From assembly GCF_025028335.1 (NCBI RefSeq), contig NZ_JAFEUW010000001.1, forward strand, positions 62,001-126,000: a stretch of DNA of 64,000 bases, written 5' to 3'. The stretch's first letter is position 1, and each line of letters opens with the position of its first letter. The translations under genes were made by a program, and so were the position numbers. Under the pieces are notes generated by a model. The model searched no databases. It was not told the DNA's origin and saw nothing but the letters and a program-made list of their open reading frames with translations. Shown here one piece after another: positions 1 to 64,000 of the stretch. This DNA comes from Brachybacterium sillae. Lineage in GTDB: Bacteria > Actinomycetota > Actinomycetes > Actinomycetales > Dermabacteraceae.

Positions 1-53
1 TGGGACAGCACCCGCTGGGACGCGGGCGCCGCCTGGGCGGTATGCGAGGGCAT
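1..53 (-). CDS. Start of a gene downstream of the ABC ATPase, probable ABC-2 permease (partial)
   Basis: Only the first 17 codons are in the window, reading MPSHTAQAAPASQRVLS. The ATG (complement of 51-53) overlaps the stop of the ATPase gene as ATGA, and a GAGGAG ribosome-binding sequence lies about 8 nt upstream, so the two genes are translationally coupled. In actinobacteria an ABC-type multidrug ATPase beside the suf operon is usually followed by its ABC-2 membrane partner. That is an inference from context; the visible residues do not show a membrane segment. Confidence 0.55.
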   Translation of the reverse strand, partial: MPSHTAQAAPASQRVLS

Positions 54-913
54 CAGGGGGTCTCCTCGTCGCGGGTGAGGTCGATGAGCACCGACTCGAG
101 GTCCGCCGCACCTGTGGTGACCTCGAGGTCCACACCGTGTCGGCGACCGACGATGCGCAGCTCCGCCGCCAGGGCTTCGGCGCGTTCGGCTTCGATGCCG
201 TCAGCCCGGGCCGCCAGGTGCACGCGTCCGTCGCGGGAGTGATGCGACGAGAGGATCTCCGCCACCGATCCGGTGGTGACCACGCGGCCGCGGGCCATCA
301 CCACCACGTGGTCGGCGAGGTCCTCCACATCGGCCATCAGGTGGGTGGTCAGCACGACCGCGGTGCCCGTGCGGGCGAGGGACCGGATCAGATGCCGCAC
401 GGTGCGGCGGATGGACGGGTCCATGCCGGCGGTCGGTTCGTCCAGGAACACCAGTTCCGGCCGACCGATGATCGCTAATGCCAGGGCCAGGCGCTGGCGC
501 TGGCCCCCGGAGAGCCGCCGCACCAGGGTGGAACCGAACTCGTCGATGCCCAGATGCTCGGCCACCTCGTCGACGTCCAGGGGCTTCTCGTGCAACGACG
601 CGCCATAGCGCAACAGCTGCAGGGCCCGGGCCCCACTGGCGAGACCGCCGTCCTGGATCATCACCCCCACGCGTGCGCGCAGATCCGGGTAGGCCCGCCA
701 CGGGTCGGACCCGAGCACCCGCACGGTGCCCGAGTCCGGCCGCAGCAGACCGGTGGCGCAGTGGATGGTGGTCGACTTCCCGGCCCCGTTGGGGCCGAGG
801 ATCGCGGTGACCTGCCCGTGGCGGGCACTGAAGGTGGCACCGTCGACGGCGGCGACCCCGCCGAAGCTGCGGCGCAGGTCAGTGACGACGAGGGCGGGGG
901 CGCGGGTGTCCAT
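53..913 (-). CDS. ABC transporter ATP-binding protein, multidrug/ABC-2 exporter type
   Basis: This 286-residue nucleotide-binding domain should power an export permease at the inner face of the membrane. Walker A (GPNGAGKST) is at residues 40-48, the signature LSGGQ at 134-138, Walker B ends in FLDEP near 156-160, and the H-loop lies in LTTHLMADVEDLADHV. The roughly 80-residue C-terminal tail is typical of CcmA/DrrA-like subunits. The substrate cannot be read from the sequence. It stands divergently from sufR with one gene between, an arrangement similar to the mycobacterial suf locus, where ABC genes flank sufR. The next gene on the same strand starts inside its stop codon and is probably the permease. 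Confidence 0.9.
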   Translation of the reverse strand: MDTRAPALVVTDLRRSFGGVAAVDGATFSARHGQVTAILGPNGAGKSTTIHCATGLLRPDSGTVRVLGSDPWRAYPDLRARVGVMIQDGGLASGARALQLLRYGASLHEKPLDVDEVAEHLGIDEFGSTLVRRLSGGQRQRLALALAIIGRPELVFLDEPTAGMDPSIRRTVRHLIRSLARTGTAVVLTTHLMADVEDLADHVVVMARGRVVTTGSVAEILSSHHSRDGRVHLAARADGIEAERAEALAAELRIVGRRHGVDLEVTTGAADLESVLIDLTRDEETP

Positions 914-942
914 GGCGCCCCCATCGTAGGGGCGGGGGAGCC

Positions 943-2046
943 TCAGCGCCCTGTGAGGTGCAGCGGCGTGTGGTCGGGGTCCACGACCTCCTCCGCCTTC
1001 GGCGGCTCGGGGGCGGTGCCACCGGGGCCCCAGGTGTCGGTGTCGAACCGGTCGCGATCATGGGGTTCCATGAAGCGCTCCAGGTCGGGGCCCCTCGGCA
1101 CCACCTGGGTGGGGTTGATGTCGGTCTGCACCACGTAGTAATGCTGCTTGATCTGCTCGAAGTCGACGGTGTCACCGAAGCCGGGGGTCTGGAACAGATC
1201 CTTCGTGTAGTTCCAGAGGTTCGGCATGGTGAACAGCGGCTGTCGGTTGCACTTGAAGTGCGAGTAGTACACGGCGTCGAACCGCACCAGGGTCGGGAAC
1301 AGGCGCACATCGGACTCCGTCAGGCGCGACCCGAACAGGTACCGCTGGGTGGACAGGCGCTCCTCGAGCACATCCAGGGCCGACCACAGGGCGTCGTACG
1401 CCTTCTCGTACCCGGCCTGGGTGCCGGCGAAGCCCGTCTTGTACACGCCGTTGTTGACCTCGTGCAGCATCCAGCGGTTCAGCTCGTCGATCTGGCCGCG
1501 CAGCTCCTCCGGGTACAGGTCGGGGGCACCGGGGCGGTGGAACTCGGTCCACTCGGTGGCGAAGTCCAGGGTGATGGTCTGGAAGTCGTTGGTCACCACG
1601 GCCTTGGAGGGCACGTCGACGATTGCCGGCACGGTGATGCCCCGCGGGTAGTCGGGGTAGCGGGCGAAGTAGGCCTGCTGCAGACGCTCGTAGCCGAGCA
1701 CCGGATCCTTGCCGTCGGGGTCGAGGTCGAAGGTCCAGGAGCGCTTGTCATGGGTGGGGCCGGGCATGCCCACCGAGAGGACGTCCTCCAGGCCGTGCAG
1801 ACGGCGGGAGATCAGAGTGCGGTTCGCCCAGGGGCACGCCCGGGCGGCGATCAGACGGTAGCGGCCGGCCTCCACCGGCCACCCGTCGCGGCCGTCCCGG
1901 GTGATCCGGTCGGCGATGTAGTTCATGTCGCGCTGGTAGTCCTCGCCCTTGTGGACGTAGCTGCCCTTCTGGTCGTACTGCGTGTCCTGCTGCCCCTCAG
2001 GCGTGGTCGGGCTGCTGTCGGCGGGGGTGGGCGACGATGCGGTCAT
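943..2046 (-). CDS. Glutathionyl-hydroquinone reductase-like protein (Xi-class GST family)
   Basis: A 367-residue protein of the GS-HQR/omega-like transferase family, which reduces thiol-conjugated hydroquinones. The catalytic cysteine motif CPWANR lies around residue 75 in the N-terminal thioredoxin-like domain. The C-terminal helical domain carries the family's FDAVYYSHFKCN and PNLWNYTKDLFQ stretches. The ATG at 2044-2046 is chosen because GAGGAGG stands about 8 nt upstream; the reading frame stays open further upstream by chance. Actinobacteria normally use mycothiol instead of glutathione, so the physiological thiol is uncertain. It is transcribed away from sufR, with a 298-nt shared intergenic region. 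Confidence 0.88.
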   Translation of the reverse strand: MTASSPTPADSSPTTPEGQQDTQYDQKGSYVHKGEDYQRDMNYIADRITRDGRDGWPVEAGRYRLIAARACPWANRTLISRRLHGLEDVLSVGMPGPTHDKRSWTFDLDPDGKDPVLGYERLQQAYFARYPDYPRGITVPAIVDVPSKAVVTNDFQTITLDFATEWTEFHRPGAPDLYPEELRGQIDELNRWMLHEVNNGVYKTGFAGTQAGYEKAYDALWSALDVLEERLSTQRYLFGSRLTESDVRLFPTLVRFDAVYYSHFKCNRQPLFTMPNLWNYTKDLFQTPGFGDTVDFEQIKQHYYVVQTDINPTQVVPRGPDLERFMEPHDRDRFDTDTWGPGGTAPEPPKAEEVVDPDHTPLHLTGR

Positions 2047-2184
2047 GGCTGCCTCCTCGGCATATCGGTCCAGAGGCGCTTGCGAGGGGACGGCGCCGGA
2101 TGCGTTCGAGCCTACTGAGGAGGCCCGAGAGCCGACGACGCCCGTGGTACCGGTCACGGTCGGGCCGCCGATCCGGCAAACCTC

Positions 2185-2213
2185 CTGTTTTCGCAAGCGC
2201 GAGCTTGTAAAAT
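2185..2213 (+). promoter_or_regulatory. Candidate sufR-suf promoter with an internal inverted repeat
   Basis: An AT-rich patch in otherwise GC-rich DNA holds a -10-like TAAAAT at 2208-2213 and a weak -35 CTGTTT at 2185-2190 with 17-nt spacing. Between them is the inverted repeat CAAGC-GCGA-GCTTG (2194-2207), well placed for a repressor such as SufR to block RNA polymerase. The rest of the 2047-2344 intergenic region shows no gene. The assignment to SufR is inferred from position only. Confidence 0.4.
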
Positions 2214-2344
2214 CGATGGGGGTTCGATGGTCGACGACCGCGGTTCCCCGGTGGACACACCCCCGAGGTGGAGACACCGCGGTGCCGCATCGCTCCGGCC
2301 CGTACGACCCGCCGCGACAGCTCAGCCGCCGGAGAGGAGAGTGT

Positions 2345-3103
2345 GTGGACGCCACCGATCGGCCGTCGACCGTCACCGATCCGCGCACCCCGCGAGAGGC
2401 CCGATCCCAGGGCGACACCCGCCAGCGGTTGCTGGAGGCGATCTCCGCGCACGGCCCCATCACCGCCGGGGAACTGGCCGAACGCTTCGGGCTCACAGGC
2501 GCCGCCGTGCGGCGCCACCTCGCGGCGTTGGAGGCGGATGGGGAGATCATCGAGCATGAGCGGCCGACGGGTGCACGGGGACGTGGCCGACCCAGCAAGG
2601 CCTTCGTGCTCTCCCCCCTGGCGCATCTGGGAGCGGACGGGGAGGTCGACCATCTGATGGAGATCGCCCTGCAGCAGCTCGAGCAGCTCGGAGGGCCCGA
2701 GGCCGTCGCCCGGGTCGCCACCGCCCGCGTCCAGGAGTGGCGCCAGGAACTCGAGGCCCGCCTGCGCGACACCCCCCGCGCAGCCCGCGATCGCGCCTGC
2801 GTGGTGCAGGAGATCGCCGCCCTGCTCACCGACCGCGGCTATGCAGCGACCGTGCGTCCGGTGCGGGTGGCCCTGCCCTCGCCGCGACCGGGACTGCGCG
2901 GCCGCACCCTGGAGACCGCCCAGCTGGTCCAGGGCCACTGCCCGGTGCGGGAGGTCGCCGAGCGGCACCCCGTGCTGTGCGAGGTCGAGACCCGCGCCCT
3001 CGCCGCCATGACCGGCGCCCCCGTCCAGCGTCTGGCGACGCTGGCCGGTGGTGCACACGCCTGCACGACTCACATTCCACTCACCGAGGGAAGGACACCA
3101 TGA
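2345..3103 (+). CDS. sufR: SufR, Fe-S-sensing repressor of the suf operon
   Basis: A 252-residue regulator with an N-terminal winged helix (roughly residues 25-90, [24 protein letters not shown]) and a C-terminal cysteine region. Three cysteines sit as C-x12-C-x27-C (from HCPVREV to HACTTH), matching the Fe-S ligand region of actinobacterial SufR proteins. In this family the cluster-loaded protein represses suf, and cluster loss derepresses it. The GTG at 2345 is chosen because AGGAG lies about 6-8 nt upstream; an ATG-free open frame continues upstream into the intergenic region and is not taken as coding. It overlaps sufB by ATGA, so the repressor and its target operon are co-transcribed. 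Confidence 0.9.
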
Positions 3104-4527
3104 CGAGCGCACCCGAGCAGCTCAGCCAGGACGAGATCATCTCGTCCATCGGCAACTACGCCTACGGCTGGCATGACAGCGACACCGCGGGCGCCACGGC
3201 GCGCCGCGGTCTGAACGAGGACGTGGTGCGGGAGATCTCCCGCCTGAAGAACGAGCCCGAGTGGATGCTGGAGCGTCGCCTGAAGGCGCTGAAGCTCTTC
3301 GAGAAGAAGCCGATCCCCACCTGGGGCCCGGACCTGTCCGGCATCGACTTCGACACCATCAAGTACTTCGTCCGCTCCACGGAGAAGCAGGCCACCACCT
3401 GGGATGAGCTCCCGGAGGACATCAAGGCCACCTACGACCGCCTGGGCATCCCGGAGGCCGAGAAGCAGCGTCTCGTCGCCGGTGTGGCCGCGCAGTACGA
3501 GTCGGAGGTGGTGTATCACCAGATCCGCGAGGACCTCGAGGCCCAGGGCGTGATCTTCGTGGACACCGACACCGGTCTGCGCGAGTACCCGGAGATCTTC
3601 GAGGAGTACTTCGGCTCCGTGATCCCCGCCGGGGACAACAAGTTCTCCGCGCTGAACACGGCGGTGTGGTCCGGCGGTTCCTTCGTGTACGTCCCCAAGG
3701 GCGTGCACGTGGAGATCCCGCTGCAGGCCTACTTCCGCATCAACACCGAGAACATGGGCCAGTTCGAGCGGACGCTGATCATCGCCGACGAGGGCTCCTA
3801 CGTGCACTACGTCGAGGGCTGCACCGCCCCGATCTACAAGTCCGACTCGCTGCACTCCGCCGTGGTGGAGATCGTGGTGAAGAAGGACGCGCGCGTGCGC
3901 TACACGACCATCCAGAACTGGTCGAACAACGTGTACAACCTGGTCACCAAGCGCACCACGGTGGAGCAGGGCGGCACCATGGAGTGGGTCGACGGCAACA
4001 TCGGCTCGAAGGTCACCATGAAGTACCCGGCCGTGTGGCTGATGGGGGAGCACGCCCGCGGTGAGACCCTGTCGATCGCCTTCGCCGGCGAGGGGCAGCA
4101 CCAGGACACCGGCTCCAAGATGGTGCACATGGCGCCGCACACCTCGAGCTCCATCGTCTCGAAGTCTGTCTCCCGCGGCGGTGGCCGCTCCAGCTACCGC
4201 GGTCTGGTGCAGGTGATGCCGGGCGCCGAGCATGCCGCCTCGACCGTGCTGTGCGACGCGCTGCTGGTGGACACGATCTCCCGCACCGACACCTATCCGT
4301 ACGTGGACGTGCGCGTCGATGACGTCCAGATGGGCCACGAGGCCACCGTCTCCAAGGTCTCCGAGGAGCAGCTGTTCTACCTCATGAGCCGCGGCATGGA
4401 GGAGTCCGAGGCGATGGCGATGATCGTGCGCGGCTTCATCGAGCCGATCGCGCGCGAGCTTCCCATGGAGTACGCCCTGGAACTGAACCGCCTGATCGAG
4501 CTGCAGATGGAAGGAGCAGTCGGCTGA
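3100..4527 (+). CDS. sufB: Fe-S cluster scaffold subunit SufB
   Basis: This 475-residue core subunit of the cytosolic SufBC2D scaffold assembles Fe-S clusters before transfer to target proteins. The family hallmarks are present: [20 protein letters not shown], then the beta-helix region [13 protein letters not shown] with the conserved Cys, and the C-terminal [11 protein letters not shown], where SufB contacts SufC. There is no intein, unlike M. tuberculosis SufB. The start overlaps the sufR stop (ATGA), and GGGAAGGA gives a ribosome-binding site. It is tightly coupled to sufD by a one-base overlap. Confidence 0.97.
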
Positions 4528-5843
4528 TGACCACCATCGATGTGACCGGTGCCGAGAGCGCAGGGGACCCCGGGGCCAACGAGGCCGTCGGCGGGGCCGC
4601 TGGCGCCGCCCCGGTGCTGGCGCAGGAGGCCCTCGCGGACGCCGAGCCCACGACCCCGGAGCTCGAGGACGAGGGCATCGTCATCGCCGGCCAGGGCGGG
4701 GGCGCCGCCACCAGCGCCACCCGGGCGCAGCGCCACCGCTCCTTCGAGGTGTCCGCCCACGAGGCCCCCACCTCGAAGCAGGAGGAGTGGCGCTTCACCC
4801 CGCTGCGCCGCTTCGCCCCGCTGTTCGAGGACGTCGCCGGGGATGACCGGGATGGCGACCGGGCAGTGGCCGTGCAGGTGCAGCTGCCGAGCGGAGTCGA
4901 AGCGGTGGCGACCCTCGCCGCCGGCCAGGCCCCGCGTGGCACCGCCCTGGTGCCGGAGGACCTCCCGTCCGCGATCGCCTCGGCCCGCACCGAGCAGGCC
5001 CGGCACCTGGTCGCCCCCCGCAACGCCGAGCTGAACGAGCCCTTCCGGGTGGAGGTCCGCGGGAACGGCGCCGAGCGCCTGGCCCACGACCACCTGGTGC
5101 TCGAGACGCAGGAGTCGTCGTCGGCGACCTTCGTGCTGAACCACACCGGCACCGCCCGGTACGCGCAGAACGTCGAGCTCGTCGTCGGGGACAACTCCCG
5201 CATGACCGTCATCTCCCTCCAGGACTGGGACGACGACGCCGTGCACCTGGCCACCCACCACGCCCGCATCGGCCGCGACGCCACGCTCAAGCACATCGTG
5301 GTCTCCCTCGGCGGCCACGCGGTGCGCGTCAACGCCATCAGCGAGTTCACCGCGCCCGGCGGCGAGGTCGAGAAGCTCGGCCTGTACTTCTCCGACGAGG
5401 ACCAGTACCTCGAGCACCGTCTGTTCGTGGACCACGCGGCCCCGAACTGCCGCTCCAACTCCACCTACAAGGGGGCCCTGCAGGGGAAGAACGCCCGCAG
5501 CGTGTGGGTGGGGGACGTCCTCATCCGCAAGGAGGCCGAGGGCACCGACACCTACGAGCTCAACCGCAACCTGGTGCTCACCGAGGGTGCCCGGGCTGAT
5601 TCGGTGCCGAACCTGGAGATCGAGACCGGGGAGATCGAGGGCGCCGGCCATGCCGCCGCCACCGGTCGCTTCGACGATGAGCAGCTGTTCTACCTTCAGG
5701 CCCGCGGCATCCCCGAGATCGAGGCGCGCCGACTGGTGGTGCGGGGCTTCTTCGCCGAACTGATCCAGCAGATCGACGTGGAGGAGATCCGTGACCACCT
5801 GTACACCTCGATCGAGAACGAGCTCGCCCGGAGCATGAACTGA
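4527..5843 (+). CDS. sufD: Fe-S cluster assembly protein SufD
   Basis: The 438-residue partner of SufB in the SufBC2D complex. The first 70 or so residues are a low-complexity Ala/Glu/Gly tail before the conserved APTSKQEEWRFTPLRRF motif. The beta-helix core follows, and the C-terminal EEQLFYLQARGIPEIEARRLVVRGFF block is shared with SufB. The ATG shares one base with the sufB stop (TGATG), giving tight coupling. SufD helps iron delivery to the scaffold in the characterised E. coli system. Confidence 0.96.
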   Translation: MTTIDVTGAESAGDPGANEAVGGAAGAAPVLAQEALADAEPTTPELEDEGIVIAGQGGGAATSATRAQRHRSFEVSAHEAPTSKQEEWRFTPLRRFAPLFEDVAGDDRDGDRAVAVQVQLPSGVEAVATLAAGQAPRGTALVPEDLPSAIASARTEQARHLVAPRNAELNEPFRVEVRGNGAERLAHDHLVLETQESSSATFVLNHTGTARYAQNVELVVGDNSRMTVISLQDWDDDAVHLATHHARIGRDATLKHIVVSLGGHAVRVNAISEFTAPGGEVEKLGLYFSDEDQYLEHRLFVDHAAPNCRSNSTYKGALQGKNARSVWVGDVLIRKEAEGTDTYELNRNLVLTEGARADSVPNLEIETGEIEGAGHAAATGRFDDEQLFYLQARGIPEIEARRLVVRGFFAELIQQIDVEEIRDHLYTSIENELARSMN

Positions 5844-5850
5844 CCCGCTG

Positions 5851-6183
5851 ATGAGCAGCTACGTCACCGTCGCCACCCTCGCCGAACTCCCCGCGGGCAC
5901 CGTGCTCGCGGTGGAGGCCGGCGGGGTGGAGATCGCGCTCGCGCGAGACGAGGACGGCGATGTGCATGCTCTGCTCGATCGGTGCTCCCACGGAGACGTC
6001 GCCCTCTCCGACGGTGACGTCGAGGGATGCACCCTCGAGTGCTGGAAGCACGGCAGCCAGTTCGATCTGCGCACCGGTCGGCCGCGGCAGCTTCCCGCGG
6101 TGCTGCCGGTGCCGGTGTACCCGGTACGGGTCGAGCCCGACGGGTCGGTCCAGGTGGATCCGACCCGGACCCTCGATCCCTGA
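5851..6183 (+). CDS. Rieske-type [2Fe-2S] ferredoxin in the suf operon
   Basis: A 110-residue soluble Rieske protein. The cluster ligands are C45-x-H47 (CSH) and C64-x2-H67 (CWKH) separated by 16 residues, the usual spacing for the NirD/BphF-like ferredoxin subgroup. There is no signal peptide or membrane anchor, so it is cytosolic. It starts 7 nt after the sufD stop. Such a ferredoxin between sufD and sufC is common in actinobacteria, and an electron-donor role in cluster assembly is the usual inference; the partner is not known. Confidence 0.92.
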   Translation: MSSYVTVATLAELPAGTVLAVEAGGVEIALARDEDGDVHALLDRCSHGDVALSDGDVEGCTLECWKHGSQFDLRTGRPRQLPAVLPVPVYPVRVEPDGSVQVDPTRTLDP

Positions 6184-6263
6184 ACCGCCCCCGACCCCCA
6201 CGCCGACCCTTCACGGCCCCGGCCGCCCACCCCTGAGACCCCACAGACCACAAGGAGAACGTC

Positions 6264-7019
6264 ATGTCCGTCCTGGAAATCAAGGACCTCCACGCCACCG
6301 TCGAGACCCCCGAGGGGACCAAGGAGATCCTCAAGGGCGTCGACCTCACCATCCGCTCCGGTGAGACCCACGCGATCATGGGCCCCAACGGCTCCGGCAA
6401 GTCCACCCTGGCCTACTCCCTCGCCGGCCACCCGAAGTACGAGATCACCGGCGGCAGCGTGCTGCTCGACGGTGAGGATCTGCTCGAGATGTCCGTCGAC
6501 GAGCGCGCCCGCGCGGGCCTGTTCCTGGCCATGCAGTACCCGGTGGAGGTGCCGGGCGTGACGGTGTCGAACTTCCTGCGCACCGCGAAGACGGCGATCG
6601 ATGGCGAGGCCCCGGCCCTGCGCACCTGGATGAAGGACGTCAAGGGTGCCATGGACAACCTGCGCATGGACCACGCCTTCGCCGAGCGCAACGTCAACGA
6701 GGGGTTCTCCGGCGGTGAGAAGAAGCGACACGAGATCCTGCAGATGGAGCTGCTCAAGCCCTCCATCGCGCTCCTCGACGAGACCGACTCCGGTCTCGAC
6801 GTCGATGCCCTGCGGATCGTCGCCGAGGGGGTCAACCGGGCCAAGGAGACCACCGATGTGGGCATCATGCTGATCACCCACTACACGCGCATCCTCAACT
6901 ACATCCGCCCGGACTACGTGCACGTGTTCGTCAACGGTAGCGTGGCCGAGCAGGGCGGCCCGGAGCTCGCCGAGCGCCTCGAGAACGAGGGCTACGACCG
7001 CTTCCTCGCCGCGCAGTGA
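6264..7019 (+). CDS. sufC: Fe-S assembly ATPase SufC
   Basis: A 251-residue cytosolic ABC-type ATPase that drives conformational change of SufB-SufD. Walker A GPNGSGKST is at residues 40-48, the signature FSGGEKKR near 152-159, and Walker B LLDETDSGLD near 171-180. The D-loop GLD and the H-loop in LITHYTRIL are intact. An AAGGAG ribosome-binding site precedes the ATG by about 6 nt. An 80-nt gap separates it from the Rieske gene. A strong hairpin lies directly after its stop codon. Confidence 0.97.
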   Translation: MSVLEIKDLHATVETPEGTKEILKGVDLTIRSGETHAIMGPNGSGKSTLAYSLAGHPKYEITGGSVLLDGEDLLEMSVDERARAGLFLAMQYPVEVPGVTVSNFLRTAKTAIDGEAPALRTWMKDVKGAMDNLRMDHAFAERNVNEGFSGGEKKRHEILQMELLKPSIALLDETDSGLDVDALRIVAEGVNRAKETTDVGIMLITHYTRILNYIRPDYVHVFVNGSVAEQGGPELAERLENEGYDRFLAAQ

Positions 7020-7024
7020 GCCCT

Positions 7025-7054
7025 GCGGGCCCGGTGCAGCGGCACCGGGCCCGC
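7025..7054 (+). terminator. 13-bp hairpin directly after sufC
   Basis: The arms GCGGGCCCGGTGC and GCACCGGGCCCGC pair perfectly over 13 bp around an AGCG loop, 5 nt after the sufC stop. No U-tract follows, which is common for GC-rich actinobacterial terminators. It may terminate or attenuate transcription before the downstream sufT-like gene. Confidence 0.65.
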
Positions 7055-7106
7055 CCCTCCCGCCCCGGCGCGTCGCCGGGCCCCATCCGCACTTCCAGGA
7101 GGTCCC

Positions 7107-7442
7107 ATGACCGAGCAGCAGAGCGCCCCCCGGGCGCACGTGACCAAGGACGAGGTGCTCGAGGCGCTCAAGGACGTCATCGACCCCGAGCTGGGCATCA
7201 ACGTGGTGGACCTCGGTCTCGTCTACGGGGTGACCGTGGAGGAGGGCGATGTGGTGGTCGACATGACCCTCACCTCCGCCGCCTGCCCGCTGACGGATCT
7301 GCTCGAGGAGCAGACCTTCGCGGTGCTCGACCCGATCACCGAGACCCACCGCATCAACTGGGTGTGGATGCCGCCGTGGGGCATGGAGCGCATCACCGAC
7401 GACGGGCGCGAGCAGCTGCGCGCCATCGGTTTCAACCTGTGA
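7107..7442 (+). CDS. sufT: SufT/MIP18-family metal-sulfur cluster assembly factor
   Basis: A 111-residue DUF59/MIP18-family protein. The family core DPELGINVVDLGLVYGV is at about residues 30-46, followed by MTLTSAACPLTDLL with the conserved Cys near residue 61. Members help deliver Fe-S clusters to apo-proteins. AGGAGG ends about 6 nt before the ATG. In most actinobacterial suf operons sufS (cysteine desulfurase) and sufU lie between sufC and this gene. Here the space holds only 87 nt and a hairpin. Its stop overlaps the next gene's GTG. Confidence 0.9.
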   Translation: MTEQQSAPRAHVTKDEVLEALKDVIDPELGINVVDLGLVYGVTVEEGDVVVDMTLTSAACPLTDLLEEQTFAVLDPITETHRINWVWMPPWGMERITDDGREQLRAIGFNL

Positions 7443-8013
7443 GCGGGGACGACGACACCGCCGTCGCGCCGGGGCCCGCACCCGGCGCGATGGTGCGGGC
7501 CGAGGAGTCGGATCTCGAGGGGATCGCGGCCCTGCTCACCGAGGCGCGCGGTGACGACCTCACCGAGCAGGAGCGGGCCGAGCAGGGGTTCGTCCAGGGC
7601 AGTCTGCGGGACGCCCCGTCCCTGCGCCGGGTCCTCGGGGCCCCGGTCTGCGGGTGATCCGCGGTGACGAGGGCGCGATCCGCTCCGCCGTCGTGCTGTC
7701 GAGCCTGGGCACCTGGAGCGAGCATCCCGGACCGCCCGGGGCGACGGCCCGCTGGGCCCTGGAGCAGGGCGCGACCCCCGAGGACTGGATGTTCGGCCCT
7801 GCCGCCGTGAGCCGTGCCCACCAGGGCCAGGGCCTCTACCGCCACCTCGTCGAGGCGGTGACGGCGGAGGCCCGCGCGGCCGACCGGCGGATGGTCGCCT
7901 TCATCGACTGCCGCAACCAGCGCTCCCGGGCTGTCCACCGGGCTCTGGGCCTCACGGAGGGTGACATCCTCGAGGTCGGCGACCAGCAGCTGGGGATGCT
8001 GAGAATGGCCTGA
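7439..8013 (+). pseudogene. GNAT-family N-acetyltransferase, frameshifted
   Basis: Two frames together make one acetyltransferase-like protein. Frame one starts at GTG 7439, overlapping the sufT stop, and reads through MVRAEESDLEGIAALLTEA to RRVLGA. The second frame continues at about 7640 with GLRVIRGDEG, then AVSRAHQGQGLYRHLVEAV (the acetyl-CoA-binding motif A position) and ends at 8013. The break is at a short G/C run (GGGGCCCC), so a one-base loss there would explain it. It is either a real inactivation or a sequencing error. The substrate is unknown. Confidence 0.7.
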
Positions 8014-8083
8014 CCCTCCCCGAGCGGGGACGGGTCGGTGAGATCGCCCCGACGAGGACCGGGGCGAGGACAGGACGACGAGA

Positions 8084-8129
8084 CGCGGGAGCGCCCCGGG
8101 AGGATCGATCCTCCCGGGGCGCTCCCGCG
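8084..8129. terminator. Perfect 46-bp palindrome, bidirectional terminator
   Basis: A perfect 23-bp inverted repeat centred between 8106 and 8107 (arm core GGGAGCGCCCCGGGAGGATC). It sits between the convergent acetyltransferase and alanine dehydrogenase genes, the expected place for a shared terminator. Confidence 0.8.
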
Positions 8130-8159
8130 GGTGTGGAGCCGACACAGGCTCCACCGGGG

Positions 8160-9281
8160 TCACACCCCGGCGAGCACCTCGTCGACGCCCACGAACTCCA
8201 TCTCATGAGCCTCGGCCACGCCCTCGTTGGTGATCCGCCCGGCGTGGGTGGTCAGACCCTTCGCCAGGGAGGCGTCGTGGCGCAGGGCGTCGGCCCAGCC
8301 CTCGCGAGCCAGACGCAGCACGTACGGCATGGTCGCGTTGGTCAGAGCCGCGGTGGAGGTCACCGGCACCGAACCCGGCATGTTCGCCACGCAGTAGTAG
8401 ACGGTGTCGTGCACCCCGAAGGTCGGATCGGCGTGGGTGGTGGGGCGGGAGTGCTCGAAGCAGCCGCCCTGGTCGATCGCGACGTCCACCAGCACGGAGC
8501 CCTTCTTCATGGTGCGCACCATGTCGTCGGTGACGAGCTTCGGGGCCTTCTTGCCGGGGATCAGCACGGAACCGATCACCACATCGGCCTGCGCGACCTG
8601 CTCGGCCAGGTCCAGGCGGGTCGAGTAGCGGGTGAGGATGTTGCCGTCGTGGACGGTGGCGATCTGCGCCAGGCGGGAGAGGTTCACGTCCATCACGGTG
8701 ACGTTCGCGTGCAGGCCGCGCGCCATCAGCGCCGCCTGCTCGCCGACCACACCGCCGCCGATGACCAGCACCCGGGCTTCACCGGTGCCGGGCACGCCAC
8801 CCATCAGCACCCCAGAGCCGCCCAGCGGCGCCATCAGGTGGTACGCGGCGACCTGCGAGGCCAGGCGACCGGCGATGGCGCTCATGGGCGCCAGCAGCGG
8901 CAGGGAACGGTCCGGCATCTGCACCGTCTCGTAGGCGATGGAGGTGGTGCCGGAGGAGACCAGAGCGTCGGTGAGGGGACGGTCCGCCGCCGCGTGCAGG
9001 TAGGTGAACAGCACCAGATCCTCACGCAGGTAGCCGTACTCGGCGGCCACCGGCTCCTTCACCTTCACCACCATGTCGGCGCGGCTCCAGACCTCCTCCG
9101 TGGTGGTGGCGATCCGGGCGCCCGCGGCGCGGTAGTCATCGTCGCTGATACCAGCGCCACGGCCCGCATCCTGCTCGATGAGCACGTCATGGCCCGAGTG
9201 GACCAGCTCGTGCACACCGGCGGGGGTGAGGCCCACCCGGTACTCGTGGTTCTTGATCTCGCGGGGGACTGCGATGAGCAT
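8160..9281 (-). CDS. ald: Alanine dehydrogenase
   Basis: A 373-residue NAD-dependent enzyme converting L-alanine to pyruvate and ammonium, and the reverse. The N-terminus MLIAVPREIKNHEYRVGLTP is diagnostic, with the substrate-binding VKVKEP and the catalytic-His segment FTYLHAAADRP. The Rossmann motif VIGGGVVGEQAALMARGL is near residue 172, and CVANMPGSVPVTST lies near the C-terminus. The ATG at 9279-9281 is taken because it gives the normal family N-terminus; upstream frame extension is spurious. With glutamate synthase broken in this genome (see gltB), an ammonia-assimilating reverse reaction could matter, but that is only inference. Confidence 0.96.
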   Translation of the reverse strand: MLIAVPREIKNHEYRVGLTPAGVHELVHSGHDVLIEQDAGRGAGISDDDYRAAGARIATTTEEVWSRADMVVKVKEPVAAEYGYLREDLVLFTYLHAAADRPLTDALVSSGTTSIAYETVQMPDRSLPLLAPMSAIAGRLASQVAAYHLMAPLGGSGVLMGGVPGTGEARVLVIGGGVVGEQAALMARGLHANVTVMDVNLSRLAQIATVHDGNILTRYSTRLDLAEQVAQADVVIGSVLIPGKKAPKLVTDDMVRTMKKGSVLVDVAIDQGGCFEHSRPTTHADPTFGVHDTVYYCVANMPGSVPVTSTAALTNATMPYVLRLAREGWADALRHDASLAKGLTTHAGRITNEGVAEAHEMEFVGVDEVLAGV

Positions 9282-9466
9282 CGTCGCTCTCCTGGGATGA
9301 CGTCGGTCGGACCATCTCGGTGCCGCGGACGGTGGCCGCGGGGGCACGGCGGGGCCGCTCCCGGGAAGAATCCTGGCACGCGAGCAGGCCGCGGGCGACT
9401 CCCCAGCACGCCGGTGTGAACCGCCCCGCGTCATCGTCCGTCCGGCACGCCGGAGGGCGGCCCCAC

Positions 9467-9472
9467 TAGACT
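9467..9472 (+). promoter_or_regulatory. Candidate -10 box (TAGACT) for the ABC-F gene
   Basis: TAGACT stands about 80 nt before the GTG start of the ABC-F gene and matches actinobacterial SigA -10 hexamers. No convincing -35 is visible. The 9282-9549 gap otherwise shows no gene. Confidence 0.35.
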
Positions 9473-9549
9473 CGCCTGTCGGCCCGACACCGCACGGGCC
9501 GGGGCGCCGACGGACCCGCGCGCGCCCACCACCGGCGGAGGAGGAGCGA

Positions 9550-11154
<1,605 letters not shown>

Positions 11155-11317
11155 GACGCCGCGGCGCAGCCGGGTGCCCGCGCACGCGGTGCGCGGCCGC
11201 AGTCCCGCGCATGCGGTGGAGGGGCAGCCCACCCCCGCAGAACAGATGAATCAATCTGTCATCCGGTCTACGCGCGAAATCCCCTGATCTCGCAGAGGTG
11301 TCGGTTAGGGTGCCGGC

Positions 11318-11947
11318 ATGTTCGTGCTGCTGTTCACGCCGCCCCGCCGCACCGCCCGCGCCGGGGAGGACCCCGTGCCCGAGCTGTTGCGGACCCTCGC
11401 GCCGCTGGGCCTGCGCGGCGGCCCGGAACGCACCACCGGCCGGGAGGTGATCGCGGTGGCCGACCGGGCCGGCGTCGCCCTCGACGCCCTGCGGGCCGCT
11501 CGCGAGGAGGGGCAGTGGCGGGTCGGTCTCGGCATCGGTGAGGTCCCGCTGCCGCTGCCCCAGGACCTGCGAGCGGTCGAGGGCCCGGCCGCGAAGGCCG
11601 CCCGGGACGCCCTGCATGAAGCCGCCACCACCTCCCAGGTGCCGGTCGCGATCCGGGCCGCCGACCCCCGGCAGGCCGGCACCGCCGCTGACGCCCAGGC
11701 GGTTCTGCGGCTGGTCGGATGGATGATCGCCACCCGCAACCGCGGCCAGTGGCGGGTCGCCCGCGCTGTGCGGGACCATCCGGAGTGGACCCAGCAGCAG
11801 CTCGCCGCGCACCTCGGCATCACCCAGCAGACCGTCTCGCGCTCCCTGCAGACCTCCGGGTGGCGCGAGGAGAGCGCCGTCCACCCGCTGCTGGAACGAC
11901 TGCTCGCCATGATCGACCTCACGTCCGCCTCCTCCCGACGCCCGTGA
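11318..11947 (+). CDS. Unknown protein with C-terminal helix-turn-helix
   Basis: A 209-residue protein I do not recognise by name. Residues 1-110 are Ala/Arg/Glu-rich with an alternating hydrophobic pattern (MFVLLFTPPRR, LRTLAPLGLRGGPE, GREVIAVADRAGVALDALRAA) and no clear signal or membrane span. Near residue 155 is a helix-turn-helix, WTQQQLAAHLGITQQTVSRSL, of the sigma-region-4/MarR-like kind. A DNA-binding regulator is therefore likely. It lies alone between the ABC-F gene and efp, on the same strand, with a 163-nt gap upstream that contains the AT-richer stretch GATGAATCAATCTGTCATCC near its end. Confidence 0.6.
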   Translation: MFVLLFTPPRRTARAGEDPVPELLRTLAPLGLRGGPERTTGREVIAVADRAGVALDALRAAREEGQWRVGLGIGEVPLPLPQDLRAVEGPAAKAARDALHEAATTSQVPVAIRAADPRQAGTAADAQAVLRLVGWMIATRNRGQWRVARAVRDHPEWTQQQLAAHLGITQQTVSRSLQTSGWREESAVHPLLERLLAMIDLTSASSRRP

Positions 11948-11973
11948 GCACCGGGTGCCCCGGGCGCGGGCGC

Positions 11974-11979
11974 TAGACT
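11974..11979 (+). promoter_or_regulatory. Candidate -10 box (TAGACT) for efp-nusB
   Basis: TAGACT in the otherwise extremely GC-rich gap between the HTH gene and efp, about 130 nt before the efp ATG. The -35 region is not recognisable. Confidence 0.35.
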
Positions 11980-12108
11980 GGATTGGCGCGCCCTCGGCCC
12001 TGCCCGGGCGCGCTCCTGTGCGGGCCCGCTCCGCCGCCTCGCGCAGAGCATGCGACCAGCATCCCGTCGGCCGCCGACGCCGCGGGACCAGATCCTCCGA
12101 GGAGACCC

Positions 12109-12666
12109 ATGGCGACGACGAACGACCTGAAGAACGGAATGGTGCTGAACCTCGAGGGCCAGCTGTGGAGTGTGGTCGAGTTCCAGCACGTCAAGCCCGG
12201 CAAGGGCCCGGCGTTCGTCCGCACCAAGCTGAAGAACGTCCTGTCCGGCAAGACCGTCGACAAGACCTTCAACGCCGGCATCAAGGTCGAGACCGCGAAC
12301 GTCGACAAGCGTGACATGCAGTACTCCTACATGGACGGCGACATGTTCGTGTTCATGGACACCACCACCTGGGAGCAGACCAACGTCTCCGGCGACGTCG
12401 TCGGCGACGCCAAGGACTTCATGCTCGAGGGCCAGGACGTGATCGTCGCCTTCCACGACGGCACCCCGCTGTACGTCGAGCTGCCCGCCAGCGTCGTCCT
12501 CGAGATCACCTTCACCGAGCCGGGCCTGCAGGGTGACCGTTCCTCCGGCGGCACCAAGCCCGCCACCCTTGAGACCGGCCGCGAGATCCAGGTGCCGCTG
12601 TTCCTCGAGCAGGGCACCAAGGTCAAGGTCGACACCCGCAACGGCGAGTACCTCGGGCGCGCCTGA
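12109..12666 (+). CDS. efp: Translation elongation factor P
   Basis: This 185-residue three-domain EF-P rescues ribosomes stalled at polyproline. The domain I loop [18 protein letters not shown] carries the lysine at the tip that contacts the P-site tRNA. The C-terminal [23 protein letters not shown] block is the OB-fold signature. The ATG is preceded by CGAGGAGA. The downstream nusB starts 2 nt after the stop, a pairing frequently seen in actinobacteria. Confidence 0.97.
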
Positions 12667-12667
12667 G

Positions 12668-13195
12668 GTGGCGTCCCGAGAACCGCGTCCGGCCCGCCGC
12701 CCCGACGACCTGCTGCCGCAGGGCTACGGGGACGGCGATCTGGAGCTCGTCCGCACGGAGGACGCCGACACCCGTCGCTTCTCCAGCCGCACCAAGGACC
12801 GCGTGCGTGCCCTCGACGTCCTGTTCGAGGCCGACGCCCGGCAGCTCCCGGTGCTGGAGGTGCTGGAGCAGCGGCGGGTCCGCACCGCCGCCCAGACGCC
12901 TCTGCCGCCCCGGTCGCAGGAGCTGGTGCAGCGGTACGCCGAGCACGCCGCCGAGGCCGACGAGCAGATCTCCACGCACAGCCGCGGCTGGTCGCTGGAG
13001 CGGATGCCCGCCGTGGACCGCGCGATCCTGAGGCTCGGTGCCGTCGAGGTGATGGTCCTCGCCTCCGCGGAGGAGACCGGCGCCGTGATCGGCGAGTACG
13101 TGCGGATCGCCCAGGCGCTGTCCACCGACGATTCGCCGCGATTCGTCAACGGACTGCTGCAGCGGCTCGCGGACCTGCGGGGGATGCTGGGCTGA
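12668..13195 (+). CDS. nusB: Transcription antitermination factor NusB
   Basis: A 175-residue NusB with an N-terminal extension of about 45 residues before the fold begins at RTKDRVRALDVLFEAD. The typical EWSLERMPAVDRAILRLGAVE-like stretch and the C-terminal SPRFVNGLLQRLAD are present. It acts with NusE/S10 at boxA in rRNA transcripts. The GTG at 12668 is the first start after the efp stop; AT-poor sequence gives no clear ribosome-binding site, suggesting translational coupling to efp. Confidence 0.93.
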   Translation: MASREPRPARRPDDLLPQGYGDGDLELVRTEDADTRRFSSRTKDRVRALDVLFEADARQLPVLEVLEQRRVRTAAQTPLPPRSQELVQRYAEHAAEADEQISTHSRGWSLERMPAVDRAILRLGAVEVMVLASAEETGAVIGEYVRIAQALSTDDSPRFVNGLLQRLADLRGMLG

Positions 13196-13221
13196 GACAC
13201 CCCGCCGCGCCGCCCGGGGCC

Positions 13222-13227
13222 TACACT
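13222..13227 (+). promoter_or_regulatory. Candidate -10 box (TACACT) of the pyrimidine operon
   Basis: TACACT sits 14 nt upstream of the PyrR RNA element, so a transcript starting about 7 nt downstream would carry that element at its 5' end. No good -35 is visible. Confidence 0.4.
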
Positions 13228-13240
13228 GGCGGCGTCCCCA

Positions 13241-13274
13241 CCCTTTAACGAGCGTCCCGTGAGGCGCGGAAGGG
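13241..13274 (+). promoter_or_regulatory. PyrR-binding RNA hairpin in the pyr leader
   Basis: The leader folds as CCCTT...AAGGG outer arms, an inner GCG/GCGC-type helix, and the loop sequence TCCCGTGAG. This matches the conserved actinobacterial PyrR-binding element. The 3' arm contains the AAGGG of the pyrR ribosome-binding site, so PyrR-UMP binding would hide the site. This is translational repression as described for mycobacteria, not terminator-based attenuation. No intrinsic terminator follows. Confidence 0.75.
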
Positions 13275-13281
13275 AGTGACC

Positions 13282-13857
13282 ATGTCCACCACGACGACCG
13301 TGCTCGGCCCGGACGATGTGGGCCGGGCGCTGCGGCGCATCGCCCACGAGATCATCGAGTCCGCCCACGGCAGCGCCGACCTCGTCCTGCTCGGCATCCC
13401 CCATCGTGGGGTACCGCTGGCCCGCCGCATCGCCGACGTGATCGTCGACGTCGAGGGCGCCGGGCGTGACGCGGCCGAGATCTGCGGCGCCCTGGACGTC
13501 ACCATGTACCGCGACGACCTGCGCCGCCGCGCACCGCGCACTCCGGAGCCCACCCGCATCCCGGCCGCCGGCATCGACGGCCGCACCGTGGTTCTCGTCG
13601 ACGACGTGCTCTCCACCGGCCGCACCGTCCGCGCCGCCCTCGATGCGCTCTCCGCCGTCGGCCGACCCGCCGCGGTCCGACTGGCGGTGCTGGTGGACCG
13701 CGGTCACCGGGAACTTCCGATCCGCGCCGACCATGTCGGCAAGAACCTGCCGACCGCGCACGCCGAGCGCGTCCGCGTCCGCCTGACGGAGACCGACGGC
13801 AGCGACGGTGTCGACATCGAGCGCCCCGCCGACGACCACCGGGAGGCCCGCCGATGA
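13282..13857 (+). CDS. pyrR: PyrR bifunctional regulator/uracil phosphoribosyltransferase
   Basis: A 191-residue type I phosphoribosyltransferase-fold protein that binds pyr mRNA when UMP is high. The PRPP loop [21 protein letters not shown] is at about residues 97-117, with the N-terminal ALRRIAHEI and [14 protein letters not shown] motifs. The ATG at 13282 has AAGGGAG at a proper distance; the GTG two codons earlier lies too close to the same site. It overlaps pyrB by ATGA and heads the operon it controls. Confidence 0.95.
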
Positions 13858-14819
13858 GGCACCTCATCTCGATCCGCGACCTCGACCGCGCTCAGGCCGT
13901 CGCTCTGCTCGACACCGCCGAGCAGATGGCCGTCACCCAGGCGCGGGCCATCCGCAAGCTGCCCACCCTGCAGGGCACCACCGTGGTGAATCTCTTCCTC
14001 GAGGACTCCACCCGCACCCGGCTGAGCTTCGAGACCGCCGCGAAGCGTCTCTCCGCGGATGTGTTGAACTTCAGTGCCAAGGGCTCCAGCCTCTCCAAGG
14101 GGGAATCCCTCAAGGACACCGCCCTCACCCTGGAGGCGATGGGCGCCGACGCCGTCGTGGTGCGCTCGTCGTCCTCGGGCGCCGCCCACCTCCTGGCCCA
14201 CGCCGGGTGGATCCACCAGCCCGTCATCAACGCCGGCGACGGCCGCCACGAGCACCCCACCCAGGCGCTGCTCGACGCCCTCACCCTGCGCCGTCACCTG
14301 GTCGGCCAGGAGGAGGGCCTCGGCCGCGGCCTCGACGGACTGCGGGTGGTGGTGGTCGGCGATGTGCTGCACTCCCGCGTCGCCCGGTCCAACACCCTGC
14401 TGCTGACTCTCCTCGGCGCCGAGGTGACCCTGGTCGCGCCGCCCTCGCTGGTGCCTGTCGGCGCTGCCGGCTCGTGGCCCGCGCGGATCCTTCTGGACCT
14501 GGATGAGGCCCTCGCCACCGGCCCCGATGCGGTGATGATGCTGCGCGTGCAGCGCGAGCGCATGATCGGCGGCGGGTTCTTCCCCACCGAGCGGGAGTAC
14601 TCCCGCCGCTACGGCCTCACCGAGGCGCGCGCCGCGCGTCTGCCCGACCACGCGATCGTGCTGCACCCCGGCCCCATGAACCGCGGTTTCGAGATCGCCA
14701 GCGCCGTCGCCGACGGCCCCCGCTCCGTGATCGTCGAGCAGGTCACCGCCGGGGTGGCCGTGCGCATGTCCGTCCTGTACCACCTGCTCGCCGCCGACAC
14801 CCGGGAGGTGCCCGCATGA
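13854..14819 (+). CDS. pyrB: Aspartate carbamoyltransferase catalytic subunit
   Basis: A 321-residue enzyme that joins carbamoyl phosphate and aspartate, the committed pyrimidine step. The carbamoyl-phosphate loop [16 protein letters not shown] is at about residues 53-68, with [15 protein letters not shown], the [16 protein letters not shown] signature and the C-terminal [11 protein letters not shown]. No regulatory pyrI is present, as is normal for PyrR-regulated bacteria. Coupled to pyrR and pyrC by ATGA overlaps. Confidence 0.98.
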
Positions 14820-16111
14820 CCGCCCTGCTGCTGCGTTCGGTCCGCCCCTACGGGGAGGACACCGTCGACGTCCTCATCCGGGACGAGAGGATCGCCGCCC
14901 TCGGGACCGACCTGGAGGCCCCCGCCGACGCCGAGGTGATCGAGGGCGACGGCGCCGTGCTGCTCCCCGGCCTCGTCGACCTCCACACCCACCTGCGGGA
15001 GCCCGGAGGGGAGGACGCCGAGACCATCGAGACCGGCACCCGCGCCGCCGCCCGCGGAGGCTTCACCGCCGTGCACGCCATGGCGAACACCTCCCCGGTG
15101 GCCGACACCGCCGGGATCGTGGAGATGGTGCGCCGTCGCGGCCAGGACGCCGCCTGGTGCGAGGTGTTCCCCATCGGTGCCGTCACCGTGGGACTCGCGG
15201 GGGAGCGGCTGGCGGAGCTCGACGCCATGGCGAACTCCGCCGCCGCCGTGCGCGTGTTCAGTGACGACGGCAAGTGCGTTCACGACCCGGTGCTCATGCG
15301 CCGTGCGCTGGAGTACGTCAAGGTGTTCGACGGGGTCGTCGCCCAGCACGCGCAGGACCCGCGCCTCACCGAGGGCGCCCAGATGCACGAGGGCGTGGTC
15401 TCCGCCGAGCTGGGCCTGGCCGGATGGCCCGCCGTGGCGGAGGAGTCGATCGTCGCGCGCGATGTGCTGCTGGCCGAACACGTCGGCTCCCGCCTCCACG
15501 TGTGCCACCTGTCGACCGCCGGCAGCGTGGAGATCGTGCGTTGGGCCAAGCAGCGCGGGGTCGACGTCACCGCCGAGGTCACCCCGCACCATCTGCTGCT
15601 GACCGACGAGCTCGTGCGCGGTTTCGACGCCACCTACAAGGTGAACCCGCCGTTGCGCACCCAGGCCGACGTCGACGCCGTCCGCGCGGGCCTGGCCGAC
15701 GGCACCATCGACATCGTCGCCACCGACCACGCCCCGCATCCCCGCGACGCCAAGGATCGTGAATGGGACGTGGCCGCCATGGGCATGACCGGTCTGGAGA
15801 CCGCCCTCGCGGTGGTGCAGCAGACCATGGTCGACACCGGGTCCCTCACCTGGCGGGACGTCGCCCGGGTGCTGTCCGAGGCCCCCGCCCGGATCGCCCG
15901 CGACCCCGACCAGGGGCGTCCCCTCGCCGCCGGGGAGGTCGCGAACCTGCTGCTGTGGGATCCCGCCCCGCGCACCGTCGTCAACCCGGCCGAGCACGCC
16001 TCCCGCAGCCGCAACGCGTCCATGCGGGGCCGCGAGCTGCCGGGGCGCAACCGCCTGACCCTGCTGCGGGGCCGCCCCACCGTCCGCGACGGCGCCCTGG
16101 TGGAGCGCTGA
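14816..16111 (+). CDS. pyrC: Dihydroorotase
   Basis: A 431-residue amidohydrolase closing carbamoyl aspartate to dihydroorotate. The zinc ligands of the first motif are in [13 protein letters not shown] near residue 55. Later metal and catalytic residues lie in [20 protein letters not shown] and [10 protein letters not shown]. It is the class I bacterial type, larger than E. coli PyrC. ATGA overlap with pyrB; the following gene starts 7 nt after its stop. Confidence 0.97.
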
Positions 16112-16118
16112 GCGCCGC

Positions 16119-16688
16119 ATGGGCCGCACCGACGCCGTTCTGCTCCTCATCCTCCTGTTCGCCGCGCTCGTGGGTCTGATGGCCCTCGGCTGGCATGCCC
16201 GCGGCCGCTCGCAGGCCTTCCTGCCGCCTCCCGCACCCGACGAGGACCTCACCGAGGTCGCCGGCGGGGTCGCGGTGGGGCCCTTCCCCGGGGTGTACGT
16301 CTCCACCGTCCTCGCCGGTCAGCCGTTCGAAAGGGTCGTGGCGCACGGCCTCGGCAGCCGCTCGCCCGTCGTGGTCACTCGCGGCGTGGACGGCAGCTGG
16401 CGGCTGCAGCGCACCGGCGCCCCGTCCTTCACCATCCCCGGCGATCGGGTGCAGCAGGTCGGCACCGCCCCCGGCATGGCCGGGAAGGTCGTCGGCGGGG
16501 ACGGACTGCTGGTGATCCGCTGGACCCACGGCCCCGACGACACCGCCCTCGACACCGGCCTGCGCCTGGACGACCCCGCCCACCGGGCACTGCTGGTGGA
16601 CACCTCCGATCGCCACGACCCCACCGTCCCCACCGCGCCCGCCCCCGGCGCGACCACCCGCCCGCTCCCCCCGAAGGAGACCGCATGA
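16119..16688 (+). CDS. PH-like membrane-anchored protein of the pyrimidine operon
   Basis: A 189-residue protein with one N-terminal membrane helix (about residues 7-26, [19 protein letters not shown]) followed by a soluble domain and a Pro/Thr-rich tail. It matches the uncharacterised actinobacterial protein, annotated as PH-like or 'pyrimidine operon transport protein', that lies between pyrC and carA in many genomes. Its function has not been shown to my knowledge. The ATGA overlap with carA and its place between two biosynthetic genes point to a role linked to pyrimidine metabolism. Confidence 0.75.
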
Positions 16689-17842
16689 CGCCCCGCCCCG
16701 CCCCTGACCCCGCCGTGCTCGTGCTCGAGGACGGCACCGTGCTGCGCGGTGACGCCTACGGAGCACGCGGCGCCCGCCTGGGGGAGGTCGTCTTCGCCAC
16801 CGGCATGACCGGATACCAGGAGACCCTCACCGACCCCTCGTACGCCGGGCAGATCGTGGTGCAGACCGCACCGCACATCGGCAACACCGGCGCCAACGCC
16901 GAGGACATGGAGTCCCGCCGCGTGTGGGTGCGCGGGTACGCCGTGCGGGAAGCCAGCCGCATCGCCTCCAACTGGCGCTCCGAGCAGACCCTCGACGAGC
17001 TGTTGGAGAGCAGCGAGGTGGTGGGCATCAGCGGCATCGACACCCGCATGCTCACCCGCCTGCTGCGGGAGCGCGGCGCCCTGCGCGGCGGCATCTTCTC
17101 CGGCAGTGCCCTGGCCGAGCACGACGAGGCGCAGCTGCTGGAGCAGGTCCGCAGCGCCCCCGGCATGGAGGGCGCCAGCTTCGTCGACGAGGTCACCCTC
17201 GCCCAGCCCGTCACGCTCGAACCCGACGGCGAGGTGATCGGCACCGTCGCCGCCGTCGACCTCGGCATCAAGGGCGCCACCCCCCGCGCCATGCTGGAGC
17301 GCGGCCTGCGCGTCCATCTGCTGCCCGCCGACACCCCCTTCGAGGAGCTCGCCGCGCTGCAGCCCGACGCGGTGTTCTTCTCCAACGGCCCCGGCGACCC
17401 CGCCTCCGCCGACGCGCAGGTGGCGCTGCTGCGTCAGGTGCTGGATGCGGGCCTGCCGTACTTCGGGATCTGCTTCGGCAACCAGCTGCTCGGCCGCGCC
17501 CTCGGCTTCGGCACCTACAAACTGAAGTACGGGCACCGCGGCATCAACCAGCCGGTGCTCGACCGCGCCACCGGCCGCGTGGAGATCACCGCCCACAACC
17601 ACGGTTTCGCGGTCGACATCCCCCTCGAGGGGGAGCACACCGCCCCGCACGACGGGGGGCGCTACGGCCGCGTGGTCGTGTCCCACGTCGGCCTCAACGA
17701 CGACGTGGTGGAGGGGATCCGCTGCCTCGACATCCCCGCCTTCTCCGTCCAGTACCACCCGGAGGCGGCCGCCGGCCCCCACGACGCCTCCTACCTGTTC
17801 GACCGGCTCGTCGACCTTGTGCGCGAGCGGAAGGAGTCCTGA
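16685..17842 (+). CDS. carA: Carbamoyl-phosphate synthase small (glutaminase) subunit
   Basis: This 385-residue subunit hydrolyses glutamine and channels ammonia to CarB. The N-terminal domain has [20 protein letters not shown]. The class I amidotransferase nucleophile is the Cys in [12 protein letters not shown] near residue 261, with the catalytic His-Glu in [13 protein letters not shown] near the C-terminus. ATGA overlap with the preceding gene and one-base overlap (TGATG) with carB. Confidence 0.98.
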
Positions 17843-20800
17843 TGCCCCGCCGTGACGACATCCGGTCCGTCCTCGTCATCGGCTCCGGCCCGATCGTCAT
17901 CGGGCAGGCCGCCGAGTTCGACTACTCCGGGACTCAGGCCTGCCGTGTGCTGCGCGAGGAGGGCCTGCGGGTGATCCTCGTGAACTCGAACCCGGCGACG
18001 ATCATGACCGACCCCGACATCGCCGATGCCACCTACGTCGAGCCGATCGACCCGGACGTCATCCGCTCGATCATCGCCGCGGAGCGTCCGGATGCGGTGC
18101 TGCCGACCCTCGGTGGTCAGACCGCGCTCAACGCCGCCCTGGCCCTGGAGGAGCGCGGCATCCTCGACGAGTTCGGTGTGGAGATGATCGGCGCCAGCAT
18201 CGACGCCATCCAGAAGGCCGAGGACCGGCAGCGCTTCAAGGAGGTCGTCGAGCGCGTCGGTGGCGAATCCGCCCGCTCCCGCATCTGCCACAGCATGGAT
18301 GAATGCCTCGAGGCGGCCGAGGAGCTCGGCTACCCGATGGTGGTGCGTCCCAGCTTCACCATGGGCGGACTCGGCTCCGGCATGGCCTACGACGAGGCGG
18401 ACCTGCGGCGCATCGCGGGGGACGGCCTGCACTACTCGCCCACCACCGAGGTCCTGCTCGAGGAGTCGATCCTCGGGTGGAAAGAGTTCGAGCTGGAGCT
18501 GATGCGCGACCGCGCCGACAACTGCGTGGTCGTCTGCTCGATCGAGAACGTCGACCCGGTGGGCGTCCACACCGGGGATTCGGTGACCGTCGCCCCCGCC
18601 CTCACCCTCACCGACGTCGAGATGCAGCGCCTGCGTGACCTCGGCATCGGCATCATCCGCGAGGTCGGTGTCGACACCGGTGGTTGCAACGTGCAGTTCG
18701 CCGTCCACCCGGAGACCGGGCGCGTGGTCGTCATCGAGATGAACCCGCGCGTCTCCCGCTCCTCGGCGCTGGCCTCGAAGGCCACCGGATTCCCCATCGC
18801 GAAGATCGCCGCGCGTCTGGCCATCGGTTACACCCTCGACGAGATCCGCAACGACATCACCGGCACCACCCCGGCGAGCTTCGAGCCGACGCTCGACTAC
18901 GTGGTGGTGAAGGTCCCGCGGTTCGCCTTCGAGAAGTTCCCGGCGGCCGATCCGACCCTCACCACCACCATGAAGTCGGTGGGGGAGGCCATGGCGCTGG
19001 GGCGGTCCTTCACCGAGGCGCTCGGCAAGGCCCAGCGCTCCCTGGACGTCCCCCACGCGACCGTCGACTACGCGCTGCCGGTGCCCACCGCCTCCGAGGT
19101 CTCCGATCTCATCGACGAGGCCCGCACCCCGCGCGACGGCCGCCTGGTGACGATCTCCCGCGCCCTGCGGGCCGTCGCCGCCGGGGCCGTCGACCGGACG
19201 GAGACCCTGGAGCGGCTGCATGAGGCCACCGGTATCGACCCGTGGTTCCTGGACCAGCTGCTGCTGGTGGAGGAGATCGCCCAGGAGGTCGCGGACGCCG
19301 AGGTCCTCGATGCCACCGTGCTGCGCCGCGCCAAGCGGCACGGCCTGTCGGATGCGCAGATCGGCCAGCTGCGCGGCAGCTCCGCCGCGGTGGTGCACGG
19401 CGTGCGGCGCGCCCTCGGCGTGGTGCCGGTGTTCAAGACCGTCGACACCTGTGCTGCCGAGTTCGCCTCCCGCACCCCGTACCACTACTCCAGCTATGAC
19501 CAGGAGACCGAGGTCGAGCCGCGGGATCGTCCCGCCGTGTTGATCCTCGGATCGGGCCCCAACCGCATCGGGCAGGGCATCGAGTTCGACTACTCCTGTG
19601 TCCACGCGGCCTTCGCCCTGGCCGCTGACCACGAGACCGTGATGATCAACTGCAACCCGGAGACGGTCTCCACCGACTACGACGTCGCCGATCGGCTGTA
19701 CTTCGAGCCGTTGACGGTGGAGGACGTGATCGAGGTGTACGAGGCCGAGCGCGCCGCCGGTCCCGTCGCCGGGGTGATCGTCCAGTTCGGCGGCCAGACC
19801 CCGCTGCGGATCGCCCGTCAGCTGGAGCAGGCCGGTCTGCCGATCATCGGCACCAGCCCCGAAGCCATCGATCTGGCGGAGGACCGCGGCCGCTTCGGCC
19901 GGGTGCTCGCGGAGGCCGACCTCCCCGCCCCGCCGTACGGCACCGCCTGGGCGTTGCAGGACGCCCTCGAGGTGGCCCGTCACGTCGGCTACCCGGTGCT
20001 GGTGCGACCCAGCTACGTGCTGGGCGGTCGGGGCATGGAGATCGTCTACGACGACGAGGGGCTGCGCGACTATGTCGGCCGGAACCTCCCCGCCGGGGGC
20101 CGTGCCGAGGCGCCGATACTCATCGACCGCTTCCTCGACACCGCCATCGAGATCGACGTCGACGCCCTCCACGACGGGGAGGAACTCTTCGTCGGCGGCA
20201 TCATGGAGCACATCGAGGAGGCCGGGATCCACTCCGGCGACTCCGCCTGCACCCTGCCGCCGGTGTCGCTCTCGGCCGCGATGCAGGAGCGCATCCGCCG
20301 CTCCACCCACGCCATCGCCGAGGGCGTGGGCGTGCGTGGCCTGTTGAACATCCAGTACGCCCTCTCCCAGGGTGTGCTTTACGTGCTCGAGGCCAACCCG
20401 CGCGCCTCACGCACGGTGCCGTTCGTCTCCAAGGCCACCGGGGTGCAGCTCGCGCAGGCAGCCTCCCGCGTGATGGCGGGGGAGAGCATCGCGCAGCTGC
20501 GCGAGAGCGGGATGCTGCCCGCGCGGGGCGACGGCGTGGATCAGCCGCTCGACGCCCCGATCGCCGTCAAGGAGGCGGTGCTGCCGTTCAAGCGGTTCCG
20601 CACCACCCTGGGGCGCGCCGTGGACTCCCTGCTGGGGCCGGAGATGCGCTCCACCGGTGAGGTCATGGGTCTGGATGCCACCTTCCCGCTGGCGTTCGCG
20701 AAGTCGCAGCTGGCGATCGCCGGACAGGGGCTGCCCACAGCGGGCCGCCTGTTCGTCTCCGTGGCCGATCGCGACAAGCGCGGGATCGTCATGCCGGTGG

Positions 20801-21162
20801 CGCGCCTGGCGGCGCTCGGTTTCGAGATCCTCGCGACGGAGGGTACTGCGTCGGTGCTGCGCCGCTCCGGGATCGCCTGCACGGTGCTGCGCAAGGCCAG
20901 TGAGGCCCGCGACGGCGACAGCGTCATCGAACTCATCGAGCGTGGGGAGATCGCCCTGGTGATCAACACGCCGTCCGGGTCGAACGCCCGCGCCGACGGG
21001 TATGCCATCCGGGCTGCGGCGACCAGTGTGGATGTCCCGATCATCACCACCCTGCAGGAGTTCAGCGCGGCGGTGCAGGCCATCGAGGCACTGCCCAGCG
21101 GCCCGTTCGCGGTGACCAGCCTGCAGCAGCATGTGGAGCGCCGCCGGGCGGTGACGGCATGA
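17842..21162 (+). CDS. carB: Carbamoyl-phosphate synthase large subunit
   Basis: A 1106-residue protein with duplicated ATP-grasp halves. The first half starts [28 protein letters not shown]; the second has [25 protein letters not shown] near residue 565. Each half carries an EMNPR- or EANPR-type metal motif ([27 protein letters not shown]). The C-terminal MGS-like allosteric domain ends at ERRRAVTA. It supplies carbamoyl phosphate for both pyrimidines and arginine. The start is the ATG at 17842, overlapping the carA stop. Confidence 0.98.
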
Positions 21163-22046
21163 CCGCCGCTGTTCCCTTCGGCGCCCGCCTGGCACGAGCG
21201 ATGGGTGAGCACGGCCCGATCGTCGCCGGGATCGACCCCCATGCGCCGCTGTTGCAGACCTGGGGGCTGCCGGACACCGCCGACGGCGTGCGGCACTTCT
21301 CGGCCGCGGTGCTGGAGGCGGTCACCGGGCAGGTCGCGGCGATCAAGCCGCAGGCGGCCTTCTTCGAACGCCACGGCAGCGCCGGTGTCGCCGCCCTCGA
21401 GGAGCTGCTGGCGGCGGCCCGTGACCGCGGGGTGCTGACGATCCTCGACGCGAAACGCGGGGACATCGGCTCCACCATGGCCGCGTACGTCGAGGCGACC
21501 CTGGTCCCGGGAGCCCCGCTGGAGGCCGACGCGCTCACCGTCAGCCCGTACCTCGGGCCGGGCTCTCTGGACCCGGCGCTCGATGCTGTCCAGCAGCACG
21601 GCAAGGGCCTGTTCGTCCTGGCGCTGACCTCCAACCCCGACGGGCCGACGATCCAGCATGCCCGCACCGATCAGGGGGAGCCCGTCGCCGCCGTCATGGC
21701 CCGGTGGGCCGAGCAGCAGCACCGCGAGCTGCCCCTGCCCGGTGAGAACGGGGGAGGGGCCGGCACACGGGCCGAGCTCGGATCCGTCGGCCTGGTGATC
21801 GGTGCGACCGTCGGCTCCGCCGCCCGGGACCTCGGCCTGGATCTGGCCGGATCGCACTGGCCGATCCTCGCTCCCGGCTTCGGGGCACAGGGCGCCGGTC
21901 CCGCCGAGCTCACGAGCGTCTTCGGGCCGGCCCGTGACCGGGTGCTGGTCTCCGTCTCCCGCAGTCTGCTGCGGCACGGACCGTCCGTCGACGGCCTGCG
22001 CCGTGCCGCCCGGGATCTGCGTGCGGAGTACACCGGGGCGGCCTGA
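21159..22046 (+). CDS. pyrF: Orotidine 5'-phosphate decarboxylase, long type
   Basis: A 295-residue enzyme forming UMP from OMP. The catalytic [14 protein letters not shown] motif is near residue 95, and the preceding [13 protein letters not shown] is characteristic of the long subfamily found in mycobacteria. pyrD and pyrE are not in this operon. ATGA overlap with carB. This ends the pyrR-pyrF unit; a gap of about 190 nt follows. Confidence 0.96.
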
Positions 22047-22233
22047 TCCGGCCCGGGCGGGTCGCCGTGGGATCGGGCATCCCCCGGGAGTTCGCTGCGA
22101 CCTGCCCGAGGACTTGCCGAGAATGTGCTCTGCACTGCACGATCAGGGTTAGGCTCATGCCCAACCACACCAGGTCGGATCCGAGGGGATCCGCACCGCA
22201 CCCGATGCACCCGAGAGAACACGAGGTATCACC

Positions 22234-22560
22234 GTGGCCCTCCCCCCTCTTTCCCCGGAGCAGCGCGCTGAGGCGCTGAAGAAGGCGGCCGAGGCACGCC
22301 GCGAGCGCGCGGCCATCAAGGCCCGGCTCAAAGACAGCACCGGCCGTCGCGGCGAGGAGATCGCCAAGGTGCTCAAGGAGGCCGAGACCAACGAGGTCAT
22401 CGGGCGTCTGCGCGTGTCCGCGCTGCTGGAGTCCCTTCCCGGCGTGGGCAAGGTGAAGGCGCAGCAGATCATGGAGGAGATCGGCATCTCCCCGTCCCGC
22501 AAGCTCCGCGGCCTCGGCTCCCACCAGGCCGAGAAGCTCGTCGCGCACTTCTCGGAGTGA
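22234..22560 (+). CDS. mihF: Integration host factor, actinobacterial type (mIHF)
   Basis: A 108-residue nucleoid protein with the lineage-specific fold: a long charged N-terminal helix ([16 protein letters not shown]) and an H2TH-like DNA-binding segment [21 protein letters not shown]. It bends DNA and is essential in mycobacteria. The GTG start follows an ACACGAGG-type site. The 22047-22233 gap ahead of it shows an AT-richer stretch near 22140-22160 (GATCAGGGTTAGGCTCATG) but no clear promoter pair. GTGA overlap with gmk. Confidence 0.95.
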
Positions 22561-23162
22561 GTCATCCCGTCGCGGGCGGCCCGGGGGATCGGGCCGCCCG
22601 CGTCACGGTTCTGGCCGGGCCCACCGCGGTGGGAAAGGGCACGGTCAGCGCTGCCGTGCGACGGAACCACCCGGAGATCTGGGTGTCCGTCTCCGCGACC
22701 ACCCGGCCTCCGCGCCCGGGGGAGGTCGACGGAGTCCACTACCACTTCGTGAGCCCCGAGCAGTTCGATGACTTCGTCGCCTCGGGAGACATGCTCGAGT
22801 GGGCGGTCGTCCACGGGGTCCACCGCTACGGCACCCTCAGAGGACCGGTCCAGCGGGCTGTCGCCGAGGGCCTCCCGGTGCTGCTCGAGGTCGACCTCGC
22901 CGGGGCGCGGCAGATCCGGCAGGCGTTGCCGGAGGCTCAGTTGGTGTTCCTCGCGCCCCCTGATTGGGACACCCTCGTCGAACGCCTCGTCGGCCGGGGG
23001 ACCGAGGACGCCGAGGAGCGTGCCCGTCGACTGGAGACCGCGAAGGTGGAACTCGCCGCGGAACCCGAGTTCGACGTCACCGTGGTGAACGATGAGGTGG
23101 AGCGCGCCGCCGCCGAGCTCGCGCGCCTCATGGGCATACCCTCGGCCGGGCAGCGGTCCTGA
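22557..23162 (+). CDS. gmk: Guanylate kinase
   Basis: A 201-residue kinase phosphorylating GMP to GDP. The P-loop GPTAVGKGT is at residues 21-29. The GMP-binding [22 protein letters not shown] and [13 protein letters not shown] motifs are intact, and the R-rich lid ([16 protein letters not shown]) is present. The GTG overlaps the mihF stop; the mihF-gmk-rpoZ-coaBC-metK order is conserved in actinobacteria. Confidence 0.97.
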
Positions 23163-23327
23163 CCCGAGACTCCCGGTGCTGCCCGGGGCGCCAGGCCCTC
23201 TGCCGCACTCCGCTCCCGGCCGCGGTGCCGCAGCTCACGTCGCCCGATCCCGTGGCCCCTGGCCGCCCGGCCGCCCCGGGGCGTATCCTGAACAGTCGCA
23301 CCCCGTCCAGCAGTGAAAGGGTCCTCC

Positions 23328-23684
23328 GTGTCCGGAACCGTCGCCCAGCCCGAGGGCATCACGAACCCGCCGATCGACGACCTGCTCGAGCACGTCGACT
23401 CCAAGTACGCGCTGGTGCTGTACGCGGCCAAGCGCGCCCGCCAGATCAACGCCTACTACGCGCAGCTCTCCGAGGGCCTGCCCGAGAACGTCGGGCCGCT
23501 GGTGGATGTCGACTCGCAGGAGAAGTCCCTCTCCATCGCGCTGCGGGAGATCGACGAGGAGCTGCTGGTGTCCCGTGAGGTCACCGAGGAGGAGCTCGCT
23601 CAGAAGGCGGCCTCCGCCCCCGCTCCGCTGGAGCTCGGGGACGACGCCCCGCTGCCCCCGGACGTCGGCTTCGGCACCTACTGA
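23328..23684 (+). CDS. rpoZ: RNA polymerase omega subunit
   Basis: A 118-residue omega subunit. The signature [29 protein letters not shown] is near residue 13, where it clamps the beta-prime C-terminus. The GTG at 23328 is preferred over the GTG at 23313 because AAAGGG sits at the right distance for it. A -10-like TATCCT lies at 23284-23289 in the gap after gmk. The acidic tail [11 protein letters not shown] is usual. Confidence 0.95.
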
Positions 23685-23707
23685 GCCACCTCCACGCCGC
23701 GACCGCC

Positions 23708-25045
23708 ATGGCCTCCGACGACCTGCCTTGCGCTGCCGCCGGATCCGCCCGCTCGCACGCTGAGCGGGTGCGGGGCCTGGACGGCGCCCGCGTCCTCGTC
23801 GGCGTCTGTGGCGGCATCGCCGCCTACAAGGCCGCGCACCTGGTGCGCGGCCTCGTCGCGTCCGGGGCACAGGTGCATGTGGTGCCCACCCCCGCCTCCC
23901 TGCAGTTCGTGGGCGCCGCCACCTGGGAGGCCCTCAGCCACCATCCCGTGCGCACCTCCGTGTTCGAGGACGTCGACCAGGTCGCCCATGTGCGCCTCGG
24001 ACAGGAGGCCGACCTGGTGGTGGTCGCCCCCGCCACCGCGGATCTGCTGGCCCGGGTGCGGATGGGGCGCGCCGATGATCTCCTCGCCGCCGGTCTGCTG
24101 GTCACCCGCGCCCCGGTGATCATGGCCCCCGCCATGCACACCGAGATGTGGGAGCACCCCGCCACCCGCGAGAACGTGGAGGTGCTGCGGCGCCGCGGCG
24201 TGCACGTGATGGACCCCGCCGTCGGTCGTCTCACCGGTGCGGACTCCGGGCCCGGTCGGCTGCCCGAGCCCGAGTCGATCCTCGACCGGGTGCGGGCCGT
24301 CGCCGAGGCCCCCCGGGACGCCGAGGGACGGGTGCGGCAGGACCTCGCCGGGCAGCGCGTCCTCATCAGCGCCGGCGGGACCCGAGAGGACCTCGACCCG
24401 GTGCGCTACCTCACCAATGCCTCCTCCGGGAAACAGGGGTGGGCCCTCGCCGAGGCCGCCCTCGCCCGCGGGGCCCAGGTGACCCTGCTCGCCGCCACCG
24501 TGGACCGGGAGACACCCTCCGGGGCCCGCCGCCGGGATGTGCGCTCCGCCGAGGACCTCGCGGCGGCAGTCGCCGAGGAACGCGGACAGCACGACGTGCT
24601 CATCATGGCCGCCGCCGTGGCGGATTTCACGCCGACCACCCGGGGCGCCGCGAAGATCAAGAAGGACGACTCCGGCGGAGTGCCGGAACTGCCGCTGCGC
24701 CGCACCCCGGACATCCTGGCCGAGAGCGTGCAGGCGCGGCACGACGGCGCCCCGTCCCCGAGGGTGATCGTCGGTTTCGCCGCGGAGACCGGCGACGATG
24801 CCGCCACGGCTCTCGAGCACGCCCGTCAGAAGGCCCGCCGCAAGGGCGCCGATCTGCTGGTCGTCAACGACGTCAGCGGGGATGTGTTCGGCAGCGACCG
24901 CAACGCCGTGCACATGCTCGACGCAACGGGGGAGGAGCTCTCCCGCGCGGAGGGCTCGAAGACCGCCGTCGCCCACGCGGTGCTCGACGCGGTGGTCGAG
25001 TGTGCGGCGGAGGCCCTGGATCGTCGGGGTGGGGACGTACCCTGA
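23708..25045 (+). CDS. coaBC: Bifunctional phosphopantothenoylcysteine decarboxylase/synthetase
   Basis: A 445-residue enzyme for two steps of coenzyme A synthesis. The N-terminal flavoprotein CoaC domain begins [21 protein letters not shown], with [16 protein letters not shown] carrying the catalytic residues. The CoaB domain starts [24 protein letters not shown] near residue 222, and the conserved KIKKD lies near residue 320. It is 23 nt after rpoZ. Confidence 0.96.
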
Positions 25046-25053
25046 AGGGTATG

Positions 25054-26256
25054 ATGTCCCAGGACCTGCGATCCTTCACCTCGGAATCCGTGACCGAGGG
25101 CCACCCGGACAAGATCTGCGACCAGATCTCCGACGCCATCCTCGACGACCTCCTGCGCCAGGACATCGGCTCCCGCGTCGCGGTGGAGACCCTCGTGACC
25201 ACCGGCCTCGTCCACGTGGCCGGGGAGGTCCGCACCGAGGGTTACAGCGACGTCGCGCGGGTCGTGAGGGATGTGATCCGGGAGATCGGCTACGACTCCT
25301 CCGCCAAGGGCTTCGACGCCGACTCCTGCGGCATCGAGGTGTCGATCGGTGCCCAGTCCTCCGACATCGCCCTCGGGGTCGACGAATCCTCCGAGCGGCG
25401 CGACGGCTCCACCGAGCGTTTCGCCGAGCTCGGGGCCGGCGATCAGGGCCTGATGTTCGGCTACGCCTGCTCCGACACCCCCGAGCTGATGCCGCTGCCG
25501 ATCCACGCCGCTCACCGCCTCTCACAGAACCTCTCCCGCGCCCGGCGCGACGAGGTGCTGCCGTACCTGCGCCCCGATGGCAAGACCCAGGTCACCATCG
25601 GGTACGACGACGACGGCGTGGCACGGTCCGTCGAGGCCGTCGTGGTCTCCACCCAGCACGCCGACGAGGTCGACCTCATGGCGCAGCTTTCGCCCGCGAT
25701 CCAGCGGGTGGTCATCGCGCCCGTCCTCGAGGATCTCGCCGCCCAGGGCCTCGACATCAGCGGCACCCGTCTGCACGTGAACCCCACCGGGCGTTTCGTC
25801 ATCGGTGGCCCCAAGGGTGACGCCGGGCTCACCGGCCGCAAGATCATCGTCGACACCTACGGAGGCATGGCCCGCCACGGTGGCGGCGCCTTCTCCGGCA
25901 AGGACCCCTCGAAGGTGGACCGCTCCGCCGCCTACGCCATGCGGTGGGTGGCGAAGAACGTCGTCGCGGCGGGTCTGGCCCAGCGCTGCGAGGTGCAGGT
26001 GGCGTACGCCATCGGCCGGGCGGAGCCTGTCGGCCTGTACGTGGAGACCTTCGGCACCGGTGTGCGGCCCGATCGGGAGCTCGCCGCCGCCATCCGTAAG
26101 GTGTTCGATCTGCGGCCCGCGGCGATCATCGAGGCGCTCGACCTGCTGCGGCCGATCTACTCTCTGACCTCCGTCCACGGCCACTTCGGGCGGGAGCTGC
26201 CGGAGTTCACCTGGGAACGGACCGACCGTGCCGAGGAGCTGGAGCGAGCCCTGTGA
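25054..26256 (+). CDS. metK: S-adenosylmethionine synthetase
   Basis: A 400-residue enzyme making SAM from methionine and ATP. The motifs are [18 protein letters not shown] at the N-terminus, [12 protein letters not shown] near residue 128, and the P-loop-like [19 protein letters not shown] near residue 275. The second of two tandem ATG codons (25054) is preferred, because GAAGGG would be only 1-2 nt from the first. No SAM riboswitch is visible in the 8-nt gap after coaBC. GTGA overlap with hisI. Confidence 0.97.
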
Positions 26257-26660
26257 GCGGGGGGCCCGCCCCCGAGGGCCCGGCCGGTCTCGACCCGGAG
26301 CTCGCAGCCCGGATCCGCCGCGACCCGCAGGGCCTGATCCCCGCCGTGATCCAGGACGCCACCAGCCGGGACGTGCTGATGGTCGGGTGGATGAGCGACG
26401 AGGCCCTGCACCGCACGCTCACGGAGGGTCGCGTGACATTCTGGTCGCGCTCCCGCCGGGAGCTGTGGCGCAAGGGTGACACCAGCGGCCACGTCCAGTG
26501 GGTGCGCTCGGTGGCCCTCGACTGCGACGCCGACACCCTGCTCGTGACCGTCGACCAGGTCGGCCCGGCCTGCCACCGCGGCACCCGTACCTGCTTCGAC
26601 GGCGGGGACCTGGCCGTGCACGTCCTCGATCCCGCCGACCGTGAGGAGACCCTCCCGTGA
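26253..26660 (+). CDS. hisI: Phosphoribosyl-AMP cyclohydrolase
   Basis: A 135-residue histidine-pathway enzyme opening the PR-AMP ring. The motifs are [31 protein letters not shown], the metal-binding DCDADTLLV and the zinc-binding [12 protein letters not shown]. It lacks the HisE domain, as usual in actinobacteria. The GTG start overlaps the metK stop and its own stop overlaps trpE, so it bridges the metK and trp units. Confidence 0.96.
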
Positions 26661-28288
26661 TCGACCCGGCCCCCACCCCCGACCGCTCCGCCAGCACGGA
26701 CGGGTCTGCCGCCGCGGTCCCTGCCGCCTCGGATGCCTACCCCGAACTCGTCGCGGGACGGGAGGGGGAGGACCTCGGCCGAGTACGACCCGACCGCGAG
26801 GGCTTCCGCGCCCTCGCCGCCCGCCAGCGCATCGTTCCCGTCACCATGCGCGTGCTCGCCGATGAGGACACCCCCATCAGCCTGTACCGGAGGGTCGTCG
26901 GCGACGGCGACGCCCGCGGCACCTTCCTGCTGGAATCGGCGGGGGAGGGCCAGGACTCCCGCTGGTCGATCATCGGGGCCCCCGCCCGGGCGGTCCTCAC
27001 CGAGACCGAGGGGCGCACTCGCTGGTTCGGCGATGTCCCGGCCGGCGTCCCCACGGACGGCAGCCCCCTGGAGACTCTGCGCGCCGTCGCGGGGGCCTTC
27101 CGCAGCGCCCGCATCCCCGGTCTGCCGCCGTTCACCGGGGGACTGGTCGGGATGATCTCCTACGACGCCGTGCGCGAATGGGAGACGCTGCCCGATGCCC
27201 CGCCCGATGAGATCGGGGTGCCGGAGATCTCCGTCCTGCTGGCGCAGGATGTCCTGGTGCACGACGCCGTCGACGGCAGTGTGCTGCTGGTCGCCAACGC
27301 GCTGAACCTCAACGGCACCGACGAGGGAGTGGACGCCGCCTACGACGACGCCCTGCGCCGCCTGGAAGACCTGCGGGAGGCGCTGCGCCGGCCGGTGCGC
27401 TCCGCCCCGGTCGTGCACGACAGCCCCGGAGCCCCCGAGCCGGTCGCCCGCACCGCCCCGGAGGACTATCAGAGGGCCGTGGAGGACGCCGTCCGCGACA
27501 TCGTCGACGGGGAGATCTTCCAAGTGGTGCCCTCGCAGCGCTTCTCCCTGCCGACCTCCGCCGACCCGCTGGCGGTGTACCGGGTGCTGCGACGCATGAA
27601 CCCCAGCCCGTACATGTACCTGCTGCGGACCGTCGACGGGCAGGGGGAGCCGCTGGACATCGTCGGTGCCAGCCCCGAATCCCTGGTGACGGTGCGCCGG
27701 CGCACCGCCACCACCCATCCGATCGCCGGCTCCCGGCCCCGCGGCGCCACTCCCGAGGAGGACGCCCGCATCGCCGAGGAGCTGCTGGCCGATCCGAAGG
27801 AGCGCTCCGAGCATCTGATGCTGGTGGACCTCGCCCGCAACGACCTGCAGAAGGTCTGTGACCCCGGCAGTGTCGTGGTGCGGGACATGATGCACATCGA
27901 GCGGTACTCCCACATCCAGCACATCGTCTCCACCGTCACCGGCACCCTGCGTGAGGGGCAGGGGGCGTACGAGACCCTGCGGGCGACCTTCCCGGCGGGC
28001 ACGCTCTCCGGGGCCCCGAAGCCCAGCGCCATGCGGATCATCGACCGACTGGAGCCGGTGCGCCGCGGCGTCTACGGCGGCACCGTCGGGTACATCGACT
28101 TCGTCGGCGACATGGACATGGCCATCGCCATCCGCACCGCCGTGCTGAAGAACGGCACCGCGCACGTCCAGGCCGGGGGTGGGGTGGTCGCCGACTCGGT
28201 GCCGGTGATGGAGCACCGCGAGTCCCAGACCAAGGCCGCCGCCGCCCTGCGGGCCGTCGCCGCCGCGAGCACCCTGCGGGAGATTTGA
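26657..28288 (+). CDS. trpE: Anthranilate synthase component I
   Basis: A 543-residue chorismate-utilising enzyme, the first step to tryptophan. The feedback-site LLES motif is in GTFLLESAGEGQDSRWSI near residue 97. The chorismate-binding domain has NPSPYMYLLRT, the PIAGSRPRGATPEED stretch and TLSGAPKPSAMRIID. The glutaminase subunit TrpG is not nearby. GTG start with GTGA overlap with hisI. No leader peptide or T-box is visible, since there is no intergenic gap. Confidence 0.96.
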   Translation: MIDPAPTPDRSASTDGSAAAVPAASDAYPELVAGREGEDLGRVRPDREGFRALAARQRIVPVTMRVLADEDTPISLYRRVVGDGDARGTFLLESAGEGQDSRWSIIGAPARAVLTETEGRTRWFGDVPAGVPTDGSPLETLRAVAGAFRSARIPGLPPFTGGLVGMISYDAVREWETLPDAPPDEIGVPEISVLLAQDVLVHDAVDGSVLLVANALNLNGTDEGVDAAYDDALRRLEDLREALRRPVRSAPVVHDSPGAPEPVARTAPEDYQRAVEDAVRDIVDGEIFQVVPSQRFSLPTSADPLAVYRVLRRMNPSPYMYLLRTVDGQGEPLDIVGASPESLVTVRRRTATTHPIAGSRPRGATPEEDARIAEELLADPKERSEHLMLVDLARNDLQKVCDPGSVVVRDMMHIERYSHIQHIVSTVTGTLREGQGAYETLRATFPAGTLSGAPKPSAMRIIDRLEPVRRGVYGGTVGYIDFVGDMDMAIAIRTAVLKNGTAHVQAGGGVVADSVPVMEHRESQTKAAAALRAVAAASTLREI

Positions 28289-28291
28289 CCC

Positions 28292-28957
28292 GTGCTGTCA
28301 CGTCGTGCCCTCGTCCTGACCGAGCTCGCCGTGTCGGTGCTGCTGCTGGGCCTGTCCCGCGCCACCTGGGTGCGGGCCCTCGGCTCGACGCTCGCCGGTG
28401 CCCGGACCGAGGTGGAGGTGATCGGCTCCGCCGCCGCCCCCGCGGTCGTCGCGCTCGGAGTGGTCGGGGCCGCTGCGGCCCTCGCCACCACGCTGTCCTC
28501 GCCCCGGGTGCGGTGGGTGACCGGCCCGGTGACCGCCCTCGCCGGCGCCGGGATCGTCGCGGCCTCGGCCCTGGTGCTCGCCGATCCGGCCCAGGCAGCC
28601 GTCGCCGGGGTCGCGGACGCGACCGGGGTGCGCGGTGCGCAGATCGAGGCGAGCGCCACCTTCTGGCCGATCGTCGCTCTGGTGCTCGGCGGACTGCTGG
28701 CCGCCCTCGGTGTCCTCACCCTGGTGGCCGGGCGCGGATGGAACACACGGCGCACCCGGTCGCGGTACCAGCGGGCCGACGCCGCCGGGGCCGTGCCCCC
28801 ACCGGATGACGAGCTCGACCACGCCGGTGGCCCGGCCGCCACCGCCACCACAGCGACCGGGGTCGCTCCGGTCGGAGGCCCCTCCGGCAGCGAGGCCTCG
28901 GACGACCCCGCGGGGGACTGGGACGCCCTCAGCCGCGGTGAGGACCCCACCGCCTGA
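28292..28957 (+). CDS. Trp-region-associated membrane protein
   Basis: A 221-residue integral membrane protein with about four hydrophobic helices (near residues 9-26, 47-68, 72-95 and 121-143) and a hydrophilic Asp/Gly-rich cytoplasmic tail. It matches the TIGR 'Trp region conserved hypothetical membrane protein' family found after trpE in actinobacteria (Rv1610-like). Function unknown; tryptophan-related transport or sensing is guessed from context only. It starts 3 nt after trpE. Confidence 0.8.
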   Translation: MLSRRALVLTELAVSVLLLGLSRATWVRALGSTLAGARTEVEVIGSAAAPAVVALGVVGAAAALATTLSSPRVRWVTGPVTALAGAGIVAASALVLADPAQAAVAGVADATGVRGAQIEASATFWPIVALVLGGLLAALGVLTLVAGRGWNTRRTRSRYQRADAAGAVPPPDDELDHAGGPAATATTATGVAPVGGPSGSEASDDPAGDWDALSRGEDPTA

Positions 28958-29080
28958 GCCCAGCCCCGGGCAGCAGCGCGCGACCCGGGACGGGACCGGT
29001 CCGCCGTGGTCCGACGTGGCAGAATGGGCGGGGCCTGGCACCCCACCGGCCCCGTGTCGCTCCCCGATGGAAGGCAGCCC

Positions 29081-29311
29081 ATGTCCAAGACCTACGTCGT
29101 CCCGCCCGCCCCGCCGCACAACGAGGGCAAGACCCTCGCCGCCTGGGTGATGTTCGCGGGCGTCGTGCTCGGTTCCGCCGTCGCTGCGATCGGTCTTGGC
29201 ATGCTGAACTGGCTGATCGTCGCCGTCGGCGCGGCCATCGTCCTGGCCACGATCGTCGCGAGCGTCGGCCTGCGCGCTGCCGGCCACGGCCAGGTCGCGC
29301 GTCGCCGCTGA
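29081..29311 (+). CDS. Small HGxxPAAW-type membrane protein
   Basis: A 76-residue protein with two predicted membrane helices. The N-terminal motif here reads [10 protein letters not shown], a variant of the family's HGxxPAAW. This short family sits between trpE and trpC in many actinobacteria. A GGAAGG ribosome-binding site is 6-7 nt before the ATG. The function is not known. Confidence 0.8.
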
Positions 29312-29312
29312 G

Positions 29313-30167
29313 ATGGCCTCGGGGACCGTTCTCGACGAGATCATCGCAGGGGTCCGGGAGGACCTCGCCGTCCGCCGCGCCGCCACACCGCCGCCGGCCC
29401 TCGAGGAGCGTCTCGCCGAGCGGGCCCCCGCGCGGGACGCCCTCGCGTCGCTGCGGGGGGACGGCCGCACCCTCGGTCTGATCGCCGAGGTCAAACGCCG
29501 CAGCCCCTCCAAGGGTGATCTCGCGGCGATCCCCGACCCCGCCGCTCTCGCCGCCGTCTATGCGCAGGCCGGGGCGAGCGCCGTCTCCGTCCTCACCGAG
29601 CAGCGTCGCTTCGGAGGATCGCTCGCGGACCTCGACGCCGTCCGTGCGCGGGTCGACGCCCCGGTGCTGCGCAAGGACTTCGTCGTCGACCCGTACCAGG
29701 TGCTCGAGGCCCGCGCCCACGGTGCCGACCTCGTGCTGCTGATCGTCGCGGCCCTCTCCCCGGCGCAGCTGCAGGAGCTCCACGCACAGATCACCGAGCT
29801 CGGCATGACCGCGCTGGTCGAGACCCATGACCTCGCCGAGCTGGAGACCGCCCTCGCCCTCGATGCCGCCGCCCCCGGGGGCAGCCCGCTGATCGGCGTC
29901 AACGCCCGCGATCTGCGCACTCTCGAGGTGGACCTCGCCCGCGCCGCCGACGTCCTGCGCCACATGCCCTCTCACGTCCTCGCGGTCGGCGAATCCGCCG
30001 TCGTCGGGGTGGAGGACGTCGAGTCCTACGCCGTGGCCGGCGCCGATGCCGTCCTGGTGGGGGAGGCCCTGGTCCGTCAGGGTGACCCCTCCGCCTCCGT
30101 CCGCGCCTTCCGCGCCGTCGCCCGACGCGGCCGCCCGACCATCCCCACCCGGGAGGAACACGCATGA
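29313..30167 (+). CDS. trpC: Indole-3-glycerol-phosphate synthase
   Basis: A 284-residue TIM barrel closing CdRP to indole glycerol phosphate. The catalytic Lys lies in [14 protein letters not shown] near residue 55, with [12 protein letters not shown], the ETHDLAELE segment and [13 protein letters not shown]. It begins 1 nt after the small membrane gene and overlaps trpB by ATGA. trpD and trpF are absent from the cluster. Confidence 0.97.
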
Positions 30168-31519
30168 GCACCGAGACCCCGCGTCACGACACCGCCGAGC
30201 TGCCGCTGCGCGAGCACTCCGGCCCGTACTTCGGGCGTTTCGGCGGGGCCTTCCTGCCGGAGGCTCTGGTGCCCGCCCTGCAGGAGCTCACCGAAGCCGC
30301 CGACAAGGCCCTGGTCGATCCCGAGTTCCTCGCCGACCTCGATCGCCTGGGCCGTGAGTTCACCGGACGCCCCAGCCTGCTCACCGAGGCCCCCCGCTTC
30401 TCCCGTCTCGCCGACGGTGCCCGGATCCTGCTCAAGCGGGAGGACCTGAACCACACCGGCAGCCACAAGGTCAACAACGTGCTGGGGCAGGCACTGCTAA
30501 CGGTGCGGATGGGCAAGAAGCGGGTGATCGCGGAGACCGGCGCCGGGCAGCACGGCGTCGCCACCGCCACCGCCGCCGCCCTGTTCGGACTGGACTGCAC
30601 CATCTACATGGGCGCCGAGGACACCCGCCGCCAGGCCCTGAACGTCGCCCGCATGAGGCTTCTCGGGGCCGAGGTGGTGCCCGTCGAACACGGCTCCCGG
30701 ACCCTCAAGGACGCCATCAACGAGGCCTTCCGGGACTGGGTGACGAACGTCGAGACGACCAACTACGTCTTCGGCACCGTCGCCGGGCCGCACCCGTTCC
30801 CGACCCTGGTGCGGAACTTCCAGAAGATCATCGGTGAGGAGGCCCGCGAGCAGACTCTGGAGCGCGTCGGACGCCTGCCCGATGCGGTCGTCGCCTGCGT
30901 CGGCGGCGGCTCCAACGCCATGGGCATCTTCCACGCCTTCCTCGACGACCCCGAGGTGCGGCTGATCGGCTGCGAGGCCGCCGGCGACGGCATGGACACC
31001 GACCGTCACGCCGCCACCATCTCGAAGGGCCGCCCCGGGGTGCTGCACGGCGCGCGCAGCTTCCTGCTGCAGGACGAGGACGGGCAGACGATCGAGTCCC
31101 ACTCCATCTCCGCCGGCCTCGACTACCCGGGTGTCGGGCCCGAGCATTCATGGCTGGCGGACATCGGCCGCGCCGAGTACCGGGGGATCTCCGACGCCGA
31201 GGCGATGGACGCCTTCGCCCTGCTGTCCATGACCGAGGGCATCATGCCCGCCATCGAATCGGCGCACGCCCTCGCCGGGGCCCTCGCCCTCGGCCGGGAG
31301 CTCGGCCCGCAGGCCGTGATCGTGGTGAGCCTCTCCGGTCGCGGTGACAAGGACGTCGACTCCGCCTCGACCTGGTTCGGCCTCGGCGGCGGCGACGTCG
31401 ATCCGGCGTCCGCCCGCGGCGACCTCGCCGCCCTCAAGACCCTGGCCCGCACCACCCTCGACGGACCCGGCACCGTGCCGGACCAGCTGTCCGCGAACCC
31501 CCAGGAGGAACAGCGATGA
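30164..31519 (+). CDS. trpB: Tryptophan synthase beta subunit
   Basis: A 451-residue PLP enzyme joining indole and serine. The cofactor lysine is in [14 protein letters not shown] near residue 102, the GAGQHG loop follows, and the phosphate-binding VGGGSNAMG lies near residue 245. The C-terminal extension of about 40 residues past the usual end ([20 protein letters not shown]...) is longer than in E. coli (397). ATGA overlaps on both sides. Confidence 0.98.
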
Positions 31520-32325
31520 GCGCCACCGGACCGCGCGCCGCACAGATCCTCGACCGCACCCGCGACGAGGGCCGTCCCGCGCTCATCGGGTACCTCCCGG
31601 CCGGGTTCCCCGACGTCCGCCGGTGCATCGACGCCGCGAAGGTTCTGGTCGACGAGGGCGTGGACATCCTCGAGATCGGTCTGCCGTACTCGGACCCGGT
31701 GATGGACGGCCCGGTGATCCAGGCCGCCACCGAGCAGTCCCTCGCCCAGGGCTTCCGCACCCGCCAGGTGTTCGACATCCTCGAAGCCCTCGCCGACACC
31801 GGCGCCGCCCTGCTGGTCATGACCTACTGGAACCTGGTCGAGGCGCAGGGGGTGGAGGACTTCGCGCGGCGCCTGGCGGACTCCGGCGGCGCCGGCCTCA
31901 TCACCCCCGACCTCATCCCCGAGGAGGCGGGGGAGTGGATCGCCGCCTCCGACGCCCACGACCTCGACCGCGTGTTCCTGGTGGCGCCGTCGTCCCCGCG
32001 CGAGCGACTCGAACACGTGGTGCGGCACAGCCGCGGTTTCGTCTATGCCGCCAGCACCATGGGAGTCACCGGCACCCGCAGCAGCGTGAGCTCCGCCGCG
32101 GAGGGCCTGGTCGAGCGCACCCGCGCCGCCGGCGCCCCCCACGTCGCGGTCGGGCTCGGCGTCTCCACCGCCGACCAGGCCGCCGAGGTCGGGGCCTACG
32201 CCGACGGTGTCATCGTGGGTTCCGCCTTCGTGCGGGCCCTCGCCGACGGGAACGGCGACACCGCCGATCTCGCGCGCACCGCCCGCGATCTGCGCAGCGG
32301 CATCGACCGGGCGCGGGGTCGTTGA
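31516..32325 (+). CDS. trpA: Tryptophan synthase alpha subunit
   Basis: A 269-residue TIM barrel releasing indole from indole glycerol phosphate and passing it to TrpB. The catalytic Glu and Asp positions are seen in [22 protein letters not shown] near residues 50-71, with [11 protein letters not shown] at the N-terminus and the phosphate-binding [11 protein letters not shown] and VGSAFVRAL. One-base overlap (TGATG) with lgt. Confidence 0.97.
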
Positions 32326-33227
32326 TGCTGCGCGCCGAGATCCCCAGCTCGCCGATCTCGGCGATCTCCTTGGGGCCACTGACGATCCACTTCTACGCCC
32401 TGTGCATCCTCACCGGCATCGCCGTCGCCATCTGGTGGGCCACCCGCCGGTGGGAGGAGCGCGGCGGCAACGGTGATGATCTCTTCGATATCGCCTTCGT
32501 GGCAGTCATCGCGGGCATCATCGGTGCTCGTGTCTGGCATGTGCTGACCTCCCCGGCGCCGTTCTTCGGACCCGGTGGCAACCCGATCGCCGTGCTGTAC
32601 ATCTGGCAGGGCGGTCTCGCGATCTATGGCGCTGTCGCCGCCGGTGCCCTGGCCGTGTGGTGGATGGCCCGCCGCAAGCGGGTCTCCTTCGCGGCCCTCG
32701 CCGACACCATCGCGCCGACCCTTATGGTGGCGCAGGCCATCGGGCGCTTCGGCAACTGGTTCAACCAGGAGCTCTACGGCCCGCCGCTGGACGCCTGGTG
32801 GGCGTGGCGCATCCCCTGCGTCACCAACGGGGAGCAGATCGCCGGGTGCGTGCCCGGCACCTACCATCCGACGTTCCTGTACGAACAGCTGTGGAACCTC
32901 GTCGGCGTGCTGGTGCTGCTGTGGGCGGCACGCCGCTGGCAGCTCGCCGGCGGCCGCATCTTCTGGCTGTACGTGGCGATCTACTCCACCGGCCGGGCCT
33001 GGATCGACGCCATGCGCAGCGAACCGGTGATGATGATCGGCCCCCTCCGGATCCACACCGTCGTCGCCCTGGTGATGGTGGTCGTGGCCGTCGCGATGCT
33101 CGCCTGGCTCACCCGGCGGGCGCACCGGCGCGGGGCCGAGGCCTGGGCGGCGGACGGGTCTCCCCGCCCCCTCGACGGTGTCTCGGATCACGGACCTGAG
33201 ATCTCAGTGGCGCAGCAGGGCTCCTAG
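32325..33227 (+). CDS. lgt: Prolipoprotein diacylglyceryl transferase
   Basis: A 300-residue membrane enzyme that adds diacylglycerol to the lipobox Cys of prolipoproteins. It has about seven hydrophobic helices. The Lgt signature GRFGNWFNQELYG is near residue 141, and the conserved arginines lie in AGIIGARVWHVL. Its product would act on the lipoprotein encoded at 55,492. The stop TAG doubles as part of a TAGACT box before gltB. Confidence 0.96.
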   Translation: MLRAEIPSSPISAISLGPLTIHFYALCILTGIAVAIWWATRRWEERGGNGDDLFDIAFVAVIAGIIGARVWHVLTSPAPFFGPGGNPIAVLYIWQGGLAIYGAVAAGALAVWWMARRKRVSFAALADTIAPTLMVAQAIGRFGNWFNQELYGPPLDAWWAWRIPCVTNGEQIAGCVPGTYHPTFLYEQLWNLVGVLVLLWAARRWQLAGGRIFWLYVAIYSTGRAWIDAMRSEPVMMIGPLRIHTVVALVMVVVAVAMLAWLTRRAHRRGAEAWAADGSPRPLDGVSDHGPEISVAQQGS

Positions 33228-33230
33228 ACT
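33225..33230 (+). promoter_or_regulatory. Candidate -10 box (TAGACT) for gltB
   Basis: TAGACT overlaps the lgt stop codon, about 100 nt before the gltB start. It is the third TAGACT in the window placed just upstream of a transcription unit. No clear -35 element. The downstream leader (33231-33331) has no other recognisable feature. Confidence 0.4.
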
Positions 33231-33331
33231 CACGCGACGGTGTCACCGGAGCGCCGCGGGAGACCCTGCACGGCGCCCCGCGGAGGTGCGGCGAGCACCG
33301 GGCCCGTGTTCGCTCCCAGGAAGAGGTGCCC

Positions 33332-33706
33332 ATGCGTCCGCTGTCCTCCCGCTTCTCGGCGCTCCCCGCGGATCAGGGGCTCTACCGCTCCGCCGATGAG
33401 CACGACGCCTGCGGCGTGGCGATGGTCGCCACCACCCGCGGCACCCCCGGGCACGACATCGTCTCCCTCGCGATCACGGCGCTGGAGAACCTGGACCATC
33501 GCGGTGCCGTCGGAGCCGAGGAGAACACCGGTGACGGCGCCGGCATCCTGCTGCAGCTCCCGGATCGTTTCCTGCGGGCCGTGATCGACGCCGAGCTGCC
33601 CGCCCCCGGCGAGTACGCCGCCGGCCTGGCTTTCCTCCCGCAGGACGACGAGGAGCGGGAGAGCACCCTGCGGAGGATCGAGACGATCGCCGTCGAGGAG
33701 GGCCTG
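33332..33706 (+). pseudogene. gltB: gltB 5' fragment (glutamate synthase large subunit, truncated)
   Basis: The first 125 codons of NADPH-glutamate synthase alpha subunit. The glutaminase nucleophile Cys27 is in HDACGVAM after a short propeptide, followed by ALENLDHRGAVGAEENTGDGAGILLQLPD. The sequence stops at codon 125, exactly where the IS3 terminal repeat begins, and the frame runs 18 codons into the IS before a stop at 33,760. The ATG at 33332 fits AGGAAGAGG; a GTG two codons earlier is possible. The remainder of the glutaminase domain and the central domain are missing from the window, and the 3' part resumes at 49,086. Confidence 0.95.
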
Positions 33707-34582
33707 TGTTGCGCCCCGGGTCTGATGCAGGCTTCGTTGTCTGTCACCGTGCCCGGGTGAGCTCGGCGGGCTGATCGTAGCGCGTGGTCCGGTACGCCTC
33801 CTCGACCTCGGCTGGGGAGCGTTGGGCGAGCTCGCCGTGGACGCGACGGTGGTTGTACCAGTCGATGTACTCGGCGACGGCGATCTCCACGTCGTTGATC
33901 GACTGCCAGCCGCGTCCGCGTTTGAGTGGGTTGTGGATCAATTCGCCCTTGAATAGCGAGTTGAACGCCTCGGCCATCGCATTGTCGTACGAATCGCCTC
34001 GCGATCCCACGGAGGCGACCGCCTCGGCTTCAGCAAGCCGCTCGGTGTAGCGCACCGCACGGTATTGCACTCCGCGATCGGAATGATGGACTAGGCCGGA
34101 GATATCTTGGCCGGCTCGCTTCCTCGCCCAGATTCCCATTTCCAGGGCATCGAGCGCCAGGTTGGTGTGCAGCGAGGTAGATACTTGCCAGCCGACGATC
34201 CTGCGAGAGAAGGCATCGAGCACGAATGCGGCATACACCCATCCCGAGAAGGTACGGATATAGGTGATATCTGCGACCCAGAGGCAGTTGGGTGCCTTGG
34301 CGCGAAACGTCCGCCCCACCAAGTCACCCACACCGGGCCCCTGGTTGTCGCTGATCGTGGTCCTGGGGCGCTTGCCGCGCCGTAGGCCCTGCAGGCCCAT
34401 CTGGCGCATCAAACGCTCCACCGTGCACCGGGCGACCGCGGTGCCCTCGCGGCGCAGCTGGGCGTGGACCTTGCGTGCCCCGTAGACCCCGTAGTTCTCC
34501 AGATACACGCGACTGATTTCCTCCTTCAACTCCTCATCGCGAACAGCGCGCGGCGACGGCACACGATTTTTGGCGGCGTAAT
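33707..34582 (-). mobile_element. IS3-family element, left copy, truncated
   Basis: The right-hand part of an IS3-family element in minus orientation. Its terminal repeat TGTTGCGCCCCGGGT begins at 33707, directly against gltB codon 125. It is nearly identical to the right copy at 48,270-49,085 but inverted. The element is cut at 34582, where its sequence (GGCGGCGTAAT) gives way to the ISL3 terminal repeat, so orfA and the start of orfB are lost. Confidence 0.9.
33744..34582 (-). pseudogene. IS3-family orfB transposase, N-terminally truncated
   Basis: The rve/DDE integrase part of OrfB. The D-D-E residues are visible in [25 protein letters not shown] and [19 protein letters not shown]. The open frame continues past 34582 into ISL3 sequence, but that extension (up to 35195) is not transposase. 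It differs from the right copy at four residues only (G/D, I/F, A/V, E/G). Without orfA and the orfB start it should not be active. Confidence 0.88.
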
Positions 34583-36041
34583 GGGGCTCTTCCCAGATGA
34601 GGGTGTAGCGCACGTCGTGCGGCGGGCCGGCGCGTCGGTGGCCGGATAGAGGTCGAGGTCTCCCGAGGATGAGAGCTCCTACACACTCAGCCCGAAAGAC
34701 CTCGACGTGCACGACGCTACCGTCGGCGGGCGCGCTGATGCGTTCGCCAGCCCCGACCTGACTGCCTTCTGCCGCCTCGACGAACTCGGCCTCGTTGTCA
34801 CCGGGCAGCGACTCGAGCTGGATCGTGCCGTATTGGCCTGCCAGGTGGTCGAGCCCGACCAGTGGTGCCGGCGCTGCGGCTGCGAAGGGAGACCACGTGA
34901 CACCGTGGTCCGACGGCTTGCCCACGAACCACTGGGCTGGCGGCCCACGACGCTGGAGGTCGTCGTGCGCCGTTACCGCTGCAGCGGCTGCGGGTATGTG
35001 TGGCGCCAGGACACCACCGCCGCGGCCGAGCCCCGGACCACGTTGTCTCGGCGCGCTCTGCGGTGGGCGCTGGAAGGGATCGTGGTCCAGCACCTGACCG
35101 TGGCTCGGGTCGCCGAGGGGCTCGGGGTGGCCTGGGACACCGCCAACGACGCCGTTCTGGCCGAGGGCAAGCGGGTGCTGATCGACGAGGAGCACCGCTT
35201 AGAGGGGGTGAAGGCCGTCGGGGTCGATGAGCACGTGTGGAGGCACACCCGTCGCGGCGACAGGTACGTCACCGTGATCATCGACCTCACCCCAGTGCGA
35301 GATGGCACCGGCCCGGCACGGCGGCTGGACATGGTCGAAGGACGCTCCAAGCAGGCGTTCAAGACCTGGCTGGCCGACCGCCCGCAGGAGTGGCGCGACG
35401 GCGTGGAGGTGGTCGCGATGGACGGCTTCACCGGGTTCAAGACCGCCGCCGTCGAGGAACTGCCCGACGTGGTGACCGTGCTAGATCCCTTCCACGTCAC
35501 GCGCCTCGCTGGCGAGGCGCTCGATGAGTGCCGACGGCGAGTTCAGCAGGCCATCTGTGTGCACCGCGGCCGCAAGGGCGACCCGCTCTATGCCGCCCGC
35601 CGGACCCTGTCCACCGGCGCCGACCTGCTCAACGACAAGCAGAAGGACCGACTGGACACCCTGTTCGCCGACGACGCCCACGTCGAGGTCGAGGTCACCT
35701 GGAGCGTCTACCAGCGCATGATCGCCGTCTACCGCCACGAGAACCGGCGCCACGGCCGCGAGCTGATGGCCCGGCTCATCGACTCGATCAGCACCGGCGT
35801 CCCCAAAGCCCTGGTCGAGATCACCAAGCTCGGCAGGACGCTGAAGAAGCGCGCCACCGACGTCCTGGCCTACTTCGACCGGCCCAGCACCTCCAACGGG
35901 CCCACCGAGGCGATCCACGGCAGGCTCGAGCACCTGCGCGGCTCGGCGCTGGGGTTCCGCAACCTGACCAACTACATCGCCAGATCCCTGCTCGAGACCG
36001 GCGGGTTCAGACCCCGACTACACCCTGGATTCGGATGAGCC
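34583..36041 (+). mobile_element. ISL3-family insertion sequence
   Basis: Imperfect terminal repeats are seen: left GGCTCTTCC...AGGGTGTAG (from about 34585) and the right end read inward GGCTCATCC...AGGGTGTAG (ending 36041). It carries one intact transposase. The 8-bp flanks (CGTAATGG and GGATACCT) do not match, so the usual ISL3 target duplication is absent. The left flank is IS3 and the right flank an aminotransferase fragment, which suggests rearrangement after insertion. Confidence 0.85.
34707..36038 (+). CDS. ISL3-family transposase
   Basis: A 443-residue transposase. The N-terminal zinc-finger-like cysteines are in CRRCGCEGRPRDT and YRCSGCGYVW, followed by a helix-turn-helix (VARVAEGLGVAWDTAND) and the DDE core (VGVDEHVWRH, VAMDGFTGFK, STSNGPTEAIHGRLEHLRG). 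It appears full-length. The start GTG at 34707 has weak ribosome-binding context, and the stop lies inside the right terminal repeat. Confidence 0.92.
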   Translation: MHDATVGGRADAFASPDLTAFCRLDELGLVVTGQRLELDRAVLACQVVEPDQWCRRCGCEGRPRDTVVRRLAHEPLGWRPTTLEVVVRRYRCSGCGYVWRQDTTAAAEPRTTLSRRALRWALEGIVVQHLTVARVAEGLGVAWDTANDAVLAEGKRVLIDEEHRLEGVKAVGVDEHVWRHTRRGDRYVTVIIDLTPVRDGTGPARRLDMVEGRSKQAFKTWLADRPQEWRDGVEVVAMDGFTGFKTAAVEELPDVVTVLDPFHVTRLAGEALDECRRRVQQAICVHRGRKGDPLYAARRTLSTGADLLNDKQKDRLDTLFADDAHVEVEVTWSVYQRMIAVYRHENRRHGRELMARLIDSISTGVPKALVEITKLGRTLKKRATDVLAYFDRPSTSNGPTEAIHGRLEHLRGSALGFRNLTNYIARSLLETGGFRPRLHPGFG

Positions 36042-36044
36042 GGA

Positions 36045-36188
36045 TACCTCGTACCCGTCTTCCGATACCCAGCGGTCAAGCGCGGCCGCGCCGGTCTCCG
36101 GTTGATGCCTAACATCGACCACACCGAGGAGCACATCGCTGGCTTCGCGGCGACGTTGCGGGGCCTACGCGATTCGGTCGGGTTCTGA
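36045..36188 (+). pseudogene. C-terminal fragment of a PLP-dependent acyltransferase-like enzyme
   Basis: An in-frame stretch of 47 codons ending in TGA, reading YLVPVFRYPAVKRGRAGLRL then MPNIDHTEEHIAGFAATLRG. The VPVFRYPAVxRGRAGLRL...HTEEHI pattern resembles the C-terminus of the alpha-oxoamine synthase family (KBL/BioF/Spt-like). The 5' part is missing, cut by ISL3. It is debris of a foreign gene once upstream of this cassette. Confidence 0.55.
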
Positions 36189-36246
36189 TGCGCCCAGAAC
36201 GTGGCCCTGGCGATGCACCCTTCGCCGGGGCCGCTTCCATGTGCGC

Positions 36247-36867
36247 CTACTGCGAGGACGAGGCGTACGAGGCGAACACGGCCGCGAACTGGTCCAGGCT
36301 TCGCCGGGCGATCGCCCCGTCTCCATGAGCAAGCCACGCGGTCGTCACCCCCGAAAGCGCGGCAAGGATCAACTCGGCAAGATCGTCGGCGGGGATGGTG
36401 AACTCGACGCCGAGCTGCGTCTGGAACCGCTGGAGATGGTGGGCGATCTTATCGCGGTAGGCACCGTGCTCCCACTGCGGCAGATCTCGTAGATCCTCGT
36501 CGCGCAAGGCGTAGTTCGTCAGCTCTGAGAGCACGAGCTGATGCCCGGCGTCCTTCTCCAGGCTGGTCCAGTACTCGGCGAACAGGTCGCGGAACCCGTC
36601 CTTGGGATCGGTGGTTGGGCCGAGCTTGCCCCATGCCGCCTCCAGGGGGGCGTTGAAGTCGGCCTCAATGAGAGCTGTGAAAAGCTCGTGCTTGGAGCGG
36701 AAGCAGTAGTGGAACACGCCATGGGCCATCCCCGCTTCCTGGCAGATCGCGCGCGTCGATGCGGCGGCAATCCCCTCGCGTTTCATGACCGTCATCGCCG
36801 CGTCCATGAGCAGGCGCCTGCGCACATCTGCGCTGATCTGCGGCCTCGGCTGTTTCTCCTCAGGCAT
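36247..36867 (-). CDS. TetR-family regulator of the MFS efflux cassette
   Basis: A 206-residue repressor. The TetR helix-turn-helix is at about residues 17-63 (RRLLMDAAMTVMKREGIAAA, then HGVFHYCFRSKHELFTALIE), with a helical ligand-binding C-terminus. It is divergent from the MFS gene. No Shine-Dalgarno precedes its ATG, but TAGTTT lies 6 nt upstream on its strand, the geometry of a leaderless transcript. It probably controls the efflux gene through the palindrome at 36904-36919. The inducer is unknown. Confidence 0.9.
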   Translation of the reverse strand: MPEEKQPRPQISADVRRRLLMDAAMTVMKREGIAAASTRAICQEAGMAHGVFHYCFRSKHELFTALIEADFNAPLEAAWGKLGPTTDPKDGFRDLFAEYWTSLEKDAGHQLVLSELTNYALRDEDLRDLPQWEHGAYRDKIAHHLQRFQTQLGVEFTIPADDLAELILAALSGVTTAWLAHGDGAIARRSLDQFAAVFASYASSSQ

Positions 36868-36898
36868 GGGGCAAAACTATCACACATGCCTTGGGCGC

Positions 36899-36927
36899 TT
36901 GCCTTGGGCAGTTGTCCAACCTATGAT
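36899..36927 (+). promoter_or_regulatory. MFS promoter with embedded TetR operator
   Basis: TTGCCT (36899-36904) and TATGAT (36922-36927) form a good -35/-10 pair with 17-nt spacing. The spacer holds a 16-bp palindrome, TTGGGCA-GT-TGTCCAA (36904-36919), with one mismatch per arm. A dimeric TetR bound there would cover the promoter. A second half-like CCTTGGGC stands just upstream near 36889. Confidence 0.7.
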
Positions 36928-36959
36928 CGGAGGCACCGTTCCCGATGAGAGGAGACCCT

Positions 36960-38495
36960 GTGTCCACCGGTCCGAACACTGCTCCGCCCCGTGCGACACC
37001 CCGGTCCTGGGTGGCGCTCGGGCTGCTGACGATGCCCGTGCTCCTGATGAGCATCGACCTCACGGTCCTCGCCGTGGCCGTCCCAGAACTCAGCGAAGAT
37101 TTGGCCCCGTCAGCAAGTCAGCTGCTGTGGATCGTCGACATCTACGGCATCTTCCTTGCCGGGCTGCTCATCCTGATGGGCTCGCTCGGGGACCGCATCG
37201 GCAGGCGACGGCTTCTCCTGATCGGATCACTGCTGTTCGGTGCCGCTTCGGCGATCGCAGCGTTCTCCACCAGCCCTGAGATGCTCATTGCTGCTCGCGC
37301 GTTACTCGGTATCGGCGGTGCGACGCTCATGCCCTCGACCCTGTCGTTGATCCGCAACATCTTCGCTGATCCTGATCAGCGCAGGCGGGCGATCTCGGTG
37401 TGGGCAGCAGCGTTCGCCGGAGGTGCCGGGCTCGGCCCGGTCGTGGGTGGAGCCATCCTGGAGCACTTCGAATGGGGGGCAGTGTTCCTCATCAACGTGC
37501 CGCTGATGATCGTGCTCCTCATTGCCGGTCCATTTCTGATTCCGGAGTCCAAGGACTCACGGCCTGGCCGGTTCGATCTCGCATCGGCTGCACTGCTGAT
37601 CGTCTCCGTGCTCGCGTTCGTCTACGGACTCAAGCACGCCGCCGAGTACGAATGGGGCTGGTCCGCCATCGCGTTCCTGGCTATCGGCATCTTAGGCGGC
37701 ACCTGGTTCACGTTCCGGCAGCGACGTCTGGCCAACCCCCTGGTCGACGTCACGCTCTTTCGCTCACTGCCCTTCTCCGTGGCGGTACTGGCCAACATTG
37801 CCGGCGTGTTCGCGTTGGTCACCGTGCTGTACTTCTTCCCCCAGTACATCCAACTCGTCCTCGAAAAGACTCCTCTGCAAGCGGGTCTCTGGGCTCTGCC
37901 CATCGCATTCGGCGCGATCCTCGGCGCGATCCTCGCCCCGATTCTCGCTCGCAAGATCCCAATCGGCTGGCTCATCGGCATCGGCCTATTCATCGCCGCA
38001 GCCGGTTACGCGGTGCTGGCAGGCCTCGGGGTCGACGAGATGATGGCCCTGGCGTTTACCGGTGGAGCCCTGATCGGTGGCGGAGTCGGCCTGACCGACA
38101 CGCTCACCAACGATGTCATCATCGCGACCGCGCCGCCCAATCGTGCCGCTGCCGCCGCAGGAATCAGCGAGACCGCATACGAGCTCGGTGGCGCTATGGG
38201 CATCGCGATCCTCGGCAGCTTCGGCACCTCCATCTACCGCGACAGGGTCGAATCCTCCGCAGTCGGCCTTCCCGAGGAAGCGGTCGATGCCGCGAAGGAG
38301 ACACTCGGGGGCGCCCACATGGTTGCCGGGGAACTGCCCGGCGAGGCCGCGCGAGGGTTCATCGCGATGGTCAACGATGCCTTCACCACGGCCATGACCG
38401 ACACCTTCATCGTCGGCAGCGCGATCCTGGCCGTCACCGCGATCACCGCTGTCCTCGTGCTGCGCACCCGGCGCGCCCGGAAGGACGCACCATGA
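36960..38495 (+). CDS. MFS drug/proton antiporter, DHA2 (QacA/SmvA-like)
   Basis: A 511-residue transporter with about 14 membrane helices. Motif A GSLGDRIGRRRLL follows helix 2, motif C GGAGLGPVVGGAILEHFEW is in helix 5, and SIDLTVLAVAVPEL lies in helix 1. These mark a 14-TMS proton-driven exporter of cationic or amphipathic compounds; the actual substrate is unknown. The GTG at 36960 has AGGAGA 6-7 nt upstream and is preferred to the ATG five codons earlier. ATGA overlap with the truncated SDR gene. It looks intact, and the region is visibly less GC-rich than the backbone. Confidence 0.92.
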   Translation: MSTGPNTAPPRATPRSWVALGLLTMPVLLMSIDLTVLAVAVPELSEDLAPSASQLLWIVDIYGIFLAGLLILMGSLGDRIGRRRLLLIGSLLFGAASAIAAFSTSPEMLIAARALLGIGGATLMPSTLSLIRNIFADPDQRRRAISVWAAAFAGGAGLGPVVGGAILEHFEWGAVFLINVPLMIVLLIAGPFLIPESKDSRPGRFDLASAALLIVSVLAFVYGLKHAAEYEWGWSAIAFLAIGILGGTWFTFRQRRLANPLVDVTLFRSLPFSVAVLANIAGVFALVTVLYFFPQYIQLVLEKTPLQAGLWALPIAFGAILGAILAPILARKIPIGWLIGIGLFIAAAGYAVLAGLGVDEMMALAFTGGALIGGGVGLTDTLTNDVIIATAPPNRAAAAAGISETAYELGGAMGIAILGSFGTSIYRDRVESSAVGLPEEAVDAAKETLGGAHMVAGELPGEAARGFIAMVNDAFTTAMTDTFIVGSAILAVTAITAVLVLRTRRARKDAP

Positions 38496-38839
38496 GCACC
38501 CAGCGGCCAGACACTATCCCCGTCGTGCTGGTCACGGGTGCCACCGGGGGTCTCGGTGCCGCATTCGCCGAGTACTTCGCGAGCCGGGGATGGTCGATCG
38601 TCCTGTCCGCCCGCAACTGTGAGGCGCTGGAACGCTTCGCGCAAAAGCTCACGGCTGACCATGGTGCACGAGTCGAGGTCCTGGCGGCGGATCTCACCAC
38701 GAGCGACGGGATCGCGACGCTCACGGGCTATTGCACAACCCATCGAGTCGACGCGGTGGTCAACAATGCGGGCGCGGCCCATACGCGGCCGTTCGCCGCC
38801 TTGCCACGTGAGGTCATTGAGCAGGAGATCGTGCTCGAC
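38492..38839 (+). pseudogene. Short-chain dehydrogenase/reductase, 3'-truncated by IS3
   Basis: The first 116 codons of an SDR. The nucleotide-binding TGATGGLG is at residues 15-22 and NNAG at 91-94; the catalytic S-Y-K part is lost. The frame is broken at 38840 by the IS3 terminal repeat. It is coupled to the MFS gene by ATGA, so exporter and oxidoreductase were one operon. Confidence 0.9.
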
Positions 38840-38891
38840 TGTTGCGCCCCGGGTTCGGTGCAGGCTCTGATTCCAGGAAGGATGAGGGGCT

Positions 38892-39212
38892 ATGGCAGCA
38901 CCGAGGAAGTACATCGAGGAGTTGCGGGAGCGGGCCACCCGGATGGCGCTGGAGGCGATCGCTGACCCGGCCACGAAGCATGGGGCGATACGGCGGATCG
39001 CGGCCCAGCTCGATGTCCATCCCGAGGCGCTGCGCACCTGGGTGCGCACCGCAGAGGTCGATGCCGGCAAGCGTCCGGGAGTACCTACCGATGTGAATGA
39101 GCGCCTGGCGCAACTGGAGCGGGAGAACCGTGAGTTGCGCCGCGCCAATGAAATACTCCGCACCTCAGCTGCTTTTTTCGCCGCAGCGGAGCTCGACCGC
39201 AAGATCAAGTAG
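38892..39212 (+). CDS. IS3-family orfA
   Basis: A 106-residue OrfA. The helix-turn-helix region lies in AIRRIAAQLDVHPEALRTWVR, and the leucine-zipper tail in NERLAQLERENRELRRANEI. A TTTTTTC slippery stretch near 39173-39179, close to the end, is the likely -1 frameshift site for making OrfAB. An AGGAAGGATGAGG sequence precedes the ATG region. Confidence 0.9.
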   Translation: MAAPRKYIEELRERATRMALEAIADPATKHGAIRRIAAQLDVHPEALRTWVRTAEVDAGKRPGVPTDVNERLAQLERENRELRRANEILRTSAAFFAAAELDRKIK

Positions 39213-39455
39213 CCACTCACGACCAAGCCTCGAAGCGTGAGGTGCCGGTGGCGGTGGTCATCGACTACATCGATCACTTCCGCGACCGTGTCGTTGAGGG
39301 CAAGTAGCTCGGAGTCGAGCCGATCTGCCGGGTATTGAACCAGGCCGGTGTTCAGATCGCTCCGAGGACCTATTACGCCGCCAAAAATCGTGTGCCGTCG
39401 GCGCGCGCTGTTCGCGATGAGGAGTTGAAGGAGGAAATCAGTCGCGTGTATCTGG
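39213..39455 (+). pseudogene. IS3 orfB, 5' part, with nonsense codon and interruption
   Basis: It encodes VPVAVVIDYIDHFRDRVVEGK, then a TAG at 39305-39307, then LGVEPICRVLNQAGVQIAP and on to EEISRVYL, where the IS1634 element breaks it. The TAG falls where family members have a sense codon before GVEPICR. This copy was therefore probably already dead, or became so after interruption. The 3' part is at 48,270-49,048. Confidence 0.75.
39432..39455 (+). repeat. 24-bp direct repeat, left copy (target duplication)
   Basis: The segment beginning AGGAAATCAGTC and ending GTATCTGG, part of IS3 orfB, recurs exactly at 48,270-48,293. The two copies directly flank the outer ends of IS1634-family sequences (39,456 and 48,269). 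IS1634/IS1549-family elements are known for long target duplications. Confidence 0.88.
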
Positions 39456-41100
39456 CCTGACTTGGACCTCTTTAGTGTGTCACTCGCTGAAGGACGTGTC
39501 GGGCGTCGTCGGTGAGTTCGGGGCTCGCGGTGATCTTTTGCCCGGCGATGGTGATAGTGACGTCCTGGAGGGGACGGAGTGTCCGGATGATCCGGCGGAT
39601 GCTGAACCCGGTCGCTGCTTGGAGGTGTCTGGCGATCGCCAGGGCCGTGAACACGATGGCGAGGTGGGCTTCGATCGCGTCACGGGTGCGGTGGAACACG
39701 GGCCTGGCCTGCAGGTCAGTCTTGCTCATCCGGAATGACTGCTCGACATGCCAGAGGTCGTGATAGCTGGAGACCACCTCCGCCGCCGGCATCGTGGCGG
39801 CAGGAATGTTCGTGACGTAGCCCTTCAGCCCGACCAGACTTCGTGCCCGCTCGAGCGAGGCCGTATCGAGGGATCGGCCGCTCGCGGTGGTCTTCACGAA
39901 TCTGGTCGACTTCACCGACGCGTCCCCGTCGATCACGGCTCGGGCCCGGTTCTCCTGCGCGGTGAGGGTGTGATTGTCGCGGGTGGCACGCTTGGTGCGG
40001 TAGCTCCAGATGGCACGCCAGTGCCCGGGATGCTCCTGTGCGTCCCAGACCGGCTCCTTGCGGCGCTTCGTCGTGGAGGGTTTCGTGTTCCCGTGGCGGG
40101 GCGTGATGGTGTCGATCAGCTGCCCGTCCGTGAACGCGTCCCCGTTCCAATGGAAGTGATTGGCCAGGTCACCCGGGGCTTTCGCCTGTCGTGAGCCGAC
40201 GATGAACTTCAGGTCCGCTTCGTCGAGCTCGCGCAGGTTGGCCGCCGAGAGCATCCCGGCGTCCGCGACCACGACCATGTCAGCGAGGTCGTTCCGGGCC
40301 TGGAACTGGCGGATGATCGGGACGATCGTGCGGGTCTCAGCATGGTTCCCCTCGAAGCAGCCGATCTCCAGCGGGAACCCGCCCCGGTCCACGAGCAGGC
40401 CGACCACGATCTGCGGATCCACGCGGCGTTCCTTCGAGTAGCCGGCCTTCCTCAGCGCATCCTCGTTCTCCGCCTCGAAATAGAGCGTCGTAACGTCGTA
40501 GAGCACCAGCGAGATGTCGCCGCTGGTCGCGGCATGCTCGAAGCACCTCGTCGCGATCTGGCCGCGGTAGTCGTTCGTGGCGATCCGGGCCAGGCAGCGC
40601 TTCATCGTCGAGCGATGCACCGGGTCGATCCCGACCTCCGCCAGCACTCTGGCGGAGTCGCTCATCGAGGTCGGCTCGATCAGGCGTGCGGCGACGAGCT
40701 GGAAGAATGCCTCATCACCGATCGCCGTGAACCCCAGCGCCGCCCACGCGGACTGCAGCGTCTCCAGCAGCAGCCGGGACTGCTTCGACGTGATCGTCGC
40801 GGGGCTCGTCGACGTTGCTGTCCCCAGGTCGAGGACGCCCTGACCAGCGTTGATCTTCTCCCGACCCGCCTCCATCAGGCCGGCGAGCTCGGCTTCGGTA
40901 TGAGCCGACCCGAGATGCTCCAGGACCACATCCCGACGGTTCCGCCGCTCAGCAATCTGCACAGCCGTCGCCCCCGACGCCGTCCTACCTTCCGCAGGAA
41001 CACCACCCGCTTAGTGTGTCACTCCAGGCAGGCGCGAAGCGCTCACCAGCACCGATACACCCAAAACCCGCGTCGATACCCCAGAGAGGTCCAAGTCAGG
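39456..41100 (-). mobile_element. IS1634-family (IS1549-like) insertion sequence, type 1
   Basis: A 1,645-bp element with terminal repeats CCTGACTTGGACCTCT at 39456 and its exact complement ending at 41100. A 14-bp sequence TTAGTGTGTCACTC occurs in the same orientation near both ends (39472 and 41011). It carries one transposase on the minus strand. The left end abuts a 24-bp target duplicate; the right end abuts unrelated debris. Confidence 0.9.
39472..40962 (-). CDS. IS1634-family transposase, type 1
   Basis: A DDE transposase of 496 residues from its in-frame GTG. Motifs include LVLYDVTTLYFEAE, GYSKERRVDPQIVVGLLVD, VVADAGMLSAANL and the C-terminal HLWHVEQSFRMSKTDLQARPV-like block (here YHDLWHVEQSFRMSKTDL). 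The usual family start (a V/M-x-x-R-K-V-R-T-A-S-G-A-T-A-VQIAE stretch) is visible just upstream but split over two frames near 40,985, implying a one-base loss. Translation may then start late, at VQIAERR, or the copy may be impaired. Confidence 0.85.
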   Translation of the reverse strand: MQIAERRNRRDVVLEHLGSAHTEAELAGLMEAGREKINAGQGVLDLGTATSTSPATITSKQSRLLLETLQSAWAALGFTAIGDEAFFQLVAARLIEPTSMSDSARVLAEVGIDPVHRSTMKRCLARIATNDYRGQIATRCFEHAATSGDISLVLYDVTTLYFEAENEDALRKAGYSKERRVDPQIVVGLLVDRGGFPLEIGCFEGNHAETRTIVPIIRQFQARNDLADMVVVADAGMLSAANLRELDEADLKFIVGSRQAKAPGDLANHFHWNGDAFTDGQLIDTITPRHGNTKPSTTKRRKEPVWDAQEHPGHWRAIWSYRTKRATRDNHTLTAQENRARAVIDGDASVKSTRFVKTTASGRSLDTASLERARSLVGLKGYVTNIPAATMPAAEVVSSYHDLWHVEQSFRMSKTDLQARPVFHRTRDAIEAHLAIVFTALAIARHLQAATGFSIRRIIRTLRPLQDVTITIAGQKITASPELTDDARHVLQRVTH

Positions 41101-41204
41101 TCCGAGGTCAAGGGACAGTCAGCGCGCATGCTGGCGCTGAGCCATCCCCCTCGGGCATTTTGTGCCAATAGGTGCCCTCCCGCCTGTTCGGCGGAAGCTG
41201 CAGC

Positions 41205-41521
41205 GCTCGGTCACAGACCCCCAGCCGGCTGGGGCGGAATCCTAGCTGTTCTTCCCCGTGAGGTTGTGAACGCGTTCGGCGGGGGTGGAGCCTCCGAGCC
41301 CGGTGTGGGGTCTGTGGTGGTTGTAGTGATGGAGTCAGTTGTCGTAGGTGGCTGCGCGGTCAGCGTCTGACTGGTAGGTCTGCGCGTAGGCCCACTCGGT
41401 GGCGAGGGTGCGGTTGAAGCGCTCGACTTTCCCGTTCGTCTGGGGTCGGTAGGGGCGGGTGCGGCGATGCTTCACCCCGGCACCGAGCGCGTCGGTGAAC
41501 GCGTGCGAGCGATAGCAGGCC
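41205..41521 (-). mobile_element. IS481-family remnant
   Basis: The minus strand encodes the C-terminus of an IS481 transposase: CYRSHAFTDALG, KHRRTRPYRPQTNGKVERFN, RTLATEWAYAQ. After a TGA at 41335-41337 it continues with LHHYNHHRPHTGLGG and VHNLTGKNS. The TGA replaces the expected Trp codon. The 5' two thirds are missing, replaced by IS5 sequence. The stretch 41101-41204 before it has no recognisable gene. Confidence 0.8.
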
Positions 41522-41895
41522 CGGTTCTTCTTCGACGGGTAGCCCTTGTCCGCGAGCACCCGATCCGGCCTCGTGCCCACAGGCCCTCGGCCGGGGATGT
41601 GGATCTCGTCGAGTACGCAGGTGAACATGCTCGTGTCTGCGACCTGCCCGCCAGTGAGGACGAACGCCAGCGCCCGGGCCTTCCCGTCGCAGACGAGATG
41701 GATCTTCGTCGTCAAACCACCCCGTGACCGGCCGATCGCGTGGTCAGGAGGCTCCGGCCCCGACTTCTTGTCGTTCGATGGATCCCCCTGTGACCCGGGG
41801 CAAGGTCGCGCCATGCTGATGGACACGCGCGATCGAGGAATCCACCGACACGACCCAGTCGATCTCACCCTGAAGCGACGCCCGCTTCTGCACAT
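41335..41895 (-). pseudogene. Chimeric IS5 orfB / IS481 transposase ORF
   Basis: One open frame joins two unrelated transposases. Its first half is IS5 (IS427-type) OrfB: SGPEPPDHAIGRSRGGLTTK, then VLADKGYPSKKNR. Directly after this, near 41521, comes IS481: ACYRSHAFTDALG and the DDE-E segment TNGKVERFNR. The IS5 part keeps its second catalytic D and loses the E; the IS481 part keeps only the E. It should be inactive. It formed by deletion or recombination between neighbouring IS copies. Confidence 0.8.
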
Positions 41896-42182
41896 GGGTG
41901 AGCAGGTCCTCCCAGACGCCGTCGCTCGCCCACCGCCGGAAGTTCTTGTAGATCGTGTTCCAGCTCCCGAACCGATCGGGCAGGTCTCGCCACGCCGATC
42001 CCGTGCGGAACCGCCACGCGGTCGCCTCGACCACCGTGCGCCGATCCACCGGAGGACGGCCCCGTGTCCTCACCGGCGGGAACACGTCCCGGATCAGCTC
42101 CCAGACCTCGTCCGTGATGACATCTCGAGACACGCCTCAAGGATCACCCGAAGGCCCCGAACCAGCATTTAGCAACACGGCC
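41522..42182 (-). mobile_element. IS5-family (IS427 group) element, truncated
   Basis: An IS5-like left end on the minus strand (terminal GCCGTGTTGCTAAATGCTGG reading from about 42182) with orfA intact and orfB cut at about 41521. The other terminal repeat is missing. Confidence 0.8.
41744..42133 (-). CDS. IS5-family orfA
   Basis: A 129-residue DUF4096-like OrfA: MSRDVITDEVWELIRDVFPP, RRTVVEATAWRFRTGSAWRD, and the first catalytic D near VVSVDSSIARVHQHGA. In this group OrfB is normally reached by a frameshift near the orfA end; here that route leads into the chimeric frame. Confidence 0.85.
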   Translation of the reverse strand: MSRDVITDEVWELIRDVFPPVRTRGRPPVDRRTVVEATAWRFRTGSAWRDLPDRFGSWNTIYKNFRRWASDGVWEDLLTHVQKRASLQGEIDWVVSVDSSIARVHQHGATLPRVTGGSIERQEVGAGAS

Positions 42183-42249
42183 TAAGCCGCGTCGGAGGTG
42201 GTGAGGGGGCCGCCGGCGGCCGTGTGGGATGGTGGCCCTGGCCCGGGGC

Positions 42250-42636
42250 TCAGCCGTGCGGGGTGCCCAGTGCTTTCTCGTCATAGGCCTGACGAGCTTC
42301 AAGGACGTCATCGAAGTGCTCGGCCGCCCAATCGACCAGCGCCCCAAGTGGATGCTCCAAGGTCGAGCCGAGTGGCGTGAGGCCGTAGTCGACGTGGCGG
42401 GGCACTGTGCCGTGATCGATCCGCTCGACGATCCCGTCGCGCTCCAGGTCGCGGAGAGTGTCCACCAGAACCTTCTTGCTGATGCCGTCGACGGCCGCCT
42501 GGAGCTCGCCGAAGCGCAGACGCCGATGCTGGAGCGCGATGACGATCAATGCGGTCCACTTGTTGGCGATCCGCGCGAGAGAGGTGCGCGACGGGCAGGT
42601 CGCGAGCAGGGGATTCCATGAACGTTCGGTGACCAT
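42250..42636 (-). CDS. HxlR-family transcriptional regulator
   Basis: A 128-residue winged-helix protein with the family pattern: Cys in LLATCPSRTSLARIANKWTA, LRFGELQAAVDGISKKVLVDTLRDLERDGIVER, and the C-terminal LTPLGSTLEHPLGALVDWAAEHFD. The ATG at 42634-42636 has AAGGAG 9 nt upstream; the longer open frame upstream is chance. It is divergent from a SnoaL-like gene and probably regulates it through the palindrome at 42653-42674. The redox- or aldehyde-sensing Cys is retained. Confidence 0.9.
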   Translation of the reverse strand: MVTERSWNPLLATCPSRTSLARIANKWTALIVIALQHRRLRFGELQAAVDGISKKVLVDTLRDLERDGIVERIDHGTVPRHVDYGLTPLGSTLEHPLGALVDWAAEHFDDVLEARQAYDEKALGTPHG

Positions 42637-42652
42637 CAGGTGAACTCCTTCC

Positions 42653-42674
42653 GTGGTTACGTTGAAGTCACCAC
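42653..42674. promoter_or_regulatory. 22-bp palindrome in the HxlR/SnoaL divergent region
   Basis: GTGGTTAC-GTTGAA-GTCACCAC: 8-bp arms matching at 7 of 8 positions, 17 nt upstream of the hxlR-type gene start. Its size and place fit the operator of a dimeric HxlR regulator. Confidence 0.5.
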
Positions 42675-42738
42675 AACAGCATCGGCCACCCTCAGAGGGC
42701 GGTGATCCTGCTGCGGATCGAACGAAGGAGAACTGACC

Positions 42739-43140
42739 ATGACTGCCACACCCCCCGTTGAGACCGTCGAAACCTACTTCACCCATCTGGCCCAGGGCAA
42801 CGTCGAGCAGGCCATGGCCGTGCTCGACCCGGACGTCGCGTGGCACCAGCCTGGCGACAACCGCTTCTCGGGCGTGCACCGCGGCCCGGATGCCATCCGT
42901 GCCCTGATCGGCGGCATGATGGAGGCCACCGGCGGGACATTCGCGGTGGCCCCGACCGGCCCCCTCATGGCGAACGAGGACGTGGTGGCCGCCCCGGTGC
43001 GCTTCACGGGTCACCGAGATGGGCGAGAGCTGGACCAGCCCGGGGTGGATCTTCTCACTGTCCGGGACGGCCGGATCGTCGAGGTCCGGCTCTTCTCCTC
43101 AGACGGCCCCGCCGAGGACCAGTTCTGGGGGAAGGCGTAA
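42739..43140 (+). CDS. SnoaL/NTF2-like protein
   Basis: A 133-residue NTF2-fold protein: ETYFTHLAQGNVEQAMAVLDPDVAWHQPGDNRFSGVHRGPDAIRAL and DLLTVRDGRIVEVRLFSSD. The family includes polyketide cyclases, isomerases and limonene-epoxide-hydrolase-like enzymes; the reaction here is unknown. GAAGGAG precedes the ATG by 9 nt. It is divergent from the HxlR gene and followed by a strong terminator, so it is a single-gene unit. Confidence 0.85.
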   Translation: MTATPPVETVETYFTHLAQGNVEQAMAVLDPDVAWHQPGDNRFSGVHRGPDAIRALIGGMMEATGGTFAVAPTGPLMANEDVVAAPVRFTGHRDGRELDQPGVDLLTVRDGRIVEVRLFSSDGPAEDQFWGKA

Positions 43141-43177
43141 GACGACGGCCAGGTTGCTCAGCAACCTGGCCGTCGTC
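43141..43177 (+). terminator. 17-bp stem terminator after the SnoaL-like gene
   Basis: A perfect 17-bp stem (arm core ACGACGGCCAGGTTGC) with a TCA loop, beginning 1 nt after the stop. No U-run, only GTT follows. Confidence 0.8.
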
Positions 43178-43227
43178 GTTGCGGCATGTGCGCGACGTAC
43201 CGATCAGCGACCATCAGGAAGGTTGAC

Positions 43228-43467
43228 ATGAACTCCAAGCAGTACGCCCCAGAGCATCGTGAAGTCCTCATCGTAGGCGCCGGCTTCAGCGGCCTGGCCA
43301 ATCTCCACCTGCTGCGCCGTGCAGGGATCGACGCCGCGATTGTCGAAGCAAGTGACGACGTCGGTGGCACTTGGCATGCGAACCGATACCCGGGGGTCCG
43401 AACAGACAGCGAATCGCACTATTACTGCTTGTCCTTTGCCCAGGAAGTCACCGTGAATCGGCTGTAA
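43228..43467 (+). pseudogene. Baeyer-Villiger-type flavin monooxygenase, 3'-truncated
   Basis: Only the N-terminus of an FAD/NADPH monooxygenase of normally 500-600 residues. The FAD-binding GAGFSG is at residues 17-22, followed by GGTWHANRYPGVRTDSESHYY, typical of cyclohexanone/phenylacetone-monooxygenase relatives. After SFAQEV the family sequence ends where IS110 DNA begins, and an accidental tail TVNRL stops at 43467. AGGAAGG precedes the ATG. Confidence 0.85.
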
Positions 43468-43752
43468 GTCTCTGAAGTGGCTGGCCTGGGGTCGGCTGGC
43501 AGGGTGGGTGCTGGTGCTCCGTCTGGTCGTGACTCTTGAATCGCCTGGCCTCCCGCTTCGGCGGGGTGCCTTTCCCAGGATCTGTCCGGCCGGGTGGGTG
43601 CCGGCGCCGACCCTGCCCACTCCGATGGCTTGATCAGAAGCTTGCCCGACCGTTCACGGCGGTCGTGGCCCATTACAGGCCTGCCTCGAAGTGACCATTC
43701 CCGGGTCGACGCCAGCAGTGACGTCAACCCAGTGGAGAGGATCACGGTCACC
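43468..43752 (+). ncRNA. Putative bridge-RNA region of the IS110 element
   Basis: A 285-nt segment without a gene between the left end and the transposase. IS110-group elements encode their bridge RNA, with target- and donor-binding loops, in this position. GC-rich self-complementary stretches are visible (CTCCCGCTTCGGCGGGG; ACCGTTCACGGCGGTCG). The RNA itself is inferred, not shown. Confidence 0.4.
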
Positions 43753-44820
43753 ATGACCATCGTCGCAAACACGTTCGCGTATGTCATCGGCGCGGACACC
43801 CATTCCAGAACACACACTCTCGCCGTGCTCGACGCGCGCACTGGCGCCAGAGTGGACACTCGGACCTTCCCGACGACGCCGGCGGGATTATCACGCGCGG
43901 TCGCGTGGATCGCTCGGCGCACCAGCGGGCTGGCCGATGTGCTCGTAACGATCGAGGGCGTCGGCTCGTATGGCGCCCGGCTCGCGAGAGCATGCCAGGA
44001 CGCCGGCTACCGGGTCGTGGAGTCGTTCCCGACAGCGGCACGTGAACGTCGCGGACGAGGCAAGAGCGACGAGATCGACGCGGAACTGATCGCCCGCTCC
44101 GTGCTCGGCGTCGATGCCGACAACCTCCGTGATCCGCGTCAGGACGCGGGAGTCCGCGCGGCGCTGCGGGTGCTGATCGGCGCCCGCGACCTCATCAACC
44201 TCGAACGCACCAGGTCGATCAACGCCTTGACCGCGCTGCTTCGAACGGTCGACCTCGGCATCGACGCCCGCGCCTCGCTCACCAAGAAGCAGCTCGCGGC
44301 GATGGAGTCCTGGCGCACGCGACAGGAGGACCTCGCGACCGCGACAGCCCGCCGGGAAGCGATCCGGCTGGCCCGACGGGTTGCCGTCTGCGATCAGGAC
44401 CTCGCTGCTAACCGTGACGAGATCACCGCGCTGGTCGCCGCCAGCGACGCCGCAATCCTGCTCGACGAGCCCGGGATCGGCGCGATCAACGCGGCCGTGA
44501 TCATCGCCGCCTGGTCACACCCCGGCCGGGTCCGCTCCGAAGCAGCGTTCGCCGTGCTCGCCGGCGTCAGTCCCGTGCCCGCCTCGAGCGGAAACACCAC
44601 CCGTCATCGCCTCAACCGAGGAGGCGACAGGCGTCTGAACAGAGCCTTATCGTCGATCGCGCTGACCCGAATGTCGCACCACCCGCCGACCCGCGCCTAC
44701 GTCGAACGCCGACGAGCCGAAGGACGCACCACCAAGGAAATCCGCCGCTCACTCAAGCGATACATAGCCCGCCAGCTCTACCGCCGCCTCAGCGAGCAGA
44801 GCGGACTTGACAACACATAG
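43753..44820 (+). CDS. IS110-family DEDD transposase/recombinase
   Basis: A 355-residue enzyme. The N-terminal RuvC-like DEDD domain starts VIGADTHSRTHTLAVLDARTG (first D), with VTIEGVGSYGARLAR (E) and GRGKSDEIDAELIAR (DxxD). The C-terminal Tnp domain has LLDEPGIGAINAAVIIAAW and the catalytic-Ser segment PVPASSGNTTRHRLNRGGDRRLN-type (here shown as SSGNTTRHRLNRGG). It looks complete. ATG 43753 is chosen from family length. Confidence 0.92.
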   Translation: MTIVANTFAYVIGADTHSRTHTLAVLDARTGARVDTRTFPTTPAGLSRAVAWIARRTSGLADVLVTIEGVGSYGARLARACQDAGYRVVESFPTAARERRGRGKSDEIDAELIARSVLGVDADNLRDPRQDAGVRAALRVLIGARDLINLERTRSINALTALLRTVDLGIDARASLTKKQLAAMESWRTRQEDLATATARREAIRLARRVAVCDQDLAANRDEITALVAASDAAILLDEPGIGAINAAVIIAAWSHPGRVRSEAAFAVLAGVSPVPASSGNTTRHRLNRGGDRRLNRALSSIALTRMSHHPPTRAYVERRRAEGRTTKEIRRSLKRYIARQLYRRLSEQSGLDNT

Positions 44821-44866
44821 AAGCATCCTGGGTTTCGTTCCGTTCTTGAAGCAAGGATGGAACACG

Positions 44867-44928
44867 ATGAACCAGAAGTACTCTCCCGAGATGCGCGAGC
44901 GCGCGCTGCGGATGCTCGATGACCCGAG
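44867..44928 (+). pseudogene. IS3-family orfA remnant (second type)
   Basis: The first 20 codons of a different IS3 OrfA: MNQKYSPEMRERALRMLDDP. The sequence then runs into the end of the IS1634-type-2 element. GGATGGAACACG precedes the ATG. Confidence 0.65.
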
Positions 44929-46473
44929 TTTTATCAATTTAGTGAGCACTGCGTGACGGTGGCCGGTGGATGCGGTCGAGCGCGTCGCGGAGCTCGTCGG
45001 GGATAGGGTCGGCGGCGGTGATGTTGTGGTCGCCGGCGCGGATCGTGACGGTCTTGTAGCGCCGGGCGGTGGTGACGAACTTCTTCAGTGACCAGCCGGT
45101 GAGGTGCTCGAGGCGGCGGGCGACGGCGAGGGCGGCGAAGACGATGCTCAGGTGGGCCTCGATGGAGTCCTGCAGGCGGTGGTAGATCGGCCGGGCGGCG
45201 AGGTCGTGCTTGGACATCCGGAAGGACTTCTCGATCTGCCAGAGGCGGTGGTAGGCGCCGATGACGAACTCCGCCGACGCCTGCTCGGGCAACAGGTTGG
45301 TCAGGTAGCCCTTGATCCCGGCCAGGGCCCGGGCCTTGGCCTCTAACTCACGGTTGACGGCCCGTTCCTCGCCGGTGACGGTCAGGAACCGGTTGCGCTT
45401 GACCGGGGCCTTGCCGGCGGCGGCCTGTTCGGCCTTGGCGACCTGCTGATCGATCCCCCGCAACGTCCGCCGCGCCCGGGCGGCCCGGTACTGGTAGTAG
45501 ATTCGCCCCTCACGGCGGTTGCCGGCCGGGCCGGTGAAGGTCTTGGCGGTGAAGATCTGCCCGTCCTCCGGCCCCTGCCCGGGGTGCTCGGCCAGCCACT
45601 TCTCGATCACGTACGGGACCTCGGCGATCCGCGCGCCGAGGATGTAGGACAACCCGGCGGCCTCGATCGCGTCCCGGTTGTCGTGGCTGAGCATCCCGGC
45701 ATCGGCCACCACGGTGAGGTTGTAGGTGGCCTTGAACGCCTCGATCACCGGCAGCATCGTCTTCGTCTCGGCCTTGTTGCCCTCAAAGGCGTTGACCATC
45801 AACGGAAACCCGGCGGCATCGGTCAGCAACCCGATGGTGATCTGCGGATCGATCCGCCGCTCCTTGGAGTACCCCGGCTCCCGGAAACCGTCACCCTCGT
45901 CGGCCTCGAAATACAACGTCGAGACGTCGTAGAGCACCAACGCCGCTGGCCCCAGCTCTGCCGTCGCGGCCAGGGCGGCCGCCAACGCCTGACGGAAGGC
46001 CGGCTTGGCGTAGCGCGGCAGGCGCCGGTTAACGGTCGGGTAGGACACCGGGGCCAGGCCGGTCTCCTCGATCACCCGCAGCGAGTCCAGCTTGCTCGTC
46101 GGCTCCACCAGGCGGGCCAGCACCAGGTGAAAGAAGACCTCATCTCCCTGCGCCGCGGCCTGAAGGCCCAGATCGACGTAGACACGCTCGATCGCACCGA
46201 TCAGGTGCTCCATCCGGGTGGTGGTAATCGGCAACGGCCCACCCGAGCCGGGCCTGCCGAGCCCGAGATCGAGCTCGTCTTGCCCCGCTGCCAGCCGCTG
46301 CCGCGCCGCGGCCTTGAGGGCTTCGATCTCGGCATCGGAGTGCGCTGAGCCGATGTGCTCGATGTCCTTCGACCCGCGCCGCGTAGAGTGAACGATCTGC
46401 ACCGCCCGCGCCCCAGAGGCGGTCTTCACCGTGCGGATGTAGGCCACCGCCGCACTCTACAACCCCCGGTTAA
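44929..46473 (-). mobile_element. IS1634-family (IS1549-like) element, type 2
   Basis: A second, distinct IS1634-family element in minus orientation. Its left limit is near TTTTATCAATTT before the transposase stop. Its right end seems cut by IS1380 at 46474, since only 26 nt separate the transposase start from the IS1380 repeat (the type 1 element has about 100 nt there). Confidence 0.75.
44939..46447 (-). CDS. IS1634-family transposase, type 2
   Basis: A complete 502-residue DDE transposase: MAYIRTVKTASGARAVQIVH start, LVLYDVSTLYFEADEGDGF, GYSKERRIDPQITIGLLTD, VVADAGMLSHDNRD and YHRLWQIEKSFRMSKHDLAA. It is homologous but clearly different from the type 1 transposase at 39,472. Start GTG at 46447. 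Confidence 0.9.
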   Translation of the reverse strand: MAYIRTVKTASGARAVQIVHSTRRGSKDIEHIGSAHSDAEIEALKAAARQRLAAGQDELDLGLGRPGSGGPLPITTTRMEHLIGAIERVYVDLGLQAAAQGDEVFFHLVLARLVEPTSKLDSLRVIEETGLAPVSYPTVNRRLPRYAKPAFRQALAAALAATAELGPAALVLYDVSTLYFEADEGDGFREPGYSKERRIDPQITIGLLTDAAGFPLMVNAFEGNKAETKTMLPVIEAFKATYNLTVVADAGMLSHDNRDAIEAAGLSYILGARIAEVPYVIEKWLAEHPGQGPEDGQIFTAKTFTGPAGNRREGRIYYQYRAARARRTLRGIDQQVAKAEQAAAGKAPVKRNRFLTVTGEERAVNRELEAKARALAGIKGYLTNLLPEQASAEFVIGAYHRLWQIEKSFRMSKHDLAARPIYHRLQDSIEAHLSIVFAALAVARRLEHLTGWSLKKFVTTARRYKTVTIRAGDHNITAADPIPDELRDALDRIHRPPSRSAH

Positions 46474-49048
<2,575 letters not shown>

Positions 49049-49085
49049 CAGACAACGAAGCCTGCATCAGACCCGGGGCGCAACA

Positions 49086-51500
49086 GGCATCTCCACGGTG
49101 TCCTCCTACCGCGACAGCCAGATCTTCGAGGCCGTCGGTCTCGGCCAGGAGCTCGTCGACCGGTACTTCCCCGGCACCACCAGTCGGCTGGGAGGCATCG
49201 GCCTCGACGTCATCGCCGCGGAGGTCGCCGCCCGGCACCACCGCGCCTACCCGCCGGAGGGGCAGGCCCTCGCCCACCGGCGCCTGGAGGTCGGCGGGGA
49301 GTACCAGTGGCGCCGCGAGGGTGAACCCCACCTGTTCACGCCGGAGACGGTGTTCCGTCTGCAGCACTCCACCCGCACCCGCCAGTACGAGGAGTTCCGC
49401 CGGTACACCGACATGGTCGATGACCAGTCGGAGCGGCTCATGACCCTGCGCGGCCTGTTCCGACTGCGCACCGAGGACGTCGAACCGGTGCCGCTGGAGG
49501 AGGTGGAGCCGGTCTCCGCCATCGTCAGGCGTTTCATGACCGGCGCCATGAGCTACGGCTCCATCTCGCAGGAGGCCCACGAGACCCTCGCGATCGCCAT
49601 GAACCGCCTGGGCGGGATGTCGAACTCCGGAGAGGGCGGTGAGGACCCGGAGCGTCTGCATGACCCGGAGCGCTCCAGCGCCATCAAGCAGATCGCCTCC
49701 GGCCGCTTCGGCGTGACCAGCGAATACCTCACCTTCGCCCGTGACATCCAGATCAAGATGGCGCAGGGGGCGAAACCGGGGGAGGGCGGGCAGCTGCCGC
49801 CGCAGAAGGTGTACCCGTGGATCGCCCGCACCCGGCACTCCACCCCCGGGATCGGTCTGATCTCCCCGCCGCCGCACCACGACATCTACTCCATCGAGGA
49901 TCTGGCCCAGCTGATCCACGATGCGAAGTCCGCCAACCCGCAGGCCCGCGTCCACGTGAAGCTGGTGTCCCGCTTCGGGGTCGGCACCGTCGCGACAGGT
50001 GTGTCGAAGGCCCATGCCGATGTGGTGCTGATCTCCGGACATGACGGCGGCACCGGTGCCAGCCCGCTGAACTCCCTCAAGCACGCCGGCACCCCGTGGG
50101 AGCTGGGCCTGGCCGAGGCCCAGCAGACGCTTCTGCTGAACGGTCTGCGCGACCGCATCACGGTGCAGGTCGACGGGCAGATGAAGACCGGCCGTGACGT
50201 CATCATCGCCGCCCTCCTGGGCGCCGAGGAATACGGTTTCGCGACCGCCCCGCTGGTGGTGTCCGGCTGCATCATGATGCGCGTGTGCCACCTGGACACC
50301 TGCCCGGTCGGCGTCGCCACCCAGAACCCGGAGCTGCGGTCCCGGTTCACCGGCAGCCCCGACGTCGTCGTCACCTTCTTCGAGTTCATCGCCGAGCAGG
50401 TGCGCGAACATCTGGCGCAGCTGGGCCTGCGCTCCCTGGATGAGGCCATCGGTCGGATCGACCTGCTCGATGTCGACGAGGCGCGCCGCCACTACAAGCA
50501 GGAGGGTCTCGACCTCCGCCCGGTGCTGGCCCGCCCCCAGATCATGGAGGGTGACCACGTGCGCCGCCGGCGCGCGCAGGAGCACGGTCTGGAGCACGCG
50601 GCGGACGTCCCGTGGATCGAACAGGCACGGCCCGCCCTCGAGGAGGGGCGGCCGGTGGTGATCCGCGACCGGGTGCGCAACACCCAGCGGACCGTCGGCA
50701 CCCTGCTCGGCCACCAAGTCACCGTCCGTCACCGCGGGGAGGGACTGCCCGATGACACCATCCGGGTGGAGCTCGAGGGCACCGGAGGGCAGTCCTTCGG
50801 GGCCTTCCTGCCGCGCGGTGTGACGCTCGAGCTGCGCGGCGACGTCAACGACTACACCGCCAAGGGACTCTCCGGCGGGATCGTCGCCGTCGGACCCACC
50901 CGCCCCGGTGCCGGCGCTCCGGACGCCCCCGCGAGCACCGCCGGGGGATCATCGCAGGATGCGGCGCCCGCCCCCGCCGTGATCGCGGGGAACACCTGCG
51001 CCTACGGCGCCACCAGCGGGGAGCTGTACCTCGCAGGCAGCGCGGGGGAACGCTTCGGGGTGCGCAACTCCGGCGCCACACTGGTGGTCGAGGGCATCGG
51101 CGACCACGGCGCGGAGTACATGACCGGCGGCGCCGTCGTGGTGCTGGGGCCGACCGGGCGCAACCTCGGTGCCGGGATGAGCGGCGGCACCCTGTTCGTG
51201 CTGGACCTCGACCGGGAGCGGCTGAACCCGGCCGACGCGGCGACCTTCGAGATCGGCCCGGTCACCCCGGAGCACCGCGGGTTCGTGCGCGCGGTGCTCT
51301 CCGAGCACGTGCGCCGTACCGGCTCCGAGAGGGCCCGGGCGCTGCTGGCCGATGAGGACGCGCTGTTCGCGCGGATGACGGAGATCGCCCCGCGGGCCTT
51401 CCTGCGGGTGATGCGCATCCGGGAGGACGCCGTCGAGCGGGGCGTCGACCCGGACGCCCCGGAGGTGTGGAACGAGATCCTGGAGGCTTCCCATGGCTGA
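49086..51500 (+). pseudogene. gltB: gltB 3' fragment (FMN/synthase and GXGXG domains)
   Basis: The remaining 804 codons of glutamate synthase alpha subunit, from [18 protein letters not shown] to the end. The FMN-binding glutamate-synthase domain ([45 protein letters not shown]) and the 3Fe-4S cysteines ([16 protein letters not shown]) are complete, and the C-terminal GXGXG beta-helix domain follows. The first usable start is GTG 49098 with no good ribosome-binding site. It overlaps gltD by 8 nt. It might still be expressed from the IS3 side, but it lacks the glutaminase part. Confidence 0.93.
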
Positions 51501-52971
51501 TCCCCGCGGCTTCCTCACAACCCGCTCGCGTGAGCTGCCCGTCGCGCGGCCCGTCCCGGTGCGCCTGATGGACTGGCGTGAGGTGTACGAGGCCCGGGAG
51601 AAGGGCGAGCTGGGAGTCGTCTCCCGCCAGGCCGGTCGCTGCATGGACTGCGGCATCCCGTTCTGCCACCAGGGGTGCCCGCTGGGGAACCTGATCCCCG
51701 AGTGGAACGAGCTGGTGTACCGGGAGGACTGGCGCGACGCCGTCGAACGACTCCACGCCACCAACAACTTCCCCGAGTTCACCGGGCGCGCCTGCCCCGC
51801 GCCGTGCGAATCCTCGTGCGTGCTGGGCATCAACCAGCCGCCGGTGACGATCAAGAGCATCGAGGTCTCGATCATCGACCGGGCCTTCGAGGAGGGCTGG
51901 GTGCAGCCGGTGGAGCCGACCCGCCAGACGGGACGCACCGTCGCCGTCGTCGGCTCCGGACCCGCCGGGCTCGCGGCCGCCCAGCAGCTCACTCGGGCCG
52001 GGCACACCGTGGTGGTGCTGGAGCGCGACGACCGTCTCGGCGGGCTGCTGCGCTACGGCATCCCCGAGTTCAAGCTCGAGAAGCGGCACCTGGACCGGCG
52101 CCTGGAGCAGATGCGGGCCGAGGGCACCCGGTTCCGCACCGGCGTCACCGTCGGCGGTGACGGCGAGGGGGATCTGTTGGTCGAGGAGCTGCGCCGCCGC
52201 TTCGACGCGGTGATCCTCGCCACCGGCGCGGGGGTGGCCCGCGACCTGCCGGTGCCCGGGCGGGAGGCCACGGGCATCCACGTCGCGATGGACTACCTCA
52301 CCCAGGCCAATCGCGCCGTCGAGGGCGACTTCGTCCCCGACCAGATCACCGCCGCGGGCAAGGATGTGATCATCATCGGCGGCGGGGACACCGGTGCCGA
52401 CTGTCTGGGCACGGCCCTGCGGCAGGGCGCCCGCTCCGTCACGACCCTCGCGATCGGTGTGCAGCCGCCGGAGGAACGCGACGAGGATCACCCCTGGCCC
52501 ACGCATCCCGTGCTGTTCGAGGTCAGCGGCTCCCACGAGGAGGGTGGCGAACGCAGCTACCTCGCCTCCACCACCGGCTTCGAGATGGGGGAGGACGGCA
52601 GCGTGCAGGGCATCCGCGTGGCGCGCACCCGCTTTGAGGGCGGGCGCCGGGTCCCGACGCCGGGCACCGAACAGGTGCTTCCCGCCCAGCTGGTGCTGCT
52701 GGCCATGGGATTCACCGGGCCGCGGCGGGACGATGTCGTGGCTGGTCTCGGGGCGGAGCTGGACCAGCGGGGCCGTATCGCGCACAGCGACACCTGGCAG
52801 ACCTCCGTTCCCGGGGTGTTCACCGCCGGTGACTGCGCCCGCGGTCAGTCGCTCATCGTGTGGGCGATCGCCGAGGGCCGTTCCTGCGCCGCTGCCGTCG
52901 ACGCCCACCTGATGGGCGCCACGGATCTGCCCGCTCCCGTCCGGCCGGGGGATGCGCCCATTACACTGTGA
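51493..52971 (+). CDS. gltD: Glutamate synthase small (NADPH) subunit
   Basis: A 492-residue FAD/NADPH oxidoreductase passing electrons to GltB. The N-terminal 4Fe-4S cysteines are in [17 protein letters not shown] and CPAPCESSC. The FAD site is [15 protein letters not shown] near residue 152, and the NADPH site [13 protein letters not shown] near 296. It is intact, but its partner gltB is disrupted. Such subunits also serve other flavoprotein reactions, so it could persist without GOGAT activity. Confidence 0.95.
52962..52967 (+). promoter_or_regulatory. Candidate -10 box (TACACT) for pyk
   Basis: TACACT at the very end of gltD, about 98 nt before the pyk start. The -35 region is not clear. 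Confidence 0.35.
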
Positions 52972-53064
52972 TGAGGATCCCGGCGCCGCGACCTGTTCCC
53001 CCGGCGCCCCTTCGGCCCGGCGGCCGCGGGTCCGCGGGCCTTCGCCCACAACAGATCGGAAGCC

Positions 53065-54534
53065 ATGCGCAAAGCGAAGATCGTCTGCACGCTCGGTCCG
53101 GCGACGAACTCCTACGAGCAGATCCGCACGCTGATCGATGCGGGGATGAACGTGGCGCGGATGAACCTCAGCCACGGCACCCACGCCGACCACGAGCAGG
53201 TGTACGAGAACATCCGTCGGGCCGCTGCCGACCTGCAGCGCAATGTCGCCGTGCTGGTCGACCTGCAGGGCCCGAAGATCCGCCTGGGGAAGTTCACCGA
53301 CGGCCCGCACGAGCTGAACGTCGGGGACACCTTCGTCATCACCACCGACGATGTCGAGGGCACCCGTGACCGCGTCTCCACCACCTTCAAGGGTCTGCCC
53401 GGTGACTGCCGCCCCGGGGACGTCCTGCTGATCGATGACGGCAAGGTGACCGTGCGCGTCACCGACGTCACCGACACCGACGTCACCACCGTGGTGGAGG
53501 TGCCCGGCCCGGTCTCCGACAACAAGGGCATCAACCTGCCCGGTGTCGCCGTCTCCGTGCCCGCCATGAGCGACAAGGACGTCGATGACCTCCGCTGGGG
53601 TCTGCGTCTGGGCTGCGACCTGGTGGCGCTGTCGTTCGTGCGTGACGCCCACGACGTCGATGACGTGCTGCGCATCATGCACGAGGAGGGGCGCCGCGTC
53701 CCCGTCGTCGCGAAGATCGAGAAGCCGCAGGCGGTGCGTGCGCTGCGTCAGATCGTCAGCGCCTTCGACGGCATCATGGTCGCCCGCGGTGACCTCGGCG
53801 TGGAGCTGCCGCTGGAGCAGGTGCCGCTGGTGCAGAAGCGTGCCATCGAGCTGGCCCGTCGCAACGCCAAGCCGGTCATCGTCGCCACCCAGGTGCTCGA
53901 GTCGATGATCACCAACCCGCGGCCCACGCGCGCAGAGGCCTCCGACTGCGCCAACGCGATCCTCGACGGCGCCGACGCGCTGATGCTCTCGGGCGAGACC
54001 AGCGTGGGGCAGTACCCCTTCGAGGCGGTCCGCACCATGGCCCGGATCGTCACCAACACGGAGAAGAACGGCGCCGACCGGATCATGCCGCTGGGCACCA
54101 TCCCGCACACCCGCGGCGGCGCCATCACCCGGGCTGCCGCGGAGATCGGCGACCAGCTCTCCGCCCAGTACCTGGTCACCTTCACCGAGTCCGGTGACAC
54201 CGCCCGCCGTCTGGCGCGTCTGCGGCCGACGATCCCCCTGCTGGCCCTGACGCCGTACGAGACGGTGCGCAACCAGCTGTCGCTGTCGTGGGGCGTGGAG
54301 GCTCAGCTGGTGCCGATGCAGCCCGACACCGACGCGATGGTGCGGTTCGTCGACGAGCTGCTGCGCGAGGAGAAGGGTCTGCAGCCCGGCGACCTCGTCG
54401 TCATCGCGGCCGGGTCCCCGCCCGGGGTGCATGGCTCCACGAACACGCTGCGGGTGCACCGCATCGGTGACCTCGACGGCACCGAGTCCGCCCGGATCGA
54501 GGCCGACGCCATCGCCTACCGGCACGATCACTGA
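53065..54534 (+). CDS. pyk: Pyruvate kinase
   Basis: A 489-residue glycolytic enzyme making pyruvate and ATP. Motifs: MRKAKIVCTLGPATNSYEQI, MNVARMNLSHGTHADH, the catalytic Lys in VVAKIEKPQAVRAL, MVARGDLGVELPLEQVP and the DGADALMLSGETSVGQYP effector-linked loop. The start ATG is given by the usual N-terminus; a GGAAGC stretch precedes it. Confidence 0.97.
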   Translation: MRKAKIVCTLGPATNSYEQIRTLIDAGMNVARMNLSHGTHADHEQVYENIRRAAADLQRNVAVLVDLQGPKIRLGKFTDGPHELNVGDTFVITTDDVEGTRDRVSTTFKGLPGDCRPGDVLLIDDGKVTVRVTDVTDTDVTTVVEVPGPVSDNKGINLPGVAVSVPAMSDKDVDDLRWGLRLGCDLVALSFVRDAHDVDDVLRIMHEEGRRVPVVAKIEKPQAVRALRQIVSAFDGIMVARGDLGVELPLEQVPLVQKRAIELARRNAKPVIVATQVLESMITNPRPTRAEASDCANAILDGADALMLSGETSVGQYPFEAVRTMARIVTNTEKNGADRIMPLGTIPHTRGGAITRAAAEIGDQLSAQYLVTFTESGDTARRLARLRPTIPLLALTPYETVRNQLSLSWGVEAQLVPMQPDTDAMVRFVDELLREEKGLQPGDLVVIAAGSPPGVHGSTNTLRVHRIGDLDGTESARIEADAIAYRHDH

Positions 54535-54604
54535 CCGGGTCGGCCCCGATCCGGCTCTCGCGGGACGGCCCCGAGCGGATCGGGGTCCCCACGGGCCCGG
54601 CAGT

Positions 54605-54650
54605 GCACTGCGGCGCCGCCCCCGAGCGAACGGGGACGGCGCCGCAGTGC
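54605..54650. terminator. Hairpin terminator between pyk and tRNA-Leu
   Basis: GCACTGCGGCGCCG pairs with CGGCGCCGCAGTGC over 14 bp, and five more pairs (CCCCG/CGGGG) follow after one mismatch. It lies between pyk (plus) and the tRNA (minus), so it can serve both. Confidence 0.75.
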
Positions 54651-54652
54651 TG

Positions 54653-54739
54653 TGGTGCCGGGTGCGGGACTCGAACCCGCACGCCCTCACGGACAACGCA
54701 TTTTGAGTGCGCCGCGTCTACCGATTCCGCCAACCCGGC
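54653..54739 (-). tRNA. tRNA-Leu(CAA)
   Basis: An 87-nt tRNA gene with encoded CCA. The acceptor arms GCCGGGT/ACCCGGC pair, the anticodon loop is CTCAAAA (anticodon CAA), the long variable arm GTTGTCCGTGAGGGC is the class II feature of leucine tRNAs, and the T-loop is GGGTTCGAGTCCC. It decodes UUG. Confidence 0.96.
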
Positions 54740-54776
54740 CCAGTCGCGAGGACGGAACACGCCCAGGCGACCGCAC

Positions 54777-54782
54777 TAGGAT
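54777..54782 (+). promoter_or_regulatory. Candidate -10 box (TAGGAT) of pdtaR
   Basis: TAGGAT lies about 70 nt before the pdtaR start, in the region shared with the divergent tRNA-Leu promoter. Confidence 0.35.
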
Positions 54783-54851
54783 ACGAGGTGCTGTGCCCGT
54801 GGACGAACCCGTGCGCTTTCCACCCCATCCCCCACCCACCTCCGAGGAACC

Positions 54852-55463
54852 ATGAACGTCGAGAACACCAGCAGCCGTCCGGCCGGCCGACGCGCCGTCG
54901 TCGCGGAGGACGAGAGCCTCATCCGGCTGGACATCGTGGAGACCCTCACCGAGGCCGGGTACGAGGTCGTCGCGGCCGTGGGCGACGGCCAGAGCGCCAT
55001 CGACAAGACCCGCGAGCTGCGCCCCGACGTGGTGGTGATGGACGTGAAGATGCCGCAGGTCGACGGTGTCACCGCCGCCGAGCGGATCGGCGAGGAGAAC
55101 CTCGCTCCGGTGGTGATGCTCACCGCGTTCTCGCAGGCCGAGCTGGTCGAGCGTGCCCGTGACGCCGGTGCCATGGCGTACGTGGTCAAGCCCTTCACCC
55201 CGGCCGATCTGCTGCCGGCGATCGAGCTGGCGGTGTCGCGGTACGCGCAGATCCAGGCGCTGTCCACCGAGATCCAGGATCTCGAGGAGCGCTTCGAGAC
55301 CCGCAAGCGCGTGGACCGTGCCAAGGGCCTGCTGCAGAGCAGCATGGGACTGTCCGAGCCGGAGGCGTTCCGCTGGATCCAGAAGACCTCCATGGATCGT
55401 CGCCTCACGATGCGTGAGGTCGCCGACGCGGTCATCGACCAGCTCACCACCGGTCGCGACTGA
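54852..55463 (+). CDS. pdtaR: Response regulator with ANTAR output domain (PdtaR-like)
   Basis: A 203-residue antitermination regulator. The receiver domain has the acidic pair in VVAEDESLIRLDI, the phospho-Asp in DVVVMDVKMPQVDG near residue 60, and the Lys in YVVKPFTPADLL. The ANTAR RNA-binding domain is at about residues 140-195 (RVDRAKGLLQSSMGLSEPEAF). It corresponds to PdtaR of mycobacteria. The cognate PdtaS sensor is not in the window. AGGAACC precedes the ATG. Confidence 0.94.
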   Translation: MNVENTSSRPAGRRAVVAEDESLIRLDIVETLTEAGYEVVAAVGDGQSAIDKTRELRPDVVVMDVKMPQVDGVTAAERIGEENLAPVVMLTAFSQAELVERARDAGAMAYVVKPFTPADLLPAIELAVSRYAQIQALSTEIQDLEERFETRKRVDRAKGLLQSSMGLSEPEAFRWIQKTSMDRRLTMREVADAVIDQLTTGRD

Positions 55464-55491
55464 CCGCCACCACCCGAGGACTCCCCGTTCC

Positions 55492-56874
55492 GTGAGCGAC
55501 CCCCGGACCCATCTCGGATCGTCGAGTGCCACCTCGATGCGGTCGAGTCCGATGCACGTCCGCGGGTCGCGGCGCCACCTGCTGCGCGCCCTCGGGATAG
55601 GGGCGTTGGGGGCTGCCGGACTGTCCGGCTGCGACCTGTCCGGACTGCCGCGCCCCGGGCAGGAGGACACCGCCCCGTCATCGACGGCGCCACCGCCGGC
55701 GCTGCGCATCGCGCAGATCGGCACCGCCGTGGGTCTGGAGGCGGCGCACGACTCCGTCGTCGATCTCGCGATCAACGAGGCGCGCATCGACGTCGACCTG
55801 TACGGCCGGGTGTTCGACCAGAAGCTCGACATCCTCCAGCGGCATGTCGTGCAGGACCTCTCGGAGGACCTCAGCGCCTATGCGCAGGAGCTGGCGGCCG
55901 CGTCGACGGCGGTCGCGATCGTCCACGTGCCCGACGAGATGCTGGAGCGGGCGCTGCCCGCCTTCGTCGATGCGGGGATTCTGGTGGTATCGGTGAACTC
56001 CTCCGCCGTCGACCTGCGTGCCGGCTCGGTGGATTCCCGCGGACTGCTCGCCCGCCTGGTCGCCTCCGACACCGTCCTCGCCCAGCAGTGGACCGCCCAG
56101 GCGATCGGGTCCGGCGGCCGGGGGGAGGACCAGGGAGAGCCCGGCACGATCGCCCTGGTCGCCCCCCGGGGCATGCGCGGAGCCAGTCTGGAATCCGCCC
56201 TGACGAGCGTCGCCGGTCCGCAGGGCGGCCGCCTCGTACACCGCACCCTCCACGCTGCCGATGACCTCGGCGACGCCGACGAGATCGCGCGCGCCATCGT
56301 GGCGACGCGCCCGGCCCTGGTGGTGCTCGGCGGCGGACCGGAGGAGGTGCCCCTGATCCCGGCGCTGCGCCGCGCCGTGCTCGGCCCCGACGGTCGCCCG
56401 ACCCTGCGCCTGCCCATCGCCGTCGGCCCGTACCTCAGCCACGACCACGACCCCGACACCCTGGGCGAGGAGGGCACCGAGAACCTCACAGGGGTGCAGG
56501 CCGGCGGGGAACTGAACCGGGATCTGCAGTACAAGCTGCTGGCCCGCGATCATTCCCTGACCGACTTCTCCTTCGCCCATCAGGCGTATGACGCGGTGGT
56601 GATGGTCGCCCTCGCGGCGCTGATCGCCGGCCGTGCCACCGGTACCGACATCGCCCAGCAGCTGGCAGGTCTCCTCGAGGGCACGGAGGAGTGCACGACC
56701 TTCGAGGAGTGCCGACCCGCCGCCGCCGACGGGGACGAGATCGCCTACCGTCCGCGCAGCGGGGAACTGCGGTTCGACGAGACCCTGGAACTGGTCAAAG
56801 GGTCCCTGCGCACCGTGACGTGGAGCGCCGACGGGCGCATCGAGAAGCTGTCCCCCACGACGTTCGGCGACTGA
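55492..56874 (+). CDS. Lipoprotein solute-binding protein of periplasmic-binding type I fold
   Basis: A protein of about 460 residues. The N-terminus has a twin-arginine segment RRHLLRALGIGALGAAG and a lipobox LSGC, so it is probably an exported lipoprotein on the outer membrane face. The mature part resembles amino-acid-type periplasmic-binding proteins (RIAQIGTAVGLEAAHDSVVDL; VVLGGGPEEVPLI; FSFAHQAYDAVVMVALAAL). No permease is adjacent. The GTG at 55492 lies 28 nt after pdtaR; a later ATG (near 55,535 or 55,550) is possible. Ligand unknown. Confidence 0.75.
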   Translation: MSDPRTHLGSSSATSMRSSPMHVRGSRRHLLRALGIGALGAAGLSGCDLSGLPRPGQEDTAPSSTAPPPALRIAQIGTAVGLEAAHDSVVDLAINEARIDVDLYGRVFDQKLDILQRHVVQDLSEDLSAYAQELAAASTAVAIVHVPDEMLERALPAFVDAGILVVSVNSSAVDLRAGSVDSRGLLARLVASDTVLAQQWTAQAIGSGGRGEDQGEPGTIALVAPRGMRGASLESALTSVAGPQGGRLVHRTLHAADDLGDADEIARAIVATRPALVVLGGGPEEVPLIPALRRAVLGPDGRPTLRLPIAVGPYLSHDHDPDTLGEEGTENLTGVQAGGELNRDLQYKLLARDHSLTDFSFAHQAYDAVVMVALAALIAGRATGTDIAQQLAGLLEGTEECTTFEECRPAAADGDEIAYRPRSGELRFDETLELVKGSLRTVTWSADGRIEKLSPTTFGD

Positions 56875-56921
56875 TCGTCACCGCAGGGCCCGGGTCGTCT
56901 CCACACCGCCCGGGTGTCCGC

Positions 56922-57365
56922 TCATCGGGGCGGCAGCAGCATGGTGTCGACCAGCACCGTCGAGAGCAGCGTCCCTTCGGCGTCCCGGACCTCCACCAGG
57001 TAGCTGGCGACCTGTCGTCCCAGGTGCCGAGCCGTGCACTGGGCGGTCACCCTCCCGCTGCGTCCCGAACGGTGGTGGGTCGCGGAGACATGCGTGCCCA
57101 CCGCGGCCGCGCCCTCCCCGTGCACCTCGCGGGCCCGCACCACCGCTGCGAAGGAGGCGATCGACTCGGCCAGGGCGATCGTCGCCCCGCCGTGCAGCAG
57201 ACCCGCCGGTTGGGTGTTGCCCTCCACGGGCATGGTCATCACCCCGCCGGACCCCGACAGGCTCTCCAGGTTCATGCCCATTCGTTCGCACAGGGTGCCG
57301 GCGAGCATGCGGCGCCCCTGGTCGAGGGTGATCTGATCCACGTCGGCATCGGGGGAGGACGTCAT
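56922..57365 (-). CDS. PaaI-type hotdog thioesterase
   Basis: A 147-residue hotdog-fold acyl-CoA thioesterase. The family HGG motif is in QPAGLLHGGATIALAESIAS, followed by GTHVSATHHRSGRSGRV. The ATG (57363-57365) is selected for a normal family N-terminus. It is convergent with the lipoprotein gene and divergent from polA. The natural acyl-CoA substrate is unknown. Confidence 0.88.
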   Translation of the reverse strand: MTSSPDADVDQITLDQGRRMLAGTLCERMGMNLESLSGSGGVMTMPVEGNTQPAGLLHGGATIALAESIASFAAVVRAREVHGEGAAAVGTHVSATHHRSGRSGRVTAQCTARHLGRQVASYLVEVRDAEGTLLSTVLVDTMLLPPR

Positions 57366-57454
57366 GGCGTCAGGGTGCCACAGCCGAGCCGCCCGGGGCA
57401 GGCGCGGTGCCCCCGCGTTGCGCACCACCGCCCGGCAGGGTGAGACTGCACCCC

Positions 57455-60211
57455 ATGACGCCCGAGCCCGCGCAGGATGCCCCCACGCCCACGACCGAGG
57501 GTTTCGGCCCGGGGACACGACTGCTGCTGATCGACGGACACGCCATGGCCTTCCGGGCCTTCTTCGCGTTGCCCGCCGACAGTTTCACCGATGGCCGCGG
57601 CCAGTCCACCAACGCCGTCTACGGGTTCGCCCGCATGATCTTCAACGTGGTCGTCGCGGAGGAGCCCACGCATGTGGCGGTCGCCTTCGACCTGCCCGGT
57701 GGCACTTTCCGTGACCGCATCTACGACCAGTACAAGGCCGGCCGGGAGGAGACCCCGAAGGAGTTCCACGGGCAGGTCGGCCTGATCCAGCAGGTCCTCG
57801 ACGCCCTCGGGGTGCGCTGGCTGACCGTGGAGGGCTACGAGGCCGATGACATCATCGCCACCCTCGCCACCCGCACGGAGGCGGCCGGGGGAGAGGCCCT
57901 GATCGTCTCCAGCGACCGTGACGCCCTCCAACTGGTCTCCGAGCGGGTGACCCTGCTGCAGCCGGTGAAGGGTGTCACCGAGCTGCGGCGCATGACCCCC
58001 GAGGCGGTCGAGGAGAAGTACCAGGTGCCGCCCGTCCGCTACCCGGACCTCGCGGCGATGGTGGGGGAGAGCGCCGACAACCTCCCGGGTGTGCCCGGCG
58101 TCGGCCCGAAGACCGCTGCGAAGTGGCTGGGGAAGTACGGCGACCTCGAGGGCGTGCTCGCGCACGCCGACGAGATCACCGGCAAGGCCGGGCAGAACCT
58201 GCGCGACCATGTCGAGGACGTGCGCCGCAACCGCCGCATGAACGCGGCGGTCACGGGTCTCGACCTGCCGGAGGACCCGGCCGACTACGCCCTCGGCCGC
58301 GGAGACGGGCCCACCCTCATGGCGGTCTTCGATGATCTCTCCTTCGGCCCGACGATCCGCCGGGATGTGCCGGAGGTGCTGCTGGGCCACGAGGGCCTGG
58401 GTGCCGAGCAGCCGGCCGCCCCCTCCGGCCGTGACCTGTCCGCGCTGCAGCGGCCGATCGGCGAGCAGGTCGCCGCGCTGCTCCAGGGGCCGCTCGCCGA
58501 CGGCGCGGCGCTCGTGGTGGACGGCACCTGGGACGGGGGCCAGGGGGATGCGCAGCGCCTCGCCCTCGCCGCGGGCGACACCCTCGCCGTCATCGATCTG
58601 ACGGCGCTGGACGATGCCGCCGAACGCGCCCTGGCGCAGTGGCTCGCCGATCCCGAGGTGCCGCTCACCGCGCACGACACGAAACTCGCCACCCATCAGC
58701 TGCGTGGTCGCGGGTTCGACCCCGCCGGGTGGCGTCTGGACCTGTCGCTGGCGGAGTTCCTCTGCCGACCCGATCAGCGCCCGACGGACCTGGCGGGCCT
58801 CGCCCTGCGCCACCTGCAGGAGGATCTGCAGGTCACGACGGCCGGCGCCCAGCAGGAGCTCGACCTCGGCGGCACCGACGGGGAGGACGCCGAGCAGGAA
58901 GCCGCGGTGCGGCTGGCCCGGCAGGTCGACGCTGTCGACAGGCTCGCTCCGATCCTGCGCCGGCAGATGGACGAGCACAGCGCGACCTCCCTGCACGATG
59001 ACCTGGAACTGCCCCTGGCGATCGTCATCGCCCCGATGGAGGAGGCCGGCATCGCCGTCGACGACGCGGTGCTCGCCGAGCTCGACGCCCAGCACGCCCA
59101 GCAGCAGACGGCGGTGGCGGAGTCGGCGTACGGCCACCTCGGCGGGGAGCGCATCAACCTGGGTTCCCCGAAGCAGCTGCAGGAGGTGCTGTTCGAGCGC
59201 CTGGGGATGCCGAAGACGCGGCGCACCAAGACCGGGTACACCACGGATGCGGAGGCCCTCGCCGACCTCTACGCCCGCACCGAGCATCCCTTCCTCGCGG
59301 ACCTGCTCACGCACCGTGACGTGACGAAGATGCGGCAGATCATCGACACCCTGCGGCGGGCGATCGCCGACGACGGCCGGATCCACACCACCTTCCACCA
59401 GAACGTCGCCGCCACCGGGCGCCTCTCCAGCAACACCCCGAACCTGCAGAACATCCCGGCGCGCACCGAGGAGGGGCGGAGGATCCGCTCGGCCTTCCAC
59501 TGCGGACCCGGGTACGAGGCGCTGCTGACCGCCGACTACTCGCAGATCGAGATGCGCATCATGGCGCACCTGTCGGAGGACCAGGGCCTCATCGAGGCCT
59601 TCCGCTCCGGGGAGGACCTGCACCGGTTCGTCGCCTCCCGGGTGTTCGACGTGGCCCCCGAGGACGTCGACCCGGCCATGCGCTCGAAGACCAAGGCCGT
59701 CAGCTACGGCCTCGCCTACGGGTTGTCGGCCTTCGGTCTGTCGCGGCAGCTGCAGATCAGCCAGTCGGAGGCGACGGCCCTGCGGGACGGGTACTTCGAG
59801 CGCTTCGGCGGGGTGCGGGACTACCTGCGCGAGAGCGTCGAGAGGGCCCGCGCCACCGGGTACACCGAGACGATCCTGGGGCGCCGCCGCTACCTGCCGG
59901 ATCTCACCGCCGACAACCGGCAGCGCCGCGAGAACGCCGAGCGGGTGGCGCTGAACTCGCCCATCCAGGGCAGCGCCGCCGACATCATCAAGCTTGCCAT
60001 GCTGCGGGTGGAGGAGGGTCTGCGCCGGGAGGGCCTCGCCTCGCGGATCCTGCTCCAGGTGCACGACGAGCTCGTGGTCGAGGTCGCCGAGGGGGAGACC
60101 GACGCCGCTCGGACGGTGATCGTGGAGGGCATGAGCGCCGCCTATGAGCTGTCGGTGCCCCTGGAGGTCGGGGTCGGTGTCGGCCGCGACTGGCTGGAGG
60201 CCGCCCACTGA
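57455..60211 (+). CDS. polA: DNA polymerase I
   Basis: A 918-residue replication and repair enzyme. The N-terminal 5' nuclease domain begins LLLIDGHAMAFRAFFAL, with VEGYEADDIIATLA and SADNLPGVPGVGPKTAAKWL. The middle exonuclease domain lacks the acidic proofreading residues, as in other actinobacteria. The polymerase motifs are DYSQIEMRIMAHLSED (A), RSKTKAVSYGLAYGLSAFG (B) and LLQVHDELVVEV (C). ATG 57455 has a weak AGGGTGAG site. Confidence 0.97.
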   Translation: MTPEPAQDAPTPTTEGFGPGTRLLLIDGHAMAFRAFFALPADSFTDGRGQSTNAVYGFARMIFNVVVAEEPTHVAVAFDLPGGTFRDRIYDQYKAGREETPKEFHGQVGLIQQVLDALGVRWLTVEGYEADDIIATLATRTEAAGGEALIVSSDRDALQLVSERVTLLQPVKGVTELRRMTPEAVEEKYQVPPVRYPDLAAMVGESADNLPGVPGVGPKTAAKWLGKYGDLEGVLAHADEITGKAGQNLRDHVEDVRRNRRMNAAVTGLDLPEDPADYALGRGDGPTLMAVFDDLSFGPTIRRDVPEVLLGHEGLGAEQPAAPSGRDLSALQRPIGEQVAALLQGPLADGAALVVDGTWDGGQGDAQRLALAAGDTLAVIDLTALDDAAERALAQWLADPEVPLTAHDTKLATHQLRGRGFDPAGWRLDLSLAEFLCRPDQRPTDLAGLALRHLQEDLQVTTAGAQQELDLGGTDGEDAEQEAAVRLARQVDAVDRLAPILRRQMDEHSATSLHDDLELPLAIVIAPMEEAGIAVDDAVLAELDAQHAQQQTAVAESAYGHLGGERINLGSPKQLQEVLFERLGMPKTRRTKTGYTTDAEALADLYARTEHPFLADLLTHRDVTKMRQIIDTLRRAIADDGRIHTTFHQNVAATGRLSSNTPNLQNIPARTEEGRRIRSAFHCGPGYEALLTADYSQIEMRIMAHLSEDQGLIEAFRSGEDLHRFVASRVFDVAPEDVDPAMRSKTKAVSYGLAYGLSAFGLSRQLQISQSEATALRDGYFERFGGVRDYLRESVERARATGYTETILGRRRYLPDLTADNRQRRENAERVALNSPIQGSAADIIKLAMLRVEEGLRREGLASRILLQVHDELVVEVAEGETDAARTVIVEGMSAAYELSVPLEVGVGVGRDWLEAAH

Positions 60212-60283
60212 GCCGGCGGGCACCGCGGCGCACCGCACGTGCCCCGTCGCACGTCCGGAGGGCGTGCCGACCACTGTCCGAGC

Positions 60284-60292
60284 TGGTACTCT
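60284..60292 (+). promoter_or_regulatory. Candidate extended -10 (TGGTACTCT) of rpsA
   Basis: TG-N-TACTCT lies about 105 nt upstream of the rpsA ATG, with TGCCGA at 60265-60270 as a weak -35. The long leader up to 60395 has no other clear element. Confidence 0.4.
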
Positions 60293-60395
60293 GGTGAAGT
60301 CTGTGCGCGATCGCTCACGCCTGTGCGTCGGGAGTGCGCGGACAGCAGTTCCCTGTACCGACTCGATTCCCTGTTCCGACGGAGTTCCGACCTTC

Positions 60396-61859
60396 ATGAC
60401 CGACACTTCCACCCCGCAGATCGCCGTCAATGACATCGGCAGCGCCGATGACCTCATGGCCGCCATCGACTCCACCATCAAGTACTTCAACGATGGTGAC
60501 ATCGTCGAGGGCACGGTGGTGAAGGTCGATCGCGACGAGGTGCTCCTCGACATCGGCTACAAGACCGAGGGCGTCATCCCCTCCCGTGAGCTGTCCATCA
60601 AGCACGACGTCGATCCGTCGGAGATCGTCGAGGTCGGCGACGAGGTCGAGGCCCTGGTCCTCCAGAAGGAGGACAAGGAGGGTCGCCTGATCCTGTCCAA
60701 GAAGCGCGCCCAGTACGAGCGCGCCTGGGGCACGATCGAGCAGATCAAGGAGGACGACGGCGTCGTCACCGGTACCGTCATCGAGGTCGTCAAGGGCGGC
60801 CTGATCGTCGACATCGGCCTGCGCGGCTTCCTCCCCGCCTCCCTCGTCGAGATGCGTCGTGTCCGCGACCTGCAGCCGTATGTCGGCCAGGAGATCGAGG
60901 CCAAGATCATCGAGCTGGACAAGAACCGCAACAACGTGGTGCTGTCCCGCCGCGCCTACCTCGAGCAGACCCAGTCGGCCGTGCGCTCCGACTTCCTGCA
61001 GACCCTGCAGAAGGGCCAGGTCCGCGAGGGTGTCGTGTCCTCCATCGTCAACTTCGGTGCGTTCGTGGACCTCGGCGGTGTCGACGGTCTGGTGCACGTC
61101 TCCGAGCTGTCCTGGAAGCACATCGACCACCCGAGCGAGGTCGTCGAGGTCGGTACCCCGGTCAAGGTCGAGGTCCTGGACGTCGACATGGACCGCGAGC
61201 GCGTCTCCCTGTCGCTGAAGGCGACCCAGGAGGACCCGTGGCAGCTGTTCGCCCGCACTCACGCCATCGGCGAGGTCGTGCCGGGCAAGGTCACCAAGCT
61301 CGTCCCCTTCGGTGCGTTCGTGCGTGTCGAGGACGGCATCGAGGGCCTGGTGCACATCTCCGAGCTGGCCCAGCGCCACGTGGACCTGCCCGAGCAGGTC
61401 GTCACCGTCGACCAGGACGTCTTCGTCAAGGTCATCGACATCGACCTGGAGCGTCGCCGCATCTCGCTGTCGCTCAAGCAGGCCAACGAGGGTGTGGATC
61501 CGGAGGGCGACGACTCGACCTTCGATCCGGCGCTGTACGGCATGGCCGCGGAGTACGACGAGAACGGCGAGTACAAGTACCCCGAGGGCTTCGATCCGGA
61601 GACCAACGAGTGGCTCGAGGGCTACGAGAAGCAGCGCGAGGAGTGGGAGTCCCAGTACGCGGCCGCCTACGAGCGCTGGACCGCCCACAAGGCGCAGGTC
61701 GCCGAGGCCCTCAAGGCCGACGAGGAGTCCGCAGTGGCCGGTGGCGACGACACCGTCGCCCCCACCGCGACCTCCTACCGGTCGTCCAGCTCGGATGAGG
61801 GCACCCTGGCCTCCGAGGAGGCCCTCGCCGCTCTGCGCGCCAAGCTGACCGGCAACTGA
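60396..61859 (+). CDS. rpsA: 30S ribosomal protein S1
   Basis: A 487-residue S1 with four S1/OB repeats (starting near [63 protein letters not shown] and [21 protein letters not shown]), the actinobacterial number. A hydrophilic C-terminal tail ([20 protein letters not shown]) follows. A GGAG sits 11 nt before the ATG. A terminator follows. Confidence 0.97.
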
Positions 61860-61901
61860 TCCCTCGCCCGGCCCGTCACGGCCGGATGCGAGATCACCGC
61901 A

Positions 61902-61937
61902 CGACGGGCGGGCACCCCACGGGGTGCCCGCCCGTCG
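61902..61937 (+). terminator. 17-bp stem terminator after rpsA
   Basis: CGACGGGCGGGCACCCC and its exact complement flank a two-base AC loop (in practice a four-base CACG loop), 42 nt after rpsA. GC-only stem without U-run. Confidence 0.8.
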
Positions 61938-61981
61938 GGCATACGGGCCCGCTCCGGGACCTCCATGGGAGAATCGACCCC

Positions 61982-63211
61982 ATGCTGCGCTGGACCACGG
62001 CCGGGGAATCCCACGGCCCCTCCCTCATCGCCCTCATCGACGGACTGCCCGCCGGCCTCGAGCTGACGAGCGAGGACCTCGTCGCCGCCCTCGCCCGGCG
62101 TCGGCTGGGCCACGGACGCGGCGCCCGGCAGCGATTCGAGCAGGACGTGGTGCGAGTGCTCAGCGGTCTGCGGCATGGCCGCACCCTCGGGTCGCCTCTC
62201 GCGGTGGAGATCGGAAACGCCGAGTGGCCGAAGTGGGAGAAGGTCATGGCCGCCGACCCCGTCGACCCGGCGGATCTGCTGGTCGACGCCGGCACCGGCG
62301 ATGAACGGGAAATCGCCCGCAACCGCCCGCTGACCCGTCCCCGGCCCGGCCACGCGGATCTGGCGGGGATGATCAAGTACGGCTTCGATGAGGCCCGGCC
62401 CGTGCTGGAACGCGCCAGCGCCCGCGAGACCGCCGCCCGGGTGGCCGCCGGCGCCGTCGCCGCACGGCTGCTGGAGCAGGCCGCCGGCATCCGTCTGGTC
62501 TCCCACGCCCTCGCCGTCGGATCTGTCCGTGTCCCGGAGGACGCCCCTCTGCCCGGCCCCGGTGACGTCACAGCCCTCGACGCGGATCCGCTGCGCTGCT
62601 TCCACCCGGAGACCTCCGCCGCGATGGTCGCGGAGGTCGACGCCGCGAAGGCCGCGGGCGACACCCTCGGCGGTGTCGTCGAGGTCCTCGCCTATGGGGT
62701 GCCGGTGGGTCTGGGAAGTCACACCCAGTGGGACCGCCGTCTGGACGGGCGCCTCGCTCAGGCGATCATGTCGATCCAGGCGATGAAGGGCGTGGAGATC
62801 GGGGACGGGTTCGCGGTGGCCGCCTCTCGCGGCAGCGATGCCCAGGACGAGATCCTCCCCGGCGGCGTCGGCGCTGCCGGCACCCACCGTGCCGCGAACC
62901 GGGCCGGCGGCACCGAGGGCGGCATCAGCAACGGCGAGGTGATCCGTGTGCGCGGGGCGCTCAAGCCGATCTCCACCGTGCCGCGGGCACTGCGGACCGT
63001 GGACCTCGCCACCGGTGGGGAGGCTCGCGCCAACCATCAGCGCTCCGATGTGTGTGCTGTCGCCCCCGCCGCGGTGATCTCGGAGGCCATGGTGGCGCTG
63101 ATCCTCGCCGATGCCCTGCTGGAGAAGACCGGCGGCGACAGCGTGCCCGAGATCCGGGCGCACCTGCAGGCCACCCGAGCGCTGCAGCAGCGCCGCGGGG
63201 CGGGCGCGTGA
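61982..63211 (+). CDS. aroC: Chorismate synthase
   Basis: A 409-residue FMN-dependent enzyme of the last shikimate step. Motifs: [14 protein letters not shown] at the N-terminus, [34 protein letters not shown], and the [15 protein letters not shown] and [15 protein letters not shown] blocks. Its product feeds trpE upstream in the window. GTGA overlap with aroK. Confidence 0.97.
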
Positions 63212-64000
63212 GCTCGTCGGAGGACCTCGCCCCCTGCGCGATCCTCATCGGCCCGATGGGCGCCGGGAAGTCCACCGTGGGGCGGGAGCTCGCCGGGCTG
63301 CTGCACGTCCCCTTCGCCGACCTCGACCACCTGGTGGAGGACGCCGCAGGCTGCAGCATCCCGCAGCTGTTCGCCGATCACGGGGAGTCCGCCTTCAGGG
63401 ACCTCGAACTCGACACGCTGCGCAGCGCCCTGCGGGAGCATCGAGGGGTGCTGGCCCTCGGCGGTGGTGCCCCGGTGCGCGAGGAGGCCCAGGACCTGCT
63501 GCGCGGCGGCCCCGTCGTGCTGCTGACGGTCACCGCGCAGGACGTCGCCCGGCGCCTGCACGGCGGGGCCGGCCGCCCGCTGCTGTCCGGGGACGATGAC
63601 CCCCTCGCGACCTGGGAGGCACTGGCCGCCGCACGGGAACCGATCTACCGGGACCTCGCCCGGGTGGTGGTGCCCTCCGGGGAGAACCCGCCCGGGGCGA
63701 CCGCCCGCCGGGTGCGCGACGCCCTGGGTCTCGGCCACGGGGTGGCGGCACCCGGTGGGGGTCCCCAGACGGCTCCCGCGCGGTCCCGTCCCGATCCGTC
63801 CCGTCCCGATCCGTCCCGTCCTGACCCGTCCCCCGGAAGGAGATCGCGTGACCACCACCATCCCCGTCACCACCCCGGACGGCGACTACCCGGTCCTGCT
63901 CGGCCGGGGGTCCGCGCCGACCTCCCGACCCATCTTCCGGAGCGAGCGCGCCGCGCCCTCATCGTCCACCAACCGAGTGTCCGCGAGCTGGCGGAGGACC
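63208..64000 (+). CDS. aroK: Shikimate kinase, no stop within the window
   Basis: The kinase part spans about residues 1-175: P-loop GPMGAGKST at 15-23, [10 protein letters not shown] and the [10 protein letters not shown] motif. The start GTG overlaps aroC. After [11 protein letters not shown] the frame does not close: it runs through three in-frame SRPDP repeats and over the aroB start to the window end. In the next frame a TGA lies at 63822-63824, suggesting that a one-base indel in the aroK 3' end (for example the G-run near 63757) removed the stop. Alternatively it is a fused protein. The kinase assignment is firm; the C-terminus is uncertain. Confidence 0.8.
63784..63828 (+). repeat. 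Three 15-bp tandem repeats in the aroK tail
   Basis: Units of TCCCGTCCCGATCCG: two exact copies and one with two changes. In the aroK frame each encodes SRPDP, so a change of unit number keeps the frame. Confidence 0.85.
63848..64000 (+). pseudogene. aroB: 3-dehydroquinate synthase start, frameshifted in the window
   Basis: The GTG with GGAAGGAG upstream starts [21 protein letters not shown], the AroB N-terminus. At the G-run 63906-63910 the conserved continuation [20 protein letters not shown] appears in another frame, the one open from aroK. One missing G would explain this. The gene continues beyond the window, so true inactivation, sequencing error or a fused aroK-aroB frame cannot be told apart here. 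Confidence 0.7.

Follow-up and report, generated by a model that had tools for sequence, protein, structure and literature searches.

We have found an intact insertion sequence (IS) of the IS110 group that, with a probability of about 95%, encodes a guide RNA whose target loop fits the tips of IS3-family elements and whose donor loop fits the element's own ends. It lies in a 64,000-nt window of the Brachybacterium sillae genome (contig NZ_JAFEUW010000001.1, positions 62,001 to 126,000), and this whole stretch is what we mean by the window; unless otherwise indicated, coordinates refer to it. The reading is drawn from the ends of the element, an empty target site in relatives, a second copy, the catalytic residues of the recombinase, a covarying RNA, and the agreement of guides with both targets and donor ends. 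The features are collected in Table 1.

Table 1. Features of the IS110-group element and its flanks (window coordinates)
Feature	Position	Strand	Evidence
5′ fragment of FAD/NAD-binding monooxygenase-like gene	43186..43453	+	NAD_binding_8; break at 43453 inferred from IS3 tip
Left half of target: outer 8 bp of IS3-family terminal inverted repeat (TGAATCGG)	43454..43461	+	Uninterrupted IS3 copies read TGAATCGGCCTGGGTTTCG; homologues with the same kind of left flank
Left end (LE), non-coding	43462..43752	+	Begins CTGTAAG; start common to both own copies and homologues
Bridge RNA candidate, bounds from covariance model	43522..43725	+	156.2 bits, E 1.6e-33; fold z -5.74 for 43470-43690
Predicted left target guide (TGAATCGC plus core C)	43537..43545	+	7/8 with own target TGAATCGG; single best placement in LE
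Predicted right target guide (CCCAGG, complementary to target CCTGGG)	43574..43579	+	Run of 6 including core C
Predicted left donor guide (AGAAGCTT against right-end AGAAGCAT)	43636..43643	+	7/8 by eye here; tested clade-wide
Predicted right donor guide (CATTACAG; TTACAG complementary to LE start CTGTAA)	43671..43678	+	Pairing kept despite changed letters in L050, L055 and L075
IS110-family DEDD recombinase, 355 aa	43753..44820	+	Pfam, NCBIfam, catalytic residues
TTGACA, candidate -35 box across RE-LE circle junction	44807..44812	+	TTGAC near right end in 76/76
Right end after stop codon	44821..44826	+	Second own copy, homologues, empty IS3 site
Right half of target and start of interrupted IS3	44827..44938	+	94 bp from 44829 100% identical to L114

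The element is complete and occupies 43462-44826. It has the long non-coding LE (291 nt) and the short right end (6 nt after the stop codon) that characterize the IS110 group. Its exact limits were fixed by means of the second copy in the same genome, the homologues and the empty IS3 site, and at the junctions the window reads TGAATCGG/CTGTAAG on the left (43461/43462) and AGAAGCAT/CCTGGGTTTCG on the right (44826/44827). An initial annotation of this DNA had given the span as 43452-44830, which these junctions replace, and had described 285 nt of structured-looking non-coding DNA ahead of a recombinase that looked complete. The latter two observations hold up well. The non-coding segment measures 291 nt (43462-43752), its portion 43470-43690 folds alone to -126 kcal/mol (z = -5.74, with 0/200 shuffles as low), and the recombinase is a complete ORF. 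Its product matches PF01548 (2.1e-20) and PF02371 (1.6e-19), and scores 178.3 bits, above the cut-off of 140, with the NCBIfam model NF033542 'IS110 family RNA-guided transposase'. As expected for the group, a DEDD RuvC-like domain is combined with a C-terminal domain that hosts a conserved serine. The residues D15, E68, D106, D109 and S279 are the same letters in all 76 aligned rows, which include near-identical copies and the element's own protein more than once. The corresponding residues of IS621 (D11, E60, D102, D105 and S241) are reported to be essential (PMC11208158).

The genome carries only two full copies of the element. The second (L040, at G000:C1:1659388-1660754) shows 1 difference in 1367 bp from the window copy and also sits in an IS3 end, the host IS3 being bordered by a 3-bp target duplication (GGA/TCC). 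Its left flank, TCCTGAAT, lacks 3 bp relative to the expected register and, judged by eye, matches the guide at 1/8 positions in register. With 1/8 we rejected an in-register insertion for this copy, which fits only given that 3 bp were lost at the junction. A scan of genome contigs gave 4 loci, including one near relative (85%) that ends at a contig edge. We also note a stretch (L003, G000:C1:2622348-2622615) that shares 72% identity with 268 bp of the recombinase gene and is probably an old IS110 remnant.

These copies bear on the question of whether the element is a member of the IS110 group that has become an inactive relic, with RNA and protein that look intact through recent descent and no mobility left in this host. 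The presence of two full copies only, the altered left junction of the second one and the further fragment (72% identical over 268 bp) would agree with such a history. Against it, the two copies differ at 1 base of 1367, and all five catalytic residues have been kept, as have the donor guides and the -35 box; we consider it an unlikely account.

We collected 80 homologous loci, the own copies included. A simple pattern delimited both ends in 68 of these, and 28 representatives were aligned; the 12 loci that lacked an end by this first pattern are L050, L055, L061, L065, L067, L069, L075, L092, L101, L103, L104 and L105. Conservation, fold and covariation all point to a structured candidate RNA with two internal loops in the LE, as in other members of the IS110 group. 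In the alignment of the 28 homologues four intramolecular helices have 94.6% of their cells paired, compared with 82.0 in shuffled controls and at most 48.5 in slid ones, and both sides change in 18 of the 29 pairs. A covariance model was built from 26 homologues, with the own sequence left out and L029 and L068 excluded. When the window was searched with this model, which scores sequence as well as structure, 43522-43725 was found at 156.2 bits (E 1.6e-33), the runner-up reaching 7.5 bits (E 1.6). The model also recovers both own copies, as well as loci that had no part in it (L050, L055, L061, L065, L068, L075, L101, L104 and L105); on L003, L004, L067, L069, L092 and L103 it gave nothing convincing. 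A search of Rfam with E-values up to 1 returned no match for 42000-46000, although Rfam may hold no bridge-RNA family.

The layout of the LE suggests where the guides are. GTGACTC is followed by a stretch identical or almost identical to the left target, and GANNTGTCC is preceded by one that is complementary to the beginning of the right target. For a sample of 28 of the 68 elements the left target guide agrees with its own target at 6.61 of 8 positions, compared with 2.51 for shuffled pairings, and the right target guide at 4.93 of 7, compared with 2.07; neither value was reached in 20,000 shuffles. These shuffles ignore the kinship of the elements, except in a version restricted to one element per target group (n=17), where the left guide scores 6.35 vs 2.37 and the right guide 4.82 vs 2.02, again with 0/20,000 shuffles reaching the observed values. 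When each LE was scanned along its length, the best match to the left target fell at the guide site, give or take one base, in 28/28 elements and exactly there in 23, the guide being one base off the common register in 5/28; two elements have an equal match elsewhere as well. The right target has its best or joint best match at the guide site in 17/28 elements and elsewhere in 11/28, and the pairing run, core C included, is only 3 in 7/28 elements and 2 in one. Inspection of six elements outside the test (L050, L055, L061, L065, L075 and L105) showed that their left guides fit their left flanks. Across the homologues the target loop is thus predicted to be complementary to both target strands, while the second own copy fails in register.

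The donor guides give a similar picture with a smaller contrast. The AGAAG stretch, the putative left donor guide, agrees with the right end at 6.86 of 8 positions (5.94 when shuffled), and the YACAG stretch, the putative right donor guide, agrees with the LE start at 6.39 of 8 (5.90 when shuffled), in both cases for 28 elements with 0/20,000 shuffles as high; the contrasts are small because the element ends are conserved. In L050, L055 and L075 the LE starts with CTGCAAG and the matching TTGCAG is present, which is a compensatory change. The donor loop is accordingly modelled as complementary to the joined ends. The initial annotation had proposed both a bridge RNA in the 5′ segment and guides deducible from the flanks. 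The first proposal is supported by the covariance-model search (E 1.6e-33) and the covarying helices, and the second by the agreement between guides and cognate flanks in the 28 elements, which no shuffle out of 20,000 equalled.

A reading of the LE as only a structured leader or protein-binding site, with a resemblance to the target that stems from common descent or from a captured target copy, is very improbable. The left ends do share descent, and conserved structure alone is no proof of a guide. But the guide letters track the target letters over 17 target groups, from a nearly fixed site and for both target strands, and the adjoining LE stretches are conserved while the guides vary. The LE is better read as the source of a guide RNA, and this RNA appears to be aimed at the tip of an IS3.

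Uninterrupted IS3 tips in other genomes read TGAATCGG-CCTGGGTTTCG, which is exactly the two window flanks joined. It follows that the IS110 element entered the outer end of an IS3 with no bases lost or gained, and that it was the IS3, rather than the IS110 element, that cut off the monooxygenase fragment. To locate such tips, we searched 396 genomes of the order for the 110 bp of the right flank; 56 gave some match, many of them short. The best match besides the own one is L114, in another genome, with 100% identity over 94 bp; this is an uninterrupted IS3 with orfA and orfB matches and the tip TGAATCGGCCTGGGTTTCG. Among the 13 loci that were read this tip also occurs in L118, L121 and L123, and L115-L117 read TGAATCGCCCTGGG. 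In the window the IS3 is itself cut by another IS, and the 24-aa orfA start at the right flank, taken alone, has no Pfam match. Within the genus the IS3-tip pattern is found at 61 places in 24/38 genomes, 39 of which equal TGAATCGC; a reversed control of the pattern had no matches in the same 38 genomes.

The monooxygenase gene had earlier been named as the target. The ORF of the fragment, which runs from 43186 to about 43464-43467, does match NAD_binding_8 of Pfam (1.5e-11), but the IS3-family terminal inverted repeat is found on both sides of the element, and the fragment ends before 43454-43461. That this gene is the target, with the IS3 adjoining by chance, can be dismissed: the fragment ORF extends to 43467, yet the joined flanks equal the uninterrupted IS3 tip of other genomes, and other members of the same target group are likewise found at IS3 ends.

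The only base common to target and donor is a C. In the 68 elements, copies included, the target base before this C is A in 28, T in 18, C in 12 and G in 10, and the base after it is C in 38, A in 17, G in 12 and T in 1. The constancy of the C in the LE is not independent evidence, because this letter is required by the pattern that defines the 68; the right ends continue with TC in 76/76, and these two bases were unforced. We found no CT core dinucleotide shared by target and donor like that of IS621, where the core is described as CT with a nearly invariant T (PMC11208158). A TTGAC motif is located near the right end in 76/76 elements with the right-end motif, with 13-17 bases between hexamer and end; in the window, TTGACA lies inside the gene, 5 bases ahead of the stop codon. 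This placement fits a promoter that would be formed at the circle junction. A consensus -10 box was not seen, and a promoter scan, which covered the linear element only, found none.

We propose the following mechanism, in which transcription, RNA binding, the circle and recombination are taken by analogy from IS621 and ISEc21. The element would circularise, and the joining of its right and left ends would bring the TTGACA -35 box, which lies in the right part, to the LE, so that the bridge RNA could be transcribed from there. The two sides of the target loop, 5′ TGAATCGCC and 3′ CCCAGG, would pair with both strands of the IS3 outer tip, here TGAATCGG-C-CTGGGT. The donor loop (AGAAGCTT and TTACAG) would pair with the junction of the element's two ends, AGAAGCAT-C-TGTAA, and the recombinase would then exchange strands around the common C.

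Relatives (E up to 1e-60) occur in 11/47 genomes of the family, 37/396 of the order and 12/394 of the class, counts that include the own genome each time and come from overlapping samples. In plasmid records the best relatives are from Mycolicibacterium, Streptomyces, Rhodococcus and Arthrobacter-like hosts. Fourteen elements are of the IS3-tip kind (13/68 by left flank, and the shortened second own copy). An IS3 transposase match is found on the right flank of 11/14 and on the left flank of none, so insertion into IS3 ends happens in a single orientation. IS3 repeats accompany the window copy and L037, for which this flank test gave no IS3 match; L045 has an IS3-tip left flank, yet lacks an IS3 on its right and does not lie in one. 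Other relatives, whose guides differ, are found in ISL3, rve-type and IS3 transposase genes, near an IS5-like gene, or in palindromic repeats (L056 and others), the site of L056 being close to an ABC-transporter gene.

A match to one of eight transposase queries lies within 1000 bp of 33/68 elements, a raw count in which some flanks are shorter and nested ISs are included. Together with the sites described above this suggests that the clade prefers mobile elements as targets. The preference is suggested and not proved, because 7/10 flank ORFs had no domain match. Tentatively, we picture an actinobacterial IS110 clade that often preys on mobile elements and has switched its guides among IS3 tips, the transposase genes of IS3, rve-type and ISL3 elements, and the end of another IS110. 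It might thereby gain multi-copy harmless sites, and it might cap, and perhaps immobilise, an IS3 by swapping its outer 8 bp for the right-end octamer of the IS110 element, AGAAGCAT. We think it somewhat doubtful that this picture holds as a whole.

Two further groups of relatives are worth describing. L052 and L053 are inserted 9 bp downstream of another IS110 recombinase ORF, and their left guide resembles the end of that element (TTGACAAAGA). In two genomes of one genus, L056, L057 and L080-L087 occupy two parts of apparently the same palindromic repeat, ACCTCGCG-CGAGGT and AATTACTA-CCTGACGG, which these elements apparently divide between them.

RNA-guided IS110 elements were described in 2024 (PMC11208160, PMC11187229), and the targeting of mobile elements is already known in the IS110 family, from ISEc21 and from IS4321/IS5075. 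The solved structures that are matched by sequence are those of IS621 and ISCro4 (8wt6 and 9t56; phmmer 1.2e-11 and 1.5e-10). These systems share with our element the DEDD RuvC-like and Tnp domains, the latter with a serine, and an RNA in a long LE with two loops that each carry a left and a right guide (PMC11208160, PMC11208158), but they are distant in sequence from the window recombinase. In IS621 target and donor have CT in common, here only C; and IS621 is cited, in the title of a reference, for REP elements, whereas the target here is an IS3 tip. ISEc21, which uses a seekRNA, is alike in its upstream non-coding guide RNA, its circle-junction promoter and a target within IS3-family elements, but it is aimed at codons of the IS3 transposase and the window element at the IS3 terminal inverted repeat (PMC11187229). 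The terminal inverted repeat of another transposable element is also the target of IS5075 and IS4321, for which an accidental target elsewhere (ureC) is reported; these belong to the IS1111 group and their hosts are Tn21-like transposons, not IS3 (PMC8269217). The Tn21-type repeats that they target have been called a 'safe harbour' (PMC8269217). Members of the IS1111 group are described as having their RNA region downstream and carrying subterminal inverted repeats (PMC11187229); downstream of our gene there is no such guide RNA region, since only 6 nt separate the stop codon from the right end.

The element thus combines known traits, namely an IS110-group architecture, an IS3 host and a terminal-repeat target. 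In the titles and abstract openings of the open-access papers surveyed we found no IS110-group element that is aimed at IS3 terminal repeats. It is a clear case of one IS inserted, apparently under RNA guidance, into the ends of another. Among its relatives, guide loops and targets have changed together many times on one RNA scaffold, which makes them a natural series. Furthermore, a clade with one common base (C) in target and donor, in place of CT, is useful for understanding or choosing bridge recombinases.

IS3 tips vary in ways that deserve separate mention. In the own genome, IS3 copies L005-L010 have nearly identical bodies, but their outermost 8-10 bp vary (TGAATCGC, TGAAGCAT, CCAACGCC and forms of other lengths); those with differing tips include L006 and L007, which have matching 3-bp target duplications. 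Elsewhere, L070, L071, L072, L073 and L074 have IS3-like tips (TGAAGCATCCCGGGT) that resemble the IS110 right end AGAAGCAT beside the same repeat. We also considered whether a lost IS110 right end (AGAAGCAT) had left as scars the IS3 tips that read TGAAGCATCC, which are found at 5 places in 3/38 genomes, and dropped the idea. The genus also has the tips TGAAGCGT, TGAAGCGC and TGAATCAT, so capture is not separable from resemblance; it is possible that IS3 ends captured IS110 letters, an event that would look the same as natural tip variation.

The element also lies in a region rich in ISs. The large-subunit gene of glutamate synthase is broken in the window into 33326-33706 and 49086-50600. Its left part matches GATase_2 over positions 1-101 of 420, and the right part holds the last 19 positions of the central domain followed by the full Glu_synthase domain. 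The roughly 15 kb between the two parts lack the middle of the gene and are dense in ISs, with inverted IS3-type ends (TGTTGCGCCCCGGGTCTGATGCAG).
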